A DNA stretch of 64,000 nucleotides from contig JAJVIK010000004.1 in assembly GCA_022072055.1 (NCBI GenBank), forward strand, positions 212,820 to 276,819. Reading direction: 5' to 3'. The position numbers were made by a program, and so were the translations under genes. Numbering within the stretch: position 1 is the first letter of the stretch; each line of letters opens with the position of its first letter. This DNA comes from a bacterium (GTDB taxonomy: Bacteria > Hinthialibacterota > Hinthialibacteria > OLB16). Of this stretch, positions 1-64,000 are shown piece after piece. Under the pieces are notes generated by a model, which saw only the letters and a list, made by a program, of their open reading frames with translations, was not told the origin of the DNA and made no database searches.

Positions 1-528
1 CAGAACCACATCCCCTTTGGGGACCGCGCGGAGACCCTCCAGGAGTTTGTCGAAGGTCAGAGTATTCGTGGCGAAATCAAAGTACGGATAGGTCTTGCAG
101 GCCAGTCCGGCGGCTTGGAACACATTCGGATGGTTGGGCCAGGTCGGGTCGCTCAGCCAAACAGTCGCGCCGGGGAAATGGGCCTTGAGGAAATCCGCGG
201 CAACCCGGAGACCGCCGGTTCCCCCCGGGGTATGCGCGGTCGCCGCGCGCTTGGAAGCGAGGATTTCATGATCCTTGCCGAAGAGGAGCGCTTGGACCGC
301 ATCCCCATACTCCTTGCTCCCCTCAATGCTCAGGTAACTCTTGGACTTCTCCGCGGCGAGAAGCCGCTCCTCGGCTTTCTTCACCGAGGCGAAGATCGGA
401 GTGTTCCCCGTGTTGTCCTTGTAGACCCCCACGGACAGGTTGATCTTGCTCGGATTCGGATCCTTCTTGAAGGCTTCGGTCAGGCCGAGAATGGCGTCCG
501 GCTTGGCCATTGGAATCGATTCAAACAT
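1..528 (-). CDS. aspartate/aromatic aminotransferase, class I-alpha (partial, C-terminus outside window)
   Basis: The reverse-strand frame opens with ATG ending at base 528 and runs off the left edge after 176 codons. The N-terminus (MFESIPMAKPDAILGL) follows the E. coli AspC/TyrB pattern. It is followed by KINLSVGVYKD, SVKKAEERLL, an LFGKDH segment, TPGGTGGLRVAADF near residue 105 and SDPTWPNH, all typical of PLP fold-type I class I-alpha transaminases. Such enzymes exchange amino groups between aspartate or aromatic amino acids and 2-oxoglutarate in the cytoplasm. The PLP-binding lysine and substrate arginines lie beyond the edge, so aspC and tyrB cannot be told apart. AGGGGAAAGACC before the ATG is a good ribosome-binding site. 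The upstream epimerase gene is divergent. Confidence 0.9.
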   Translation of the reverse strand, partial: MFESIPMAKPDAILGLTEAFKKDPNPSKINLSVGVYKDNTGNTPIFASVKKAEERLLAAEKSKSYLSIEGSKEYGDAVQALLFGKDHEILASKRAATAHTPGGTGGLRVAADFLKAHFPGATVWLSDPTWPNHPNVFQAAGLACKTYPYFDFATNTLTFDKLLEGLRAVPKGDVVL

Positions 529-781
529 GGTCTTTCCCCTTTTGTCGGTCCGAGGGGTCTGGTCTCGCCGCGGGTCCCACGGATCGGATCGAGATTGAGA
601 CTTTGCGGAAGTGGCCCTCCATGGAGAGGGTGTGCTTCGCCCTCATGAACAGGTGAAATTATACGGAAGCGGCCGGGCTGAATGAATCCTCCACGCGGGC
701 GGCGCGGGGTTGTCCCCTGCCCGCCCCAAGACTAGGCTTGCGGGTCTGCTTGCGTTGCGGAGGGAGGCGGCTTGAAAGGTC

Positions 782-1903
782 ATGTGCGCGGAGCGAATTC
801 TGGTGACGGGCGGGGCCGGGTTCATCGGCTCTTTTCTGGTGGATCTGCTTGTGAAACGGGGCGAGCGGGTGGTGATCCTGGATTGTCTGGACCCGCAGGT
901 CCATCCCAACGGGGCGCCGGATTACCTCAACGGGGAAGCTGAGTTCATCGAGGGAAATGTTCTGGATCGGGAGATCCTTGCGCCGCTGCTCAAGCGGGTT
1001 GATGTCCTCTACCACCTGGCCTCGGCGGTCGGGGTGGGGCAGTCCCAGTATCAAATCGACCACTACACCTCGGCCAACACCCAGGCCACTGCGCGGCTCC
1101 TGGATATCCTGGTGAACGAGAAGCACGCTGTCCGCAAGGTGATTGTGGCGGCGAGCATGTCGAGCTATGGGGAGGGTTTGTATGAGGCCCCCAGCACCGG
1201 GGAGCGTCTCCGCCCCGGTCTGCGCCCCGAGAGTCAAATGGAACAGAGGGAGTGGGAGCCGCTCCATCCCAGAACCGGCGAATCGCTCCGACCGGTCCCG
1301 ACCCCGGAAACAGAGCCTTTCCAATGCAATTCGATCTACGCCATGACCAAGGCGCACCAGGAGGAGATGACCCTGATGATCGGGAGGACCTATGGAATCC
1401 CGGCGGTCGCCACACGGTTCTTCAATGTGTATGGGCCGCGCCAATCGCTCTCGAATCCTTACACCGGGGTGGCGGCGATCTTCATGAGCCGGATTAAGAA
1501 CGATCAGCGCCCGGTGGTTTATGAGGATGGCAAGCAGACCCGCGATTTCATCTCGGTCCATGACATTGTGGAGGCGCTCGCTCGGATCAAGGACACTCCG
1601 GCGGCGGACCACCAGAGCCTCAACCTCGGAACCGGAATCCCGCTGCCGATCGCCGAGGTGGCGCGAACCATCGCGCGGGTGTGCGGGAAGGATATCGAGC
1701 CGGACATCCAGAACAAGTTCCGCAAGGGGGATGTGCGCCACTGTTACGCCGACAACTCCAAGGCGCGCGCGTTGCTCGGCTGGGAGCCGAAGGTCGCCTA
1801 TGAAAACGGAATCCGCGAGCTGGTGGAGTGGTCGGAGAAGGTGGAGGCGGAGGACCGCTTCGAGCAAGCGGCGGCGGAACTGAGGGCCAAGGGGCTGGTG
1901 TGA
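782..1903 (+). CDS. NAD-dependent epimerase, dTDP-L-rhamnose 4-epimerase-like
   Basis: An extended SDR of 373 residues. A Rossmann motif GGAGFIG is at residues 10-16, the YxxxK catalytic pair is in IYAMTKAHQEE, and the RFFNVYGPRQ and RDFISVHDIVEA segments are typical of UDP/dTDP-sugar epimerases. The phrases LDPQVHPNGAPDYLN, SMSSYGEGLY and SNPYTGVAAIF recall dTDP-L-rhamnose 4-epimerases (WbiB-like), which convert dTDP-L-rhamnose to dTDP-6-deoxy-L-talose for surface polysaccharide. Relatives I recall carry a Cys-pair insertion after YGEG; here the stretch (about residues 138-185) is kept in length but has no cysteine. It is divergent from the aminotransferase and convergent with the radical SAM gene. 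Substrate assignment is inference; the SDR fold is certain. Confidence 0.75.
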   Translation: MCAERILVTGGAGFIGSFLVDLLVKRGERVVILDCLDPQVHPNGAPDYLNGEAEFIEGNVLDREILAPLLKRVDVLYHLASAVGVGQSQYQIDHYTSANTQATARLLDILVNEKHAVRKVIVAASMSSYGEGLYEAPSTGERLRPGLRPESQMEQREWEPLHPRTGESLRPVPTPETEPFQCNSIYAMTKAHQEEMTLMIGRTYGIPAVATRFFNVYGPRQSLSNPYTGVAAIFMSRIKNDQRPVVYEDGKQTRDFISVHDIVEALARIKDTPAADHQSLNLGTGIPLPIAEVARTIARVCGKDIEPDIQNKFRKGDVRHCYADNSKARALLGWEPKVAYENGIRELVEWSEKVEAEDRFEQAAAELRAKGLV

Positions 1904-1928
1904 GGGGGGTATGCCGCTTCGAGGGTTA

Positions 1929-1967
1929 TCCTTGAAAATCAAAAGGCCGACTTTAGATTCTCAAGGA
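1929..1967. terminator. long intergenic hairpin between convergent genes
   Basis: Arms TCCTTGAAAATC (1929-1940) and GATTCTCAAGGA (1956-1967) pair with one mismatch. Inside them AAAG (1942-1945) pairs with CTTT (1951-1954) around a five-base loop. The structure sits midway between the ends of the epimerase and radical SAM genes, where a bidirectional terminator or 3'-end protecting stem would be expected. No clear U-tract follows on either strand, so intrinsic termination is not proven. Confidence 0.45.
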
Positions 1968-1999
1968 AGCAAAGCGGGGGTGGAGACCGTCGCGCGACC

Positions 2000-3940
2000 C
2001 TAATCGGATGTATGAGGCTCTTCCCGCTTCACATCCCCTTGGGCGCGTCCCACGCGGACTTGAGTGGCCTTGGGGTACTGGAATTTCTTGCGGGTGTCGC
2101 TCTTGGCCATTGAGGTGCCGTTGGTTCCGCGGGTCGCGGTGATCCCCTCGGCCATGACTAGCGCCGGGGAGACTCCGGTCGAGGCCCCTAGCCCCTCATG
2201 CTCCGCCTTGCGCGCCGCCATTTCGGATTGATGCTGGGCGAAGATGGGGGCGAGCTCCTCGGTGGGGGAATGCCCATCCGCCCCGTTCTTGGCCTTCCTG
2301 TTGAATGGAAACGAAAGAACCTCCTTGGCGATGCGAGATCCGGTTTCCACGAGTTCCGCCACACGCTCCTTGGCGTTGAAATAGGTCTTGACCGCGCGGC
2401 TTCCCTCCATGCGATAGTAGTAATTCTCCAGGTCGCGGATGTGGCGGTCTTTGTGCTGCCAATTCCCGGTCGGGGTTCGAGTGAAGTTCATGAGCTGCAT
2501 GTCCTGCATGAGCTGGTGGAGCAACTCCGGGTTCTCCCGGTAAGCCGGGTTTTCAACGAACGAGTACGCGAGCTCCCGCGACATGCTCTTGCATGTTCCC
2601 GCGATCACCCACATGGCGTGCCAAAAGCGGTAATCCTTCCTCGGCTCGGACAGCCAGGTGTGTTCGTTGATCTGGCGCAGCGGAAGCCCGCGCTCGAAAG
2701 CCTTGTCCGTGATTGGGAAATTCCGCCAGAACATGAGCTCATAGGCTGCCTGGAAGATGAACGGTCGCGGCATCTTGAGCAACAGGTCAAGGGTCGCGCG
2801 GGAGTCTTCCTCGGTCTCCATCGGGTTGTAGCCGATCAGGTCCACCGCGTAGCTGATCCCGTGCTCGGCCAGGATTCGCCCGGCGTTGATCGCGTCCTGC
2901 TGGGTGGCGAAACGGTGAAAGACATCCCGGTTCAGGCGGTCGCTGCCGGTCTGGACTCCCATCTGCACATAACATTCGCCCATTCTCGCGAGCGCCTCCG
3001 CGAACCACGGCTTGACCGTGGTCGGGTAGGCGTAACAGGAGAAGGCCAACCCGATTTCGCGGCGATACGCATCGGCGAACTCCTCCACCCAGCGACGGTT
3101 CATCGGGAAGACTTCGTCGCTGAAGTAGATCACATCCGTGCCGGGCGAGGTCTTGAGCAAATGCTTGATTTCGGCGATGACATGCTCCACCGTGCGCTGA
3201 CGGCCCAGTCGGGAAAAGTTCACTTCCTCCCGCTCATACCCATTGCAGCAGAACGAACAGGTGAACGGGCACCCGCGCGCGGTCATCACGGTCCGAAAGC
3301 CCTGCCCCACCATGCTGTAGGGGTGGTAACCGTGCCGGAAGAGCTGGTCCGCCGAAACCTCATGGAAGCGCTCCAGCGACCAGTTCCCATACGGCACGCT
3401 CTCCAGGTCCTCGAAGGGGGGCAATTTGGGATTCTTGTGGACCTCGCCGTGACGGTCCTTGTACCAGATTCCCGGAACCTCCTTGAGATCCTTGTCGCCG
3501 TCGATGGCCTTGGCCAAGTCGTTGATGATCGAGTCGGCCTCGGAGAGAACCAGAATGTCGGCGTACCGGATGTCATCCTCGGCGTTGAACCACACATCCG
3601 CCCCGCCCCAGACAATCGGAATCCCCGGTTTGGCCTCCTTGAACAGGCGCCCGATGTGGATGATCAGACCGATATGATTGGAGGTCACCGAAAACCCGAC
3701 CCAATCGGGGTCGATCTCCTCGAACAGGGTCATCACATGGTCGAGTTCCTTCTGCGTGGTTTGGAGGGAATAGTTGTAAACCGGGTGCATCACGGGCGGG
3801 ACACAAGGGGTGAAACAGTCCTCCAGGTGACGAAGGGCGAGGAGATGGACCTCATGCCCATCCCGCTCCAGCTGCGCGGACATGGTCCGCAGCGCCAGCA
3901 TCATGTCGTCGTAGCAGTTGATAAACAGGATCTTGGACAT
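2000..3940 (-). CDS. B12-binding-domain radical SAM protein
   Basis: The N-terminus (MSKILFINCYDDMMLALRTM) begins an alpha/beta domain of the cobalamin-binding type, ending near residue 170. The radical SAM signature CPFTCSFCC (CxxxCxxC) lies near residue 235 in ARGCPFTCSFC. A TIM-barrel region follows with IYFSDEVFPMNRRWVEEF and YVQMGVQTGSDRLNRDVF. This architecture is that of the BchE/HpnP-like class, which methylates or rearranges unactivated carbons using 5'-deoxyadenosyl radicals; the substrate cannot be read from the sequence. The ATG ending at 3940 is preferred over one seven codons upstream because AGGTGGGG precedes it and the protein then begins at the fold. The last 110 residues are a Lys/Thr/Gly-rich tail without recognisable domain. 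Confidence 0.8.
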   Translation of the reverse strand: MSKILFINCYDDMMLALRTMSAQLERDGHEVHLLALRHLEDCFTPCVPPVMHPVYNYSLQTTQKELDHVMTLFEEIDPDWVGFSVTSNHIGLIIHIGRLFKEAKPGIPIVWGGADVWFNAEDDIRYADILVLSEADSIINDLAKAIDGDKDLKEVPGIWYKDRHGEVHKNPKLPPFEDLESVPYGNWSLERFHEVSADQLFRHGYHPYSMVGQGFRTVMTARGCPFTCSFCCNGYEREEVNFSRLGRQRTVEHVIAEIKHLLKTSPGTDVIYFSDEVFPMNRRWVEEFADAYRREIGLAFSCYAYPTTVKPWFAEALARMGECYVQMGVQTGSDRLNRDVFHRFATQQDAINAGRILAEHGISYAVDLIGYNPMETEEDSRATLDLLLKMPRPFIFQAAYELMFWRNFPITDKAFERGLPLRQINEHTWLSEPRKDYRFWHAMWVIAGTCKSMSRELAYSFVENPAYRENPELLHQLMQDMQLMNFTRTPTGNWQHKDRHIRDLENYYYRMEGSRAVKTYFNAKERVAELVETGSRIAKEVLSFPFNRKAKNGADGHSPTEELAPIFAQHQSEMAARKAEHEGLGASTGVSPALVMAEGITATRGTNGTSMAKSDTRKKFQYPKATQVRVGRAQGDVKREEPHTSD

Positions 3941-4033
3941 GAAACCCCACCTGGCTCCCACCGGGAGCGAAATCGCCCGGGCCCCGCGAGACGCCGGAGC
4001 TGTGCCTTAATTTACAGGCGAATTCTAAGTTCG

Positions 4034-4435
4034 TCAATCACAACTCGACGCGCTCGATTCCCCGATCAGACTGTCGATCAGCCTGGAAAGGTCCAGGATG
4101 TTGAAAGGTTTGCCGAGGAAGGCGCTGGCCCCTTCCGCAAGGAGTTCATCCACCTCTCCGTCCTGGGGGTATCCGCTGGCGAGGATGGTCTTGAGGTCCG
4201 GGCTGATGGCGCGGAGCCTGCGGAAGGTCTCCGGGCCGTTCATCCCATCCATGATCATGTCGATGATCGCCAAGCCGATTTCATCGCGGCGCCCCTCCAG
4301 GGCTTCAATCGCCGTTTCGCCGCTGTCGGCCAGGAGGTACGGGACGCCGGTGGCTTGCAGGATTTCCCCCACGGTTTCCCGGATCAAGCCATCATCATCC
4401 ACCACCAACACAACGCCCCGCCGCCCGTTTTCCAC
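4034..4435 (-). CDS. single-domain response regulator (CheY/REC-like)
   Basis: From the GTG ending at 4435 the product is 133 residues and is essentially one receiver domain. The acidic pair is in VVLVVDDD, the phospho-acceptor Asp in LAIIDMIMDGMNG, the switch Ser in TILASGY, and the conserved Lys in FLGKPF. The ILASGY/KPF style resembles REC domains of hybrid histidine kinases. No output domain is present, so it should act by protein contact or as a phosphorelay intermediate; no kinase is nearby. GGGGA precedes the GTG. An ATG 41 codons upstream would add low-complexity sequence and is disfavoured. The ceramidase-like gene is divergent. Confidence 0.8.
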   Translation of the reverse strand: MENGRRGVVLVVDDDGLIRETVGEILQATGVPYLLADSGETAIEALEGRRDEIGLAIIDMIMDGMNGPETFRRLRAISPDLKTILASGYPQDGEVDELLAEGASAFLGKPFNILDLSRLIDSLIGESSASSCD

Positions 4436-4600
4436 GCCAAGTCCCCGTCGGCCTTTTGACTCCAAACCGCTGGGGGGATGGTAGCAGAGTCGTCCGCCGG
4501 ATGCGACGGAGGAATTTCCGGACCGACTCCCCCCTCCCTTCACAACTCCCCTTCTCAAGGCGAGACTTCCCCACTGAAACGGTTTACACGGAGGACTGGC

Positions 4601-5920
4601 ATGTCTCGACTGGCAAGAAGTCTAGCGCTCCCCGCCCTGCTCGCGGTGGCTTTTTCCTTCTCCGGCCAGGCCGGGGATTTCAAAGCCGGGTTTGCGCGGC
4701 GTGACATCACCCCCACCAAGCCCACGCCCATGTGGGGCTATGGCGCGCGTCATGACGCGCTCTCCGTGGGGGTCATGGATCCCCTTTTCGCGAAGGCGGT
4801 GGTGGTCGAGGCCACCCCGGACCGTCTGGCGATTGTAGGCTTGGACCTGGGACGGTCCCCCACGCCCCCGGTGATGGAGAGCATTCGCAAGCGTGTCCTG
4901 GAGCGCGCGGGGGTCACCCGCATCCTGATGAGCGGCTCCCACACCCACCACGGCCCGGTCCTGGAACTCAAGGATGAGGCGGGGAAGGGAAAAGGGAAAT
5001 TCGATGACGCCGTGGCGTATGTGAAGGAGCTCGAGGACAAACTCGTGGAGGCGATCTGCGAGGCGGCCGGAGACCTACGCGACGCGCGGATCGGCTGGGG
5101 ATCGACCGAAGTGGACATGAACCGCAACCGCCACTCCAAGATCGAGCCGAAGCCAAGGGAAACCGAGCTTGCCGTGATCCGCCTGGATGACCTTTCCGGA
5201 AAACCGATCGCCCTGATCGTGAACTTCGCGGCCCATCCCACGATGCTGGAGGCAAGCGACCTACGCTTCTCGGCGGATTATCCCGGCCAGATGATGAACG
5301 CGGTGGAATCGGCGCTCACAGCGCCCTGTGTGTTCATGCAAGGGTCGGCGGGGGACCTCTCCACGAAAACCACCGAAGAGACTCGTGGCCATGAAGCCTT
5401 CGGAAAGGCGCTGGCGAGCGAGGTGCTAAAGATCGCCGGTGGGATTGAGACCACGGTCCCCGAGAAACCTTCGATTAAAGCAATGGATGAGGATTTCGAT
5501 TTCACCACGCGGATGGACCTGCGGAATCCGGTGATCAAACTGCTCCTGGCGCGCGCGTTCTTCCCCGAACTCGCGGGAGCCTTTTCCGATGAGGTGGCCG
5601 ACAGCCACCTCCGCCCTCACCTGACCACGGTTCTCCTGAACGGGGAGCTGGCCTTGGTGGGAGCCTCCGGAGAGTTCTTCTCAAACCATTCCGTTCGACT
5701 TAAACAGCGCTGTCGGGCCGAGAAGACCCTATTCTTCGGATACTGCAACGGGCATCACCTGTACTTCCCGACCATTGAAGGGGCCGCCGAAGGGGGGTAC
5801 GGAGCGGATCAAACCGTTTCTTGGGTCGAACTCGGCGGCGGTGAACGGATGATGGACAAGGCCCTCATCAACCTCTACACGATGATGGGGAAATTTGAGC
5901 AGGTTCCGATTCAGCCGTAG
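4601..5920 (+). CDS. secreted neutral/alkaline ceramidase-like protein
   Basis: The start at 4601 has GGAGGACTGGC directly before the ATG and gives a 439-residue protein with a signal peptide (MSRLARSLALPALLAVAFSF, cleavage probably after GQA). The mature part begins FKAGFARRDITP, a hallmark of the neutral ceramidase N-terminal family (PF04734). SGSHTHHGP and the NFAAHPTML and MQGSAGDLS segments match the zinc-site region of that family. Neutral ceramidases hydrolyse the amide of ceramide. At about 440 residues it lacks the long C-terminal Ig-like domain of Pseudomonas enzymes and resembles the shorter family members common in Planctomycetes and Verrucomicrobia, whose substrates are mostly unknown. 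It would act outside the cytoplasmic membrane. Confidence 0.8.
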   Translation: MSRLARSLALPALLAVAFSFSGQAGDFKAGFARRDITPTKPTPMWGYGARHDALSVGVMDPLFAKAVVVEATPDRLAIVGLDLGRSPTPPVMESIRKRVLERAGVTRILMSGSHTHHGPVLELKDEAGKGKGKFDDAVAYVKELEDKLVEAICEAAGDLRDARIGWGSTEVDMNRNRHSKIEPKPRETELAVIRLDDLSGKPIALIVNFAAHPTMLEASDLRFSADYPGQMMNAVESALTAPCVFMQGSAGDLSTKTTEETRGHEAFGKALASEVLKIAGGIETTVPEKPSIKAMDEDFDFTTRMDLRNPVIKLLLARAFFPELAGAFSDEVADSHLRPHLTTVLLNGELALVGASGEFFSNHSVRLKQRCRAEKTLFFGYCNGHHLYFPTIEGAAEGGYGADQTVSWVELGGGERMMDKALINLYTMMGKFEQVPIQP

Positions 5921-5939
5921 GGACAGGCCCGAACGCGGT

Positions 5940-6677
5940 TCAATACCAAGGCTCCCCGCCGGCGCGCCGCAGGTGGATGTCATCCACCACTCCGCGCGCG
6001 TGACGGTGTTCGAGAAGGAACAGGATCCAATCGGCGATGTCATCGGGATCGATCAGGCCGGTTGGGTCCAGATCGGGCCGCATGACTCCCACCATTTCGG
6101 TGGCCACCGCGCCGGGATTGATGGCGTGAACCCGAATCCCCAGGGGCTGAACCTCGCGCGCCAGAACCTTGGTGAAACCGAGTAGGGCGTGTTTCGAGGC
6201 GCCATATGCCGCTTGCCCATCATAGCACTTGATCGCCACCACCGATCCGATGTTGATGATCGTGGCCAAGTCGGACTTCCGGAGAGCGGGGAGACATTCC
6301 CGGCAGAGGATGAAGGGGGCCATCGTGTTGACCTGAAAGGTCTGGGTCCACTGCTCGTCCGTGGTTTCGTGGAAGGGTTTTTTCAGGCTTGTCGCGGCGT
6401 TGTTCACAAGAGCATCGAGTCCGCCAAAAGCCTCGGACGCATTGTGCGCGAGGCGTGAGACCTCCTGGGGGGAGGAAAGGTCGCACGGAATTCCCATAGA
6501 TTCAGCCCCTAGAGCGCGACATTCGGCTAGGACAGGCTCTAAGGATTCCAGAGTTCGGCTTGAGAGAACCAGCCTCATTCTCGTCCCCGCAAGGCTTCGG
6601 GCGATGTGTCTTCCGATTCCGCGAGACGCGCCGGTAATCAAGGCAATCCGTCCGCGGAGAGGCGCTGGGCTTGGCAT
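5940..6677 (-). CDS. short-chain dehydrogenase/reductase
   Basis: A classical SDR of 245 residues from the ATG ending at 6677. The cofactor motif TGASRGIG starts near residue 15. NNAATS, the catalytic Ser in INIGSVV and the YGASK pair follow, then INPGAVATEM. An Arg/Ser-rich segment after beta-2 (VLSSRTLESL) suggests NADP(H) preference. The substrate is unknown; the KxxHET region and sequence style recall 3-ketoacyl-ACP reductase or sepiapterin-reductase-like enzymes. GGAG seven bases before the ATG supports this start; an ATG ten codons earlier has a poorer site and would add non-homologous sequence. It is convergent with the ceramidase-like gene. Confidence 0.8.
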   Translation of the reverse strand: MPSPAPLRGRIALITGASRGIGRHIARSLAGTRMRLVLSSRTLESLEPVLAECRALGAESMGIPCDLSSPQEVSRLAHNASEAFGGLDALVNNAATSLKKPFHETTDEQWTQTFQVNTMAPFILCRECLPALRKSDLATIINIGSVVAIKCYDGQAAYGASKHALLGFTKVLAREVQPLGIRVHAINPGAVATEMVGVMRPDLDPTGLIDPDDIADWILFLLEHRHARGVVDDIHLRRAGGEPWY

Positions 6678-6845
6678 GTGACTGCTCCAACTTGGGGTTT
6701 GACTCATTCCATCAAAGTGCCATAATACCCACTGGCATTCCGTTGGGAATGCCGTAAGCGGCCTCCAGTAAACGACACCAACGCTGCGTTCACCCCGTGG
6801 TGGAGACTTGACAACTTGACAATTGGGTGTAACCAACCTCACGCC

Positions 6846-8291
6846 ATGCAATTCTATGTAGAAGACCACGGATTGATTTCAGTTCTCTACCTGAAGGGAG
6901 ATCTCTCCTTCCGGGAGCTGGAGGAACTGGGTTCCCTTCTCCACAAGGTCATCAAGGAGACCAACGGGCCCGTGATCGTGGACGTGGCCGAGGTTGGGCG
7001 GGTCGACACCACCATCGCGGGCCAGTTCATCGCCGCGCATCGCGAGGCGCACACCGGTCGCCGCGAGATGGTCCTGACCAATGTGACCCCACCCGTTGGC
7101 GGTGTTCTCAAGGCGGCGCACGCGGACCACTTTGTGGAGATGTTCTCAAGCACGGAAGAGGCCATCGCCGAGCTCTCGGACCGTCACCATCTCGGCGACT
7201 CCCGCAAGGTGGTCGCCAACATCAAGTGCGGGCACAACGATTGCGTGTTTTACACCTACTCGAAGTTCTACGGTCAAGTGGTCCCATCCTGTCAGTACCA
7301 ATACCCGGAGGAGATCTCCAACGGCCCCAACTGCCGTTGTTACCGGGTCAATTGGAACCAGCATCGGTGGTCGGCGCAGACCATCGAGTCTCCATTCCAA
7401 CGGGGCCGGAAAAAAGGCTCGCTTTATGAAGCTCGAGACAAGGTGACCCAGGAAATGGCTGCCGAGGAGGCGAACGGGGGAGGCATGGAGGAGGAGTTCG
7501 CGCCGAGCCTTCCCCCGAATCTCCAGTCCTCGGGCTTCCCGATGAGTCCCTCACCCGAACCGCCGGTGTTCTCCGGCGGCGTGGTCCCGCCCTCGAGCCC
7601 GGTCGAGCCCATCGCGCCTCCGCTCCCTTCGCTCGATCCCTTCGCGGATGTGAATTTCCCCTCAGTTCAGGCGGAGCCCGCTCCAGCTCCTGTCGCCCCT
7701 CCGGCTCCTCGCCCCAGCGGACGTCCCAAGCAACCGACCCGCACGAGTTTCGTGTTCGATCCCCCGCCCTCGATCGTCGTGCCGGAAAAGCACGAGGAGG
7801 AGTCCACGGCTTCATCCGCCGCGGCCCCGGCCGAACGCGAGGAGAAAAAGAACCTCACCCCCGAAGAGGTTGTCCGGCATTACCTTGCGGGGTGGAACGA
7901 GGGGCGGTTCGCGGTGGAATACAGGTTGCTTTCCAAGAAGAGCCGGACGCTTTCCATGGAAGAGTACTGCAACCGGAGACGCGCCCTGCGCGCTCAGCAA
8001 CTGCAGACTCACGGCAAGAGCACGATCCAGGAGATCGGGCGAGTGGATCAGGTGGCAATCGAGGGGGACCACGCCCAGGTGGAGATTACGCGGGTGGACA
8101 GGACCCCCTTGGGCGCCATGTGTTACGCTCAGCATTTCTCGCTTGCCCTTGAGGATGGCGAATGGCGAATCCGTCATTCCGAGGTGGGTGAGGAGCGAAA
8201 GAACCCCATCCCTCCGGCCACGAATCGAACCATGAAGGCCGATGCTTTCCTTGGCAAGGAACGAGAGATCAAGAAACGACCGTATCTCTAG
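6846..8291 (+). CDS. STAS-domain protein with Cys cluster, Pro-rich linker and NTF2-like C-terminus
   Basis: 481 residues in four visible modules. Residues 1-115 form a STAS fold (YLKGDLSFRELEELGSLL, then VIVDVAEVGRVDTTIAG), like anti-sigma-factor antagonists; the usual DSSG phospho-site is DTTI here. Residues 125-170 hold five cysteines (128, 133, 149, 163, 165) with nearby Tyr and Trp, suggesting a metal site. Residues 205-325 are rich in Pro and Ser, a flexible linker. Residues 335-465 (LTPEEVVRHYLAGWNEGRF to GEWRIRHSEVG) look like an NTF2/SnoaL-type cone. A TTG ten codons upstream is possible, but ATG begins at the fold. No partner kinase or anti-sigma gene is adjacent. The whole arrangement is unfamiliar to me. 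Confidence 0.6.
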   Translation: MQFYVEDHGLISVLYLKGDLSFRELEELGSLLHKVIKETNGPVIVDVAEVGRVDTTIAGQFIAAHREAHTGRREMVLTNVTPPVGGVLKAAHADHFVEMFSSTEEAIAELSDRHHLGDSRKVVANIKCGHNDCVFYTYSKFYGQVVPSCQYQYPEEISNGPNCRCYRVNWNQHRWSAQTIESPFQRGRKKGSLYEARDKVTQEMAAEEANGGGMEEEFAPSLPPNLQSSGFPMSPSPEPPVFSGGVVPPSSPVEPIAPPLPSLDPFADVNFPSVQAEPAPAPVAPPAPRPSGRPKQPTRTSFVFDPPPSIVVPEKHEEESTASSAAAPAEREEKKNLTPEEVVRHYLAGWNEGRFAVEYRLLSKKSRTLSMEEYCNRRRALRAQQLQTHGKSTIQEIGRVDQVAIEGDHAQVEITRVDRTPLGAMCYAQHFSLALEDGEWRIRHSEVGEERKNPIPPATNRTMKADAFLGKEREIKKRPYL

Positions 8292-8458
8292 TAAGACTCC
8301 TTTTGTCGTCCCCCGTTTTCCGCTCCTAGGATCGGTTGGCGTCATCCGGGATGGTCTCGGCCATTGATTGGTTTCCGGCTCCCGCTATTCTCCCCGTCGC
8401 GCTCGCCTTCCCCTCCCGGGCGCCGCTGAACACCACCGGAAGATATTGAGGAAAGTCG

Positions 8459-9526
8459 ATGGAACTGTTGGAGAAAATCAAGCCTCTGGAGGCGCGTTTC
8501 GAGGACCTGGAAAGACAACTTTCCTCGCCCGAGGTCCTCTCGAACCCACGGCGCATCCAGGAACTGGGGAAGGCCCATTCCGAGCTCCGCGCCATCATCG
8601 CGGTGGGCAGGGAACTCCGTCAGGTTACGCGGGACCTTGAAGAAACCCGCAAGCTCCTCGGTTCCTCGGATCCGGACCTGCGCCAACTCGCGGAGGAGGA
8701 GCATCCTTCGCTGACCGAGAAAGAGGAGGAGCTGGTGGAGCGGCTTCGCTTGCTCCTCGTGCCCAAGGATCCGGACGACGACAAGAGCACGATCGTGGAG
8801 ATTCGCAGCGGCACGGGCGGGGATGAGGCCGCGCTCTTCGCGGGGGACCTCTTCCGGATGTACTCCCGTTACGCCGAGAACAAGGGATGGAGAGTGGAGG
8901 TGGTTGAGGATCATCCGAGCGAGGCGGGAGGCTATAAGGAGATTGTCTTCGAGATCGAGGGCGAGGGGGTTTTCAGCCGCCTCAAGTATGAGGGCGGGGT
9001 TCATCGGGTGCAGCGCATCCCCGAAACCGAAAGCCAGGGGCGAATCCACACCTCCGCGGCGACCGTGGCGGTGCTTCCCGAGGCCGAGGAGGTGGAGGTG
9101 GATATCCCCGCCTCCGATGTTCGGGTGGATCGATTCTGCTCCAGCGGCCCCGGCGGACAGAGCGTGAACACCACTTACAGCGCCATCCGTCTCACACACC
9201 TCCCCACCGGTTTGATTGTGAGCTGCCAGGATGAGAAGTCTCAGATCAAGAACCTGGAGAAGGCCATGAAAGTCCTCCGGGCGCGCCTGCTTGAGCGGAA
9301 GCGAGCGGAGGAGATGGCCAAGCGCGGCGACAAACGTCGCCAGATGGTTGGAACCGGGGACCGCAGCGAGCGCATTCGGACCTACAACTTCCCGCAGACC
9401 CGGATCACCGACCACCGGATCAATTTCACCACGCACGACTTGCGGGGGATCCTGGACGGAAACCTCGACGAGCTCATTGAGCCCCTTCAAACCGAGGATC
9501 GCCTGGAAAAGATGAAAACTCTGTGA
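8459..9526 (+). CDS. prfA: peptide chain release factor 1
   Basis: 355 residues, the normal RF1 length. The protein has the acidic helical N-domain, [21 protein letters not shown], the codon-recognition segment [20 protein letters not shown] (PxT as PET, the RF1 type reading UAA/UAG), and the peptidyl-hydrolysis motif GGQ in [12 protein letters not shown] near residue 235. The C-terminus has [25 protein letters not shown] precedes the ATG. The usual partner prmC, which methylates the GGQ glutamine, does not follow; instead the gene converges on the ribosomal cluster with a 25 bp gap. Confidence 0.97.
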
Positions 9527-9551
9527 ACTGAAGAGGGAAGCGGACGGGAGA

Positions 9552-9971
9552 TCAGCCCAGAGACCCCGGCTTGGAAACGCTCAGCCCCAGGTCGGGGCGG
9601 ATGTCCTGCAGCCAATCCCACTCTTTCCCGAAAACTTCCGGAAGGTCATACACATCCAGAAAATCCTCGATCGTGTCGGAATCCTGCTTGCGCATCAGTC
9701 CGGCTTCGATCAGATTGAAGACGATCCGGCCAAAATCCAACGTGGAGCGGATTTTCCAGCCTTCAAGAACCATCAGGGCGAAGGGCCCGAATTCGGAGCG
9801 GAGATACCCGGCCATTCCCTGCGCGAGTTCCTGGCCGGTGACATGCCCGGCCTCCCGTTTCATGCGGACCGTGAAATCCAGCCCGCGGTGGATGGCGTGA
9901 TACGCGGCGAGGGGGTAAGTGGGGTCCCTGTCCAGGACCTCAAAGAGTTTGGCGTGAGGGTCCACGTGCAA
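9552..9971 (-). CDS. Minf_1886 / TIGR04138 family protein of unknown function
   Basis: About 139 residues. The pattern LFEVLDRDPTYPLAAYHAIHRGLDF, then GHVTGQELAQGMAGYL, FGPFALMVLEGW, STLDFGRIVFNLIEAGLMRK and a DxFxDVYDLPEVF tail matches the small protein family I know as Minf_1886 or TIGR04138, described as restricted to Verrucomicrobia/Planctomycetes-like genomes. No enzymatic motif is visible. It lies directly downstream of rplQ on the same strand and should be co-transcribed with the alpha operon, hinting at a ribosome-linked or growth-linked role (inference). No ATG fits; TTG at 9971 has GGGAG upstream, while TTG ending at 10040 would overlap rplQ. The start is therefore uncertain. Confidence 0.7.
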   Translation of the reverse strand: MHVDPHAKLFEVLDRDPTYPLAAYHAIHRGLDFTVRMKREAGHVTGQELAQGMAGYLRSEFGPFALMVLEGWKIRSTLDFGRIVFNLIEAGLMRKQDSDTIEDFLDVYDLPEVFGKEWDWLQDIRPDLGLSVSKPGSLG

Positions 9972-10011
9972 GGTCCGATCTCCCAAGGTTTCAAACGGCT
10001 TTCGGTTCTTG

Positions 10012-10368
10012 TCAGTCCTCGACCAATTCGATGCGGGCAATCGCGGCAGCGTCCCGGGTACGTTCGGGGAGGCGCACGATCCGGGTGTACCCCCCCGGTC
10101 GGGTCACATAGCGCGGGCCGATCTCCTCGAACAGGTAGCCGACCATCCCCCAATCGTTCAGGTGCCGGTTGGCCAGGCGACGGCGCGAGAGCTCGTCCCG
10201 CTTGGCCAGGGTGATCAGCTTCTCCACGAAACGCCGGAGCTCCTTGCACTTGGCGACAGTCGTGACAATCCCGCCATGGCGCAAAAGCGAGGTGGCTTGG
10301 TTTCTCAGAAGCGCGCGCCGGTGCGCGGTGGTGCGCCCGAGTTTTCGTTCTCCCATTCGGTGATACAT
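10012..10368 (-). CDS. rplQ: 50S ribosomal protein L17
   Basis: 118 residues. MYHRMGERKLGRTTAHR matches the L17 N-terminus, followed by ALLRNQATSLLRHGGIVTTVAKCKELRRFVEKLITLAKR in shortened form and the C-terminal GGYTRIVRL strand. L17 sits near the peptide exit tunnel of the large subunit. It is the last canonical gene of the alpha operon, 54 bp after rpoA. The ATG is clear and preceded by a purine-rich stretch (GGGAAC). Confidence 0.97.
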   Translation of the reverse strand: MYHRMGERKLGRTTAHRRALLRNQATSLLRHGGIVTTVAKCKELRRFVEKLITLAKRDELSRRRLANRHLNDWGMVGYLFEEIGPRYVTRPGGYTRIVRLPERTRDAAAIARIELVED

Positions 10369-10422
10369 GGCAAGTTCCCTTCCCTGTCCGCGCGAGGTCG
10401 CCTTGAACCGGGTTCTCCGGTC

Positions 10423-11439
10423 TTAGAGCATCTCGGCCTCGCGCTTGGCGAGGCGCTCCTCGGCCTTCCTCAGAATCTCCGGATCATCAATCGTCACCCC
10501 CAGCGCCAATCCCATGCGCTCCAGGAGTTCCTTGATCTCGGTCAGCGACTTGCGACCGAAGTTCCGGTACTTGAGTATTTCATTTTCAGTCTTTTGCACA
10601 AGTTCCGCAACAGTGCGGATGTTCGCGGCCTTGAGGCAGTTGTATGAACGGACCGAAAGTTCCAGCTCATCCACCGCCTTGAAGAGCGCCGGGTTGATCT
10701 CCTGACGATCCTCTTTTTCGGTGGCGTAGATCGGAACCGGACCCTCCTCGAAGTGAATGAAGAGGGACATGTAGTCCTTGAGCAGGCGGCCCGCGTAAGA
10801 AAGGGCCTCCTCCGGACGGATGGTGCCGTTGGTCCAGATCTCCAGGTTCAGGCGGTCGTAGTCGGTGATGTCGCCGACACGGGTGTTTTCGACCTTGTAT
10901 TTGACCCGCTTGACCGGCGAAAACACGCTATCCAGGGGGATGGTGTAGATGTCCCCATCCTCGATCTTGTTCCGCTCCGAGGGGAGATAGCCGATCCCGA
11001 CATCGACCAGCATCTCCATTTCAAGGACTCCATCCTCTTCCAGGGTGGCGATGTGCTCCTCGGGGTTCAGGATCTCCACATCCGGGTTCGGACGGATGTC
11101 CGCGGCGGTGACCTCGCCCGGACCGGAAATCGAGAGCGAGAGGGTCACCGGCTCCGAACGGTGGAGCTTGAACACGATGTTGGAGAGGTTGAGGACGATA
11201 TCGGTGACATCCTCGACCACTCCCGGGAGATACGAGACCTCCTGAAGCACGCCCGCGATCTTGACATGGCGCAAGGCGGTGCCGCGAATCGACGAGAGCA
11301 GCACTCGGCGCAGGCTGTTGCCCAGGGTGATTCCATAGCCGCGCTCGAGCGGCTCGACAACAAACTTCCCATACCGGTCGGTGTGAGTTTCCTCCTCGAC
11401 CTCGATCCGGCTGGGCATAATGACCGACTTGAAATCCAT
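10423..11439 (-). CDS. rpoA: DNA-directed RNA polymerase subunit alpha
   Basis: 338 residues. The N-terminal assembly domain has FVVEPLERGYGITLGNSLRRVLLSS and the RGTALRHVKIAGVLQEVSYLPGV dimer region; KIEDGDIYTIPLDSVFSPVKRVKYKVENTRVG follows. The flexible linker is at about 235-250. The C-terminal domain carries LELSVRSYNCLKAANI and GRKSLTEIKELL, the part that binds UP elements and activators. It sits between rpsD and rplQ as in the standard alpha operon, 17 bp after rpsD. Confidence 0.98.
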   Translation of the reverse strand: MDFKSVIMPSRIEVEEETHTDRYGKFVVEPLERGYGITLGNSLRRVLLSSIRGTALRHVKIAGVLQEVSYLPGVVEDVTDIVLNLSNIVFKLHRSEPVTLSLSISGPGEVTAADIRPNPDVEILNPEEHIATLEEDGVLEMEMLVDVGIGYLPSERNKIEDGDIYTIPLDSVFSPVKRVKYKVENTRVGDITDYDRLNLEIWTNGTIRPEEALSYAGRLLKDYMSLFIHFEEGPVPIYATEKEDRQEINPALFKAVDELELSVRSYNCLKAANIRTVAELVQKTENEILKYRNFGRKSLTEIKELLERMGLALGVTIDDPEILRKAEERLAKREAEML

Positions 11440-11456
11440 CGTTGGACCCCTTCCGC

Positions 11457-12092
11457 TTAGCGCGAATACAGCTCGATGATCAGGTTTTCCTTCACCGGGA
11501 TGTTGATTTCCTCAACGGTCGGCAGACGATCGAACCTTGCGGAGAAATCCTCCTGGGAGCGGATCAACCAGTGAGCCTGCCTGGAGCTCTCCGCCAGGTT
11601 CCAGGCCAGTTGAACATTGGCGATCTCTCGGCTTTCGGGGATCAGTCGGACCACATCCCCCGGTCTCACAAGATACGAGGGGATATCCACGCGGCGACCG
11701 TTCACCAGGAAATGACCATGCCGGACCAATTGCCGCGCCTGGGCGCGGGATAGCGCGCAACCCATGCGGTAGGCGACATTGTCCAGGCGACGCTCCAGGA
11801 GCTGGAGGAGGTTCTCGCCGGTGACGCCGCGCATGCGGCTCGCGCGCTGGAAATAGGTGCGAAACTGGCGCTCCAGGATCCCATAGATGCGACGAGCCTT
11901 CTGCTTCTCGCGCAGCTGGCTGCCATAGTTGTTCGCGGAGCGCCCGCGCGCCCGCCGCGTTCCATGCTGCCCGGGGGGATACTCCCGGCGGCTGACCGCG
12001 CACTTCTCGGAGAAGCAGCGCGGCCCCTTAAGGAACAGCTTCGTGTTTTCTCGCCGGCAAAGGCGGCAAACAGGCCCAATGTATTTCGCCAC
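11457..12092 (-). CDS. rpsD: 30S ribosomal protein S4 (zinc-binding form)
   Basis: 211 residues. Cysteines 9, 12, 26 and 31 (CRLC and CFSEKC) form the zinc knuckle of the C+ paralogue. The S4 RNA-binding domain lies at about 98-160 ([24 protein letters not shown]). In many bacteria S4 represses translation of its own operon by binding the leader near rpsM; no such structure was demonstrated here. It primes 30S assembly by binding 16S rRNA. It lies 34 bp after rpsK. Confidence 0.97.
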
Positions 12093-12126
12093 TGTTTTCT
12101 CAACCTTCCTTGTCAGGTGATCGTCT

Positions 12127-12519
12127 TTACACGCGCCTCTTCTTGGGCGGACGGCATCCGTTGTGCGGGATCGGAGTCACATCCTTGATCAGGGTGATGG
12201 CCAGACCGGTCGCCTGAAGCGAACGGATCGCCGCCTCTCTGCCCGACCCCGGACCCTTGACATGGACTTCCACGGACTTCATCCCATGCTCCATGGCCCT
12301 GCGGGCGCACGCCTCGGCGGCCACCTGCGCGGCGAAAGGCGTGCCCTTCCGAGAGCCACGGAACCCCATGCCCCCGGAAGTCGCCCACGCGACCACGTTC
12401 CCGGCGGGATCGCTGATCGCGATGATGGTGTTGTTGAAGGTCGCGCGAACATGCACAACCCCCTTGGGCACGGTTTTCTTGACCTTCTTGGGTCCCTTGC
12501 GCGGAGCGGCTTTACCCAC
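12127..12519 (-). CDS. rpsK: 30S ribosomal protein S11
   Basis: 130 residues with the S11 core [37 protein letters not shown] and the C-terminal [21 protein letters not shown] tail in the usual spacing. S11 forms part of the platform near the mRNA E-site path. The start is GTG with GGAGG eight bases upstream, a standard arrangement; no ATG is available in a better position. It follows rpsM by 15 bp. Confidence 0.97.
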
Positions 12520-12534
12520 CGTTGCTTCCTCCTA

Positions 12535-12906
12535 TCAGGCTTTCTTCTTCGCGCCCACGGTCCGTCGCGGTCCCTTGCGCGTCCTGGCGTTGGTGTGAGT
12601 GCGCTGGCCTCGAACCGGCAGTCCGCGCCGGTGACGAAGGCCGCGATAGCAGCCGATATCCATCAGCCGCTTGATGTTCATCTGCACCTGGCGACGCAGG
12701 TCACCTTCCACGACGTAATCCCGCTGGATCACGCTCGCGATCTTGGCGACTTCCTGGTCGGTCAGATCTTTCACGCGGGTTTCGGGCTTCACGCCCGCCT
12801 CGGACAGGATTCCCTTCGCATTGGTCCTCCCGACTCCATAGATTCGGGCAAGTCCGATGTCAATCCGCTTCTCCCGCGGCAAGTCGATGCCGGCAATTCG
12901 GGCCAT
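12535..12906 (-). CDS. rpsM: 30S ribosomal protein S13
   Basis: 123 residues. [26 protein letters not shown] is the classic N-terminus with the helix-two-turn-helix that contacts 16S helix 41. The middle has [22 protein letters not shown], and the basic tail [18 protein letters not shown] reaches the P-site tRNA. It is the first gene of the alpha set and follows rpmJ by 19 bp. Confidence 0.98.
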
Positions 12907-12925
12907 GTGCGCGATTTCTCCTTTA

Positions 12926-13039
12926 TTAACCCTGGCGCTGCTTGTGCTTGGGGTTGACGCAGATCACCCGAATGACGCCGCGGCGACGGATGATCTTGCA
13001 CTTATCGCATATCGGTTTCACCGACGGTCTGACTTTCAT
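12926..13039 (-). CDS. rpmJ: 50S ribosomal protein L36 (zinc-binding form)
   Basis: 37 residues, [20 protein letters not shown] and onward. Cys11, Cys14, Cys27 and His32 make the zinc ribbon of the C+ form. A longer frame exists upstream, but the ATG ending at 13039 gives the universal L36 length. It bridges domains of 23S rRNA late in assembly. It lies between infA and rpsM, the common spc/alpha junction. Confidence 0.97.
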
Positions 13040-13070
13040 GACTCTCTGGCTCCTATCTCCTGGACCGGCC

Positions 13071-13283
13071 TCACCCGATCCGGCTAACCACTCGCCCGCG
13101 CCCCGGATCAAACGCGGAAATCTCCACCCGAACCCTTTCTCCGGGCAACAGGCGTGTATACTTCATTTTCATCTCTTCGCCCAGGTGGGCCTTCACCCTG
13201 GCCCCTCCCTCCAGCTCCAGCTCGAACATCTGGTTGGGCAATCGCTGGATCACTTTCGCCTCAAACCCGGGTCTTTCGGTCAA
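13071..13283 (-). CDS. infA: translation initiation factor IF-1
   Basis: 70 residues forming the OB fold: [37 protein letters not shown] and [14 protein letters not shown] align with IF-1. It binds the 30S A-site during initiation. There is no ATG; TTG ending at 13283 is the only start that leaves a full OB fold, and it overlaps the TGA of map (TTGA). The N-terminus is a few residues shorter than the E. coli form and lacks the AKED motif. Overlap implies translational coupling to map. Confidence 0.9.
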
Positions 13284-14044
13284 TGCCGTGTCCCGTTGTC
13301 GAAGAGCCGGGTTAGGTTCCTCGGCCCCTGCTCGGTCAGGACCACGGTGTCCTCGACATGGACACTGATCCGCCGATCCTTGGTCACCACGGTCCAGGCG
13401 TCCTCCAGGACTTGGACCTCGTGAGTGCCCAGGTTCAGCATCGGCTCAATCGCCAGGGCCAATCCCACACGAAGCCGTGGTCCGGTGCCCGCCTTCCCGA
13501 AATTGGGAAGTTGAGGGTCCTCGTGCAGGGACCGTCCGATCCCATGCCCGACATAATCCCGAACGATCCCGTAGCCGCCCTCCTCCGCCTTGGCCTGGAT
13601 CGCCGCGGAGATGTCATAGAGGCGGTTTCCCACCTTGAACTGCGCGATTCCGGCATCCAGGGCGCCGTGCGCCGCGCGGATCAGGCGCTCGGCATCCGGG
13701 TGCACCTTACCCACCGCGAAGGTCCGCGCCATGTCTCCGTAAAATCCCCGATACAGCACCCCGATGTCGATGCTGCAAACATCGCCCGACTTCAGCGGGG
13801 TCCGGTCGGGAATGCCATGCACAACCCGCTCGTTGACCGAAAAACAAACGGAGGCCGGAAAGCCTCGATATCCCTTGAAGGCCGGAATCCCGCCGCGGGA
13901 GCGGATTTCCTTTTCCACCCAGCGGTCGATCTCCTTGGGGAGTGCGCCCACGACGAGCCGCTCGCCAACCCCTTTCATCACTTCCGCCACCAGCCGGTTG
14001 CTCTCGGCCAGGGCTTCGATCTCCGACTTCGATTTCAGCAACAT
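13280..14044 (-). CDS. map: type I methionine aminopeptidase
   Basis: 254 residues, the compact type Ia size. The metal-site residues are in the expected order: Asp93 (SIDIG), Asp104 (GDMART), His167 (YVGHGIG), Glu200 (LAIEPM) and Glu231 (HVEDT); His76 (VVHG) is the usual substrate-side histidine. It removes the N-terminal Met from nascent proteins. The adk-map-infA order is the Gram-positive/PVC-like spc arrangement. It starts five bases after adk ends and overlaps infA by four. Confidence 0.97.
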   Translation of the reverse strand: MLLKSKSEIEALAESNRLVAEVMKGVGERLVVGALPKEIDRWVEKEIRSRGGIPAFKGYRGFPASVCFSVNERVVHGIPDRTPLKSGDVCSIDIGVLYRGFYGDMARTFAVGKVHPDAERLIRAAHGALDAGIAQFKVGNRLYDISAAIQAKAEEGGYGIVRDYVGHGIGRSLHEDPQLPNFGKAGTGPRLRVGLALAIEPMLNLGTHEVQVLEDAWTVVTKDRRISVHVEDTVVLTEQGPRNLTRLFDNGTRH

Positions 14045-14048
14045 CGGC

Positions 14049-14708
14049 TCAGGATCTTTCCGCGATCAGCCTGTCCAACGATTCCTTGACCTCGGCCATC
14101 ACTTCGTCGATCCCCTTGTTCCCATCGACCCGGACCAGTTGACCCTTCCGCTCGTAGTATTCGATCAGCGGGTGGGTCTCCGCGACATACACCGCCAAGC
14201 GCCGACGGATGGTGGCCGGGCGGTCATCATCGCGCTGGTAAAGCTCCCCTCCGCACATGTCGCACTGCCCCTGAATGGACGGGGGCTTGAAGCGGAGGTG
14301 GTAGGTGGCGCCGCAGTCCCGGCAAATCCGCCGGTCCTTGAGGCGGGCCACGATTTCCTCTCCCTCGACTTCAATCAGGAGGACCGCGTCCAATCCCTGT
14401 CCGCGCCGCTCCAGGAGCGAGTCCAGCGCCGTGGCCTGATCCATGGTCCTTGGGAAGCCATCCAGCAGCCACCCGGACCCCTTAAGCGAGTCGAGCTTTC
14501 GCTCAACCAGTCCGATCACGATCGAGTCGGGCACCAGCTCGCCCCGCTGGATGACCTCATGGGCCTTGAGGCCCAATTCATCCCCGCTTTTGTAGGCGGC
14601 CCGAAACAGGTCCCCCGTGGAAACGTGGGGAATCCCATAGTGGGACGCCAGCTCGGCGGCCTGAGTCCCCTTGCCCGCCCCGGGCGGCCCCAGAAGGATC
14701 AGCTTCAT
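14049..14708 (-). CDS. adk: adenylate kinase (zinc-type lid)
   Basis: 219 residues. The P-loop GPPGAGKGTQ is at 7-16, followed by the AMP-binding STGDLFR and LLDGFPRTMDQA segments. The lid carries four cysteines (129, 132, 149, 152) in the zinc-binding arrangement of Gram-positive enzymes, with the DDRPATIRRRL segment after it. It interconverts ATP, AMP and ADP. It lies 22 bp after secY. Confidence 0.98.
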   Translation of the reverse strand: MKLILLGPPGAGKGTQAAELASHYGIPHVSTGDLFRAAYKSGDELGLKAHEVIQRGELVPDSIVIGLVERKLDSLKGSGWLLDGFPRTMDQATALDSLLERRGQGLDAVLLIEVEGEEIVARLKDRRICRDCGATYHLRFKPPSIQGQCDMCGGELYQRDDDRPATIRRRLAVYVAETHPLIEYYERKGQLVRVDGNKGIDEVMAEVKESLDRLIAERS

Positions 14709-14730
14709 CGGGCCCTCGCGCCCCAGGACC

Positions 14731-16080
14731 TTAGAACCGAGGGCGACGCATCGGTCCGGCTCTGAAGCCTTCGTAGTTCCTCACGCGGAGGTGGTTCTCA
14801 ATCTGGTTCACCGTGTCGAGCGCGACGCCCACCACGATGATCAACGAGGTTCCCCCGAGAAAATCATTCATCTGCGAGGGAACATGCGACCAGGCGATGA
14901 AAATCTGCGGAAGCACCGCCACCGCGGCCAACATGATCGCCCCCGCGAGGGTGATTCGAGTCAGGATGGTGTTCAAGTACTCCTCGGTCTTGGCTCCGTG
15001 CTTGTACCCCGGAATCGCCACGCCGTGCTTCTGCAGGTTCTCGGCGATGTCTTTGGGGTTGAAGGTGATCGCCGTGTAGAAATAGGCAAAGAACAGGATC
15101 AGAAGAAACTCACAGCAGACATAGATCGGCTTCCCCGGCACAAGAAAGCCGTTGATGAAGTCCTGGAGAAACAGGTTCCAGGACTCCGGGAAGAGTCCCC
15201 CCACCAAGGTGAGAAGAGTCGAGGGGAAGATCATAATCGATGAAGCGAAGATCACCGGAATCACGCCGGCGGTGTTGATTCGGAGCGGAAGATAGGAGGT
15301 GGTCGCGGGCGCGGTTCTGCGGCCCACGATCTGCTTGCCGCGCTTGATCATCACCCGCCGCTGACCGTAGGTGAGGAGCACGATGAACGCGATCACCACC
15401 ACCATCATGGCAATCATGACCAGCACGATCGGGAAAGCCACTCCCCCCTCGCGGACAAGCACCGCCATGAGGGTGACCGACTGAGGGAAGCGCGCCACGA
15501 TGTTGGCGAAGATGATGATTGAGATCCCATTCCCGATTCCGCGCTGGGTGATCTGTTCGCCCATCCACATGACCAGGATCGTTCCCGTGGTCATGCCAAG
15601 CGCGCCCTCCAGCAGAAAGAACAGGCCGGGATTGTAGGCCACCGTGTTCCCGCCTCCCTGTCCCAGGGTTTGATACTGGTAGGAGGAAAGCAGCATGAAG
15701 GACTGCATGAAGGTGATCCCCACGGTGGCGTAGCGGGTCCACTGCTCGATTTTCTTGCGGCCCTCTTCCCCTTCCTTGGAGAGTTGCTCGAGGGTCGGCC
15801 ACACCAGGGTGAGGAGCTGAAACACGATCGAGGCGGTGATGTACGGCATCACCCCCATCGCGAACACCGAAAGCTGGCTGAACGCCCCGCCGGTGAACTG
15901 ATTGATCAGGCCGAAGATGCCCCCCCCGCTGTTCCGATTGAGCTCCTCAAGCAGCGCGGAATCGATGCCGGGGATGGGCACGCGGTTCCCAACTTGGAGC
16001 AGGAAGAGGATCCCCAAGGTGAAGACGAGGCGTTTCCGGAGTTCGGGAATCTTGAAGATATTATTGAATGCGCCGAGCAT
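14731..16080 (-). CDS. secY: protein translocase subunit SecY
   Basis: 449 residues with ten hydrophobic segments. N-terminal RKRLVFTLGILFLLQVGNRVPIPG and the plug region precede FAMGVMPYITASIVFQLL. The QRGIGNGISIIIFANI segment and the cytosolic KRGKQIVGRRTAPATTSYLPLRIN loop are SecY signatures. SecY forms the protein-conducting channel with SecE and SecG. It is placed between rplO and adk as in most spc operons, 11 bp after rplO. Confidence 0.98.
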   Translation of the reverse strand: MLGAFNNIFKIPELRKRLVFTLGILFLLQVGNRVPIPGIDSALLEELNRNSGGGIFGLINQFTGGAFSQLSVFAMGVMPYITASIVFQLLTLVWPTLEQLSKEGEEGRKKIEQWTRYATVGITFMQSFMLLSSYQYQTLGQGGGNTVAYNPGLFFLLEGALGMTTGTILVMWMGEQITQRGIGNGISIIIFANIVARFPQSVTLMAVLVREGGVAFPIVLVMIAMMVVVIAFIVLLTYGQRRVMIKRGKQIVGRRTAPATTSYLPLRINTAGVIPVIFASSIMIFPSTLLTLVGGLFPESWNLFLQDFINGFLVPGKPIYVCCEFLLILFFAYFYTAITFNPKDIAENLQKHGVAIPGYKHGAKTEEYLNTILTRITLAGAIMLAAVAVLPQIFIAWSHVPSQMNDFLGGTSLIIVVGVALDTVNQIENHLRVRNYEGFRAGPMRRPRF

Positions 16081-16091
16081 GCCCTTGAGGT

Positions 16092-16568
16092 TTAAGCCTT
16101 CGCGGATTCCGAATCAGACTTGAAAAGCGGGATCAGGACCACCGAGCCGCCCGCCTTGCGGATCTTCTCCTCGGCGGACTTGCTCACGGCGTGCGCGTGG
16201 AGTTCGACCTTGGTGTTGAACTCGCCATCCCCCAGCACCTTGACCAAACCCTCCGAGTCCTTGACCCAACCCTTGGCGGCGAGGTCGAGCGGGGTGAGTT
16301 TGGTCCCGGACTCGACCTTCGCGAGGGCGGAGAGGTTGACAATCTGGTAGCGGGTCCTTGAGAGCGGCTTGAAGCCGGATTTGGGGACGCGCCGTTGGAG
16401 CGGCATTTGACCGCCCTCGAACCAGGCGGGCCTGCCCGCGCCCGAACGGGCGCCTTGGCCTTTGTGGCCGCGTCCGGAGGTCTTACCGAGGCCCGAGCCG
16501 CGACCGCGGCCCAGACGCTTCGGGCTTTTCTTTGCCCCCTCGGGGGGAGCCAGGTTGGGTGAGCTCAC
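16092..16568 (-). CDS. rplO: 50S ribosomal protein L15
   Basis: 158 residues. The N-terminal basic extension [22 protein letters not shown] without the intervening break is the L15 signature, followed by [17 protein letters not shown]. The C-terminal globular part ([22 protein letters not shown]) is typical. It is a late-assembly protein of the large subunit. It overlaps rpmD by four bases (ATGA), indicating coupling. Confidence 0.97.
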
Positions 16569-16753
16569 AGTGCGTCCTCGATGGCGATCAGATCTTTGAC
16601 CTGGCGGGTCATGCCGAGGATCTGCGGGGTCGCGGAAACGACCACCGACTGATTGATCTTGCGCAACCCCAAGGCTTCCAGGGTCGCGGCGCGCTTCGGC
16701 TTCCGGCCATGGGTGCTTCGTTTCAATGTAATGCGAATCTTCTTCTCGGACAT
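16565..16753 (-). CDS. rpmD: 50S ribosomal protein L30
   Basis: 62 residues: [27 protein letters not shown] followed by [22 protein letters not shown], the short bacterial L30 ferredoxin-like fold. L30 is optional in bacteria, so its presence is a small lineage marker. It follows rpsE by 10 bp and overlaps rplO by four bases. Confidence 0.95.
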
Positions 16754-16763
16754 GGATTGTCTC

Positions 16764-17288
16764 TCAGTACCCCAGGACTTCTCGCACGGTCTTCCCGCGG
16801 GCGGCCCCGGCTTGAGCGGCGGTTCGAAGCGCGCGCAGCCCCTCGATGGTCGCCTTGGCGATATTGATCTGGTTGCTCGAGCCGAGCGACTTGGCCAGGA
16901 TGTCCTCGACCCCCGCCACCTCCAGGATCGCCCGCACCGGACCGCCGGCGATCACCCCCGTCCCGCGCGTGGCGGGCTTGAGCAGCACCTTGGCGGCGGC
17001 AAACTCCCCTTGGATGTTGTGGGGAATGGTGGAGCCGATCTTGGGGATCTCGAACAGGTTCTGCGAGGCTTTTTCAATCGCCTTGCGGATGGCGTCCGGA
17101 ACCTCGGCGGCTTTGCCGTGCCCCAAGCCAACCCGACCTTTTCCATCCCCGACCGCCACGAGCGCGCTGAAGGAGAAGCGGCGTCCGCCCTTCACCACCT
17201 TGGCGCTGCGGTTGATGTGGATGATTCGCTCCTGAAGATCGCTCTTGGCCGATCCCCGCTCCGAGTCTTTTCGTTTTTCGTTCGCCAT
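16764..17288 (-). CDS. rpsE: 30S ribosomal protein S5
   Basis: 174 residues. The double-stranded-RNA-like N-domain has [21 protein letters not shown] and [25 protein letters not shown]. The C-domain has [35 protein letters not shown], the region that shapes decoding fidelity. It is six bases downstream of rplR. Confidence 0.98.
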
Positions 17289-17294
17289 GTTCGC

Positions 17295-17660
17295 TTAGAA
17301 CTCGATTCCGGCCTCTCGGGCCCCTTCCGCGAAGGCCTTCACTCGACCGTGGTAGAGATAGCCGCCGCGGTCAAACACCACGGCGGAGATGCCCGCCTCT
17401 TTCATCCGCTTGCCGATCAGCTCCCCGGCCTTGGCCGCCGCCTGGACATTCCCGGCGTCCGGGTGCGCCGCCCGGAACTCCTTGGAGGCGGTGGTCACCG
17501 CGCATAGGGTTTTGCCCGAAACGTCATCGATCACCTGCGCGGAGATATGCCGCAGCGAGCGGAACACCGCCAGCCTGGGACGCTCCGGGACGCCACGGAC
17601 CTTCTTTCGCACCCGCCGGTGCCGCGCGACTCGCTGGGACTCTCGACTCTTCGTGGACAT
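17295..17660 (-). CDS. rplR: 50S ribosomal protein L18
   Basis: 121 residues from the ATG ending at 17660, which has AAGGGGAA upstream. A longer open frame reaching further upstream overlaps rplF and is not used. [22 protein letters not shown] and the C-terminal [25 protein letters not shown] are the L18 core, which binds 5S rRNA with L5. It follows rplF by 34 bp. Confidence 0.97.
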
Positions 17661-17694
17661 GAACTGTTCCCCTTGATGGGCCAAGCCCGCTCCC

Positions 17695-18231
17695 TTAGAC
17701 GTTCTTCTTGCCGACCTTGAGTCGGATGATTTCGCCGGCGTAGCGGACCCCCTTGCCCTTGTAAGGCTCCGGCTTCCGGAAACGGCGAATCTCGGCGGCG
17801 GTTTGTCCCACCAGCTCGTTATCGATTCCCTCAATGGAAACGAGGGTGTTCTTTTCAACCTTAATGTCGATCCCCGCCGGGAAGGGGTAATGGATCGGAT
17901 GCGAATAGCCCAGATCGAGGCGCAAGGTCTTGCCCTCCACGGCCGCGCGATATCCGACCCCGATGATCTCCAGGTTCTTCCGGAATCCCTCCGAAACCCC
18001 CTTCACCATGTTGGCGATCAGCGCCCGCATCAGGCCGTGCAACGCGCGATTCTGACGTTCATCGTTCGCGCGGGACACATGCAGCGCGCCATCCTCGGCG
18101 CGGACCGACACGCTGGCCGGAACGACGCGGGAAAGGCTCCCCTTGGGACCTTTGACCTCAATCGAGCCGGGCTCGATTTTCACATCCACCCCTTTGGGCA
18201 GTTTAATGGGCAGTTTTCCGATTCGAGACAT
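17695..18231 (-). CDS. rplF: 50S ribosomal protein L6
   Basis: 178 residues with the duplicated L6 fold. [19 protein letters not shown] starts the first repeat; [19 protein letters not shown] and [22 protein letters not shown] mark the second, the latter being the diagnostic L6 pattern near the GTPase-associated centre. It lies six bases after rpsH. Confidence 0.98.
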
Positions 18232-18237
18232 CGTCGT

Positions 18238-18636
18238 TCACCACACGTAACAGAGGACTTCGCCGCCCACGCCCTGCTTTCGGGCCTGTTTGCCGGACAT
18301 GATGCCCTGGTTGGTCGAAAGGATTGCGACTCCGATGCCGCCCTGGACTCGCGGGATGTCATCCTTCCCGACATACACGCGGACGCTGGGCTTGCTCACT
18401 CTCCGCAGTCCGCGGATCACGCGCTCCCCGCTTTCTCCGTACTTCAAGTAGATTCGCAGCACCCCTTGCTTCTTGTTGTCGAGGTACCGGTAGTTCCGGA
18501 TGAACCCCTCCTGCTTGAGGATGTTGGCCAGGCTCCTCTTAAGCTTGGAGGACGGCATTTCGACCCGGTCCTTCATCACCAAGTTGGCGTTGCGGATGCG
18601 GGTCAGAAAATCGGCAATCGGATCGGTCATGGACAT
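18238..18636 (-). CDS. rpsH: 30S ribosomal protein S8
   Basis: 132 residues. [19 protein letters not shown] and the C-terminal [26 protein letters not shown] (GVGGE/A-CYVW) are diagnostic. S8 binds the central domain of 16S rRNA, and in E. coli it represses the spc operon by binding near rplE. Whether that holds here is not visible. It follows rpsN by 19 bp. Confidence 0.98.
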
Positions 18637-18655
18637 GGCGGTCGTTCTCCCTTCC

Positions 18656-18841
18656 TCACCAGCTGGCCTTGACCATACCGGGAATCTCGCCGCGGTGGGC
18701 CATCTCGCGCAGGCAGATTCGGCACAGACGGAACTTCCGGTAGTAGCCGCGCGAGCGCCCGCAGACTTGGCAGCGGTGATAAGCCCGGGTGCTGAATTTC
18801 GGTGTTCGGTTCGATCTGACGATCATGCTTTTTTTGGCCAT
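18656..18841 (-). CDS. rpsN: 30S ribosomal protein S14, zinc-binding short form
   Basis: 61 residues from the ATG ending at 18841 ([20 protein letters not shown]). Cys24, Cys27, Cys40 and Cys43 form the zinc site of the short C+ S14 (type Z). The C-terminus [17 protein letters not shown] is the canonical end. A longer upstream frame overlaps rplE and lacks a suitable start. It is 32 bp after rplE. Confidence 0.97.
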
Positions 18842-18873
18842 GAAGCTTCCCTTTTTCCCAGACTGTCGGCGCG

Positions 18874-19413
<540 letters not shown>

Positions 19414-19431
19414 CAGTTCTTCCACTCCGCC

Positions 19432-19695
19432 TTAGTCACTGGTTTGGACTACCTTCACCTTGGACCAGTGAATGGGAAATTCACGCTCGATGATGCCGCC
19501 CTTGATGTTCTTTTGAGGGTTGGGGCGGACATGCTTTTTCCGCATGTTGATGCTTTCAATCAGGACCAACTGATCCTTGGGGAAGACCCGCAGGACCTTG
19601 CCGGTTTTGCCGCGGTCGCCGCGCCGTCCGCGCAGGGGCCGTGGACCGCTGATGACCTGAACGATATCGCCTTTCTTCACGAACTGCCTGGCCAT
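19432..19695 (-). CDS. rplX: 50S ribosomal protein L24
   Basis: 87 residues, shorter than the usual 100-105. The KOW motif is in [13 protein letters not shown] and [25 protein letters not shown]; then [28 protein letters not shown]. The C-terminus ends soon after the KV strand, missing the usual CGKPTRVG-type tail. L24 initiates 50S assembly. It is separated from rplN by an unrelated gene and two hairpins, which is unusual. Confidence 0.96.
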
Positions 19696-19710
19696 GACTT
19701 CCCTTTCTCA

Positions 19711-19745
19711 CGCGGAAAACCTCGGGGTTGCCCCCGAGGTTCGCG
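19711..19745 (-). promoter_or_regulatory. strong stem-loop upstream of rplX (GNRA loop on transcript)
   Basis: On the plus strand AACCTCGGGG (19718-19727) pairs perfectly with CCCCGAGGTT (19732-19741). CGCG (19711-19714) then pairs with CGCG (19742-19745) across a three-base bulge. On the transcribed (reverse) strand the loop reads GCAA, a GNRA tetraloop. The stem ends 16 bases before the rplX start, beside its ribosome-binding site. There is no U-tract, so a processing, stability or translation-control element is more likely than a terminator. Confidence 0.6.
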
Positions 19746-19760
19746 GGATCCGACTTCAAA

Positions 19761-19781
19761 ACGCCCTCGGCTCCGGGGCGT
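19761..19781 (-). promoter_or_regulatory. second stem-loop at the 3' end of the TIGR04073-type gene
   Basis: ACGCCC (19761-19766) pairs with GGGCGT (19776-19781), with an inner CGG/CCG pairing. It abuts and slightly overlaps the stop codon of the upstream gene (last base 19781). With the neighbouring larger stem it isolates that gene from rplX on the messenger. No U-run follows. Confidence 0.5.
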
Positions 19782-20155
19782 CAGTAATTGGTGACTTCTT
19801 CCATGTACTCCGGTTTCATCCGGGGCTGGAACTCATTCCCTCCCGGACCGGGGCTCAGGAAGGTGACCGTATCCCAGACGCCATGCGCGGTGCGTCGAAA
19901 CGCTTCCCGGAATCCGCGCACGGTCCCTACTCCCAGGGCCTTCATCGTGGCGGTTTCCCGGGTCCCGATGCGTTTCCCTGTGTTTTCCCGGTAGGTGTTG
20001 AAGACCTGATTCGGGACCTCAAAAACCCCCAGGAACGTGTTGGTCAATCCGCGCCCCAATTTCTCGGTCGCGCTTTGGGCCGAAGCCCTCTCAAATCCTC
20101 CGAGGAACCCGACCACGGCCCCCGCCACCACCAACATCTTGAGTCCATTCCACAC
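19781..20155 (-). CDS. TIGR04073-type (exosortase system-associated) secreted protein
   Basis: From GTG ending at 20155 the protein has 124 residues. A hydrophobic signal segment ([17 protein letters not shown], probable cleavage after ASA) is followed by [22 protein letters not shown], a Gly-rich middle ([27 protein letters not shown]) and MKPEYMEE. This matches my memory of TIGR04073, small exported proteins found in genomes with exosortase/PEP-CTERM sorting; function unknown. GGGGAGG nine bases before the GTG supports this start, although GTG/ATG codons up to 20221, abutting the rplN stop, are possible. It sits between rplN and rplX, where no extra gene is expected. Confidence 0.7.
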
Positions 20156-20221
20156 GATCGCGCACCTCCCCTTCAACGGTCGGTCCATGACTACCCGGCC
20201 CGCTTCCCCCATGCGCCGCAC

Positions 20222-20590
20222 TCAGATCACCTCCGGGGCCAGGGAGACAATCCGCATGAATTTGCGTTCACGGAGTTCCCGCGCGATGGGACCGAACACA
20301 CGGGTTCCGATCGGCTCCTTTGCATCGTTAACCAGCACCGCCGCGTTCTCATCGAAACGGATGTAGGACCCATCCGGGCGACGGAACTGCTTGCGAATGC
20401 GAACGATGACCGCTTTCTTGACTTCGCCCTTTTTGACCGTGCCGTCCGGAATGGCCTCCTTGACGGCGACAATAATCATGTCTCCCAAACTGGCGTAGCG
20501 CCGGTTGGTGCCACCGAGCACCCGAATACACTGGACTTTCTTGGCTCCAGTGTTATCGGCGACGGACAAATAAGTCTGCTCTTGAATCAT
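20222..20590 (-). CDS. rplN: 50S ribosomal protein L14
   Basis: 122 residues, all L14 landmarks: [55 protein letters not shown] and [24 protein letters not shown]. It lies at the subunit interface near the factor-binding site. It opens the spc set, 77 bp after rpsQ; that gap holds a GCCGATCGGC palindrome within a small stem. Confidence 0.98.
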
Positions 20591-20667
20591 AACAAACCCG
20601 TTTCTTCTTTTCTACCCTACGATCCGCCAGCCGATCGGCGGCGCGCCTCGACCCTCATTAAACCGAC

Positions 20668-20925
20668 TTAGCCGGCTTTTTTCAGAACCTCGACCACACG
20701 CCAGCACTTGGTCTTGGAGAGAGGACGAGTTTCCACCATGCGGACGGTATCCCCTTCCTTGGCGCTCCCGTTCTCATCGTGGGCGTGATACTTCTTCGTC
20801 CACTTGATGGTCTTCCGGTAGAGCGGGTGCTCAATCAGGCGCTCGACGAGGACGACCACGGTTTTCTGCATCTTGGCGGAAACCACCACTCCCACTCGGG
20901 ACTTCCGCAATGATTTCCTAGGCAT
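20668..20925 (-). CDS. rpsQ: 30S ribosomal protein S17
   Basis: 85 residues with an OB fold: [39 protein letters not shown] and [23 protein letters not shown] are diagnostic. S17 is an early 5'-domain assembly protein. It overlaps the end of rpmC by eight bases, so translation is probably coupled. Confidence 0.98.
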
Positions 20926-21127
20926 TTCCTGTCTTCTCCGCCGCGTTGACTTCCCTGAGCACGGTCAAACCGCGCGCGATATCCCTTTTCAAGATCCGGA
21001 GTTGATTGTTGTTTTCGATCTGCCCGGTGTTCATCTTGAACCGGAGGGAAAACAGCTCCTCCTTGAGGGCTCCGATCTTGGCCGACAACTCGGTCTTGGT
21101 CATGTCGCGAAACTCATTCGCCTTCAT
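20918..21127 (-). CDS. rpmC: 50S ribosomal protein L29
   Basis: 69 residues forming the two-helix L29: [38 protein letters not shown] and the basic [15 protein letters not shown]29 sits at the tunnel exit where trigger factor and SRP dock. It follows rplP by 13 bp. Confidence 0.97.
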
Positions 21128-21140
21128 TGTCCGGTCCCCG

Positions 21141-21563
21141 CTATTCGATCCGAATCTGGTCGCGTTTCACGGTTCGAGTCTGAACCGGAAGTTTGTGGCT
21201 CGCCAGACGCAGGGCCTCGTTGGCGACGGCCTCAGGCACCCCTTCAATCTCGAAAAGGATGTGACCGGGCTTCACCACGGCCACATGCATTTCGGGGGTC
21301 CCCTTGCCGCTTCCCATTCGAGTTTCGGCCGGGTGCTTGGTGATCGGTTTGTGCGGGAAAATGCGGATCCACACGCGCCCGGAGCGCTTCATGTGACGGG
21401 TCATGGCAATACGGGCGGCCTCGATCTGGCGCGAGGTCACCCATCCGCGGGTCATGGCCTTGAGCCCATACTCGCCGAAAGAGATCTCAGCCCCGCGCGT
21501 GGCGATCCCGGTGAGACGCCCTTTTTGTTGCTTGCGGAATTTCTGCCGCTTAGGCATTAGCAT
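21141..21563 (-). CDS. rplP: 50S ribosomal protein L16
   Basis: 140 residues starting [16 protein letters not shown] at the ATG ending at 21563, nine bases after GGAGG. An internal ATG two codons on is also possible. [23 protein letters not shown] and [23 protein letters not shown] are L16 signatures, including the loop near the A-site tRNA. The start lies inside the last codons of rpsC, a 14-base overlap. Confidence 0.97.
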
Positions 21564-22230
21564 GAGCCGGCGCCTCCTCCTCGGTAATCGGCTCCTGTCC
21601 GCGACGCGGCAGGATCTCACCCTTGAAAATCCACACCTTGACGCCGATCACGCCATAGGTGGTGCGCGCCTCGGCAAAGCCGTAGTCGATGTCCGCGCGA
21701 TAGGTGTGCAGCGGAACTCGACCCTCGCGGTACCCCTCCACGCGCGACATCTCGGCCCCGCCGAGCCGTCCCGAAACCACGACACGGGTTCCGAGCGCCC
21801 CAGCCTGCATGACGCTCTGAATCGAGCGCTTGAGGGTCCGACGGAACGACGCGCGATTCTCAAGTTGCAGCGCGATGTTCTCGGCCACAAGCTGGGAATC
21901 GAGGTCGGCCTGTTTGATCTCCTGAATGTTCAGAAGGACCTGTTTGTCGGTCTTGGACTGAACCAGCTTCTTCAGCCGCTCGACCTCCTGCCCGCGACGT
22001 CCGATGATGATCCCCGGGCGAGCGGTGTGGATGGTGATGCGGAGCTTCTTGGTGTAGCGCTCGATCTCGATGTTGGAGATCCCGGCATGGGAGAGCTGCT
22101 TCTTGACCAGGTTGCGGATCATCCGGTCCTCGTGGAGGTAATCCGCGAAGTTTTTCTCGGCGTACCACTTGGACTTCCAGGTCGTGGTGATGCCGATGCG
22201 ATTGGCCTTCGGGTGAACTTTCTGTCCCAC
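21550..22230 (-). CDS. rpsC: 30S ribosomal protein S3
   Basis: 226 residues. [14 protein letters not shown] begins the N-domain. The KH domain carries [18 protein letters not shown] (GRRG loop), and the C-domain has [23 protein letters not shown] and [16 protein letters not shown]3 forms part of the mRNA entry helicase site. The tail beyond GEILP is short and acidic. It follows rplV by 38 bp. Confidence 0.98.
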
Positions 22231-22268
22231 TGCCCTTCTCCCTTGCTTCCATCGGGCGCGATTCGCGC

Positions 22269-22622
22269 CTAGTTCCTCTCGTCCAGTTCGACGTGGATGT
22301 GGCTCGCGCGCTTGAGGATCGGGTGGGCGCGACCTTGCGGCGCGGGCTGAAAGCGCTTCAGCTTGCCCTGAATCCCCGCCATCCCGGCCTCATCCACCCA
22401 GATCCGGGAAACATACAGCGAGTCGGCGTCCATGTCGAAGTTCTCCCGCGCGTTGTGAAACGCGGACTGCAAGACGCGTTCGATCAGTCGCGCGGACTTG
22501 TTGAAAGTGAAGTGCAGGATCGCCTGCGCCTCATGGTAACGTTTGCCGCGAATCATATCCGCCACCAACCGGCACTTGCGGGGGGCGATACGCGCGAATC
22601 TATGGCTGGCTTGGGCCGGCAT
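22269..22622 (-). CDS. rplV: 50S ribosomal protein L22
   Basis: 117 residues. [29 protein letters not shown] matches the N-domain, followed by the tunnel-lining hairpin ([27 protein letters not shown]), the site where macrolide-resistance changes occur. A full-length loop is retained. It follows rpsS by nine bases. Confidence 0.98.
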
Positions 22623-22631
22623 CAGAGCGCC

Positions 22632-22916
22632 TCACTTCATCCGGGCCGTCTTGGCGGACTTGCCGCCGTGCGCCTTGAAAGTCCTGGTCGGGGCGAACTC
22701 GCCCAGCTTGTGGCCGACCATGTTTTCGGTGATGTACACCGGCACAAACTTCTTGCCGTTGTGGACGGCGATGTTGTGGCCGATCATGTCGGGCAGAATG
22801 GTGGAGCGCCTCGACCAGGTCTTGATGACCCGCTTCTCGCGGGCGTCGTTCATGGACTGGATTTTGGACACCAGGTGGCCATCCACAAAGGGGCCCTTCT
22901 TCAGGGAGCGCGGCAT
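22632..22916 (-). CDS. rpsS: 30S ribosomal protein S19
   Basis: 94 residues: [63 protein letters not shown] in order. S19 with S13 binds the 30S head. It follows rplB by 21 bp and precedes rplV as in the S10 operon. Confidence 0.98.
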
Positions 22917-22937
22917 ATCTTATCCTCGAACCGAACC

Positions 22938-23762
22938 TCAGCTCTTCCTTCTCCGGACGATCATCGTCTGGGTCCGCTTATTCTTCCGGGTGCGGTAACC
23001 CTTGGTGGGCTTGCCCCAGGGGGTGCAGGGGTGCCGTCCGCCGGAGGACTTGCCCTCGCCACCGCCCATCGGGTGATCCACCGGGTTGCGGGCCACGCCG
23101 CGCGAATGGGGGCGTTTCCCCAGCCAGCGGGAACGTCCCGCTTTCCCGATCGAGATGTTCATGTGGTCGGCGTTGCCGACCGCGCCGATGGTGGCGCGGC
23201 AATCCAGGTGGACATAGCGCACCTCGGAGGAGGGGAGCTTGAGTTGAGCGTAATCCCCTTCCTTGGCGGCCACCTGCGCGAAGGCGCCCGCCGAGCGCGC
23301 CAGCGCCGCCCCCTTGCCGATCTTGAGTTCGATCGCGTGGACCGTGGTGCCTTCCAGGATTCTGCGCAGCGGGAGGCAATTGCCGGTCTTATGCTCGGCT
23401 TTGGCTCCGCTGTCGAGAATATCGCCGACCTTGACCCCTTCGGGGGCGAGGATATAGCGCTTTTCGCCATCGGCGTAGTGTAGCAGCGCAATGCGCGCGG
23501 AACGGTTGGGATCATATTCGATCGCCGCCACCTTGGCCGGGACCCCGTCCTTGTTCCGCTTGAAGTCCACGATCCGGTAGCGTTTCTTGTGGCCGCCTCC
23601 GCGGTGACGGCTGGTGACGCGGCCATAGGAGTTCCGTCCCGACGAGCGGGTGATCGGGGCCAGCAGCGACTTCTCGGGTTCGCTCTTGGTGATCTCCGAG
23701 AAGTCGGCGTTGGTCATGAACCGCCGGCTCTTTGTATAGGGCTTATATGTCTTGACACCCAT
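22938..23762 (-). CDS. rplB: 50S ribosomal protein L2
   Basis: 274 residues. [43 protein letters not shown], and the C-terminal [25 protein letters not shown] with the conserved His near the peptidyl transferase centre are all present. L2 is needed for subunit association. It lies 13 bp after rplW. Confidence 0.99.
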
Positions 23763-23775
23763 GTCCCGCGCCGCC

Positions 23776-24066
23776 TCAGAATTCGATGGTGTAACCGGGT
23801 TTCAGGCGAACCACCGCTTTTTTCCAGTGCGGTGTCGAGCCTGCCCGGTATCTCACGCGGCGGACCTTGCCGCGCACGGTCATCACGTGAACATTGTCCA
23901 CCTTGACCTTGAAAATGGTCTCGATGGCCTTTTTGATCTGATGTTTGTTGGCCCGCAGGTCCACCTTGAAGGTGTACCGCTTCTCGTCCTCCTGGATCGC
24001 GGTGCTGCGCTCCGTGAACCAGAACTGCTGGACGACGTCCTGAGAAGTCCGTAGATGTCCCGCCAT
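23776..24066 (-). CDS. rplW: 50S ribosomal protein L23
   Basis: 96 residues. [37 protein letters not shown] and the C-terminal [17 protein letters not shown] define L23, the exit-tunnel docking site for trigger factor and SRP. The N-terminus ([19 protein letters not shown]) departs from the usual PVITEK pattern, keeping only the TE. It starts five bases after rplD. Confidence 0.95.
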
Positions 24067-24071
24067 GGCCT

Positions 24072-24704
24072 TTATCCTTGCGCCCCGAGCCGCTTCTCGA
24101 GCGCTTCCACGGTGTCGCGCACCAATAGGAGGCTCCGCGCCTCAACCGTGTCGAGGGTTGAAAGGTCCGCGGCGCGAATCAGTCGCACCCCCTCGATGTT
24201 GCGGGCCGAGAGGAGCTCTTTCTCGGTGAGTCCCTGATGCACCAGGAGCGTGCCGCTCCCCAGATTCAGATTCTTCAAGATGGCCGCGAAGGCCTTGGTT
24301 TTGATTTCCGGAAGCGCGATGGACTCGACCACCAGAACCGCCTGGTCCAGGCACTTCTGGGAGAGCGCCGCGCGAAGCGCGCCTCGTTTCATCTTGCGCG
24401 GGATATCCTGCTCGAAATTGTAGGTCTGGTTCCCGAAGGCGCGTCCGCCGCCTACCCACTGCACGGCGCGGATGCTTCCCTGGCGGGCGCGCCCGGTGCC
24501 CTTCTGGCGCCACGGTTTCTTGCCGCCGCCGCTGACATGCGAGCGGTTCTTGGTCATCTTAGTGGCCTGGCGCTGGTTGGCGCGCTGGGAAACTACGACC
24601 TGATGGATCAGTCCCGGACGGACCTCGCACCCGAAAACGGATTCCGGGAGGTCGATCTCGCCCACGGAGGAGCCATCCTGTCGGAACAAAGGAGCCTTCG
24701 GCAT
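24072..24704 (-). CDS. rplD: 50S ribosomal protein L4
   Basis: 210 residues. The extended loop QATKMTKNRSHVSGGGKKPWRQKGTGRARQGS reaches the exit tunnel, and GGRAFGNQ and KMKRGALRAALSQK follow. In E. coli L4 also represses the S10 operon; no leader candidate was identified here. It follows rplC by 12 bp. Confidence 0.98.
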   Translation of the reverse strand: MPKAPLFRQDGSSVGEIDLPESVFGCEVRPGLIHQVVVSQRANQRQATKMTKNRSHVSGGGKKPWRQKGTGRARQGSIRAVQWVGGGRAFGNQTYNFEQDIPRKMKRGALRAALSQKCLDQAVLVVESIALPEIKTKAFAAILKNLNLGSGTLLVHQGLTEKELLSARNIEGVRLIRAADLSTLDTVEARSLLLVRDTVEALEKRLGAQG

Positions 24705-24716
24705 GGTGAACTCGTC

Positions 24717-25367
24717 CTATTTCGCTTTCCTGGCTTTGCCGCGATTGCTGGTTCGGATCTCCACGACACGCCCATCGGGTCCGGGCACGCAGCCCCGGAC
24801 ATAGATCAGGCGATTCTCGGGGTCGATCTTGGCGATCTTGAGTCCGAGCACGGTCACTCGCGCGCCACCCATCCGGCCGTTCATGCGGGTTCCCTTGAAC
24901 ACGCGCGACGGATAGGAGCTCGCGCCGATTGAGCCGGGCACGCGGGACTCCATCTGGCCGTGAGTGGCTCGCTGGCCGCCGAAGTGATGACGCCGCACCA
25001 CCCCTTGAAACCCCTTGCCCTTGCTGGTCCCGGTCACATCCACGAACTCGCCTTCCTCGAAAGCCTCGACTGAAAGCGTGGCGCCGACCTCGGGCAGTTC
25101 CGCCTCGTTGGCGCAGCGAACCTCTCGGAGGTACCGGGTGGCGGACACCCCGGCCTTGTTGAAGTGGCCGAGGAGGGCCTGGGTGACACTCCGCTCGCGC
25201 GCCTCTCCAAACCCGATCTGATAGGCGCAGTAGCCGTCGGTCTCCGGTCGTTTGACCTGGACAACCGGGCACGGCCCCACCTCGATCGCGGTCAGGGGGA
25301 TCACGACGCCGTTGTCGTCAAACATGTGCGTCATGCGCAATTTGCGTCCCAAAAGGGTCTTCGCCAT
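24717..25367 (-). CDS. rplC: 50S ribosomal protein L3
   Basis: 216 residues. LGRKLRMTHMFDDNGVVIPLTAIEVGPCPVVQVK, then GTSKGKGFQGVVRRHHFGGQRATHG (the central extension approaching the peptidyl transferase centre) and GARVTVLGLKI. The glutamine that is methylated in E. coli is present in the GGQRATHG loop. It lies 13 bp after rpsJ. Confidence 0.98.
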   Translation of the reverse strand: MAKTLLGRKLRMTHMFDDNGVVIPLTAIEVGPCPVVQVKRPETDGYCAYQIGFGEARERSVTQALLGHFNKAGVSATRYLREVRCANEAELPEVGATLSVEAFEEGEFVDVTGTSKGKGFQGVVRRHHFGGQRATHGQMESRVPGSIGASSYPSRVFKGTRMNGRMGGARVTVLGLKIAKIDPENRLIYVRGCVPGPDGRVVEIRTSNRGKARKAK

Positions 25368-25380
25368 TCGTGCGGTCCCT

Positions 25381-25689
25381 TTATACCTGGATTTCGACGT
25401 GAACGCCCGCCGGCAGATCGAGCTGCTGTAGGGCGTCCATGGTTTTCGGACTGGCCTCGCGAATATCGATGAGACGTTTGTGGGTCTTCATCTCGAACTG
25501 CTCGCGAGACTTCTTGTCCGTGAAGGTGGACCGGTTCACCGTGTAACGGGTCACCTTGGTCGGAAGCGGAATCGGCCCGATGATCTTCGCGCCGGTCCGC
25601 CTCGCGGTGTCCACGATCTGAGTTGTCGACTGGTCGATCAGGCGATGATCGAACGATTTCAGTCGAATCCGAATGTTGGGCTGGGCCAT
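25381..25689 (-). CDS. rpsJ: 30S ribosomal protein S10
   Basis: 102 residues: [39 protein letters not shown] and [13 protein letters not shown]10 also serves as NusE in antitermination complexes. It starts 21 bp after tuf ends, with no obvious independent promoter, so the S10 set is probably read through from the str genes. Confidence 0.98.
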
Positions 25690-25710
25690 AGGGGTTCCCC
25701 GATCTTTTCC

Positions 25711-26904
<1,194 letters not shown>

Positions 26905-26985
26905 CGTCCTTCCTCCCGAAGCGGGTTTCTCCTCTTTCCGGCGCCCTCCGGTCGGAGGGGGCCTTCATCTCTTCTTTCGCCGTCC

Positions 26986-29067
26986 TTACTTGGACCGCGC
27001 GATGATTTCTTCCTGAACCTTCGCCGGCACCGACTCGTAGTGCGCGATTTGCATGCTGTAGGTCGCCCGGCCCTGGGTGAGCGAGCGCATCACGGTGGCG
27101 TAGCCGAACATCTCCGCGAGCGGCACCAGCGCGGTCACCACCTGGCTGGTCCCACGCGCCTCCATGCGCTCGATACGACCGCGCCGCGAATTCAGGTTCC
27201 CGACCACATCGCCGAGGAACTGATCCGGGGTCACCACCTCGACCTCCATGACCGGCTCCAGGATGACCGGTTTGCCCCTGCGGAATCCTTCCTGGAAGGC
27301 CATTGAACCGGCGATGGAGAAGGCCATCTCACTGGAGTCCACGGCGTGGAAACTGCCATCCACCAGGATCGCCTTGATGTCCACCACCGGGTATCCGGCC
27401 AAGACACCGTTTTGCATGGCGGCGATGATTCCCTTTTCGACCGCGGGGATGTATTCCTTGGGGATCGCCCCGCCCACGATCTTGTTCTCGAACTCGAAGC
27501 CGGAACCGGCCTCGAGCGGCTCGAACTCCATTTCCACATGGCCATATTGGCCGCGGCCGCCCGACTGGCGCACAAAGCGACCTTCCGCCTCCGAGCGCTG
27601 GGTCATGGTCTCGCGGTAGGCCACCTGCGGTTTGCCGACATTGGCCCCGACCTTGAACTCGCGGGTCAGACGGTCCACCAGAATCTCCAGATGCAACTCG
27701 CCCATCCCGGAAATGATGGTCTGCCCGGTCTCCTCGTCGGTGCGGATTTGAAAGGTCGGATCCTCCTCCGCGAGTTTGGCGAGGCTGGTGGCCAGCTTGT
27801 CCTGATCGAGCTTGGTTTTCGGCTCGATGGCGACGCTGATCACCGGATCGGGGAAATCGAGGGACTCGAGCACAATCGGGTCGTTCGGATCGCACAGGGT
27901 GTCGCCGGTGTAGGTGTGGGAAAGCCCCACCGCCGCGGCGATTTCGCCCGTGCTGACCGTTTCGACCTCCTCGCGCTTGTTGGCGTGCATGCGCAGTAAG
28001 CGCCCGATGCGCTCTTTCTTGCCGGTGGTGGTGTTCAGCACGCTCTGGCCGGAGCTCACGCTCCCGGAATAAACCCGGAAATACACCAACTTGCCGTGCG
28101 GATCGCTCATCAGCTTGAAGGCAAGGGCCGAAAACGGCTGTTCCTCGCTGGCTTCGCGCTCGACGCGCGCGTCCGGGTCGTTCGGCAGGTGTCCCTTGAC
28201 CGGCGGCTTATCCAGCGGCGAGGGGAGGTAATCCACCACGGCGTCCAGGAGCAGTTGAACCCCTTTGTTCTTGAACGAGGCCCCGAGCAGAACCGGGATG
28301 AAGTCCCCCGCGACAACCGCCTTGCGAATGGCGGTCTTGAGGTCCGCCACCGGGAGTTCCTCTCCCTCCAGATAGCGCTCCAGGAGGCTGTCATCCTGAC
28401 CGACCACGGCCTCCAGGAGATGAGTCCGGTTGATCACATATTGGTCGTGATACTCGGCGGGAATCTCAAACTGGATCGGCTGCGCCCCGGCATCTTCCTC
28501 GTTCCAGGTGAAGGCCACTCCCTGGATGAGATCGATAAGGGCGGTGAAACTGTCCTCGGCGCCGATGGGAATTTGGAGCGGAACGGCATTGGCGCCCAGG
28601 CGGTCGTGCATCATCTTGACGGTGCCGAAGAAATCCGCCCCCATCCGGTCCATTTTGTTGACAAAGGCGATGCGGGGTACGCCGTACTTGTCGGCCTGCC
28701 GCCACACGGTCTCGGACTGAGGCTCGACGCCGCCGACGGCGCAGAACAGCGCCACCGCGCCATCCAGCACCCGTAGCGAGCGCTCGACCTCCACGGTGAA
28801 GTCCACGTGGCCCGGGGTATCGATGATGTTGATCCGATGCCCCTTCCAGAAGCAAGTGGTCGCCGCCGAGGTGATGGTGATCCCGCGCTCGCGCTCCTGG
28901 ACCATCCAGTCCATTTCCGCCGCGCCATCGTGCACTTCGCCGATGCGGTGTGTTCTACCAGTGTAGTAAAGAATGCGCTCGGTGGTCGTGGTCTTGCCGG
29001 CATCGATGTGGGCCATGATGCCGATGTTCCGAACGAGATCCAGTCTTTCGACGGTAGCTGTTGCCAT
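26986..29067 (-). CDS. fusA: elongation factor G
   Basis: 693 residues from the ATG ending at 29067 ([20 protein letters not shown]); an upstream in-frame start adds nine residues and is less likely. GTPase motifs [21 protein letters not shown] and NKMD are present. Domain IV has [15 protein letters not shown] and the domain V end is [12 protein letters not shown]. It drives translocation and, with RRF, recycling. The order rpsL-rpsG-fusA-tuf is the standard str operon; the gene lies 20 bp after rpsG. Confidence 0.99.
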
Positions 29068-29087
29068 GAGATCAGCCCTGTGGAGGA

Positions 29088-29666
<579 letters not shown>

Positions 29667-30047
29667 CTACTTGGCCGGCTTGGGCCTCTTGGCGCCATAT
29701 TTCGACCGCCCCTGACGGCGCGCGCCGACACCCCCGCAATCGAGAATGCCGCGCACCACATGGTAGCGCACGCTGGGGAGGTCCTTGACCCTGCCTCCAC
29801 GGACCAGCACCATGCTGTGCTCCTGGAGGTTGTGGCCCTCGCCGCCGATATAGGCGTTGACCTCGATCCCGGTTGAAAGCCGCACGCGCGCCACCTTCCG
29901 CAGCGCGGAATTGGGCTTCTTGGGAGTCATGGTCCACACGCGGGTGCAGACGCCGCGACGCTGGGGGCAGGCCTTGAGGCCCGGCACCTTGGTCTTGCGG
30001 GGACTCTTTTCCCGCCCATGACGGATCAGTTGGTTGATCGTCGGCAC
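29667..30047 (-). CDS. rpsL: 30S ribosomal protein S12
   Basis: 126 residues starting at GTG ending at 30047, with AAGGA upstream. [37 protein letters not shown] (Lys at the streptomycin-resistance position 42-43 is wild type) and the [13 protein letters not shown] loop with its Asp after the second resistance lysine region are visible. First gene of the 20 kb ribosomal block. Confidence 0.98.
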
Positions 30048-30130
30048 TGGCTTTCCTTGGTGATCGCCCGTGTAATTCCGGATAAACCCGCAACGGGCCG
30101 CCGGATTCAGTTGGCACGAAAGGAGACCTT

Positions 30131-30154
30131 ACTATACAGAAGGCCCATCGTCAA
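30131..30154 (-). promoter_or_regulatory. possible promoter upstream of rpsL
   Basis: Reading the reverse strand, TTGACG (30154-30149) is followed by TATAGT (30136-30131). Both hexamers resemble sigma-70 boxes but the spacer is only 12 bases, shorter than the usual 16-18, so they may not work as a pair. The rest of 30,048-30,332 holds the str leader and the upstream region of the divergent secreted-protein gene; nothing else convincing was seen. Confidence 0.3.
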
Positions 30155-30332
30155 GGATCGAGACCCCCGAAACCATTTGAATCGCGGTAGGGGATGTTAA
30201 GTTAAGGCGGATCAAAAGGTTTGGCGGCTTGCCGAATCAGCGCGCGCACCCTCCATGGGTGCAACTCCTCTCGGCTTCTTGGATTGTTCGTCGGGGGGTA
30301 GAATACCTCGATTCATCACGGAGGTGATTGAG

Positions 30333-30920
30333 TTGACCTCGTTGGTTCTTGTAGGAGTTATTCTCCTGACAGGTTCAACCCTTGTGGCCACCGCTCAGGA
30401 GGTTTCCCCGACGCCAACACCTCAGGATTTCCCATGTTCCTTTTTCACGTTCTACTTTGGGGGTTTGGTCTATGACGCCGCGGATGGCGTCGCACACCCC
30501 ATCGTGGGGGCCTCCATCGAAGCGACCGTGACCGTCACGTCAGGGGGCTGCTATCCCGGGGTCCACCACGCCACCTCGGGTGAGGATGGACGCTATGCGT
30601 TTGGGATCGCCTCTCATGACACAAACCCGGTGTTTCTGCGGGTTCAGGCCGAGGGTTATTCCGACTACCAAGCGCATATCGGGGCCTTATTGTGGCTTGG
30701 GCAAAATGAAGATGTCCCGATGCCGCGGGCGCCAACGCCGACTCCGACCTTCGTGAATCCAGGCTCCGATATCAACCGGGATCGGAGGGTGGACTTCCTG
30801 GACATCCTCCTTCTGATTCTGGATTGGAAAAGAAGCGCCGGACTCGGGCTATCCAGTCGGTTGGACGTCGGGATCATGGGTCCCACTCGGACGCCAATCC
30901 CAACGGTGGTTCCTCATTAA
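30333..30920 (+). CDS. secreted protein with CarboxypepD_reg-like domain and dockerin-like repeat
   Basis: TTG at 30333 lies eight bases after GGAGG and begins a signal peptide (LTSLVLVGVILLTGSTLVATAQ), giving 195 residues. After a TPTP linker, residues about 38-128 resemble a carboxypeptidase-regulatory beta-sandwich (GLVYDAADG, GASIEATVTV, TSGEDGRYAFGI, FLRVQAEGYSDY). A second APTPTPTF linker leads to DINRDRRVDFLDILLLILDW, an EF-hand/dockerin type I-like calcium loop occurring once rather than as the usual pair. It ends with another Thr/Pro tail. The product is probably extracellular; role unknown. Its stop overlaps the mutL end by four bases, tail to tail. Confidence 0.65.
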   Translation: MTSLVLVGVILLTGSTLVATAQEVSPTPTPQDFPCSFFTFYFGGLVYDAADGVAHPIVGASIEATVTVTSGGCYPGVHHATSGEDGRYAFGIASHDTNPVFLRVQAEGYSDYQAHIGALLWLGQNEDVPMPRAPTPTPTFVNPGSDINRDRRVDFLDILLLILDWKRSAGLGLSSRLDVGIMGPTRTPIPTVVPH

Positions 30921-32833
30921 CCGCGCTCAAACCACTTGTCCATTTCCCTCCGGGTGATCTTCCAGATCGGGGGGCGTCCGTGCGGGCAGGTGGCCAGCGC
31001 GGGGGTGTCGGTATACTGGTCGAGAAGGTCCTGCATCTGTTCGAGAGAGAGGGCCTCGCCCGCCTTGATCGCGCTCCGGCAGGCCATCCGCGCCAAGACT
31101 TTTTCAGCGCGGTCAGGTAGCGGGGCGATGTTTCCCTGCTCCGCGAGATCATTGAGCGCATCCTCGACAAGTCCGGCGACATCCGCCAGCCCCACCCCCT
31201 CGGGGACCGCGCGGACCACAAAGGTGGTGTCCCCGAAATGCTCCAGGTCCAGTCCCACGGCTGAAAAGAGGTCCAAGGATTCGAGGAGGTTCCCCTTGCG
31301 GTGAGCCGGAATCTCCACCGTGACAGGGAAGAGCAGCCGTTGACGGGTCACTGTTCGGGCCTCGTACTCCGTGCGGAGCTTTTCGAAGCGGAGGCGCTCA
31401 TGGAGGGCGTGCTGATCGAAGACCGACATGGCCTCCTCGGACTCAGCGATGATGTAGCTGTTGAACACCTGCGCCACCGCGCGCCAGGCGGGGGCGCGAA
31501 GCGGAGAGGGCCGAGCCGGGGTTAGGCTCGGCTGGGTCCCACCCTTCGAGAGCGGCGCGCGGTTCAGAGTCTCAATCCGCTCGAGCGGCTCCAACTCTGG
31601 AGCTTGGCGGGACCACTCGATCGGGGCCCCCTCCATGTCCTGGATTGGCGTGGAAGTCGGGAGAGCGCGCTGGTTTTCAGCGCCCGCGGGGGGAGTCCAG
31701 GGAGCTGACTTCGGAACACTCAAACTCGGCTCGGGAGGAATCACTTTCTCGCGGGGCGGCTCCGCGAATGGAGGAAAGGACTCGGCAAGCTCGCGTGACT
31801 GTGAAGCGGTCTGGAATTCAGGGACCGGCCCCTGCGCGGGGAGGGTCACCCCGGAAAGCGCCTCGCGGATGGCGGTGTAGAGACAGTTCCAGACCAAGCG
31901 TTCATCTCGAAAGCGGATCTCCTCCTTGGAGGGGTGGACATTCACATCCACCGATTCCGGGGCGAGCTCGAGAAACAGGACAGTGACCGGATACCTGCGC
32001 TGTGGAAGACTGGCTCGATATGCCTCCGAAAGCGCGCGAAGGAGCAACCGGTCCCGGACAAAGCGGCGGTTGACATGGAAATAGATGTCCGCGGCGGAGT
32101 TGCGATGAGTGGTGGGGCGACTGGTGAAGCCGGTGACCTGGATTCGGTCGTTGGCGAATTCCACCGGGAGGAGCTCCTCCACCAGGTCGCGCCCGAAGAT
32201 CTGAACCAGGCGGTCCAGGGTGCTCGGGACCGCGGTCAGGTTGCGCGCGCGCTTGCTGTTGTGCGAAATCTCAAGGTGAAGGGACGGGTGCGCGATGGCG
32301 GTCCGGAGGAAGATCTCGGAAACACGGTCCATTTCGGTGGAAGGACTCTTGAGGAACTTCCGCCGGGCGGGGGTGTTGAAGAACAGGTCCGAGATGGTCA
32401 CCGAGGTTCCGGGCGGGCACCCCACCGGCTCCAGCGCGGTCACCTCCCCGCCTACAGCTAGCAGGCGCGAGCCTTCGCGCGCCCCCTGTTCGCGTGAAAT
32501 CAGCTCGACCTTGGAGACCGAGGAGATCGCCGCGAGCGCCTCGCCGCGAAAACCGAAGGTGCGAATCGCGACCAGGTCGGCCTCCGCCTCAATCTTGCTG
32601 GTGGCGTGACGGCGCAAGGCGATGGGGAGCTCCTCGCGGGACATCCCGCATCCGTCATCCACGACCCGAATCTTCGAGTTCCCGCCCTTATCCACCTCCA
32701 AGCGAATCCGTCCGGCGCCGGCATCCAGGGAGTTCTCGATCAGTTCCTTGACCACCGAGGCGGGACGCTGAACCACCTCGCCCGCGGCGATCTGGGAGGC
32801 CACCACTTCCGGGAGAATTTTGATTCGGGACAT
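30917..32833 (-). CDS. mutL: DNA mismatch repair protein MutL (endonuclease type)
   Basis: 638 residues. The GHKL ATPase motifs are ELIENSLDAGAGRI, DDGCGM and TFGFRGEALAAI; FFNTPARRKFLKS and VDVNVHPSKEEIRFRDE complete the N-terminal half. A Pro-rich linker spans roughly 335-440. The C-terminal dimer domain carries DQHALHERLRFE (the DQHAx2Ex4E nicking motif), ACRSAIKAGE and CPHGRP, so this MutL should have metal-dependent endonuclease activity, unlike E. coli MutL. No mutS is nearby. It follows the DUF5615 gene by 72 bp on the same strand. Confidence 0.96.
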   Translation of the reverse strand: MSRIKILPEVVASQIAAGEVVQRPASVVKELIENSLDAGAGRIRLEVDKGGNSKIRVVDDGCGMSREELPIALRRHATSKIEAEADLVAIRTFGFRGEALAAISSVSKVELISREQGAREGSRLLAVGGEVTALEPVGCPPGTSVTISDLFFNTPARRKFLKSPSTEMDRVSEIFLRTAIAHPSLHLEISHNSKRARNLTAVPSTLDRLVQIFGRDLVEELLPVEFANDRIQVTGFTSRPTTHRNSAADIYFHVNRRFVRDRLLLRALSEAYRASLPQRRYPVTVLFLELAPESVDVNVHPSKEEIRFRDERLVWNCLYTAIREALSGVTLPAQGPVPEFQTASQSRELAESFPPFAEPPREKVIPPEPSLSVPKSAPWTPPAGAENQRALPTSTPIQDMEGAPIEWSRQAPELEPLERIETLNRAPLSKGGTQPSLTPARPSPLRAPAWRAVAQVFNSYIIAESEEAMSVFDQHALHERLRFEKLRTEYEARTVTRQRLLFPVTVEIPAHRKGNLLESLDLFSAVGLDLEHFGDTTFVVRAVPEGVGLADVAGLVEDALNDLAEQGNIAPLPDRAEKVLARMACRSAIKAGEALSLEQMQDLLDQYTDTPALATCPHGRPPIWKITRREMDKWFERG

Positions 32834-32905
32834 CGGAGGGTTAGTTTTTCACGGGGAATTGCGTTTGAGAACACTCCGCTGGATCAACCTTCCAAGGAAT
32901 CGCTC

Positions 32906-33238
32906 CTAACGTCTGACCTCGATGAGTCGGTTGCCGGATTCCAGCTGTTGAAGGATGGTGGGCCAGAGTGGAGCAAGCCAAGCGTTCAACGCGCTATTGG
33001 TGCAATTGCCGATCCTCAGCCAGATGATTTGAGGGCCATCCTCGGTCCTGAAGGTCCGTTCGGCGAAGTCCTCATCCTTCGTAAGGAGGATCAGTCCGCC
33101 TGCCCGAGCATAGTCCCAGATCGCGCTGTCCTCCGCTTCTCTGAGACCAACTTCACGGACTGTCTCCGCATCGTAACCCTGCTCCTTGATGAACCGCGCC
33201 AGACCGGGGGGCAGCTGTGCGTCCACCAAGAACCTCAT
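32906..33238 (-). CDS. DUF5615-family PIN-like protein (putative toxin)
   Basis: 110 residues. MRFLVDAQLPPGLARFIKEQG with Asp6, the SAIWDYARAGGLILLTKDEDF segment (KDxDF) and the later IIWLRIGN strand match DUF5615/Mut7-C-like PIN-fold proteins, thought to be nucleases. It begins one base after the DUF433 gene ends, so the two are translated together. Such pairs are commonly described as toxin-antitoxin modules; activity here is inference. Confidence 0.8.
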   Translation of the reverse strand: MRFLVDAQLPPGLARFIKEQGYDAETVREVGLREAEDSAIWDYARAGGLILLTKDEDFAERTFRTEDGPQIIWLRIGNCTNSALNAWLAPLWPTILQQLESGNRLIEVRR

Positions 33239-33239
33239 T

Positions 33240-33461
33240 TCAAACCCCCATCAAAACCGGATGGTCAAAATACCGCGCGGCGTAAGCCAAGCAGGCTTGG
33301 ATATCCTCCGGTTCAAGGTCGGGGAAATCATTCAGAATGTCTTCCCTGGAAACACCACAGGCCAGCATCTCCAAGACATCCACCACACGAATTCGCATCC
33401 CCCGAACGCAAGGGCGTCCCCCGCATTGCGCCGGATTCACGGTGATTCGATTCAGGTCCAT
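33240..33461 (-). CDS. DUF433 protein (putative antitoxin)
   Basis: 73 residues. ITVNPAQCGGRPCVRGMRIRVVDVLEML is the DUF433 signature (a winged-helix DNA-binding fold), followed by GVSREDILNDFPDLEPEDIQACLAYAARY. It is the upstream partner of the PIN-like gene and probably neutralises it and represses the pair. The usual T in RGTRI is M here. Confidence 0.82.
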   Translation of the reverse strand: MDLNRITVNPAQCGGRPCVRGMRIRVVDVLEMLACGVSREDILNDFPDLEPEDIQACLAYAARYFDHPVLMGV

Positions 33462-33536
33462 CCTCGCGCCTCCGCCACCATTCTACACAAATCCGCCCGG
33501 GATTCCCCCCTGACGATTGGGGATTGAGGGTTGGCC

Positions 33537-34781
33537 TCACGGATCCTCGGGGACCGGTTGAGGCGGGATTGAGGCCAAGCTCCCATATCGCCTCAGGTTC
33601 GGCCAGAAACAGGCGGCAAGTAGAACCACCGCGAGGGTTCCCAAACCCCCGCTCACCACCGAAAAGGTCGGACTGAAGAGCCAGGCCACGGTCCCGGACT
33701 CAAACCCGCCCAGCTCGTTGGAGGCCCCGATGAACATCCCGTTCAGCGCCGAGACCCGCCCGCGCATCGAGTCCGGGGTGAGGGTCTGAACCAGGGTGTG
33801 GCGGATCACCACGCTCACCTGATCGAATACTCCGAGTAGCAGCAACGACAAAAGGGAGAGGGGAAAGCTCCGGGATAGCCCGAAGAGGATGGTGGCGGAA
33901 CCGAAAGCGGCCACCACCAAGAGCAGAGTCCGGCCCGCCTTTTGAATCGGCGGGCGATGCGCCAGGTAAGCCCCCATCAGGCAGGCCCCCACCGCGGGCG
34001 CGGCCTGCATCCATCCGAGACCGGTCGCCCCCACCTGAAGGATGTCCTTGGCGTACACCGGAAAGAGGGTCACCGCGCCGCCGAAGAGCACCGCGAACAT
34101 GTCCAGGGTAAGCGCCCCGAGGAGCACTTGGTTATGTTTCAGGAATCCGATCCCGGCCAGTAGGCCCCTCAGAGTGATCGAATCCGGCGGAGTTTCGTGG
34201 GGGCGGTGTGTCACTCCTCGCAGGAGCAGCAGGAACCACAGGGTCCCCAACCCATCCAGGATGTAGACCAACGCGGGGCTGTGGGTCAGCGCAATCAGGA
34301 CTCCCCCCAGAGCGGGTCCGGCGATGGCCACCAACTGGAAGCTGGTCATGGCCCAGGCCACCGCGTTGGGGAAGTCTTCGGGGGGGACAATCCGAGGGAG
34401 GATGGCGGACTTGGCCGGCTGGCGGAACGCGCGCCCGACTCCGTGAGCGAACAGGCATCCATACAGAGCAGGGACCGGCGCGCTTGTGAGGGAGATAAGC
34501 GCCAGCCCGGCGGAGGAGGTCACGCTGAGCGCAAGGGACCAGGAAAGGACCCGTTTGCGGTCGTACGAGTCCACAATATGTCCGGCGACAAGCGCCAGCG
34601 CGAGGACTGGAGCGACCTGAGTCAATCCCACCAAACCGAGGGCGAGGGTGTCATTGGTGCGCTCGTAAATTTCCCACAGGATCGCCACGCTCTGCATCTG
34701 CATTCCCAGCAGGGCGACCAGGTTCCCGGTGAGATAGAGGCGGAAGTTCCGATGTCGAAGGGCGGCGTAGGGATCGTGCAC
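33537..34781 (-). CDS. MFS transporter, EntS/DHA3-like
   Basis: 414 residues with about twelve hydrophobic helices. N-terminal ALRHRNFRLYLTGNLVALLGMQMQSVAILWEIYE and the loop GHIVDSYDRKRVL (GxxxDxxxRKR, motif A) are typical of DHA3 exporters such as EntS. QPAKSAILPRIVPPEDFPNAVAW and RGRVSALNGMFIGASNELGGFE support this. Substrate unknown; export of a siderophore-like or drug-like molecule is possible. It is an inner membrane protein, separated by 75 bp from the downstream DUF433 gene. Confidence 0.85.
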   Translation of the reverse strand: MHDPYAALRHRNFRLYLTGNLVALLGMQMQSVAILWEIYERTNDTLALGLVGLTQVAPVLALALVAGHIVDSYDRKRVLSWSLALSVTSSAGLALISLTSAPVPALYGCLFAHGVGRAFRQPAKSAILPRIVPPEDFPNAVAWAMTSFQLVAIAGPALGGVLIALTHSPALVYILDGLGTLWFLLLLRGVTHRPHETPPDSITLRGLLAGIGFLKHNQVLLGALTLDMFAVLFGGAVTLFPVYAKDILQVGATGLGWMQAAPAVGACLMGAYLAHRPPIQKAGRTLLLVVAAFGSATILFGLSRSFPLSLLSLLLLGVFDQVSVVIRHTLVQTLTPDSMRGRVSALNGMFIGASNELGGFESGTVAWLFSPTFSVVSGGLGTLAVVLLAACFWPNLRRYGSLASIPPQPVPEDP

Positions 34782-34853
34782 GGCGCGATGGATGGATGGG
34801 GAAAAAACCCCTAATTCTCCGCGGTGGCCGTCCTCAAGGCCCCGACGGCAACC

Positions 34854-35534
34854 TCAGTAAGCACCCCACCGCCTTCGACGTGAATAGGGCCTCAGGATCT
34901 CTCCCATCAAAACCGCGTTCGCGAGCGGGTTCGGCAGCAGGTTCGGGAACTTGCCGGGGTGGGCGGGGCGATGCGCGGAGGAGGCGGCCATCCGCCGAAC
35001 GGCGGGCGGGGATTCCGCGCGCGGCTTGGGCTGGAGCGCCGGTTCCGGTCGACTCACCCTCGCCGGCTGGGAAATGGGTTGGGGAACCGGCCGCGGGCTT
35101 GGCGCGGGGCGACGCTCCATCGGTCGCGGAATCGGGAACGGCGCGGGGCGTTCACGGGGCGGAAGCGGAGGGAAATCCGGCGCGGTTCGCCCCGGGGGCT
35201 GACCCGGAGCCTCCGCCTGGGGTGGGCGCGACTCCGGAGCGGGCTTGGTCGGCGCGCCGATCAGTTCTTGGAGCTGACGCTGCAAATCTTCCCAGGTGGG
35301 CGCGCCCTTGGGGACCTCCCGCGCCGGAGGGGTGGAAGGAGCCTGTCCGCGCGGTCGCGCGGGAGGGGCGGACGGCTCCCGCTCCACCAGGACCTCAAAC
35401 TCTTCTTCGTCGACCAGTTCCTGGAGCGCTTCCTCGAATTCCTGCTGGGCCTGACGCTTGCCGGTAAAGACATTCTGCACCACCCAAACAAGGATCACTC
35501 CGATGGTGACGAGTAGCCCGATCAGGTCTTCCAT
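34854..35534 (-). CDS. proline-rich single-pass membrane protein in the FloA/NfeD operon
   Basis: 226 residues. Residues 3-22 (DLIGLLVTIGVILVWVVQNV) form an N-terminal membrane anchor, followed by an acidic coiled stretch (EFEEALQELVDEEEFEVLVE). Residues 53-190 are a Pro/Arg/Ala-rich linker of low complexity, with WEDLQRQLQELIG around 81-93. The C-terminus ends in LANAVLMGEILRPYSRRRRW, a compact amphipathic motif resembling short C-terminal tags I recall in other PVC proteins. It starts 18 bp after floA, so it is probably co-transcribed. No known domain; a scaffold or partner of FloA is a reasonable guess. Confidence 0.6.
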   Translation of the reverse strand: MEDLIGLLVTIGVILVWVVQNVFTGKRQAQQEFEEALQELVDEEEFEVLVEREPSAPPARPRGQAPSTPPAREVPKGAPTWEDLQRQLQELIGAPTKPAPESRPPQAEAPGQPPGRTAPDFPPLPPRERPAPFPIPRPMERRPAPSPRPVPQPISQPARVSRPEPALQPKPRAESPPAVRRMAASSAHRPAHPGKFPNLLPNPLANAVLMGEILRPYSRRRRWGAY

Positions 35535-35552
35535 GACTTCGCCGCCCTCGGC

Positions 35553-36599
35553 TTACCGGCTCGGACTGGCTGGCGGCAGGGTGGTTCCACCCGCGGGTGG
35601 AGCGCCGCCTGTCGAATCCGCGATCGAGCTGCGCATCTGAGTGTCGGCCTGGATGTTGCGCATCTGGTAGTAGTCCATGACACCGAGGTTTCCGGCGCGG
35701 AACGCCTCGGCCATGGCGAGCGGAACCTGGGCTTCGGCCTCGATCACCTTGGCGCGCATCTCCTGGGTGCGGGCGATCATTTCCTGCTCCAGCGCCACGG
35801 CGGTCGCGCGACGTCCCTCCGCCTCGGCCTGACGAAGCTTCTTGTCGGCCTCGGCCCGCTCGGTTTCCAGGAGCGCGCCCACGTTGGCCACATTCCCCAT
35901 GCCCGCCACCGAAACATCCGCGATGTCGATGGAGACAATCTCAAAGGCGGTCTGGGAGTCCAGGCCGCTGTCGAGCACCTTCTTGGAGATCCGGTCGGGG
36001 TTCTCCAACACATCCTTGTAGGTGTTGGAGGAGCCGATGGCGCTCACAATTCCCTGCCCCACGCGGGCAATGATAGTCTCCTCGGTGGCCCCACCTACGA
36101 GGCGGTCGAGGTTGGAGCGCACGGTGACGCGGGCCTTGACCAGGAGGCGGATGCCATCCTTGGCAACCGCGTCCAGCATCGCTGTCCCGCCTGTCTGAGT
36201 GGGGCAATCGATAACCCGTGGATTGACCGAGGTGTGGACCGCTTCGACCACGTTGCGACCGGCGAGGTCGATGGCCGCCCCGCGTTGGAAAGTGAGCGGG
36301 ATGTTGGCCTTGTCGGCGGAAACCAGGGCGTTCACCACCGCATACACATTGCCCCCGGCCAGAAAGTGCGCCTCGAGCATATCGGGAGTGAGGTGAATGC
36401 CCGCCTTGTGGGCGTTGATCAGCGGGTTCACGATGGCGTGGGGAGGGACCCGGCGGATGCGCATCCCGATCAGGTTGAAGATCCCAATGTGCACCCCCGC
36501 GAAGGTCGCCGCGAGCCACAGGCGCACAGGCACCATGTAGAAGAAGAACAGCAGGAATACGGCGGAGACGACCAACACCAAGCCGAGATAGGGTTCCAT
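35553..36599 (-). CDS. floA: flotillin-like protein FloA
   Basis: 348 residues from the ATG ending at 36599, eight bases after GGAG; a GTG directly before it is an alternative. An N-terminal membrane hairpin ([20 protein letters not shown]) precedes the SPFH-like core with [57 protein letters not shown] and [19 protein letters not shown]. An Ala/Glu-rich coiled coil ([20 protein letters not shown]) drives oligomerisation. FloA marks membrane microdomains in Bacillus. The gene follows a short nfeD, the classical partnership. Confidence 0.95.
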
Positions 36600-36622
36600 C
36601 ACAAGGTCTCCTTTGGTTTCCA

Positions 36623-36646
36623 GATGCCCCCGGAGGCATCCTCCGG
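36623..36646 (-). promoter_or_regulatory. two mutually exclusive hairpins before floA
   Basis: CCGGAGG (36630-36636) pairs with CCTCCGG (36640-36646). Alternatively GATGCC (36623-36628) pairs with GGCATC (36635-36640). The two cannot form together because they share bases 36635-36640. They lie between the short nfeD gene and the floA ribosome-binding site, so they could tune FloA translation; no ligand-binding element was recognised. Confidence 0.35.
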
Positions 36647-36677
36647 TGCGGGTACTATTATCGATTCGAGCCGGGTT

Positions 36678-37166
36678 TCAAGCGGTTTCTCGCGCCCGAA
36701 CCACGACCCGATTGCCGCTGACCTCTTCCACCCGGATGGGGGTTCCCTTGTCGAGGAAACCGCCATCCGTGACAACGTCGATCCGCCGCCCCTCGATGGT
36801 CGCGACCCCCGCCGGACGAAGTTCCGTGAGAGCCACGCCGGTCTTGCCGATCAGCGCCAGGAGCTCCGAGGGCTGGGAGGTGAAGCCCGCCTCCCGCGCC
36901 GCCTCGGTGGAGAGGCTGATCAGCCGCCCCATGCGGGAGCGAGGAAAATACCGAAGCCAGAGCGCGAAGAAGACCATCCCAGCCGCGAGGCATGCGAAAC
37001 CGAGGGGAATTCCGACCTCGGTTCCATAGGTCACGGTGGCGGCGATCACGGCGGACACCACCAACAGAGTCCCCGTGATGCCGATCACCCCCCCGGGCAC
37101 AAAGATCTCGATCACACAAAGGAGGAACCCCAGGATGATCAGACCGGCGATGAAAGCCGGGCTCAT
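36678..37166 (-). CDS. short NfeD-like membrane protein
   Basis: 162 residues. Three or four hydrophobic helices (FIAGLIILGFLLCVIEIFVPGG, ITGTLLVVSAVIAATV, FACLAAGMVFFALW) precede a C-terminal OB-like domain (LIGKTGVALTELRPAGVATIEGRRIDVVTDGGFLDKGTPIRVEEV), the NfeD pattern. The ATG overlaps the stop of the long NfeD gene (ATGA, 37163-37166). In other bacteria the soluble NfeD OB domain binds the flotillin partner. Confidence 0.9.
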   Translation of the reverse strand: MSPAFIAGLIILGFLLCVIEIFVPGGVIGITGTLLVVSAVIAATVTYGTEVGIPLGFACLAAGMVFFALWLRYFPRSRMGRLISLSTEAAREAGFTSQPSELLALIGKTGVALTELRPAGVATIEGRRIDVVTDGGFLDKGTPIRVEEVSGNRVVVRARETA

Positions 37167-38746
37167 GCCGATTTCCTTGACGGGATCACAATCACCCGGA
37201 GCCCCTCGATCCGCTCGACCTCCACGACCTGGTCCTGTTCGATGAATTCCCCTTCGGTGACCACATCCACGCGCTTCCCCTGGATCATCGCGAAGCCTCC
37301 GGGACGGAGCGGCGACAGGGCCCTGCCGACCTGCCCCACCAGCGTGGCGCGCGAATGGGTGTCGTGCGAAGTGTAGCCGCTCGCGGCCTCCAGCGACATG
37401 GCCAGCGACATGCCCACTCGCTCCATGGTGTTCGAGCGCGGCAGGTATTTGAGGATCGCAAACAGAAGCAGAATCGAGCCGATCAGGATCGCGAAGGTCT
37501 GCATCAGCGGAACCATGAGATGGACCTCGGGGATAAAGAGCGGATTGTTGATCGGAACCCGCAGGAGAGTCAGAATCAGACCGATGACCATGAGGAGGAT
37601 TCCGGCTGTCCCGAACAGCCCGAATCCGGGGATGATAAAGATCTCCACTCCGAGCAGCGCGAACCCGATGAAGAACAGGATCGCCCCCTCCAGCCCCGCG
37701 AGATGAGCGATGGAGTGACCCCAAAACACCAGCGCCATGAGAATCAGCCCCACGGTCCCGAAGAAGCCGAAACCCGGTGTCTTGTATTCGATGAACAGCG
37801 CGGCGAGTCCGAGCAGGGTGAGAAGACTCGCGATCGCGGGACGACTGATAAAGGCCGCGACCTCCTCGGCCCAATTGCTCTCGAAATTCCTTCGCCGCGC
37901 GCCCTTGAGACTGAGCATCTCAAGGACCTCATCGAGGCTTTCGGCGATCCCCGAGGCAAAACCGATCTTGACCGCGTTGTCGGCGGTCAGGGTGAGCAGC
38001 TCGCCGGTTGTGGAGCGGACACTCCCATCCGCGCTGGTGTAGGTCTTCTTGGGATCAATCATGGCCCGGACCGCATCCAGCGGATAGCCGTTTTTCTTGG
38101 CCGCGCGCTCGCCGTAGGCCCGGACCACGGTGAGGACCTTTTCCGGGGCCTCCTTGATCTCGCCGGGGGCCATGAAGATCGGCTGACAGTCCCCGACCAG
38201 CGCGGTGGAGCGCATAAAGATCTTCTGGGTTGAGATCGCGATCAACATCCCGGCGGAAAGCCCCTCGTTCTTGATCCATGTCGCGGTCGGGACCTCGGCC
38301 TCAAGGAGGGTCCGGGAGATCTCCTCGGCGATGGCGAGCTCCCCTCCGGGGGTGTCCATCTCCAGAAGGAACAGGTCGGCGCCCTCTTTCTTGGCCTCGG
38401 CCAGTCCCCGCTTGAAGATGGTCATCATGATACTCTGAACCTGATTCTCAATCGGAAGGATATAGACCAGCGGGTCTCGGCCCTCGTCCTTGCCGGTTTC
38501 CGATTTCGCGCCCGATTCCGGAGCGCGGGGTTCGTTCTCCAGCGTGGAAGTGGCCTTTTGAATGAAGGAATCAACGTGCTCAAGGACCTTGTCGGCGGCC
38601 TGGTCCCATTCCCGGACAACCCGGTCGATCTGCTCCATCCCGGGCAAGGAGGGTGAGGAGGGCGCGGGATCCTCGGCAAACACGGGAACAGGGAGCAGGA
38701 TGCCGACCCCCAAGAGAAGCAGTGCGTAGGCGCGCGGTGATGGCAT
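37163..38746 (-). CDS. long NfeD protein with ClpP-like serine protease domain (NfeD1b-type)
   Basis: 527 residues from the ATG ending at 38746, with GAGGGAAA upstream. A signal peptide (MPSPRAYALLLLGVGILLP) leads to a periplasmic ClpP-class domain: VYILPIENQVQSIMMTIFKRGL, LLEMDTPGGELAIAEEI and NEGLSAGMLIAIST, where the Ser of SAG is the expected nucleophile. Several membrane helices follow (LLTLLGLAALFIEYKTPGFG, IFIIPGFGLFGTAGILLM), then a C-terminal OB domain (LVGQVGRALSPLRPGGFAMI). Such proteins degrade membrane substrates near stomatin/flotillin partners. It is the first gene of the four-gene operon. Confidence 0.9.
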   Translation of the reverse strand: MPSPRAYALLLLGVGILLPVPVFAEDPAPSSPSLPGMEQIDRVVREWDQAADKVLEHVDSFIQKATSTLENEPRAPESGAKSETGKDEGRDPLVYILPIENQVQSIMMTIFKRGLAEAKKEGADLFLLEMDTPGGELAIAEEISRTLLEAEVPTATWIKNEGLSAGMLIAISTQKIFMRSTALVGDCQPIFMAPGEIKEAPEKVLTVVRAYGERAAKKNGYPLDAVRAMIDPKKTYTSADGSVRSTTGELLTLTADNAVKIGFASGIAESLDEVLEMLSLKGARRRNFESNWAEEVAAFISRPAIASLLTLLGLAALFIEYKTPGFGFFGTVGLILMALVFWGHSIAHLAGLEGAILFFIGFALLGVEIFIIPGFGLFGTAGILLMVIGLILTLLRVPINNPLFIPEVHLMVPLMQTFAILIGSILLLFAILKYLPRSNTMERVGMSLAMSLEAASGYTSHDTHSRATLVGQVGRALSPLRPGGFAMIQGKRVDVVTEGEFIEQDQVVEVERIEGLRVIVIPSRKSA

Positions 38747-38846
38747 GGGTTTCCCTCGAGTCATCCCACCGGATTGTACAGCGGCGAGGGGTCAACCTGC
38801 AATCAGCGCGCAAAAAGGAATTCAGGAAGCGGGCCGGGGCGTGATG

Positions 38847-41800
38847 TCAGGGGGTCTTCTCCGTGGGAGCGAGCGGGCCGCTCACGGCTGGAGCATGAGG
38901 GTGCATCGGACCGGTCGTGGGCGCATGAACCGCGACAGCGGAGGAGGGTTGCGGGGTGTCACCGGCGGGAGCGGGGGGCCGGATGTTGGGGCGGGTGGGG
39001 GTCGCGCGCTGGATGGCCTTGGCGGTTTCCATTTCCTTCAGAATGGCCTGGAAATCCGGAGCCTTTCGAAGGCTTTCAAAGGCCGGATCCCGGAGCACGG
39101 AGTCCCGAAAGACCGCCGCCGCGCCGGAACGCATCAAGGTGCGCAGGGATTGGAGCGCCGAGGTGCTGTTCCCCACCAGGGTGTAGGCCTTGGCCTCGGC
39201 AAACACCAGCTCGGCGGAGAGCGGAACCGGCTTTCCATCCCTACCGGCGTTGGCGCATTCGGTCCGGGCGGTGGCCGCCACCGCCAGGGCGGCTGTCGGG
39301 CTGCCCGAGTTCACCGCGGCGTGCGCGAGCAGCGGAAGGTAGCGGCAGCGCGCCCCCTCAAATCGCTCCGACAAGAGGGTCGAGGCGCGGTAGGCCACAT
39401 CCGATCCCTTGCTTTCCATGGTCCGCTGGGCGCACTGAATCAGCACCGGTTCGATCTTGTCCTCCAGGTACGGGTCCACTCGGTTGGTGGGACGCTTGTC
39501 CATCCAGGCGAAGAGACGCTCCATCGCGGTCACCGCGCCCTCGTAATCCCGCAGGCTGGTGCGACATTCGGCGATGAACACATTGACATCCTGGCGGCTC
39601 GGGTCGGCGAGCAAGGTCCGCTCAAAATACTGGAGGGCCAAACGCAGCCCCTTGGCCGCCTCCTGCTCATTGCCCGCCGAGGAGGCGGTCTTACTGTCGC
39701 GCAGCGCCCCCTGGCCTAGGTTGTAGAGCGCGTACACCTGGAGGTCATCGATCTCCAGCGCGACGCTGTAACAGTTCCGCGAGCGCGCCTCGCACTCCGT
39801 GGACTTGGCCAGCAGCTCGTTGCGCTTCTCGGGGTCCTTTTCATTGACCGCGAGCGCCTCGTAGATGCTGGTGAGCTTGTCGTAAAGGACCCCCATGTTG
39901 TTATGGGCCCATTTGTAGCTGGGGTTCATGAAGACATCACGGATGTGGACATCGATGCCGAGCTGGGCGTAGTCCACGATCTTGTTGCGGTCCAAGCGAT
40001 TGGTTTCCTCGATCCGGGCGAGCTCCTTCTCGGCCTGTTCGCGCTCGGCTTCGGTGTAGATGTCCGGGCGCATGAGCATGTGCCAGGGTCGGAAGAGCGT
40101 GGAAACGGCGTCAATGCAGTATCTCCCCAGGATATAGTTGGTTTCCATTTCCTGCGGATAGATGTCCTGCGACTTTTCCATGGCGTTGAAGACAAAGTCG
40201 TAGCGCTCCCCGGTGTCGCTGAAGATCATCCCCCAGCGCAGCCACATTTCGCCTACAAACTGGCGCATCAGCACCGTGCCCATCAGAATCGGGACCAGCA
40301 CCGCGAGGAGCGGCCAGGACACAAAGCCTGGAACCGGCTTAAGACCGAGCGGGTTCACGCTTGGAACCGGCGGGAGCTCATAGACCGCGGCGCTCGGCTT
40401 GGGCGCGCCGCGCAGGGCGCGCTCGGCGACCGCGGAGGGGGATTCGACCACCAGCGGAGATTCGGTTTGGACAGCGCGAATCCTGCGTCGCTGGATTCGC
40501 CAGATCTGGTAACAGACGCCGAACAGAAGCCACGCGGGGTAGGTTGAGGAGGGCTGCAAGAGCGGCATCTCAAACTGGGCGTGCACCAGGATGCTGGTCA
40601 TCGCCCACAGCAGCCCCCAACTCATGGTGTTGACGAAGACATCGCTGGCGTTGCCGGGGGGATGGATCAGCCGCAGCGCGCGGAACAGGATGAAGCCGGT
40701 CGCCCCGAACATCCAGATCATGCCCAGCAAGGCCAAGGCGCCGCTGTCGGTGGCATCCTCGAGGAAATCATTGTGCGGGTGACGGCCCAGCACCTCCTTC
40801 CCGAGAATCCGGCGCTCGAGGGCGGTTTCATACTTGGGGTGGGGGTTGATGACTTTGAAATTGCCCGGTCCCAGGCCGATGATCGGGTTGTCCTCCATCT
40901 TGCGGAGGGTTCCCTGGTAAATCTCCAGACGGAATCCGACGGGGTTGTCCGCGGGGACATCGGAAAACTCCCCTTGCGTGTTGAAGAAGGCGTGCGCGCC
41001 ATAGAAGAGCGCGCGCGAGGGGCCTTCGTGAATGTGCGAGGCCACCGCCCCCGCCACTCGCCACGTTGTTTTGTGCAGGGAAAAAACCAGAAGCAGCACA
41101 ATCGCCACGGCGATGGCGGACCCTTGCAGGGTTCTCCAGCCAAGCGCGCGCGCGCGCGCCACGACCGCCTCGGGCTGAGTGTCGGGCAGGAACTGGGTCC
41201 AGGTGATCACGATCAGGATGGCGGCCAGACTGAACACGGCGAAGGCGAAGGGGCTGAAGATAAAACCCAGAAGCGGGCTGGCCGAGGCGATCCCCTCCAG
41301 GCCCAGGGGCCAGGCGTGGGTCATCGGCGCGAAAATTCCTCCGGTGGGCCGGACCAGCGGGTGCCCGCCCGAATTGAGCATGAAGTACACCAGCCACCAG
41401 GCGGCGATGCACCCGACTGTCGCCATTCCGGGGAGCCAACCCTCGTTTCGGTCGTGCCACCGAAACAGGAGGAACACCGCCATGCACATGAACAAGGAGA
41501 GAGAGAATTTCGCGGCCACATCCCGGTGCTTGGAAAGATACAAGTCGTTGTAAGCGTCGGTGCCTCTCGCCATCGGGGCGGCATACTCCTGGAGCATCTG
41601 GACGGCGAGACGTTGGTTCGGAACCTTGGCCTGCTCGAAGTATCGGACAATTTCGCCGGCTTGGGTCTGATAGGGGACTCTGGCGGGCATGGTTCCCCAA
41701 GCGACAAACCAGTAGGGCAGAAACGCCAGGATGCAGGCGGCGCCGAGGTGGATGCGCCAGTCGGAGAGGCGTTTCACCAGCAGGTAAAAGACCCCCAGGG

Positions 41801-42959
41801 CCAGCGCAATGGCCAGGAGTGTCGCGGGGATCCGCATGGGGACCCCGAGGAAGGCTTCATTCCCCTGGAAGAACCACTGACTCAGGTAAGGCCGCAGTTC
41901 GGCAAGGTCCTTGGGCAGGCTCGGAATCGCCTCATGCACCGCTTTCTTGGCGGGACCATAGTTGAGGACCTTCCCCCAGCGTTGGGTGTCCTGGTAGTCC
42001 AAGCCCCCGCCGTTGAGCGTTCCCCACATGATCGGTTCGAGCAGGACGATGAAGAGAAGCATGCGGAAACGTCGCTTGTGATAGATCGCGAGCAGGGCGG
42101 TGGTGAGCAGGATCCCCACGGTCATCGCGGAGGTCCCGCCGCGGGTGTCGCAGAGCACGAAATGCCAGCGGCAAATGAAATAGACCATCAGGCACAGCAG
42201 GGTCTGGAAGGGACCGCGGCGGGTGGCCGCGAGCGCGATGGTGAGCGGGATGCAGAGATCCAGGTAATAGGCGGCGTAGTTCTTATTCCCGATCGTGGAG
42301 ACCGGGGCGCGAGTGTCCACCGCGTAGACCATGTCCACCGGAAGAAGAAGATAGGCCTGCGACAGCCCGTAGAGGGACATGATCCCGCCGACGATCACGA
42401 ACAGGATTGCAAGGAGGTGGATGCGCTTGGAGGTGCTGAAGGTCTGAAGTCCGAGGAAGGTGAAGACAGCCGAACCGAAGATCGCCAAGAGGTCGCCGAT
42501 CCCCTCCGCGATGTTGACCGCCGCGAACATCGAGAGAGTCCCCGCGATGCACACCAAGGCAATCGGCCAGGTGAACGGCACCTTGAAGCGCGGGACAAAC
42601 CAGCGCACGGCCAGCCATGCCCCCAAACCGGTCGCCGCCATGAAGAACATGGTGGCTTGCTTGGAGGTCATGTAGTGCTCCTTGGTGTTCACATAGAAGA
42701 TCAGCGGGATGACGATCATCGCGTGGAGCATGCACAGCCGCGGGATCAGGGTGGAATGGATCACGCGGCGCAGCTGCGCCCCCATCAGCCGCCATTCGCG
42801 CCCCATGTCCTCCGCCCCGGCGATGCGCCGGATCAGGACCAGGGCCAAGCCGAGGAAAGTGAAGACTCCGGTGAAAACCAGACAGGCTCCCGGACCACTA
42901 TCCAGGGTCGAGTTGGCGTAAGCGAGAAGATCTTTGGAGACTGGAACGTTGCGAAACAC
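38847..42959 (-). CDS. O-antigen ligase/Wzy-like membrane protein with C-terminal TPRs
   Basis: 1370 residues, about three times the usual ligase size. More than a dozen hydrophobic segments fill the first 900 residues. RGGTSAMTVG near residue 275, RKMEDNPIIGLGPGNF and RHPHNDFLEDATDSG (His at about 727) match the Wzy_C/WaaL periplasmic loop motifs. From about residue 990 a non-membrane tail carries TPR-like helices (YALYNLGQGALRDSKTA, ALQYFERTLLADPSRQ) and ends in a Pro/Ala-rich stretch. Ligases of this class attach glycans to lipid A or to proteins (PglL-like). The start is GTG with only a weak ribosome-binding site, so the first residues are uncertain. Confidence 0.75.
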   Translation of the reverse strand: MFRNVPVSKDLLAYANSTLDSGPGACLVFTGVFTFLGLALVLIRRIAGAEDMGREWRLMGAQLRRVIHSTLIPRLCMLHAMIVIPLIFYVNTKEHYMTSKQATMFFMAATGLGAWLAVRWFVPRFKVPFTWPIALVCIAGTLSMFAAVNIAEGIGDLLAIFGSAVFTFLGLQTFSTSKRIHLLAILFVIVGGIMSLYGLSQAYLLLPVDMVYAVDTRAPVSTIGNKNYAAYYLDLCIPLTIALAATRRGPFQTLLCLMVYFICRWHFVLCDTRGGTSAMTVGILLTTALLAIYHKRRFRMLLFIVLLEPIMWGTLNGGGLDYQDTQRWGKVLNYGPAKKAVHEAIPSLPKDLAELRPYLSQWFFQGNEAFLGVPMRIPATLLAIALALGVFYLLVKRLSDWRIHLGAACILAFLPYWFVAWGTMPARVPYQTQAGEIVRYFEQAKVPNQRLAVQMLQEYAAPMARGTDAYNDLYLSKHRDVAAKFSLSLFMCMAVFLLFRWHDRNEGWLPGMATVGCIAAWWLVYFMLNSGGHPLVRPTGGIFAPMTHAWPLGLEGIASASPLLGFIFSPFAFAVFSLAAILIVITWTQFLPDTQPEAVVARARALGWRTLQGSAIAVAIVLLLVFSLHKTTWRVAGAVASHIHEGPSRALFYGAHAFFNTQGEFSDVPADNPVGFRLEIYQGTLRKMEDNPIIGLGPGNFKVINPHPKYETALERRILGKEVLGRHPHNDFLEDATDSGALALLGMIWMFGATGFILFRALRLIHPPGNASDVFVNTMSWGLLWAMTSILVHAQFEMPLLQPSSTYPAWLLFGVCYQIWRIQRRRIRAVQTESPLVVESPSAVAERALRGAPKPSAAVYELPPVPSVNPLGLKPVPGFVSWPLLAVLVPILMGTVLMRQFVGEMWLRWGMIFSDTGERYDFVFNAMEKSQDIYPQEMETNYILGRYCIDAVSTLFRPWHMLMRPDIYTEAEREQAEKELARIEETNRLDRNKIVDYAQLGIDVHIRDVFMNPSYKWAHNNMGVLYDKLTSIYEALAVNEKDPEKRNELLAKSTECEARSRNCYSVALEIDDLQVYALYNLGQGALRDSKTASSAGNEQEAAKGLRLALQYFERTLLADPSRQDVNVFIAECRTSLRDYEGAVTAMERLFAWMDKRPTNRVDPYLEDKIEPVLIQCAQRTMESKGSDVAYRASTLLSERFEGARCRYLPLLAHAAVNSGSPTAALAVAATARTECANAGRDGKPVPLSAELVFAEAKAYTLVGNSTSALQSLRTLMRSGAAAVFRDSVLRDPAFESLRKAPDFQAILKEMETAKAIQRATPTRPNIRPPAPAGDTPQPSSAVAVHAPTTGPMHPHAPAVSGPLAPTEKTP

Positions 42960-43086
42960 TGGACCCGGTTTGTTCTCCCGCGGAAATTAACGGAGCTCGG
43001 AAATCATTGAAATTGAGTCGGACATCCTTCTCAAGATACTGGAGCGGGTTTCGGTTGTGAAGACAGGGTGGTTCACGCCAAGAGGG

Positions 43087-45159
43087 TCACGCACGCCCGA
43101 TTCGCGCCCATTCATCAAGCAGCGCGGCCTCGAACTCCAGGGTGACTTTCGCGGCGTCCATAACCGTGGAGCTTCGCGTTCTCTCCCGGAGCTCCCCTCT
43201 CAAGCGCGAGAGTCTGTCGAGGTCCTCGGCCAGCGACGCGGCGGTTTCGACCAACCCCTCGACTGAATCGGCCACCAAATCAGAAAGTCCGACCCGGTTG
43301 AGCAGGCTGCACCCCACCCGGGAGGCGTGACGCTCCCCGGCAAGGGTCACCACCGGCGCTCCCATCCACAGCGCCTCGCAAGTGGTCGTGGCCCCGCCGA
43401 ACGGAAAAGGGTCCAGCGCAATGTCGATCTCCCCATATCGCGCCAGGTGTTCCGGGGTCGCCTCGGTCGGGCCGTGGATTTGGAGCTGATCGGAAGAGAT
43501 CCCACAAGCCTCGAAGCGCCGGAGGAAGAACTCGTGGGTCTCCGGGTCGGCGAGCTGCCGCGCCTTGAGGACCAATCGAGAGCTTGGGACACGCTGCAAT
43601 ATCCGGGACCAGGCTTCAATCACTCCGGGAACCAGCTTGGCCGTGTTGTTGAACGAGCCGAAGGTCACGAATCCATTTCGGAGCGCGGGTGGCGGAACGG
43701 GGTCGGGACTGTCCTTGGGAGGCTGGTAGCAGGAGAAACCCGACGGGAGCCGCACCAGGCGCTCGGCATGAAGCTGGTCCGTCATCGTGGGAGGATCAGC
43801 CCACGCATCAGTGATTCGCAGATCGACCGCCGACATCCCGGTGGTGTTCGGGTAGCCGATCCATGTCACTTGAAGCGCCGCCGGGCGGCGGGCCAGGACA
43901 AGCAGACGGTTGCCGGCGGTGTGACCCGCCAGGTCAATCAGAATATCCAATTCATCCGCGCGGATGAGCTCGCTCACCGCCTCATCCGAAAGCACCTCGA
44001 TTCTCCGCCAGCAATCGGCCAGGGCAGAGAGGCGCGCGGTGACCGCATCCGGGCACCCCACATCCGAATAACAGAAGATCTCGAAGCGGGAACGATCATG
44101 CGCCGCAAGGATCGGCTCGATGAAAAACGCCACCGAATGGGAGCGGAAATCGGGGGAGATGTAGCCCACCCGGACCCGGTCCCCCTGCCGGTCGCGCCTG
44201 CCGGGGCGCGCGGCTTTCGAGCTGAGCGGCTCGGCGTGTTTCTCCGCCCAGCGCAAGTGCTCCCGGAAAAGGTCCGCGGAGCTGATATTGTCGAGGTAAT
44301 TCAGCACGAACAGCAGATTGGAGTGGATCGCCGCGTTTGCCGGATCGCGCAGGAGGGCTTCGACATAGCACTCCACCGCCTCCTGGTGGCGGGCCTGGAG
44401 GGAAAAGGTGGACCCAAGATGGTCATGGGCCTCCACGAAATTCGGATCGAACTTAAGCGCTGTCTCGAAAGACCGGATCGCCTGGCCGCACTTCCCCTGC
44501 TGGACCAGAGCCACGCCGAGGTTGTAGTGAGTCCGCGGATGGGTCGGGGCGCGCGCGACCGCGAGACGCAGAACCTCCTCCGCGTTGGCGTGCAGCCCCT
44601 TGGCTTCGAGCGCCGATCCCAGATTGTTGAGGGCATCGGGATGTCCGGGGACCAAGCGAAGGGTTTCCTCGTAATGGGGGATGGCCGCCTCCAGTTCCCC
44701 CATCTCGGCCAGGGTGTCGGCCAGATTGAGGTGGGCTTCGGAGTAGTCGGGACGAAGCCCCAGGGCCCTCCGATAGCACTCGGCGGCTTCCTCACGGCGG
44801 GTTTGGGGACGGAGCGCGTTTCCCAGGTTGTTCCAGGCATCCGGAGAGGTTTCGAGCAACCGGAGAGACTCCCTGAGCGCCTGCTCGGCCTCGGCATTCC
44901 GCCCGACTTGGTTCAGGCTGTTGCCCAGGTTGGAGTGGAGGTGTGCGAGGCCCGGAGAAATCTCGAGGGCGCGTCGGAAAGCGCGAACCGCCTCCTCCGG
45001 ATTACCGAGCCGGTGGGTCACAATCCCGAATAGGTTTAGCGCTCCCACAAGCTCGGGAGAGATCTCCAACGCGTTCTCGCAAAGCGACCGGGCGCGCTCG
45101 AGATGCCCTTCCTGGAAGGCGCACACCGCCTCGTGGAATGCCTCCTCGGCAGATTTCAA
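43087..45159 (-). CDS. TPR protein with O-GlcNAc-transferase-like (SPINDLY/OGT) domain
   Basis: 690 residues from TTG ending at 45159, six bases after GGAGG; longer frames would run into the mutarotase gene. Eight or nine TPRs occupy residues 5-325 (HLHSNLGNSLNQVGRNAEAE, DAWNNLGNAL, HYNLGVALVQQGKCGQAI). The catalytic region has RVRVGYISPDFRSHSVAFFIEPIL, QVTWIGYPNTTG, VTFGSFNNTAKLVPGVIEAW and DPFPFGGATTTCEALWMGAPVVTL, all signatures of the OGT/SPY GT41 family. It probably adds a sugar to protein Ser/Thr in the cytoplasm. Donor and acceptor are unknown. Confidence 0.88.
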   Translation of the reverse strand: MKSAEEAFHEAVCAFQEGHLERARSLCENALEISPELVGALNLFGIVTHRLGNPEEAVRAFRRALEISPGLAHLHSNLGNSLNQVGRNAEAEQALRESLRLLETSPDAWNNLGNALRPQTRREEAAECYRRALGLRPDYSEAHLNLADTLAEMGELEAAIPHYEETLRLVPGHPDALNNLGSALEAKGLHANAEEVLRLAVARAPTHPRTHYNLGVALVQQGKCGQAIRSFETALKFDPNFVEAHDHLGSTFSLQARHQEAVECYVEALLRDPANAAIHSNLLFVLNYLDNISSADLFREHLRWAEKHAEPLSSKAARPGRRDRQGDRVRVGYISPDFRSHSVAFFIEPILAAHDRSRFEIFCYSDVGCPDAVTARLSALADCWRRIEVLSDEAVSELIRADELDILIDLAGHTAGNRLLVLARRPAALQVTWIGYPNTTGMSAVDLRITDAWADPPTMTDQLHAERLVRLPSGFSCYQPPKDSPDPVPPPALRNGFVTFGSFNNTAKLVPGVIEAWSRILQRVPSSRLVLKARQLADPETHEFFLRRFEACGISSDQLQIHGPTEATPEHLARYGEIDIALDPFPFGGATTTCEALWMGAPVVTLAGERHASRVGCSLLNRVGLSDLVADSVEGLVETAASLAEDLDRLSRLRGELRERTRSSTVMDAAKVTLEFEAALLDEWARIGRA

Positions 45160-45187
45160 CAGCTTCCTCCCTCGTTTTCCGCGCGGC

Positions 45188-45514
45188 TTATGGGGTTTCC
45201 TGGTCCATATGGAAAGCCGGGGAAAGCATGACCAACCCGCCCGGCTCGTCCGGTTTGACCTCGAACAGGTGGTAAACCTTCTTTCCCCATTCCTTCTGAT
45301 TGGGGCTCCCCTCCACCGCGCGCTTGTAGGCCTCGAAATCATCGCATTCGAGGAAGGCGAACAAGGTCCCATCCTCCGCGAGGTAGATGGCGTAATTCCG
45401 CACCCCCAGGCGACGATATTCCTCGATCAGGGGACCATCCACATGTTCATGGAGCTTGAGGTACTCCTCCCGACATTCGGGTCTGATTTTCATGGTGAAG
45501 GCCACTCGATCCAT
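45188..45514 (-). CDS. rhaM: L-rhamnose mutarotase
   Basis: 108 residues. VAFTMKIRPECREEYLKLHEHV, a RNYAIYLAEDGTLFAFLEC strand pair and the WGKKVYHLFEV end match the RhaM family (PF05336), which interconverts alpha and beta anomers of L-rhamnose. No other rhamnose catabolic gene is adjacent; the glycosyltransferase gene follows 28 bp downstream on the same strand. The final MLSPAFHMD is typical of the family. Confidence 0.88.
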   Translation of the reverse strand: MDRVAFTMKIRPECREEYLKLHEHVDGPLIEEYRRLGVRNYAIYLAEDGTLFAFLECDDFEAYKRAVEGSPNQKEWGKKVYHLFEVKPDEPGGLVMLSPAFHMDQETP

Positions 45515-45637
45515 GACTGCCTCCCGAAATTGAACAATGAGTTACGAATGTTCCGCGACAAAGAGGTTCGTGGAATTGCAGGGGGCCGTAAAGACAGGAG
45601 CGTGACCTCTCCCATGAGGGAAATCCCGATAAGTCTA

Positions 45638-45677
45638 TTGACGGAGGTTGTTTAATCGTTTAACCTCAATGTATAAT
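45638..45677 (+). promoter_or_regulatory. promoter region of the fad/etf operon with inverted repeat
   Basis: TTGACG (45638-45643) and TAACCT (45661-45666) are spaced 17 bases apart. A perfect TATAAT lies at 45672-45677 without a good -35 of its own. GAGGTT (45644-45649) and AACCTC (45662-45667) form an inverted repeat straddling the spacer, and GTTTAA occurs twice between the arms. A repressor site over the promoter, as for FadR-type control of beta-oxidation, is plausible. The rest of 45,515-45,817 shows no gene. Confidence 0.5.
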
Positions 45678-45817
45678 CAACCGGAATTCCATATTGATTC
45701 ATTTCCAGGCCCTGGGTGCGCGGAGTGGACCCGAGTGGGCCGTGGTTCTTTCGATTCACTCCGGAGTCCGTTAGACTCGGCGGCTCACCTTGGAGTAAAT
45801 GGAGGCCCGTTTAGCCC

Positions 45818-48226
45818 ATGAGTGTCTTACTTAAACGTGTTGGGATCATCGGAAGCGGGGTGATGGGGAGCGGGATCGCCGCGCAGCTCGCCAACGCCGG
45901 GGTCCCTTCCCTGGTCCTGGATATTGTTCCCACCGAGCTGACCGCCGAGGAGCAGGCGGCGGGCTTGACCCTTTCCGACCGAAAGGTCCGAAATCGGATT
46001 GCCCACTCAAGCGTTCAACTCCTATTAAAGAGCAAGCCCGCCCAGCTTTTTGAGCCTTCGCTCGTGCAGCTCATCGAAGTCGGGAATATCGAGGATGATT
46101 TCGCGCGCCTGGCGGAGGTGGACTGGATCATCGAGGCGGCCCCGGAGAAGGTGGCGATCAAGCAGTCCCTGTTTGAACGCCTTGAGGGGGTCTTCCGCCC
46201 CGGACAGATTCTCAGCTCCAACACCTCCGGGATCTCCATCAAGGAGATGATGGCCGGTCGCTCCAAGGCCCTGCAGAAGCAATTCATGGTGACCCACTTC
46301 TTCAATCCCCCCCGCTACATGCGTCTGCTTGAAATTGTCCCCGGACCCGAGACCGACCCGGGGCTCCTGGAGAAAGCCGCCTGGATCGGCACCCACATCC
46401 TAGGGAAGGGCATTGTGTACGCCAAGGACACGCCGAATTTCATCGCCAACCGGGTGGGGGTGGCCGAGATCGGGCGGATCCTCAACGCGGTGGAGGAGAA
46501 GGGGTTCACGGTCGAGGAGGTGGATGGCCTCACCGGCAAGCCGATCGGGCGGCCTAAGAGCGGCTTCTTCCGCTTGATGGACATTGTCGGGCTGGACACC
46601 CTGGTGAACAACTCCAAGTATCTGGCCGACAAGCTCAGCAGCGATCCGACCGCGCGGGTCCTCAGGATGCCCGCCTTTGTGCAGACCATGATGGAAAAGA
46701 ACCTGCGTGGGGAAAAAACCCAGGCCGGGTTCTACAAGAGAGTCGGCTCCGGCGCGGACAAGGAGATCCACGCCCTCAATCTCAAGACCTTTGAATACGC
46801 CTCGCGCCAGAAGGTCTCATTCCCATCCCTGGAAACCGCCAAGGTGATCGAGGATGTCCGCGCGCGGGTTAAGGCGGTGGCTGGCTCGAAGGATCGCGGC
46901 GGGGAGTTTGTGTGGGATTTCCTTTCGGCCACGCTGGTTTATTCGGCGGAAGTGGCCACGGAGATTTCGGAGGACATTCTGAACATCGACCGGGCGATGC
47001 AGTGGGGTTTCAACTGGGAGCTCGGGCCGTTCGAGTTGTGGGATGCGCTTGGGGTCGAGTCGGTGGCGGAGCGTCTCAAGGCCGAGGGCCGCGAGGTTCC
47101 CGCCCTGGTCCGGGAGCTCCTCTCGGCCGGTTGCAGGTCCTTTTATGGAGTCCAAAACGAGGTCCCCACTTACTACAACTTCCATTCTCGCCGCATGGAG
47201 CCGATCCCGCCTCGCCCGGGGGTGGTCGACCTGGTTCATGTGAAAACCAAGTCCAGCGCCGAAATCCTCCGCAACGAGGTGGCCTCGCTGGTTGATCTCG
47301 GGGATGGGGTGGTCTGTTTCGAGTTCCACTCGAAAATGAACACGCTCTCCGCGGAGGTGGTGACCCTGCTGCACCAGACCCTTGATCGCGCGGACAAGGA
47401 GTTCGAGGCGATTCTGATCGCCAATCAGGGCGAGAACTTCTCGGCGGGGGCCAATCTGGTCCAGTTGCTTCTCGCGGCCGAGGAGGAAGACTGGGACACC
47501 ATCGACCAGATGATCGCGCGCTTCCAGAATGTGAGCATGCGCATCAAGTATTTCCCCAAGCCGATCGTGGCCTGCCCGCATGGCCTTACGCTTGGAGGGG
47601 CCTGCGAGTTTTCGCTCCACAGCCATCGCATCCGCGCGGCGGCGGAGACTTACATCGGGCTTGTGGAGTGCGGCGTCGGGCTGATCCCCGGCGGCGCGGG
47701 GACCAAGGAGATGGCGATCCGTTACCGTGAGGGGATCCCCGACGACACCGAGGTGAACGCGCTCCCCCTGCTGCAGCGGACCTTCGAGCTCATCGGGATG
47801 GCCAAGGTTTCCGGCAGCGCGCGCGAGGGGCAGGTCATGGGCCTGTTGCGGGACCATGACAGTTGGAGCATGAACAAGGACTGCCAGATTCATGACGCCA
47901 AGCGCTTGGCGCTCGCGATGGCGGAGCTGGGGTTCCGTCCGCCGCGCGAGAAGCCGGTCAAGGTCGCCGGTCGCGAGGGCCTGGCGATGATCGAGGTGGG
48001 GCTGCGCAACATGCAGGTGGCGGGGTATGTCTCGGACTACGATGTTCATCTGGGGAAGAAGCTCGCCTATGTGCTTTGCGGGGGGGATGTCGCGGGAGGG
48101 ACCGAGGTTTCCGAGCGCTATTTGGTGGACATTGAACGCGAGGCGTTCCTGCACCTGTGCGGCCAGCCGAAGACACAGGAGCGGATACGATATACTTTGA
48201 AGACGGGGAAACCGTTGAGGAATTAG
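45818..48226 (+). CDS. 3-hydroxyacyl-CoA dehydrogenase/enoyl-CoA hydratase, FadN-like
   Basis: 802 residues. The N-terminal half is the dehydrogenase: Rossmann motif GSGVMGSG at 12-19, VDWIIEAAPEKVAIKQSLFERL, and MVTHFFNPPRYMRLLEIVPG. The C-terminal part is the crotonase fold: LIANQGENFSAGANLVQLL (oxyanion loop) and ETYIGLVECGVGLIPGGAGT, with the catalytic Glu. This dehydrogenase-first order and length match FadN of Bacillus rather than E. coli FadB. It carries out steps two and three of beta-oxidation. First gene of a five-gene operon. Confidence 0.92.
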   Translation: MSVLLKRVGIIGSGVMGSGIAAQLANAGVPSLVLDIVPTELTAEEQAAGLTLSDRKVRNRIAHSSVQLLLKSKPAQLFEPSLVQLIEVGNIEDDFARLAEVDWIIEAAPEKVAIKQSLFERLEGVFRPGQILSSNTSGISIKEMMAGRSKALQKQFMVTHFFNPPRYMRLLEIVPGPETDPGLLEKAAWIGTHILGKGIVYAKDTPNFIANRVGVAEIGRILNAVEEKGFTVEEVDGLTGKPIGRPKSGFFRLMDIVGLDTLVNNSKYLADKLSSDPTARVLRMPAFVQTMMEKNLRGEKTQAGFYKRVGSGADKEIHALNLKTFEYASRQKVSFPSLETAKVIEDVRARVKAVAGSKDRGGEFVWDFLSATLVYSAEVATEISEDILNIDRAMQWGFNWELGPFELWDALGVESVAERLKAEGREVPALVRELLSAGCRSFYGVQNEVPTYYNFHSRRMEPIPPRPGVVDLVHVKTKSSAEILRNEVASLVDLGDGVVCFEFHSKMNTLSAEVVTLLHQTLDRADKEFEAILIANQGENFSAGANLVQLLLAAEEEDWDTIDQMIARFQNVSMRIKYFPKPIVACPHGLTLGGACEFSLHSHRIRAAAETYIGLVECGVGLIPGGAGTKEMAIRYREGIPDDTEVNALPLLQRTFELIGMAKVSGSAREGQVMGLLRDHDSWSMNKDCQIHDAKRLALAMAELGFRPPREKPVKVAGREGLAMIEVGLRNMQVAGYVSDYDVHLGKKLAYVLCGGDVAGGTEVSERYLVDIEREAFLHLCGQPKTQERIRYTLKTGKPLRN

Positions 48227-48270
48227 GCTCGCGGGGTGGAGAGCGGAGTGCAACTCGGCCCGAAGGATCC

Positions 48271-48293
48271 GCACAGGAGCACAACTCCTGTGC
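48271..48293. repeat. perfect palindromic repeat between fadN-like and thiolase genes
   Basis: GCACAGGAG (48271-48279) and CTCCTGTGC (48285-48293) form a perfect nine-base stem with a five-base loop (CACAA). It lies 45 bases after the fadN-like stop. It has no U-tract, so it looks more like a REP-type element or messenger-stability stem than a terminator. Confidence 0.7.
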
Positions 48294-48310
48294 GAGCAAT
48301 CAGTCATGTA

Positions 48311-48331
48311 GGGCAGGCATCTTGCCTGTCC
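48311..48331. repeat. second palindromic repeat (GGGCAGGCA / TGCCTGTCC)
   Basis: GGGCAGGCA (48311-48319) pairs with TGCCTGTCC (48323-48331) with one G-T wobble and a three-base loop. The phrase GTAGGGCAGGCATCTTGCCT is one I associate with repeated intergenic elements in PVC-like genomes (memory, not searched). It stands 17 bases after the first palindrome and 31 before the thiolase start. Confidence 0.65.
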
Positions 48332-48362
48332 TTGCGAAGGAAATGGGAAAGGAACAACCCAA

Positions 48363-49541
48363 ATGACCGAAGCAGTTGTGGTTTCATCGGTCCGCACCGC
48401 GTGTGGGAAAGCGGGGCGGGGGGCGCTGAAGGAAGTGCGCCCGGAGGAGCTCGCGGCGGTGGCGATTCGCGGCGCGCTTGAACGCTGCCCCGGACTGGAG
48501 CGGTCTCAGGTGGAGGATGTGATCCTCGGATGCGCCATGCCGGAGGGCGAACAGGGCATGAACATGGGGAGGATTGTGGCGCTCAAGGCCGGACTGCCCA
48601 TCGAGGTCCCCGCCATGACGGTCAACCGGTTCTGCTCCTCGGGGCTGCAGACAGTCGCCCTGGCGGCCGAGCGCATCCTCGCGGGGAGCGTGGACTGCGT
48701 CGTGGCGGGCGGGGCCGAATCGATGACCCTGATCCCGATGACCGGAGTCAAGTTCTCCCCTGACCCAGAACTCGCGGAGAAATGGCCGGATGTTTACCTG
48801 GGGATGGGCCTCACCGCCGAGAATGTGGCCAAACGGTTTAATGTCAGCCGCGCGGATCAGGACGCCTTCTCGCTTGAGAGCCACCGCAAGGCCATCGCGG
48901 CCATCGAGTCCGGAAAATTCGAGGATGAGATTGTTCCGGTGAAGGCCCGCAGGATCGAGATCAAGGATGGCAAACCCCACGAAACACCCTTCGAGTTCAA
49001 GGTGGATGAAGGCCCGCGCCGGGACACGACTGCGGCGGCGCTTGCGAAGCTCAAGCCGGCCTTCAGTCCCACCGGCACGGTCACCGCGGGGAACTCCTCG
49101 CAGCGCAGCGACGGCGCCGCGGCGGCGGTGGTGATGAGCCGTAAGAAGGCCGAGGAGCTCGGACTTAAGCCGCTGGTGGCCTACCGCTCCTTCGCGGTCG
49201 GGGGAGTGGAGCCTGAGATCATGGGGGTGGGTCCGATCAAGGCGATCCCGAAGGCGCTCGCCATGGCGGGGCTTAAGACGGACGACATCGATGTGATCGA
49301 GCTCAACGAGGCCTTCGCCGCGCAGGCCCTCGCGGTGATCCGCGAGATCGGCCTTGATCCAAGCAAAGTCAATGTGAATGGCGGGGCGATCGCGCTGGGG
49401 CATCCGCTGGGCTGCACCGGGGCGAAGCTGCTGGCGACCCTCATCCGCGAAATGGAGCGTCGCAAGGCGCGCTACGGCATGGTGACCATGTGCATCGGGG
49501 GCGGCATGGGCGCGGCGGGAATCTTTGAGAGGATGAACTGA
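48363..49541 (+). CDS. acetyl-CoA C-acyltransferase (3-ketoacyl-CoA thiolase), FadA-like
   Basis: 392 residues, standard thiolase length. The acyl-accepting Cys91 is in [56 protein letters not shown] (His) and the second catalytic Cys in [17 protein letters not shown] are intact. It performs the final thiolytic step. GGAAAGGAAC precedes the ATG. It is followed 11 bp later by the acyl-CoA dehydrogenase gene. Confidence 0.95.
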
Positions 49542-49552
49542 GAGGAGAAACC

Positions 49553-51358
49553 ATGACAGTTGAAATCAGACCACGGATCAAGGGGTATTCGTTCCTGCTC
49601 GAGGAGACCGACCCCGCGCTGGTGTTCACTCCGGAGGATTTCACCGACGAACACCGCCAGTTCATCCGCACCACGCGCGAGTTTGTCGACCAGGAAATCG
49701 AACCGATCCGCGAGGAGCTTGAGAAACTCGACCGTGACCTCCTCAAGAACACCCTCAAGAAGGCGGGCGAGGCGGGGTTGTTCATGATCGAGGTCCCCGA
49801 GCAGTATGGCGGACTCGGCCTGGACCTGATCAGCCAGATGGTGGTGATCGAGAACCTGGGCGGCTCCGGCGGGTTCGCGGTGGCCTATGGGGTCCAAATC
49901 GGGATCGGGTCCGAGCCGATCCTGTTCTTCGGAAACGATGAGCAGAAGCAGCGCTATCTCCCGCGACTCGCCAGCGGGGAGATCATCGGGGCCTATGGCC
50001 TCACCGAGCCGGGGTCGGGATCGGATGCCCTGGCGGCGCGCACCAGCGCGGCGCTCTCCGAGGATGGCAAGCACTACATCCTGAACGGCAGCAAGGTGTT
50101 CATCTCCAACGGCGGAATCGCCGATCTTTACACGGTTTTCGGCAAGGTGAACGGCGAGCACTTCACCGCGTTCCTGATCGAACGGGGCGCGCCGGGGTTC
50201 AGTATCGGCGCGGAGGAGGACAAGATGGGGATCAAGTCCTCCTCCACCACCACCCTCACCTTCCAGGATGTGAAGGTCCCGGTGGAGAACGTGCTCGGGG
50301 AAATCGGAAAAGGCCACAAGATCGCGCTGAACATCCTCAACCTGGGCCGGATTAAGTTGGGGGTGGGAGTCGGCGGGGGGATCAAGCAGGCGCTCGGGCG
50401 CGCGGTCCGCTACGGAATCCAGCGCAAGCAGTTCAACACGCGGCTGGTCGATTTCCCCCTGATCCGACAGAAGATCGCGGGGATGGTGGCGCGCGCCTAT
50501 GCCAGCGAGTCGATGGGTTACCGCACCTCCGGCGACATCGATGAGGCGATTCGCGCGGCCGGGGCCCATGGCGAGCCCACGCTGGACCGTCAACTCGCCA
50601 CCCTCGAGGAGCTCTCCGGCGAGTGCGCCATCAACAAGGTGTTCGACAGCGAGTGCCTGGATTGGGTGGTGGACGAGGCGGTGCAGATCCATGGCGGCTA
50701 TGGCTTCATCGCGGAGTACAAGGTGGAGGCGGGGTACCGTGACGCCCGCATCAGCCGCATTTACGAGGGCACCAACGAGATCAACCGTCTGTTCATCAGC
50801 GGGAATCTGTTTAAGCGGGCCATGACCGGTAGGCTGCCGCTCATCGGCGCGGTCCAGAAGATCCAGGCCGCGGTGCTTTCGCCGCTTGAGCCTTATGACG
50901 GCGCCGGGAAGCCGCTTGCGGATGTGGCCGAGGCGATCTTCAACGCCAAGCGGCTGTATCTGTTCGTGGGCGGCGTGATCGCGCAGCGCTTCATGCCGGA
51001 CATGGACCGAATCTCCAAGGAGCAGGAGGCGCTGGCCTGGATGGCGGACATGGTGATCCACATCTACGCCTTGGAATCGGCCTATCTGCGGGCGGTGAAG
51101 CGGATCGAGGCGGGAGACCCGCCGGCGGAAAGCCACGCGGATGCGGTGCGTTACCAGATGCTCGACTCGACCGCCGTGATCGAGCAAAGCGCGCGAACCC
51201 TGCTTGAAGGGTATTTTGCGGATGACAGCCTCAAGACCAACCTCGCGGTGTTGCGCAAGTTCGCCAAGTGGCCGCACGTGAACCGGGTCGAGCTCGGGCG
51301 CAAGCTCGCCAAGGCGGCGGTTGAAGCCGAAGGCTATCCGTTCGAGGTGGTGTCCTGA
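49553..51358 (+). CDS. acyl-CoA dehydrogenase, FadE-like
   Basis: 601 residues, close to Bacillus FadE with its C-terminal extension. GAYGLTEPGSGSDALAARTSA binds FAD and substrate, FISNGGIADLYTVFGK follows, IQRKQFNTRLVDFPLIRQKIAGM lies in the helical domain, and IYEGTNEINRLFISG contains the catalytic Glu. Residues after about 430 form an extra helical domain. It oxidises acyl-CoA to enoyl-CoA, passing electrons to ETF, whose genes follow. The stop overlaps the etfB start (TGATG). Confidence 0.93.
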   Translation: MTVEIRPRIKGYSFLLEETDPALVFTPEDFTDEHRQFIRTTREFVDQEIEPIREELEKLDRDLLKNTLKKAGEAGLFMIEVPEQYGGLGLDLISQMVVIENLGGSGGFAVAYGVQIGIGSEPILFFGNDEQKQRYLPRLASGEIIGAYGLTEPGSGSDALAARTSAALSEDGKHYILNGSKVFISNGGIADLYTVFGKVNGEHFTAFLIERGAPGFSIGAEEDKMGIKSSSTTTLTFQDVKVPVENVLGEIGKGHKIALNILNLGRIKLGVGVGGGIKQALGRAVRYGIQRKQFNTRLVDFPLIRQKIAGMVARAYASESMGYRTSGDIDEAIRAAGAHGEPTLDRQLATLEELSGECAINKVFDSECLDWVVDEAVQIHGGYGFIAEYKVEAGYRDARISRIYEGTNEINRLFISGNLFKRAMTGRLPLIGAVQKIQAAVLSPLEPYDGAGKPLADVAEAIFNAKRLYLFVGGVIAQRFMPDMDRISKEQEALAWMADMVIHIYALESAYLRAVKRIEAGDPPAESHADAVRYQMLDSTAVIEQSARTLLEGYFADDSLKTNLAVLRKFAKWPHVNRVELGRKLAKAAVEAEGYPFEVVS

Positions 51359-52128
51359 TGAAGATCGTTGTGCTCATGAAGCAGACTTTCACCACCGAGG
51401 CGCGGATCGAACTGGATGGCTCCGGGAAGCCCAATGACTCCAAGGTCAAGAAGGTGGTCAACCCTTACGACGAATTTGCGGTGGAGGAGGCCATCCAACT
51501 GGTGGAGCGGAAGGTCGCCGAAAAGGTGACCGTGGTGTGTCTGGGACCCGCGAGCGCCGAGGAGGCGCTGCGCCAATGTCTCGCCATGGGGGCGGATGAG
51601 GCGGTCCGAGTCGACAGCGCCGGGCTTGAGGAGGCGGACTCCTCGGTGGTGGCGAGCGTGCTCGCCGGAGCGGTGAAGAGCATGGGGTATGATCTGCTTC
51701 TCGCCGGGTATGTGGCGGTGGATGACAACGCCGCGCAGGTGGCGGTGCGCGTGGCCGAGCTGCTCGATATCCCCCAGATCAACGTGGTGAGCAAGCTCGA
51801 GGTGGCGAATGGAACCGCCACCGGTTGGCGCGAAGCGGATGGGCGCACCGAGGTGCTGGAGGTTCCCCTCCCCGCCCTGGTGACCGCCGACAAGAGCCTC
51901 AACAAGCCGCGTTACCCGACTCTCCCCAACATCATGAAGGCCAAGAAGAAACCGCTTGAAATCAAGGCCCCGGCGGATTTCGGGATCAACCCGCCCGCCT
52001 CGAAGACCAGGGTCGTGAAGTATGAGCTGCCCCCCCCCAAGTCGGGCGCAAAAATCTTCAAGGGAACCCCCGCCGAGGCGGCGGCGGCCCTGGTGAAGGC
52101 GCTGCGCGAAGAAGCCAAGGTGGTGTGA
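51358..52128 (+). CDS. etfB: electron transfer flavoprotein subunit beta
   Basis: 256 residues. MKIVVLMKQTFTTEARIELDG, VVNPYDEFAVEEAIQLVE and the DNAAQVAVRVAELLDIPQINVV stretch match EtfB, as does the LPALVTADKSLNKPRYPTLPNIMKAKKKPL signature loop. It forms the AMP-binding half of ETF, the electron acceptor for the acyl-CoA dehydrogenase encoded just upstream. Confidence 0.95.
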   Translation: MKIVVLMKQTFTTEARIELDGSGKPNDSKVKKVVNPYDEFAVEEAIQLVERKVAEKVTVVCLGPASAEEALRQCLAMGADEAVRVDSAGLEEADSSVVASVLAGAVKSMGYDLLLAGYVAVDDNAAQVAVRVAELLDIPQINVVSKLEVANGTATGWREADGRTEVLEVPLPALVTADKSLNKPRYPTLPNIMKAKKKPLEIKAPADFGINPPASKTRVVKYELPPPKSGAKIFKGTPAEAAAALVKALREEAKVV

Positions 52129-52135
52129 GGAATCC

Positions 52136-53119
52136 ATGTCCAACGACATCCTTGTTTTTGTTGAGCTTCAGAACGGAGACATCCGAAAGGTCACCCCGCA
52201 GCTGGTGAGCGCGGCGCGCCCCTTGGCCGAGGCGCGCGGGGGGAAGCTCCATGCCCTTCTCGTCGGGGAGGGAATCGGAGAATTGGCCCGGAAGGCCGCC
52301 ACGCTCGGAGTGGATTCGGTGGCGGTCGTGGAGGACCCGTCGCTGGCCGACTACACGGCGGAGGCCTACGCCGAAGCGATCACTCAGGCATCCAAGCGTC
52401 TTGGGGCGGGGGCGCTCCTTTTCGGGAACACCTCCATCGGAAAGGACACCGCCCCGCGTGTGGCGCAACGCCTCGGCGTTGGGATGATTTCCGATGTCAC
52501 CGGAACGATCTCCACCGGCGGCAATCCGATCTTCAAGCGGCCCGTGTATGCCGGGAAGGCGGTCACCCATGTCGAAGTCTTGGAATCCAGCTTCGTGATT
52601 TCAGTTCGCGCCAACTCGTATCCCTCCGCTCCCGCCGCGGCTTCCCCCGCGCCGATTCAGTCCCTGGCGGTCGCGCCGGACCCCTCCAAGATCCGAACCA
52701 AGGTCAAGGAAGTGGTGGTGCGCGCGGCCGGGAAGGTCGATCTCACCGAGGCCGACATCATTGTGTCCGGCGGGATGGGGGTCAAAGGGCCGGAAGGCTT
52801 TGAGTTCCTGAGGCCGCTCGCGGAGGTCCTGGGCGCGGCGCTCGGCTCCTCGCGCGCGGCGGTGCTCGCGGGCTACATCCACCCCTCGCACCAGGTCGGG
52901 CAGACGGGGAAGACTGTCAGCCCCTCGCTCTATATCGCTTGCGGGATCAGCGGCGCGATTCAGCACAAGGCGGGGATGTCCACTTCCAAGTGCATCGTGG
53001 CCATCAACACCGATCCGGAAGCCCCGATGTTTGAGATCGCGGACTATGGGATCGTGGGGGACCTGTTCGAGGTGGTCCCGCCGCTGATCGAGGAGTTCAA
53101 GAAGCTCCTGCACGGCTGA
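52136..53119 (+). CDS. etfA: electron transfer flavoprotein subunit alpha
   Basis: 327 residues. The N-terminal domain (DILVFVELQNGDIRKVTPQL) is followed by the FAD domain: DIIVSGGMGVKGPEGF, GYIHPSHQVGQTGKTVSP, LYIACGISGAIQHKAGM and VAINTDPEAPMFEIADYGIVGD, the EtfA signature. It starts eight bases after etfB ends. It closes the operon; no clear intrinsic terminator was seen before the converging mutase gene 25 bp later. Confidence 0.96.
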   Translation: MSNDILVFVELQNGDIRKVTPQLVSAARPLAEARGGKLHALLVGEGIGELARKAATLGVDSVAVVEDPSLADYTAEAYAEAITQASKRLGAGALLFGNTSIGKDTAPRVAQRLGVGMISDVTGTISTGGNPIFKRPVYAGKAVTHVEVLESSFVISVRANSYPSAPAAASPAPIQSLAVAPDPSKIRTKVKEVVVRAAGKVDLTEADIIVSGGMGVKGPEGFEFLRPLAEVLGAALGSSRAAVLAGYIHPSHQVGQTGKTVSPSLYIACGISGAIQHKAGMSTSKCIVAINTDPEAPMFEIADYGIVGDLFEVVPPLIEEFKKLLHG

Positions 53120-53144
53120 GAAAGCGCGCGCGCCGGGGAGCGTT

Positions 53145-54488
53145 CTACGCCAAACTTTCCCGAAGCCCCTCCACCAAGCGGTTTGCCTCCTTTTCCGAAG
53201 GGGCCTCAGTGAGAATGCGGATGATCGGCTCGGTGTTCGAGGCGCGCAGATGAATCCAGCGGTCCGACCAGATCCACTTGAGGCCATCGGTCCGATCCAA
53301 GGTCGCCTCCGGCCACAAGCCTCCGGCTTTGGCCTCGACCATTTCCCAGAGTCCGCCCTCGGCCGGGAACTTGGTCTTGACCATCACCGCCGGGGGATAG
53401 TCCGCCGCCATCTCCGAAAGGGATTTGCCTTCGCGCGCGAGGAGATCGAGCACCAGCAGCGCGCCGGAAAGCGAGTCGCGGCCGGGTTGCACCGGCGGGA
53501 AAATCACCCCCCCATTCCCTTCCCCGCCGATGGCGGCGCCGGTTTCCCGGATGAGGTCCACCACATGCGCCTCCCCCACCTTGGAGCGATGAATGGGCGA
53601 TCCATGTTTTCGCGCGACCGAGTCCAGGACAAGGGTGCTGGAGAGATTGGCCACCAGTCCCCTCCCGCCGCGCCCCAGCACGGAGTCGGCGGCGAGGACA
53701 AGGGTGTATTCCTCCCCGATGGGCGCGCCCTTTTCGGAGACCAGCGCCAAGCGGTCGGCGTCCGGATCGACCGCCATGCCCAAGTCGGCGCGGGACTCCC
53801 GGACCTTGGCGCAAAGGGAGTCAAGGTTTTCGGTAAGCGGCTCCAGCGCGCGCGTGAAGGCCCCATCGGGGATGCAATCGAGTTCAATCACCTCGGCCCC
53901 GACCTCGTGAAGGGCGCGGGGGAGCGCGATTCCCCCCACGCTCCGGCAGCCATCCACCACCACGCGAAACCGGCGCGCGCGGATGCGCTCGCAATCGACA
54001 TGTGGAAGAAGCAGCTTGAGGTGAGCATCGAGCGGGTCCGCCGGCGACTCCACCAACCCGCCCGACTTGTGCGGGTATGCGGAGAGGCTCGGTGGGGCAT
54101 TCCAGATCGGTTCGAGGCGCGTGAATTCATTGGGCGAGAGGATCAGTCCCTCCCGGTTGAAGAGCTTGAGCGCGTTCCACTCGCGCGGATTGTGGCTGGC
54201 GGTGAGCATGATCCCGCCGGCGGCTTGGTGGGCGCGAACAAGGACCCCCACGGTCGGCGTGGGAACAAGCCCGGCGATGAGGACACGGCGACCCAAATAC
54301 TGCAGGCCGCCGGCGAGCAGATGGAGCAACCCTTCGCCATGCGCGCGCGCGTCCCGCGCGAGGACAATCGGCCCCTCAGGCAGAGTGGCCTCCCAGGCAA
54401 AGGTCCAGTCGAGCGCGCTGGAGGGGGTCAGCGAGCTTCCGACAATTCCGCGGATCCCGCTGATGCTGATCTTCAGGTTTTCAGGCAT
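53145..54488 (-). CDS. phosphohexomutase (phosphoglucosamine/phosphomannomutase-like)
   Basis: 447 residues. The catalytic Ser98 is in TASHNP, the metal loop DPDADR is at 241-246, the sugar-recognition GGEGNGG is near 318, and the phosphate loop RASNTEPIIR is near 423. MPENLKISISGIRGIVGSSL is the GlmM/ManB-type opening. Whether it isomerises glucosamine, mannose or glucose phosphate is not decidable by eye; GEGNGG favours GlmM-like enzymes for UDP-GlcNAc. It is the last gene after a fucosidase and a TPR gene. Confidence 0.9.
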   Translation of the reverse strand: MPENLKISISGIRGIVGSSLTPSSALDWTFAWEATLPEGPIVLARDARAHGEGLLHLLAGGLQYLGRRVLIAGLVPTPTVGVLVRAHQAAGGIMLTASHNPREWNALKLFNREGLILSPNEFTRLEPIWNAPPSLSAYPHKSGGLVESPADPLDAHLKLLLPHVDCERIRARRFRVVVDGCRSVGGIALPRALHEVGAEVIELDCIPDGAFTRALEPLTENLDSLCAKVRESRADLGMAVDPDADRLALVSEKGAPIGEEYTLVLAADSVLGRGGRGLVANLSSTLVLDSVARKHGSPIHRSKVGEAHVVDLIRETGAAIGGEGNGGVIFPPVQPGRDSLSGALLVLDLLAREGKSLSEMAADYPPAVMVKTKFPAEGGLWEMVEAKAGGLWPEATLDRTDGLKWIWSDRWIHLRASNTEPIIRILTEAPSEKEANRLVEGLRESLA

Positions 54489-54498
54489 TGAAAATCCT

Positions 54499-55569
54499 TT
54501 ACTTCTGCAATTCAGGCAGTAGATTCGGGGTCGGTTGCATCAAGAGGTCTTGAGGACTCAAGGTCGGCCCGGGGAGCGGTGTGGCGGTGGGGATTGGGCG
54601 AGCATCCACCTGGGCGGCCAGGGCAAGATCGGCTTCGGCGGAGGCGCTGTCACCTGCGCGCCGCAGGAACGCCGCGCGCAGGCGCAGGAATTTCGAGTCG
54701 TTCTCGCTCGCCAGTTCCACCGCCTTATTGAGATCGTCTCGCGCCTTGTCGATCTCACCCAGAAGTTCGTGAACCTGAGCGCGATCGGCGTAAACCGCCG
54801 GATTGGTGGGCTGAAAGAAGAGCTCATCCTCCACAAACTTCATCGCAAGCTTGAGGTCGGCCACCCGGCTGGCGTCCAAAGACTCCGAAGCCGAAAGAAC
54901 CGCCCGGTCGATAAAAATCTGGTAGCGCTCGGGCTGTTTCTCCGCGGCGGCGTCAAGATCGGCGCGCGCTTCCGCGAACCTTCCCAGTCCACCCAAGAGA
55001 CGGGCGCGGGCAAGGCGGTAGGCGACCATCTGGGGAGCCATTGAGATCGCTTGTCCGTAATCGCTCAACGCGGCGGCGGCCTCTCCGATCGTGCGGTAGG
55101 CGTCCGCGCGCACGAAACGGACATAGTGCGAGTTCTTGACCTCCAGCGAGGCGCTGTATTCCCGGATGGCCTCCTTAAAGCGCCCTTGACGGAAAAGCAC
55201 CTCGCCCCGATAGAAGTAGATTGTGGGCTCCTTGGGATCCTCCTCCAGAATCCGCGATAGATCGGCGTGGGCCAGGTCGAAGCGTTTGATCGGCAGGCAC
55301 GCCATCGCGCGGTTCATCCACAGCGGGCGCCCCTTGACCCCGAGCTCCTCCGCCTTATTGAAATCCTCAATCGCCTTCTCATAGTCGAACACCATTCGGT
55401 AACAGATGCCTCGATTCAAGTGGACCAGGGCCTGGTTCGGACTCACCGAGAGGATGTAAGAGTAGATCTTGATGTTCTCGAGCGGGTCCGGATGCGCGCA
55501 TGCGAAGCGCGAGAGCGCAAGGCACGCGATCAGAACAAGCGCGGGAAGGAAGCGGCGGATTCCGATCAA
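54499..55569 (-). CDS. exported TPR-repeat protein
   Basis: 356 residues. A signal peptide (MIGIRRFLPALVLIACLALS, cleavage near ACA) precedes TPR units: ALVHLNRGICYRMVFDYEKAIEDF, TIYFYRGEVLFRQGRFKEAIREY, and AVYADRAQVHELLGEIDKARDDL. It ends in a Thr/Pro-rich tail. No catalytic motif is visible; a periplasmic scaffold is likely. It is ten bases upstream of the phosphohexomutase gene and 12 downstream of the fucosidase gene. Confidence 0.75.
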   Translation of the reverse strand: MIGIRRFLPALVLIACLALSRFACAHPDPLENIKIYSYILSVSPNQALVHLNRGICYRMVFDYEKAIEDFNKAEELGVKGRPLWMNRAMACLPIKRFDLAHADLSRILEEDPKEPTIYFYRGEVLFRQGRFKEAIREYSASLEVKNSHYVRFVRADAYRTIGEAAAALSDYGQAISMAPQMVAYRLARARLLGGLGRFAEARADLDAAAEKQPERYQIFIDRAVLSASESLDASRVADLKLAMKFVEDELFFQPTNPAVYADRAQVHELLGEIDKARDDLNKAVELASENDSKFLRLRAAFLRRAGDSASAEADLALAAQVDARPIPTATPLPGPTLSPQDLLMQPTPNLLPELQK

Positions 55570-55581
55570 GGCAAGTTTCCC

Positions 55582-56832
55582 CTAAGTGGCCTTTCCTTCC
55601 AGCCATGCGGCGCGATCCTTCTCTCGGATCGGCTCGGGGCGTGATTCGAATTCCACCTTGATGACCGAGGCGTGCGGGTTCGGGGGAGCCTTGGGAAGTC
55701 CCTGGATCACCAGTCGGCCGTTGCGCTCCTGGCGAGTTTTGAGGGTCTCGCCGGTGGCGAGCAGGGTGGCCGAAAGGGCGCGAGTTCCCACACAGGCCTG
55801 GACCGCCGATTCTCCCGGCCAGCGGAAAACATGGAGATATCCCGTTGTCCCTTTGGCGGTCCAGAGTCCGAGCATCGAGTCTTTCAGCAGACAACGCTCG
55901 CTCCCATAGATCCCTTCCCCGTGGAGCCGGAGCCACTCGCCGACCTCCCGCAGGCGCGCGGCCTCGCGGTTCCGGACCTCGCCGTCCGGCTGAGGCCCGA
56001 CATTGAGGAGAAAGTTCCCTTCCCCGGCGGCGGCGGTAACCAGATGTTGGATGAGCTGGGTCACGGTCTTCATGTTGGGGTTGTGGCGGATGTATCCCCA
56101 CCCGCAAGGGTCGCCGATGGTCATGCAGGACTCCCAGCCGCGCCCCGGCACGGAGGCGGTGACATGCTGTTCGGGGGTGTCCAGGTCCTCATCCAGGCCC
56201 GAACGGTTGTTGATCAGAATGTGCGGTTGGAGTTTGCGCGCCGCGCGGTTGAGATCCTTGGCGCGCCAGAACTCGGCCATGTCCACTCCCGGAAGCGAAG
56301 GAACCCAGCCGCCGTCATACCACAAGATGTCGATCTTGCCATATTGGGTCATGAGCTCCCGGACTTGCGCGTGGGCTTGCTCGATCATCGCCTCCTTGTC
56401 GCGCGGGTGTTTCTTAGGCTCGAAGTACCCGGGAAACCTCCAGTCCAGGAGGGAGTAGTAGAACCCGACCTTAAGTCCGGCCTTGCGCGCGGCGGTCACA
56501 AACTCCGCCACGAAGTCCCGTTTGGCGCGGGTCTTGACCGAGGTGAAATCGGAGACCTGGCTGTCGAATAGGCAGAACCCGTCGTGGTGGCGGGTGGTCA
56601 GGACCATGTACTTCATGCCGGATTCCACCGCGAGCGCGGCCCAAGCATCCGGGTCGAAGCGACGCGGGTGGAAGCGCCGGGCCAGGGTGGAGTATTCCTC
56701 TTTCGGAATGCGCTCCACGAACATGGTCCATTCCCCGCGCCCGAGAAGGGAATACAGGCCCCAGTGGATAAACATGCCGAACCGGGCTTCATGAAACCAG
56801 CGAATGCGCTCACTCCCTTTTGGAGCTATCAT
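55582..56832 (-). CDS. alpha-L-fucosidase, GH29
   Basis: 416 residues, no signal peptide. RWFHEARFGMFIHWGLYSLLGRGEW, KYMVLTTRHHDGFCLFDS (His pair 82-83), KVGFYYSLLDW and IDILWYDGGW are GH29 signatures; Asp173 in WYDGG is the expected nucleophile. NFLLNVGPQPDGEV is also a family hallmark. It should release terminal L-fucose from glycans; a cytoplasmic enzyme would act on imported oligosaccharides. It starts the operon with the TPR and mutase genes. Confidence 0.92.
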   Translation of the reverse strand: MIAPKGSERIRWFHEARFGMFIHWGLYSLLGRGEWTMFVERIPKEEYSTLARRFHPRRFDPDAWAALAVESGMKYMVLTTRHHDGFCLFDSQVSDFTSVKTRAKRDFVAEFVTAARKAGLKVGFYYSLLDWRFPGYFEPKKHPRDKEAMIEQAHAQVRELMTQYGKIDILWYDGGWVPSLPGVDMAEFWRAKDLNRAARKLQPHILINNRSGLDEDLDTPEQHVTASVPGRGWESCMTIGDPCGWGYIRHNPNMKTVTQLIQHLVTAAAGEGNFLLNVGPQPDGEVRNREAARLREVGEWLRLHGEGIYGSERCLLKDSMLGLWTAKGTTGYLHVFRWPGESAVQACVGTRALSATLLATGETLKTRQERNGRLVIQGLPKAPPNPHASVIKVEFESRPEPIREKDRAAWLEGKAT

Positions 56833-56900
56833 GGGGGAAACCTCTTTCTTGACCGAAGGAGGGTACCATCCGGATCAGGGATTGCCAATCGAGCGGAGGT

Positions 56901-57764
56901 CTACGGGGTTTGATACCAGATCGAAAGTGAATCCTTGAAGGGCGCGAAGCCGATCTTGCGGTACACCGCGAGCGCCGCTAGGTTCCGTTTCTGCACACGC
57001 AGGACCAGGTGGTCCGAGGCGGCCAGGCAGCGTCGGCACATCTCCGCCAGGCAACGAGTGGCGATCCCTCGGTTGCGGTGTTCGGGGGGAACCCAGACCC
57101 CTTGAATCTGTCCCACATCCGGGAGACATGCGCTCAGGTACGCCTGAAATCGGATCTCCCCCGCTTCTTCCAGGATGTAGTACCTTCGGCGCTGGATGAG
57201 GTCGAGCTTGGATCGCACCAGGCGTTCGAATTCCTCTCCCTTGGCCTCCACCTCGATCTCCTCCCGCATGGCCCGCGCGGACCCTTGGGCGACAGCTCGC
57301 GCCTGATGCATGTCCGCGATGCGTAGTCGAGGTTCGCGTTCGTCCGGTAGGTCGGTCGGGACAAGGCGCATGGCGTATTCCTCAAAGCGGTTTTGAACCA
57401 GTGTCCAACGGGAGTCTTCCTGAGCCAGCGCTTCGTGCAGGAGGAGAGTTTGCTCGGAGGCGGAGATGATCCGATTCATGAAGAGGCCATCATTCACAAC
57501 CAACCGGGCGAAGGTCTCGGCCCCACGGTCATTCGCCCCGCTAGCCACCACCAACCCGGTGATGTCTCCGTAAAAGACCCCCTTCCCCACCCCATTTCCC
57601 GGTCGGTAAAACCTACCCCAGGGCATGCGGATCAGCCCGGCGAGGGTGTAGTCGGAGAGAAGGCCGAGAAGATAAGCGTTTTCGTCCCGATGGTTCGAGA
57701 GTTCCTGAACCAACCACCATTCCTGGGATGGATGAAGTTCTTCGATGCCGCTGGGATGTCGCAT
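56901..57764 (-). CDS. GNAT-family N-acetyltransferase
   Basis: 287 residues. The C-terminal third has GVWVPPEHRNRGIATRCLAEMCRRCLA (acetyl-CoA loop R/QxxGxA variant, RNRGIA) and LVLRVQKRNLAALAVYRKIGFAPF (N-A-A-x-x-x-Y-x-K-x-GF), clear GNAT motifs. The first 140 residues form a different module resembling DUF4081-like N-terminal domains found in larger GNAT proteins. Substrate unknown. It begins nine bases after the CoaB-like gene, so the two are probably co-transcribed. Confidence 0.85.
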   Translation of the reverse strand: MRHPSGIEELHPSQEWWLVQELSNHRDENAYLLGLLSDYTLAGLIRMPWGRFYRPGNGVGKGVFYGDITGLVVASGANDRGAETFARLVVNDGLFMNRIISASEQTLLLHEALAQEDSRWTLVQNRFEEYAMRLVPTDLPDEREPRLRIADMHQARAVAQGSARAMREEIEVEAKGEEFERLVRSKLDLIQRRRYYILEEAGEIRFQAYLSACLPDVGQIQGVWVPPEHRNRGIATRCLAEMCRRCLAASDHLVLRVQKRNLAALAVYRKIGFAPFKDSLSIWYQTP

Positions 57765-57773
57765 GCGGGAGGA

Positions 57774-58439
57774 TCAGCCATCCAGACGGCGCAGGAGCCA
57801 GTTCACCAGGGCGTCGGCGATGGCCTCCTTGCCGATGTAAGGTTCGGACCATTTCTCGACCGAAGGCTCGAACAGAAAGCCGGTGTGCTTGCCGGGGTTC
57901 TTGAACGGGGCGAAGTTGGCCACCACCAAATTGCAGTCCGCCTTGATTCCGAGATGGCGCGCGGCGGATTTGAGGTCTTCGAGATTATCTCCGGTCTCCA
58001 GCTTAAAACCCACGAGAAGGGCATCCGGATAGAGGGCCTTGAAGCGGCGGATGATCTTCGGAGTGGGGATCAACTTCAGGTTCCATTCCTCACGGTCCGA
58101 GTCGATCTTCTCAGGACTGGTCTCGGCGGGAATGAAATCCAGGATCGCCATGGCGTGTATCCAGGCGTCGAAGGGAGGGGCATCCCCGGAGAACATCTCC
58201 ACACAGCGGATGACATCTTGCGGCGTGTCGGCCTCATGGATGCGCACGTTTGGGTGGATCGGTCGGACCGCGCCGGGGCCGAGGATATGATCGACCGCCG
58301 CGCCCATGCTCCCAAGCTTGTCGGAGATCATGGCGCCGAGGGATCCGGTCGATGCATTGGCGAGGTAGCGGACCGGATCGAGCCAAGCGCGTGTCGGCCC
58401 GGCGGTCACTCCAAATCGTCTTCTGGAGAGAAAGCCCAT
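57774..58439 (-). CDS. stand-alone phosphopantothenate-cysteine ligase-like protein (CoaB domain)
   Basis: 221 residues. VTAGPTRAWLDPVRYLANASTG aligns with the nucleotide-binding TAGGTREPIDPVRYxTNxSSG of CoaB, and AILDFIPAE with EWNLKLIPTPKII supplies the conserved Lys region (K in LKL). CoaB joins phosphopantothenate and cysteine for coenzyme A. The decarboxylase half (CoaC) normally fused upstream is absent, and no flavin CoaC gene is nearby. It could be a split CoaB or a paralogue with another role. A GNAT gene follows. Confidence 0.75.
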   Translation of the reverse strand: MGFLSRRRFGVTAGPTRAWLDPVRYLANASTGSLGAMISDKLGSMGAAVDHILGPGAVRPIHPNVRIHEADTPQDVIRCVEMFSGDAPPFDAWIHAMAILDFIPAETSPEKIDSDREEWNLKLIPTPKIIRRFKALYPDALLVGFKLETGDNLEDLKSAARHLGIKADCNLVVANFAPFKNPGKHTGFLFEPSVEKWSEPYIGKEAIADALVNWLLRRLDG

Positions 58440-58484
58440 CCTCGGTCCTCCCTTGCCGTCGAGTTCCCATGGAGTCTAATGCGA

Positions 58485-58507
58485 TTGGGGGCCGGATTGA
58501 CCCCCAA
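58485..58507. repeat. inverted repeat between divergent genes
   Basis: TTGGGGG (58485-58491) and CCCCCAA (58501-58507) are perfect complements with a nine-base loop. They sit in the 95 bp between the divergent CoaB-like and ADP-ribosylglycohydrolase-like genes, where operators are expected. Confidence 0.5.
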
Positions 58508-58534
58508 AGCCTCCCCAGCTAAGTTGAAACGGTC

Positions 58535-59737
58535 ATGACCCTCGGCATGGTCGATTTGGATGATAAAGTTCACGGCATGCTCCTCTTGGGGGCCTACGGG
58601 GATGCCCTCGGCGCGACGACCGAGGGGAAACCCCCACCCATTCACCTCGTGATTCGCCTCCCCTTCAGCCGCACCATCCACGCCGGAACGGGTGGCCCCT
58701 GGCGGTGCTGGCTCCCGGCCGACCGCATCCCCGCCGACACGGTCGGGATGGTGACCGATGACACGCTCTTCCGGCACTTCCTCTGGATTCCATTCCTCGA
58801 AAGGACGGCAAGGACGAAAGGGACTGCATCCGAGGAGTCCTTTATCCGGTTCCTGGAGGAAGAACTGAGGAGGTCGGTCGATTCCGCCGGGAGCGCCCGC
58901 TTGGGGGAGGGCTTCGCGAGGAATCGGGAGGCCCAGATACGCGACTGGCTGGCAATGTTCGCGGCGGCGCGAGCCGGAGAGAGCAGCCCCCAGGCGGAAG
59001 CGTGCTTCTTCAAGTCCGGCCAGCCGATCTGCTTCGGCTTGTTCATGCTTCCGACTCTCGCCGCCTGGATGGTCCACGCCAGGGACGAGGAAGCGTTCGA
59101 CTCCTTCAGTCGGTTTCTGTCTTTGGACCAGGGGCACGCCAAGGAGGCCGCGGGAATGCTCGGCGCGTGGACAGCTCGCGCGCTCGCGGAGGATCCCTCG
59201 AAGGTCGATCGGCCCACCGAGTGGCTCCGGGAAAGCTGGAAATCCCTCCTCCCGGTTCTTCGCTCTCGCGGGGAAAGGACCGCGGCGGAGCGAATCGAAA
59301 AGACGGTGGACCTCTTCCTGGACCTCGCGCGGGAGGTTGAGGGAGCGGGCTTGGAGGCAACCTGTCGCCGCCTTCATGCGCAACGTTCCAGCCCTCTTCC
59401 CACGGGGGTCACCGGCCTGGGGTTTGATCCGGCTGAGTTTCTCGCCGTGATCGCCTTTGCCCTGGAGGCGAGTCGGGATGACCTCCACCGGGCATTTGTA
59501 CTGATTGTGAACTCGGGCGGCGACACCGACACGCTGGCCTCGGTGTTCGGACAGCTGGTCGGGGCCCTCTTGGGTGAGCGATGTCTGCGCGAGAGATGTT
59601 CCCCGGAGATGCTCGAAGACGTTGGGTTTGTGGAACGAACGGCAAGGGGATTGTTCGGAATCGAATGGAGGATCGAGGGACTATCGTCGCCGGAAACTCA
59701 CCTGCTCATGCCTCACTCCACCGCCTTCCGGCTTTGA
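58535..59737 (+). CDS. ADP-ribosylglycohydrolase family protein
   Basis: 400 residues. GMLLLGAYGDALGATTEGK, MVTDDTLF (the acidic DD pair) and the C-terminal IVNSGGDTDTLASVFGQLVGALLG are the metal-binding signatures of the ADP_ribosyl_GH (DraG/ARH-like) fold. Such enzymes remove ADP-ribose from proteins, nucleotides or DNA. No partner ADP-ribosyltransferase lies in the window. Its 3' end overlaps recR by 25 bp tail to tail. An ATG four codons downstream is an alternative start. Confidence 0.87.
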   Translation: MTLGMVDLDDKVHGMLLLGAYGDALGATTEGKPPPIHLVIRLPFSRTIHAGTGGPWRCWLPADRIPADTVGMVTDDTLFRHFLWIPFLERTARTKGTASEESFIRFLEEELRRSVDSAGSARLGEGFARNREAQIRDWLAMFAAARAGESSPQAEACFFKSGQPICFGLFMLPTLAAWMVHARDEEAFDSFSRFLSLDQGHAKEAAGMLGAWTARALAEDPSKVDRPTEWLRESWKSLLPVLRSRGERTAAERIEKTVDLFLDLAREVEGAGLEATCRRLHAQRSSPLPTGVTGLGFDPAEFLAVIAFALEASRDDLHRAFVLIVNSGGDTDTLASVFGQLVGALLGERCLRERCSPEMLEDVGFVERTARGLFGIEWRIEGLSSPETHLLMPHSTAFRL

Positions 59738-60327
59738 ATGGCAACCGAAAGGGTGTCGGCGTCGGCATAAGCCAGATCGCCGCCCATCGGAAGACCGCGC
59801 GCGAATCGCGTCACCGCAATGCCCAGATTGAGTCCGTGGATCACCCCCTTGAGATAGGCGGCGGTGGCCTCGCCTTCCACCGAGGGGTTGGTGGCGAGGA
59901 TGATTTCCCGGACCTCGCATGAGCGCAAGCGCTCCAGAAGCTCGCGGACCCGGAGTTCGCCGGGTCCGATCCCATCGAGCGGAGAGAGTGTCCCGCCAAG
60001 GACATGATAGAGGCCGTGATAGGCGTCGGTGCGCTCCACCGAGAGCACATCCAGCGGTCCCTCCACCACGCAGATCTCCGTGCGGACCCGTGCGGAGTCC
60101 ACGCAGATCCAACAGGGATCGGATTCGGTGAGGTTTCCGCAAAGGGAGCAATGCCGAATCCTCTCGGGGATCGCGGCGATGGTTTCGGCAAGGGCGCGCA
60201 GTCGCTCGGGCGATTCGGCCACAAGATGGTACGCGAGCGCGGTGGCGGACTTGGGGCCGATTCCGGGCAGGCGGTTGAGCTCGGCGATCAGGCTTTCAAC
60301 CGTGGGGAGGTTCCTGAAGGACTTCAC
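59713..60327 (-). CDS. recR: recombination protein RecR
   Basis: 204 residues. The helix-hairpin-helix LNRLPGIGPKSATALAYHL is followed by the zinc finger Cys60, 63, 72, 75 and the Toprim strand CVVEGPLDVLSVERT. HVLGGTLSPLDGIGPGELR and LATNPSVEGEATAAYL are diagnostic. With RecF/RecO it loads RecA at gaps. It overlaps ybaB by four bases (ATGA). Confidence 0.97.
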   Translation of the reverse strand: MKSFRNLPTVESLIAELNRLPGIGPKSATALAYHLVAESPERLRALAETIAAIPERIRHCSLCGNLTESDPCWICVDSARVRTEICVVEGPLDVLSVERTDAYHGLYHVLGGTLSPLDGIGPGELRVRELLERLRSCEVREIILATNPSVEGEATAAYLKGVIHGLNLGIAVTRFARGLPMGGDLAYADADTLSVAIQSRKAVE

Positions 60328-60659
60328 AGACCAAGGTCCATTCCGGGCGGAAGCCCGAGTCCGCCGGTGAGCTCGGCGAGTTTCGCGCGACGGTGTTCGG
60401 CCAGATTCTGATTGAAGCTGTTGATCGCTGCGAGGACCAGGTCCTCCAGCATTTCGACATCCCCCCGCTGGACCGTGGCGGGATCGAGGTCCACGGATTG
60501 GACGGTTCCATCGGCGCGCCCCTTGATGCGCACAAGGCCGCCGCCGGAAACCCCCTCGGCGGGAGTCTCCACAAGGGACTGCTTGAGCGAATCCACTTTC
60601 TGCTGGATGTCGCGCGCGTTCTTGATCAGATTCGCCAGATCACCAAAACCCTTGAGCAT
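60324..60659 (-). CDS. YbaB/EbfC-family nucleoid-associated protein
   Basis: 111 residues. MLKGFGDLANLIKNARDIQQKVDSLKQSL is the coiled N-terminal part, GGGLVRIKGRADGTVQSVDLDPATV the core, and DLVLAAINSFNQNLAEHRRAKLAELTGG the typical end. YbaB binds DNA and coats the nucleoid. dnaX-ybaB-recR is the widespread arrangement, here with 26 bp and a 4 bp overlap as spacings. Confidence 0.95.
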   Translation of the reverse strand: MLKGFGDLANLIKNARDIQQKVDSLKQSLVETPAEGVSGGGLVRIKGRADGTVQSVDLDPATVQRGDVEMLEDLVLAAINSFNQNLAEHRRAKLAELTGGLGLPPGMDLGL

Positions 60660-60685
60660 GTTCGCACCTCACCCCATCGCCATGG

Positions 60686-62461
60686 TTAGCGGTTGGGATT
60701 ATTTCGTATTTCGAGGATGACTCCATCAAACTGTTCGAGGAGGGTCTTTACAGCCGGCTCCGCCTCCGTGACCTCGTCCGCCGAGAAGACTGGAGCCGAA
60801 GCGGGAGGGGGGGTCTCCACAACGGCCAGCTGCACCCGAGGAAGCTCCGCCCGGGCCACACCCCGGATCGAAACCTCGGCGCGAACCCCGAAGTGCTCCC
60901 AGAGGACCGCCTTGAGGACCTCGCGCGCCTTGCGGGAGCCGAGCTGGCTGATGTGGTATTCCAAGTCGTTGGGCAGCGCGAGCTCCAACACGCCATCCGA
61001 GTAGGCGATGGGGGCGGCGTCCCCCAGGTAACCGCCATAGCGAATGTCCCGATCAGAGACATGGTGGCAGAAGGTCGCCCACTGCTCGCCGAGCGTGTCG
61101 ATCAGATCCTTTTCCGGCTCCTCATCCATCCGGATGGCGACCTTGGGCACGGCCGGATCGGGTGGAGTGGAGCTTAAACGAGCCGAAGCATTTTCAAGGT
61201 CCTTGGGCGGGCCTAAGGTCTCCGTAAGAGGGGCGATCTTCATCGGAGCGGGCGGACCAACCCGCGCGCGCGACTCCTCGGGGAGAGGCGCGACCGGGCG
61301 ATTCGGAATTCCCCCGCCGCCGAGGAGCGCTTCGATCTCGACCGTGGTGGGCATCTTCGCGAGCTTGATCACCACCGCCTCGCAGACCGCGCGCGGCGAG
61401 CCGGTCGAACGCAGACGGCGCTCGGCCTCGAAGAGGATGTCGATCCCCTGAAGAAGGTCCTCCAGTGCGAAGCGCGCTCCTTGTTCGGCAAGCTGTCGCG
61501 ACTCCTCTTGAGGGAGTCCGAGGAGGTCGGGATGGTCCGGCGCCGACCTGGCGACCATCAGGTTGCGGAAGTGCCAGAGGAGGTCCTTGACCAGATGGGC
61601 CATGTCCTGTCCGCGATGGTGGGCCTCGTGGATCAGATCGAGGGCGCGAAGCACATTGCGGGTTCGGATCGACTCGGCGATTTCGGAAAGCGTGTCGAAA
61701 CGCACGCCGCCGAGCAGGAGCTCGACCTCCTCCAGGGTAAGCGACTCATCCGCAAGGCTCGCCACCTGGTCGAACAGGGATTGAGCGTCGCGCATCCCCC
61801 CCTCGGAGGTTCGCGCGATCAGATAGAGGACCTTCTCACGGATGGCTTCGGGGATGCGGGAGCCTTCCTCCGACCGCAAGCACTTCCGCAGGTTGGCCAC
61901 GGTCTGCTCCAGGGAAAGCGGGCGGAAGCGGTATTGCTGGCAACGCGAAAGGATGGTGTCCAGCATCTTGTCCGCCTCGGTGGTGGCTAGGATGAACTTG
62001 GCGTGCGGCGGCGGCTCCTCCAAGGTTTTGAGGAGCGCGTTGAACGCGTCCTTGGTGAGCTGGTGGGCCTCATCGATGATGTACACCTTGAAACGGCACA
62101 TGGTGGGTGGGAAGCGGACATTCTCACGGAGATCGCGGGCCTCATCGATGCCCCGATTACTCGCGGCGTCGAGCTCGATCACATCCAGCGCGCGCCCTCC
62201 GGTGATCGAACGACAGCTCTGACACTCGTTGCAGGGCTCGCCATCCGCGGGGCTTTCGCAGTTGATCGCCTTGGCGAGGATGCGCGCGGTGGAGGTCTTG
62301 CCCACTCCGCGCGGACCGCTGAAGAGGTACGCGTTGGCGAGACGATCCCTGCGCACCGCGTTGCGGAGAGTGTGGGTGATGTGATCCTGTCCGGTCACTT
62401 CCGCGAAGGTTTGCGGCCGAAACTTGAGCGCGCTGACAACGAAACGATTCTGATCGTTCAT
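60686..62461 (-). CDS. dnaX: DNA polymerase III subunit gamma/tau
   Basis: 591 residues from the ATG ending at 62461 (MNDQNRFVVSALKFRPQTF). The Walker A sequence GPRGVGKTSTA starts at about residue 49, the zinc cysteines are at 68, 77, 80 and 83, and the Walker B is YIIDEAHQL. EPPPHAKFILATTEADKMLDTILSRCQ (SRC sensor) and domain III follow. The C-terminal third is tau-like, Pro-rich then a small polymerase-binding fold. No A-rich slippery heptamer for a gamma form was noticed. Clamp loading in the replisome. Confidence 0.96.
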   Translation of the reverse strand: MNDQNRFVVSALKFRPQTFAEVTGQDHITHTLRNAVRRDRLANAYLFSGPRGVGKTSTARILAKAINCESPADGEPCNECQSCRSITGGRALDVIELDAASNRGIDEARDLRENVRFPPTMCRFKVYIIDEAHQLTKDAFNALLKTLEEPPPHAKFILATTEADKMLDTILSRCQQYRFRPLSLEQTVANLRKCLRSEEGSRIPEAIREKVLYLIARTSEGGMRDAQSLFDQVASLADESLTLEEVELLLGGVRFDTLSEIAESIRTRNVLRALDLIHEAHHRGQDMAHLVKDLLWHFRNLMVARSAPDHPDLLGLPQEESRQLAEQGARFALEDLLQGIDILFEAERRLRSTGSPRAVCEAVVIKLAKMPTTVEIEALLGGGGIPNRPVAPLPEESRARVGPPAPMKIAPLTETLGPPKDLENASARLSSTPPDPAVPKVAIRMDEEPEKDLIDTLGEQWATFCHHVSDRDIRYGGYLGDAAPIAYSDGVLELALPNDLEYHISQLGSRKAREVLKAVLWEHFGVRAEVSIRGVARAELPRVQLAVVETPPPASAPVFSADEVTEAEPAVKTLLEQFDGVILEIRNNPNR

Positions 62462-62654
62462 GGACTTCGATCCTACCGAAAGCCGGGCGCGAGGTGTAGG
62501 GTTCGCGCCGCGCGTGCAAGGTCGCGCCGCCGGACGGATGTTGATCACGCTCATGCTTACGTGTTGACACGCCGATAATGAACCGCGACGATGGATGGCA
62601 TGAAGAGATTCGGAACCGAGGTAAAAAAAAATGCGCGCGAAAATGTTTTCTTCC

Positions 62655-62683
62655 TTGACAACGCGCGATCAAGAATTTAACTT
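62655..62683 (+). promoter_or_regulatory. sigma-70-like promoter of the histone-like minigene
   Basis: A perfect TTGACA (62655-62660) is followed after 17 bases by TAACTT (62678-62683). The start of transcription would be near 62,690. The stretch upstream (62,462-62,654) is the divergent dnaX leader and contains an isolated TTGACA at 62564 without a matching -10. Confidence 0.55.
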
Positions 62684-62692
62684 TACGTCGAT

Positions 62693-62793
62693 GTCTCGGA
62701 GGGGAACGAGACTGTGGACCTTGGAGGACCCGCTGATCGGAATGCCGATCGACCCAAGGGATCAACGGAGCCGGTGATGCAGTTGCCGTCCGT
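62693..62793 (+). promoter_or_regulatory. structured 5' leader of the histone-like minigene
   Basis: Four complementary pairs follow one another: GTCTCG/CGAGAC (62693-62698, 62707-62712); CCTTGG/CCAAGG (62719-62724, 62754-62759), which encloses GATCGG/CCGATC (62735-62740, 62745-62750); and ACGGA/TCCGT (62765-62769, 62789-62793), with an inner CGG/CCG. The predicted 5' leader of about 135 bases is therefore well folded right up to the ribosome-binding site. It matches no riboswitch class I recognise. Confidence 0.5.
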
Positions 62794-62825
62794 GACCACT
62801 CATAAACGGGGGAGGTGAATGACCC

Positions 62826-62936
62826 ATGGCCGCAGCGAAGAAGGCTGTAAAGAAGGCCGCCAAGAAAGCCGCCAAGAAGACGGCGAAGAAGGCCGCCAAG
62901 AAGTCGGCGAAGAAAGCCGCCAAGAAGGGCAAGTAA
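62826..62936 (+). CDS. 36-residue histone-H1-like Lys/Ala-rich peptide
   Basis: The peptide begins MAAAKKAVKKAAKKAAKK and continues with the same four-residue beat, a KK pair every fourth position eight times, ending GK; 17 of 36 residues are lysine. This resembles the C-terminal tail of histone H1 and bacterial H1-like proteins (AlgP, HctB-type), which bind and compact DNA without a fixed fold. GGGGGAGGTGA ends eight bases before the ATG. Another ATG at 62819 opens a 61-codon frame over the same region, but its product is a Glu/Arg/Gln repeat with no known analogue. Single-gene unit with its own promoter and terminator. Confidence 0.75.
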   Translation: MAAAKKAVKKAAKKAAKKTAKKAAKKSAKKAAKKGK

Positions 62937-63032
62937 GCCCCTTCCCGACATTGACGCCTGCAATTCACGCGTACCGGCCCGTCGCTTTACGACGCGTCGA
63001 GTGACAGGCTCTACGAAAAGAAGTGTATACTG

Positions 63033-63063
63033 GCGCCCGGTTCCACCGGGCGCTTCTTTTTTT
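63033..63063 (+). terminator. intrinsic terminator after the histone-like minigene
   Basis: GCGCCCGG (63033-63040) and CCGGGCGC (63046-63053) form a perfect eight-base GC stem with the five-base loop TTCCA, followed by TTCTTTTTTT. This is a textbook Rho-independent terminator, about 97 bases after the peptide's stop codon. Confidence 0.92.
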
Positions 63064-63110
63064 ATATCCCCTTTTTTTCGGGATCGTGACGCGAGCTCGA
63101 GAACAGGGTT

Positions 63111-64000
63111 CTATTCGCCTCCGCCGGAGTCGAAGGTCGAAGACTTGACCGACACATAGTTCCGATCCAGCTCGTCTTGGAGCAGGAGGATACCGGCGAT
63201 GCGTCGAGCGATCCCGGTCAGCTCCTTGGCTTCCTCGGGCTTTAGCGCCCTCCCAAGCAAGTCTCGCTCCCGGTAGCTCAACCATTTCTTGAGGACTTGG
63301 TAACCGCCGATGTGAAACTCCCACACGGCCGCGGGGATGTTGCGCCAGTAAACGGAGTCATTGAGGTAAACATCGAGGGTCTCGGCCCCGAGTTGCCGGA
63401 TCGCGCGGCTTGCGGTCAGGTGGTTCAACTTGGCCTCGGCGTGCAGCGCTTCCCGCTCCTCGGGGATGTAAGCGCGCGCCACGGCGCGCCCCTTCCCCGG
63501 CATGGTGACCCCCGCCTTCCCGGCATGGCCCCACCCCACGGTGATCGCAAGCCCTTCGCCCCCCGTGTCGATGTGTCCTCCTCCCGCCTGGGTGACTGGA
63601 GCGACAGACCGGAAGAACGCACCCAGCTTCCCGGCGGTGATTCCGGGAACCTCTCGCTCCGTGTCGAGCAGAGTGGCGACCTGCTCCCCCAGCGCGGCTG
63701 AGGCCTCGAGCGCCTTGCGACTGTTCGGAAGCGGGATGCGCGGCCAGTCGCGGCGGAGACCATCGGCGTTTTCGGCGAGGTAAGCGGGGCTATAACCGAT
63801 GGCGAGCGCGTGCATCCAGATCAGCGAGGCTGTCTTGGGATCGGAGTCCGGGTCCCTGATCTTGAGTTTGGCGAGGTAAGCGCGCGCGGACGGGGAGAGG
63901 TTGGCGTGGGTCTCTCCATTTTCAAACAGTCCGTTCTCACGCTTTCCCCCACCGAATCCATTTGAAAGCAGAAAAGGGAAATGCCTTGCGTGACCGGAAA
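63111..64000 (-). CDS. type ISP restriction-modification enzyme-like protein (partial, C-terminal part)
   Basis: The frame enters from the right edge and ends at 63111, giving about 296 C-terminal residues. MHALAIGYSPAYLAENADGL, DWPRIPLPNSRKAL, the LGAETLDVYLNDSVYW segment and VWEFHIGGYQVLKKWLSYRE are patterns I associate with the C-terminal specificity region of type ISP enzymes (single-chain nuclease-helicase-methyltransferases) and related N6-adenine methyltransferases. The catalytic motifs lie outside the window, so activity cannot be judged. It converges on the histone-like unit, whose terminator lies between them. Confidence 0.6.
   Translation of the reverse strand, partial: SGHARHFPFLLSNGFGGGKRENGLFENGETHANLSPSARAYLAKLKIRDPDSDPKTASLIWMHALAIGYSPAYLAENADGLRRDWPRIPLPNSRKALEASAALGEQVATLLDTEREVPGITAGKLGAFFRSVAPVTQAGGGHIDTGGEGLAITVGWGHAGKAGVTMPGKGRAVARAYIPEEREALHAEAKLNHLTASRAIRQLGAETLDVYLNDSVYWRNIPAAVWEFHIGGYQVLKKWLSYRERDLLGRALKPEEAKELTGIARRIAGILLLQDELDRNYVSVKSSTFDSGGGE

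What the first reader, a model, noticed from the sequence alone, without database searches (positions are those of the whole stretch)
62655..63063. Self-contained histone-H1-like minigene with folded leader and strong terminator
A 36-residue peptide of pure KKxA rhythm has its own TTGACA promoter, a leader of about 135 bases with four stem-loops, a GGGGGAGG ribosome site and a perfect intrinsic terminator. Most H1-like bacterial proteins are much longer and carry a folded domain. A peptide this small with such an elaborate leader could be an abundant DNA-compacting factor under RNA-level control, or a dual-function RNA.
Basis: partly seen in the sequence, partly recalled or inferred. Interest (0 to 1): 0.7.

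Follow-up and report, generated by a model that had tools for sequence, protein, structure and literature searches.

The report
Structured leader RNA on H1-like minigene
A tiny stand-alone bacterial gene for a lysine/alanine-rich, DNA-packing-type peptide carries a previously uncatalogued folded RNA in front of it and a second one behind it, and both are better preserved between related bacteria than the peptide itself, which suggests that the message is regulated at the RNA level.

Summary
Window 62655-63065 is an autonomous gene: a TTGACA promoter with an upstream A-tract, a ~135-nt leader, a perfect Shine-Dalgarno, a 36-aa KKxA ORF and an intrinsic terminator. The genome belongs to Candidatus Hinthialibacterota. 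All three genomes held for the family, each in a different genus, carry the gene; none of the 11 genomes of the phylum's other families has the leader, nor do about 370 genomes of other phyla.

Folding one sequence gives no signal (z = -0.35). Comparison does: the leader forms a 5' hairpin plus a three-way junction with many compensatory changes. 97% of pair cells are kept against 26-44% in slid controls, with 8 double-sided changes in three sequences. Between two genera the leader is 85% identical and a newly found hairpin element after the stop codon is 92%; coding DNA is 65-78%, and the ORF differs in length (36, 54, at least 50 aa).

No Rfam family matches. Best reading: an mRNA for an H1-tail-like nucleoid peptide with a new family-restricted cis-regulatory RNA controlling translation or stability. 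Transcription, ligand and direction of control are untested. The leader is one compound fold rather than "four stem-loops".

The parts
62623..62631 (+). A9 tract, UP-element-like, 23 nt upstream of the -35
   Evidence: A/T tracts of 9-12 bases lie 21-23 nt upstream of TTGAC in all three genera
62655..62683 (+). Promoter: TTGACA, 17-nt spacer, TAACTT; start of transcription inferred near 62690
   Evidence: Same spacing in G001 (TTGACA-17-TAACGT) and G002 (TTGACT-17-TATTTT). The -10 is weak against consensus and was not called
62693..62712 (+). P1: 5'-terminal hairpin GUCUCG[GAGGGGAA]CGAGAC
   Evidence: One compensatory C-G to U-A change between G000 and G001; re-formed with other bases in G002, but there it overlaps the predicted -10, so G002's P1 is provisional
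62714..62799 (+). Three-way junction: P2 GUGG 62714-62717 / CCAC 62796-62799; P3 CCUUGG 62719-62724 / CCAAGG 62754-62759; P4 GAUCGG 62735-62740 / CCGAUC 62745-62750; P5 UCA-A-CGGA 62762-62769 / UCCG-UGA 62789-62795, with tip helix GGUGAU 62773-62778 / GUUGCC 62782-62787
   Evidence: RNAalifold consensus with 2 double and 2 single consistent changes and no broken pair; third genus found by covariance model; pair counts
62808..62818 (+). Shine-Dalgarno GGGGGAGGTGA, identical in all three genera
62826..62936 (+). ORF of 36 aa, KKxA repeat (17 K, 14 A), H1-tail-like
   Evidence: orthologues of 54 aa (G001) and at least 50 aa (G002, cut by the contig end) start MAAAKKAV, with synonymous differences in those codons
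62956..63010 (+). Conserved hairpin element after the stop codon (GCCUGCAAUUCAC...CGGCCCGUCGCUUUACGACGCGUCGAGUGACAGGC)
   Evidence: 92% identical over 59 nt in G001, E = 1.1e-17; nearly all differences fall in one internal loop
63032..63061 (+). Intrinsic terminator, 10-bp stem and T-run
   Evidence: G001 has a terminator of different sequence at the same place

Best explanation
This is a monocistronic gene whose mRNA (about 376 nt) encodes a short, disordered, Lys/Ala-rich polycation like the tail of histone H1 / Hc2 / AlgP, most likely a nucleoid (DNA-binding) peptide. The mRNA begins with a family-specific folded leader (5' hairpin plus three-way junction, leaving a perfect SD outside the conserved fold) and ends with a conserved hairpin element before the terminator. 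The leader most likely acts in cis to set how much peptide is made: the conserved fold protects the 5' end and presents the SD, and a factor (the peptide itself, another protein, or a small molecule) binds the junction and shifts translation or mRNA stability. Shown: gene anatomy, conservation and covariation of the leader, conservation of the 3' element, coding constraint on the first codons. Inferred: start of transcription, peptide function, cis-regulation. Speculative: identity of the bound factor.
For: Leader upstream of the KKxA ORF in three genera of one family and nowhere else in 386 genomes. 85% identity G000/G001 with compensatory changes; third genus found by model and independently located directly upstream of an H1-like ORF (R2 E = 6.4e-8, though R2 includes that sequence). 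Pair test: 97% paired, 8 pairs with double changes, 0 of 500 shuffles as good, slid controls 26-44% paired. In 20 kb of the window this is the only non-coding match to G001, and its leader exceeds the coding matches of 65-78%. Gene order (divergent permease) conserved between G001 and G002. Downstream gene in the window is convergent, so the RNA serves this ORF.
Against: No expression data. Only three sequences, and the third was fitted to a model built on the other two. Single-sequence folding is no better than shuffles, and with the start of the ORF included the predicted ensembles prefer alternatives that partly pair the SD. P1 in G002 overlaps the predicted -10. No switching partner for the SD is conserved across all three.
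Confidence: 0.6

Rival explanations
1. The RNA is a principal product: a dual-function or 3'-UTR-derived regulatory RNA, with the KKxA peptide as the less constrained partner.
For: Both UTR elements (85% and 92%) are better conserved than the ORF, which varies in length and repeats; single copy, own promoter and terminator.
Against: Start codon, SD and N-terminal codons are conserved with synonymous changes, so translation is selected. Repeats evolve fast in all H1-like proteins (PMC2848022), so a variable ORF is expected.
Confidence: 0.18
2. Plain high-expression mRNA: the leader and 3' hairpin merely stabilise the message (5' hairpin, perfect SD, 3' hairpin plus terminator), without sensing anything.
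For: A-tract, consensus -35, perfect SD, terminal hairpins.
Against: Mere stability would not need sequence-identical junction segments such as GGGAUCAACGG...CCGUGACCA across genera.
Confidence: 0.2
3. The leader is a coding leader peptide (uORF starting GTG 62714, AUG in the relatives) that controls the main ORF.
For: A start codon lies at the same place in all three and the frame is open for 28-36 codons (read by eye).
Against: A one-base indel in the P4 loop shifts the frame between G000 and G001, peptides are not conserved, and G002's frame ends elsewhere; changes follow pairing, not codons.
Confidence: 0.04
4. The peptide mainly binds another polyanion (polyphosphate, RNA, PHA granule surface) rather than compacting the chromosome.
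For: AlgP, with an H1-like KPAA tail, associates with polyP granules (PMC9239181).
Against: No granule-specific domain; sequence alone cannot discriminate between polyanions.
Confidence: 0.2

Closest known systems
HC2 / Hc2 (hctB) and BpH1, bacterial histone H1-like Lys-rich repeat proteins (Pfam PF07382)
   Same: Low-complexity Lys/Ala repeats, fast length variation, DNA-binding type composition
   Different: Hc2 165-237 aa and BpH1 182-206 aa (PMC2848022) against 36-54 aa here; Pfam HC2 reached only E = 0.27 for the 54-aa G001 orthologue and nothing for the window peptide
AlgP / PhaF C-terminal KPAA domain
   Same: H1-tail-like disordered Lys/Ala/Pro repeat; G001's version carries KAAP units
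   Different: AlgP has a 124-aa N-terminal domain and a 195-aa tail (PMC9239181); here the repeat is the whole protein
hctA regulated by sRNA IhtA in Chlamydia trachomatis
   Same: Precedent for RNA-level control of an H1-like protein's translation
   Different: IhtA acts in trans by covering the AUG (PMC4355289); here the RNA is a conserved cis leader
Structured cis-regulatory leaders (riboswitches, ribosomal-protein leaders, cold-shock leaders; general knowledge)
   Same: Three-way-junction leader upstream of an SD, covariation
   Different: No Rfam match at gathering scores in the window, and none to the leader at E up to 10; limited to one bacterial family; no identified ligand or conserved expression platform

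Membership tests
Bacterial histone H1-like proteins (HC2, PF07382) | Score above the Pfam cut-off (40 bits) | tested here: not met
   No match for the window peptide, 11.7 bits for the G001 orthologue; short low-complexity peptides are handicapped in such scans
Bacterial histone H1-like proteins (HC2, PF07382) | Lys/Ala-rich tandem repeats with length variation | tested here: met
   36, 54 and at least 50 aa orthologues with K and A dominating
Bacterial histone H1-like proteins (HC2, PF07382) | DNA binding / nucleoid condensation | not testable with these tools
   needs an assay
Conserved structured leader RNA (as a class) | Structure kept through compensatory changes across species | tested here: met
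   manual P3/P4 pairing in G002
Conserved structured leader RNA (as a class) | Consistent location upstream of the same gene | tested here: met
   three of three family genomes
Any described Rfam family | Match at or above gathering score | tested here: not met
   the best sub-threshold matches (ncS54, TarB) are to the terminator region
Riboswitch | Ligand binding and switching of expression | not testable with these tools
   no conserved anti-SD or antiterminator partner seen; searches give only sequence-specific alternatives

The most novel reading that the evidence does not exclude
The leader is a new class of sensory RNA (riboswitch-like or protein-autoregulated) that couples a cellular signal to chromosome compaction in Hinthialibacteraceae, together with a 3' element that is itself functional: one small mRNA in which the untranslated parts are the main conserved actors.
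Probability: 0.2. Interest if true: 0.72.

Novelty: new variant of a known kind. Interest (0 to 1): 0.52.

Why it matters
RNA-level control of nucleoid proteins is known in few cases (IhtA/hctA is the precedent read here). A covarying leader tied to a minimal H1-tail gene gives a concrete, small (about 110 nt) object in a nearly unstudied phylum with which to ask how cells control polycation dose. It is also a candidate new RNA family for Rfam, and it shows that single-sequence folding statistics can miss a real RNA.

Tried and rejected
(1) Single-sequence fold as evidence: z = -0.35, not usable. (2) Rfam: no match in the window at gathering scores, none to the leader at E up to 10. (3) Pattern AAGGGATCAACGGAGCNGG over 84,980 species genomes: 7 hits, about the number expected by chance (own estimate); only L066, the G001 contig, is real by covariance model. 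(4) Core pattern in viral contigs: 6 hits; no match with R1, and at best 14.9 bits (E = 0.17) with R2, taken as chance. (5) 25-nt match in G008 (L063): no KKxA ORF seen in the sequence read around it, taken as chance. (6) R2 hit in G013 at E = 3.4: no KKxA gene seen beside it, taken as chance. (7) Plasmids and phages: nothing. (8) uORF reading: frame broken by an indel. (9) Attenuator of a downstream gene: the downstream gene is convergent in the window. (10) Pairing between leader and 3' element: duplex predictions differ between G000 and G001. (11) In one search the printed probabilities for some short arms (P2, P5 base) hit the wrong occurrence of the motif and were not used. (12) The 92% 'mean column identity' is a different measure; true leader identity is 85%.

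Full report
What is there. Window positions 62655-63065 (+) hold a complete small transcription unit between dnaX (divergent, minus strand) and the 3' end of a convergent type ISP restriction-modification gene fragment. It has TTGACA with a 17-nt spacer to TAACTT, an A9 tract 23 nt upstream, a leader of about 135 nt, the SD GGGGGAGGTGA, a 36-codon KKxA ORF and a terminator with a 10-bp stem and T-run.

Is it more than chance? By folding alone, no: the leader's energy is ordinary for its composition (z = -0.35). By comparison, yes. The window lies in G000 (5.86 Mb, 96.6% complete). In G001, a different genus, the leader is 85% identical (E = 2e-34) and every difference in a helix is compensated or neutral: 2 pairs change on both sides, 2 on one side, none is broken. 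As a control, a 20-kb stretch of the window against G001 gave only coding matches of 65-78% besides this locus.

Third genus. In G002 a contig-end H1-like ORF (MAAAKKAVAKKRATKK...) is preceded by a strongly diverged leader. A covariance model made from G000 and G001 only, run unfiltered on three short loci, picks exactly this place (16.6 bits, E = 0.008 in that small search); in the genome-wide scan with stricter filters it had been missed. On the model-fitted alignment 97% of pair cells are standard pairs, 8 pairs have double-sided changes, 0 of 500 shuffles do as well, and slid controls pair only 26-44%. The fit to the model favours the structure, so the strongest points are those visible by eye: P3 CCUUGG/CCAAGG becomes CCCCAU/AUGGGG, the P5 pair A-U becomes U-A, and the tip helix GGUGAU/GUUGCC becomes GGUAAU/GUUACC and GGAUA/UAUCC. 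The strings GGGAUCAACGG and CCGUGACCA and the SD are identical in all three. Caveat: P1 of G002 overlaps its predicted -10, so P1 there is provisional.

Distribution. Core pattern and models find the leader once per genome in 3 of 3 family genomes and in none of the other 11 genomes of the phylum, nor in about 370 genomes of other phyla, phages, plasmids or, credibly, viral contigs. G001 and G002 share the neighbouring divergent permease (44% identity); in the window the neighbour is dnaX, so the unit has moved as a whole.

The 3' element. Between stop codon and terminator, 62956-63010 is 92% identical to G001 over 59 nt (E = 1.1e-17) and forms a long hairpin in which almost all differences fall in one internal loop. 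The stop-to-terminator region is also more stable than shuffles (z = -3.3), but that figure includes the terminator. G002's contig ends before this point.

The peptide. The first eight codons specify MAAAKKAV in all three genera with only synonymous differences, so translation is under selection; beyond that, length and repeat pattern vary (36, 54, at least 50 aa), as is usual for H1-like repeat proteins (PMC2848022). Pfam HC2 is reached only weakly (E = 0.27 for the G001 version), so membership in HC2 is not claimed; 'H1-tail-like' describes composition. Other short stand-alone K/A-rich genes exist in the phylum (35 aa in G005) with unrelated leaders.

Mechanism. Most likely the leader is a cis-acting element that sets translation or stability of the message of a nucleoid polycation. 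In the conserved fold the SD is outside the helices; when the ORF start is included, thermodynamic predictions favour partly SD-pairing alternatives in each species but with different partners, so no conserved switch can be named. What binds the junction (the peptide itself, another protein, a metabolite) is unknown. IhtA control of hctA in Chlamydia (PMC4355289) is a precedent for RNA-level control of an H1-like protein, though in trans.

Verdict. The finding is a good candidate new, family-restricted structured RNA attached to an otherwise ordinary kind of peptide gene.

Noticed in passing
window 63111-63998 (-): C-terminal part of a type ISP restriction-modification enzyme (PF18135 specificity domain, E = 1.5e-18), convergent with the minigene; the frame runs off the window's end.
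   Followed up: partly
window 59713-62461 (-): dnaX (from an internal ATG at 62461) followed by genes that look like ybaB and recR, read from their sequences; the dnaX homologues were searched in relatives.
   Followed up: partly
window 62819-63004 (+): An out-of-frame ATG directly after the SD opens a 61-codon frame across the KKxA ORF; the ATG is absent in G001 and G002, so it is probably not used.
   Followed up: partly
L004 1492-1600 (G005): Another stand-alone 35-aa KKxA gene with its own terminator but an unrelated upstream region, in another family of the phylum.
   Followed up: partly
L006 and L025 (G002, G001), also L014 (another phylum): Long KKxA/KAAP-rich C-terminal tails on an enzyme whose conserved part looks like pyruvate phosphate dikinase (recognised by eye, not searched).
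   Followed up: no
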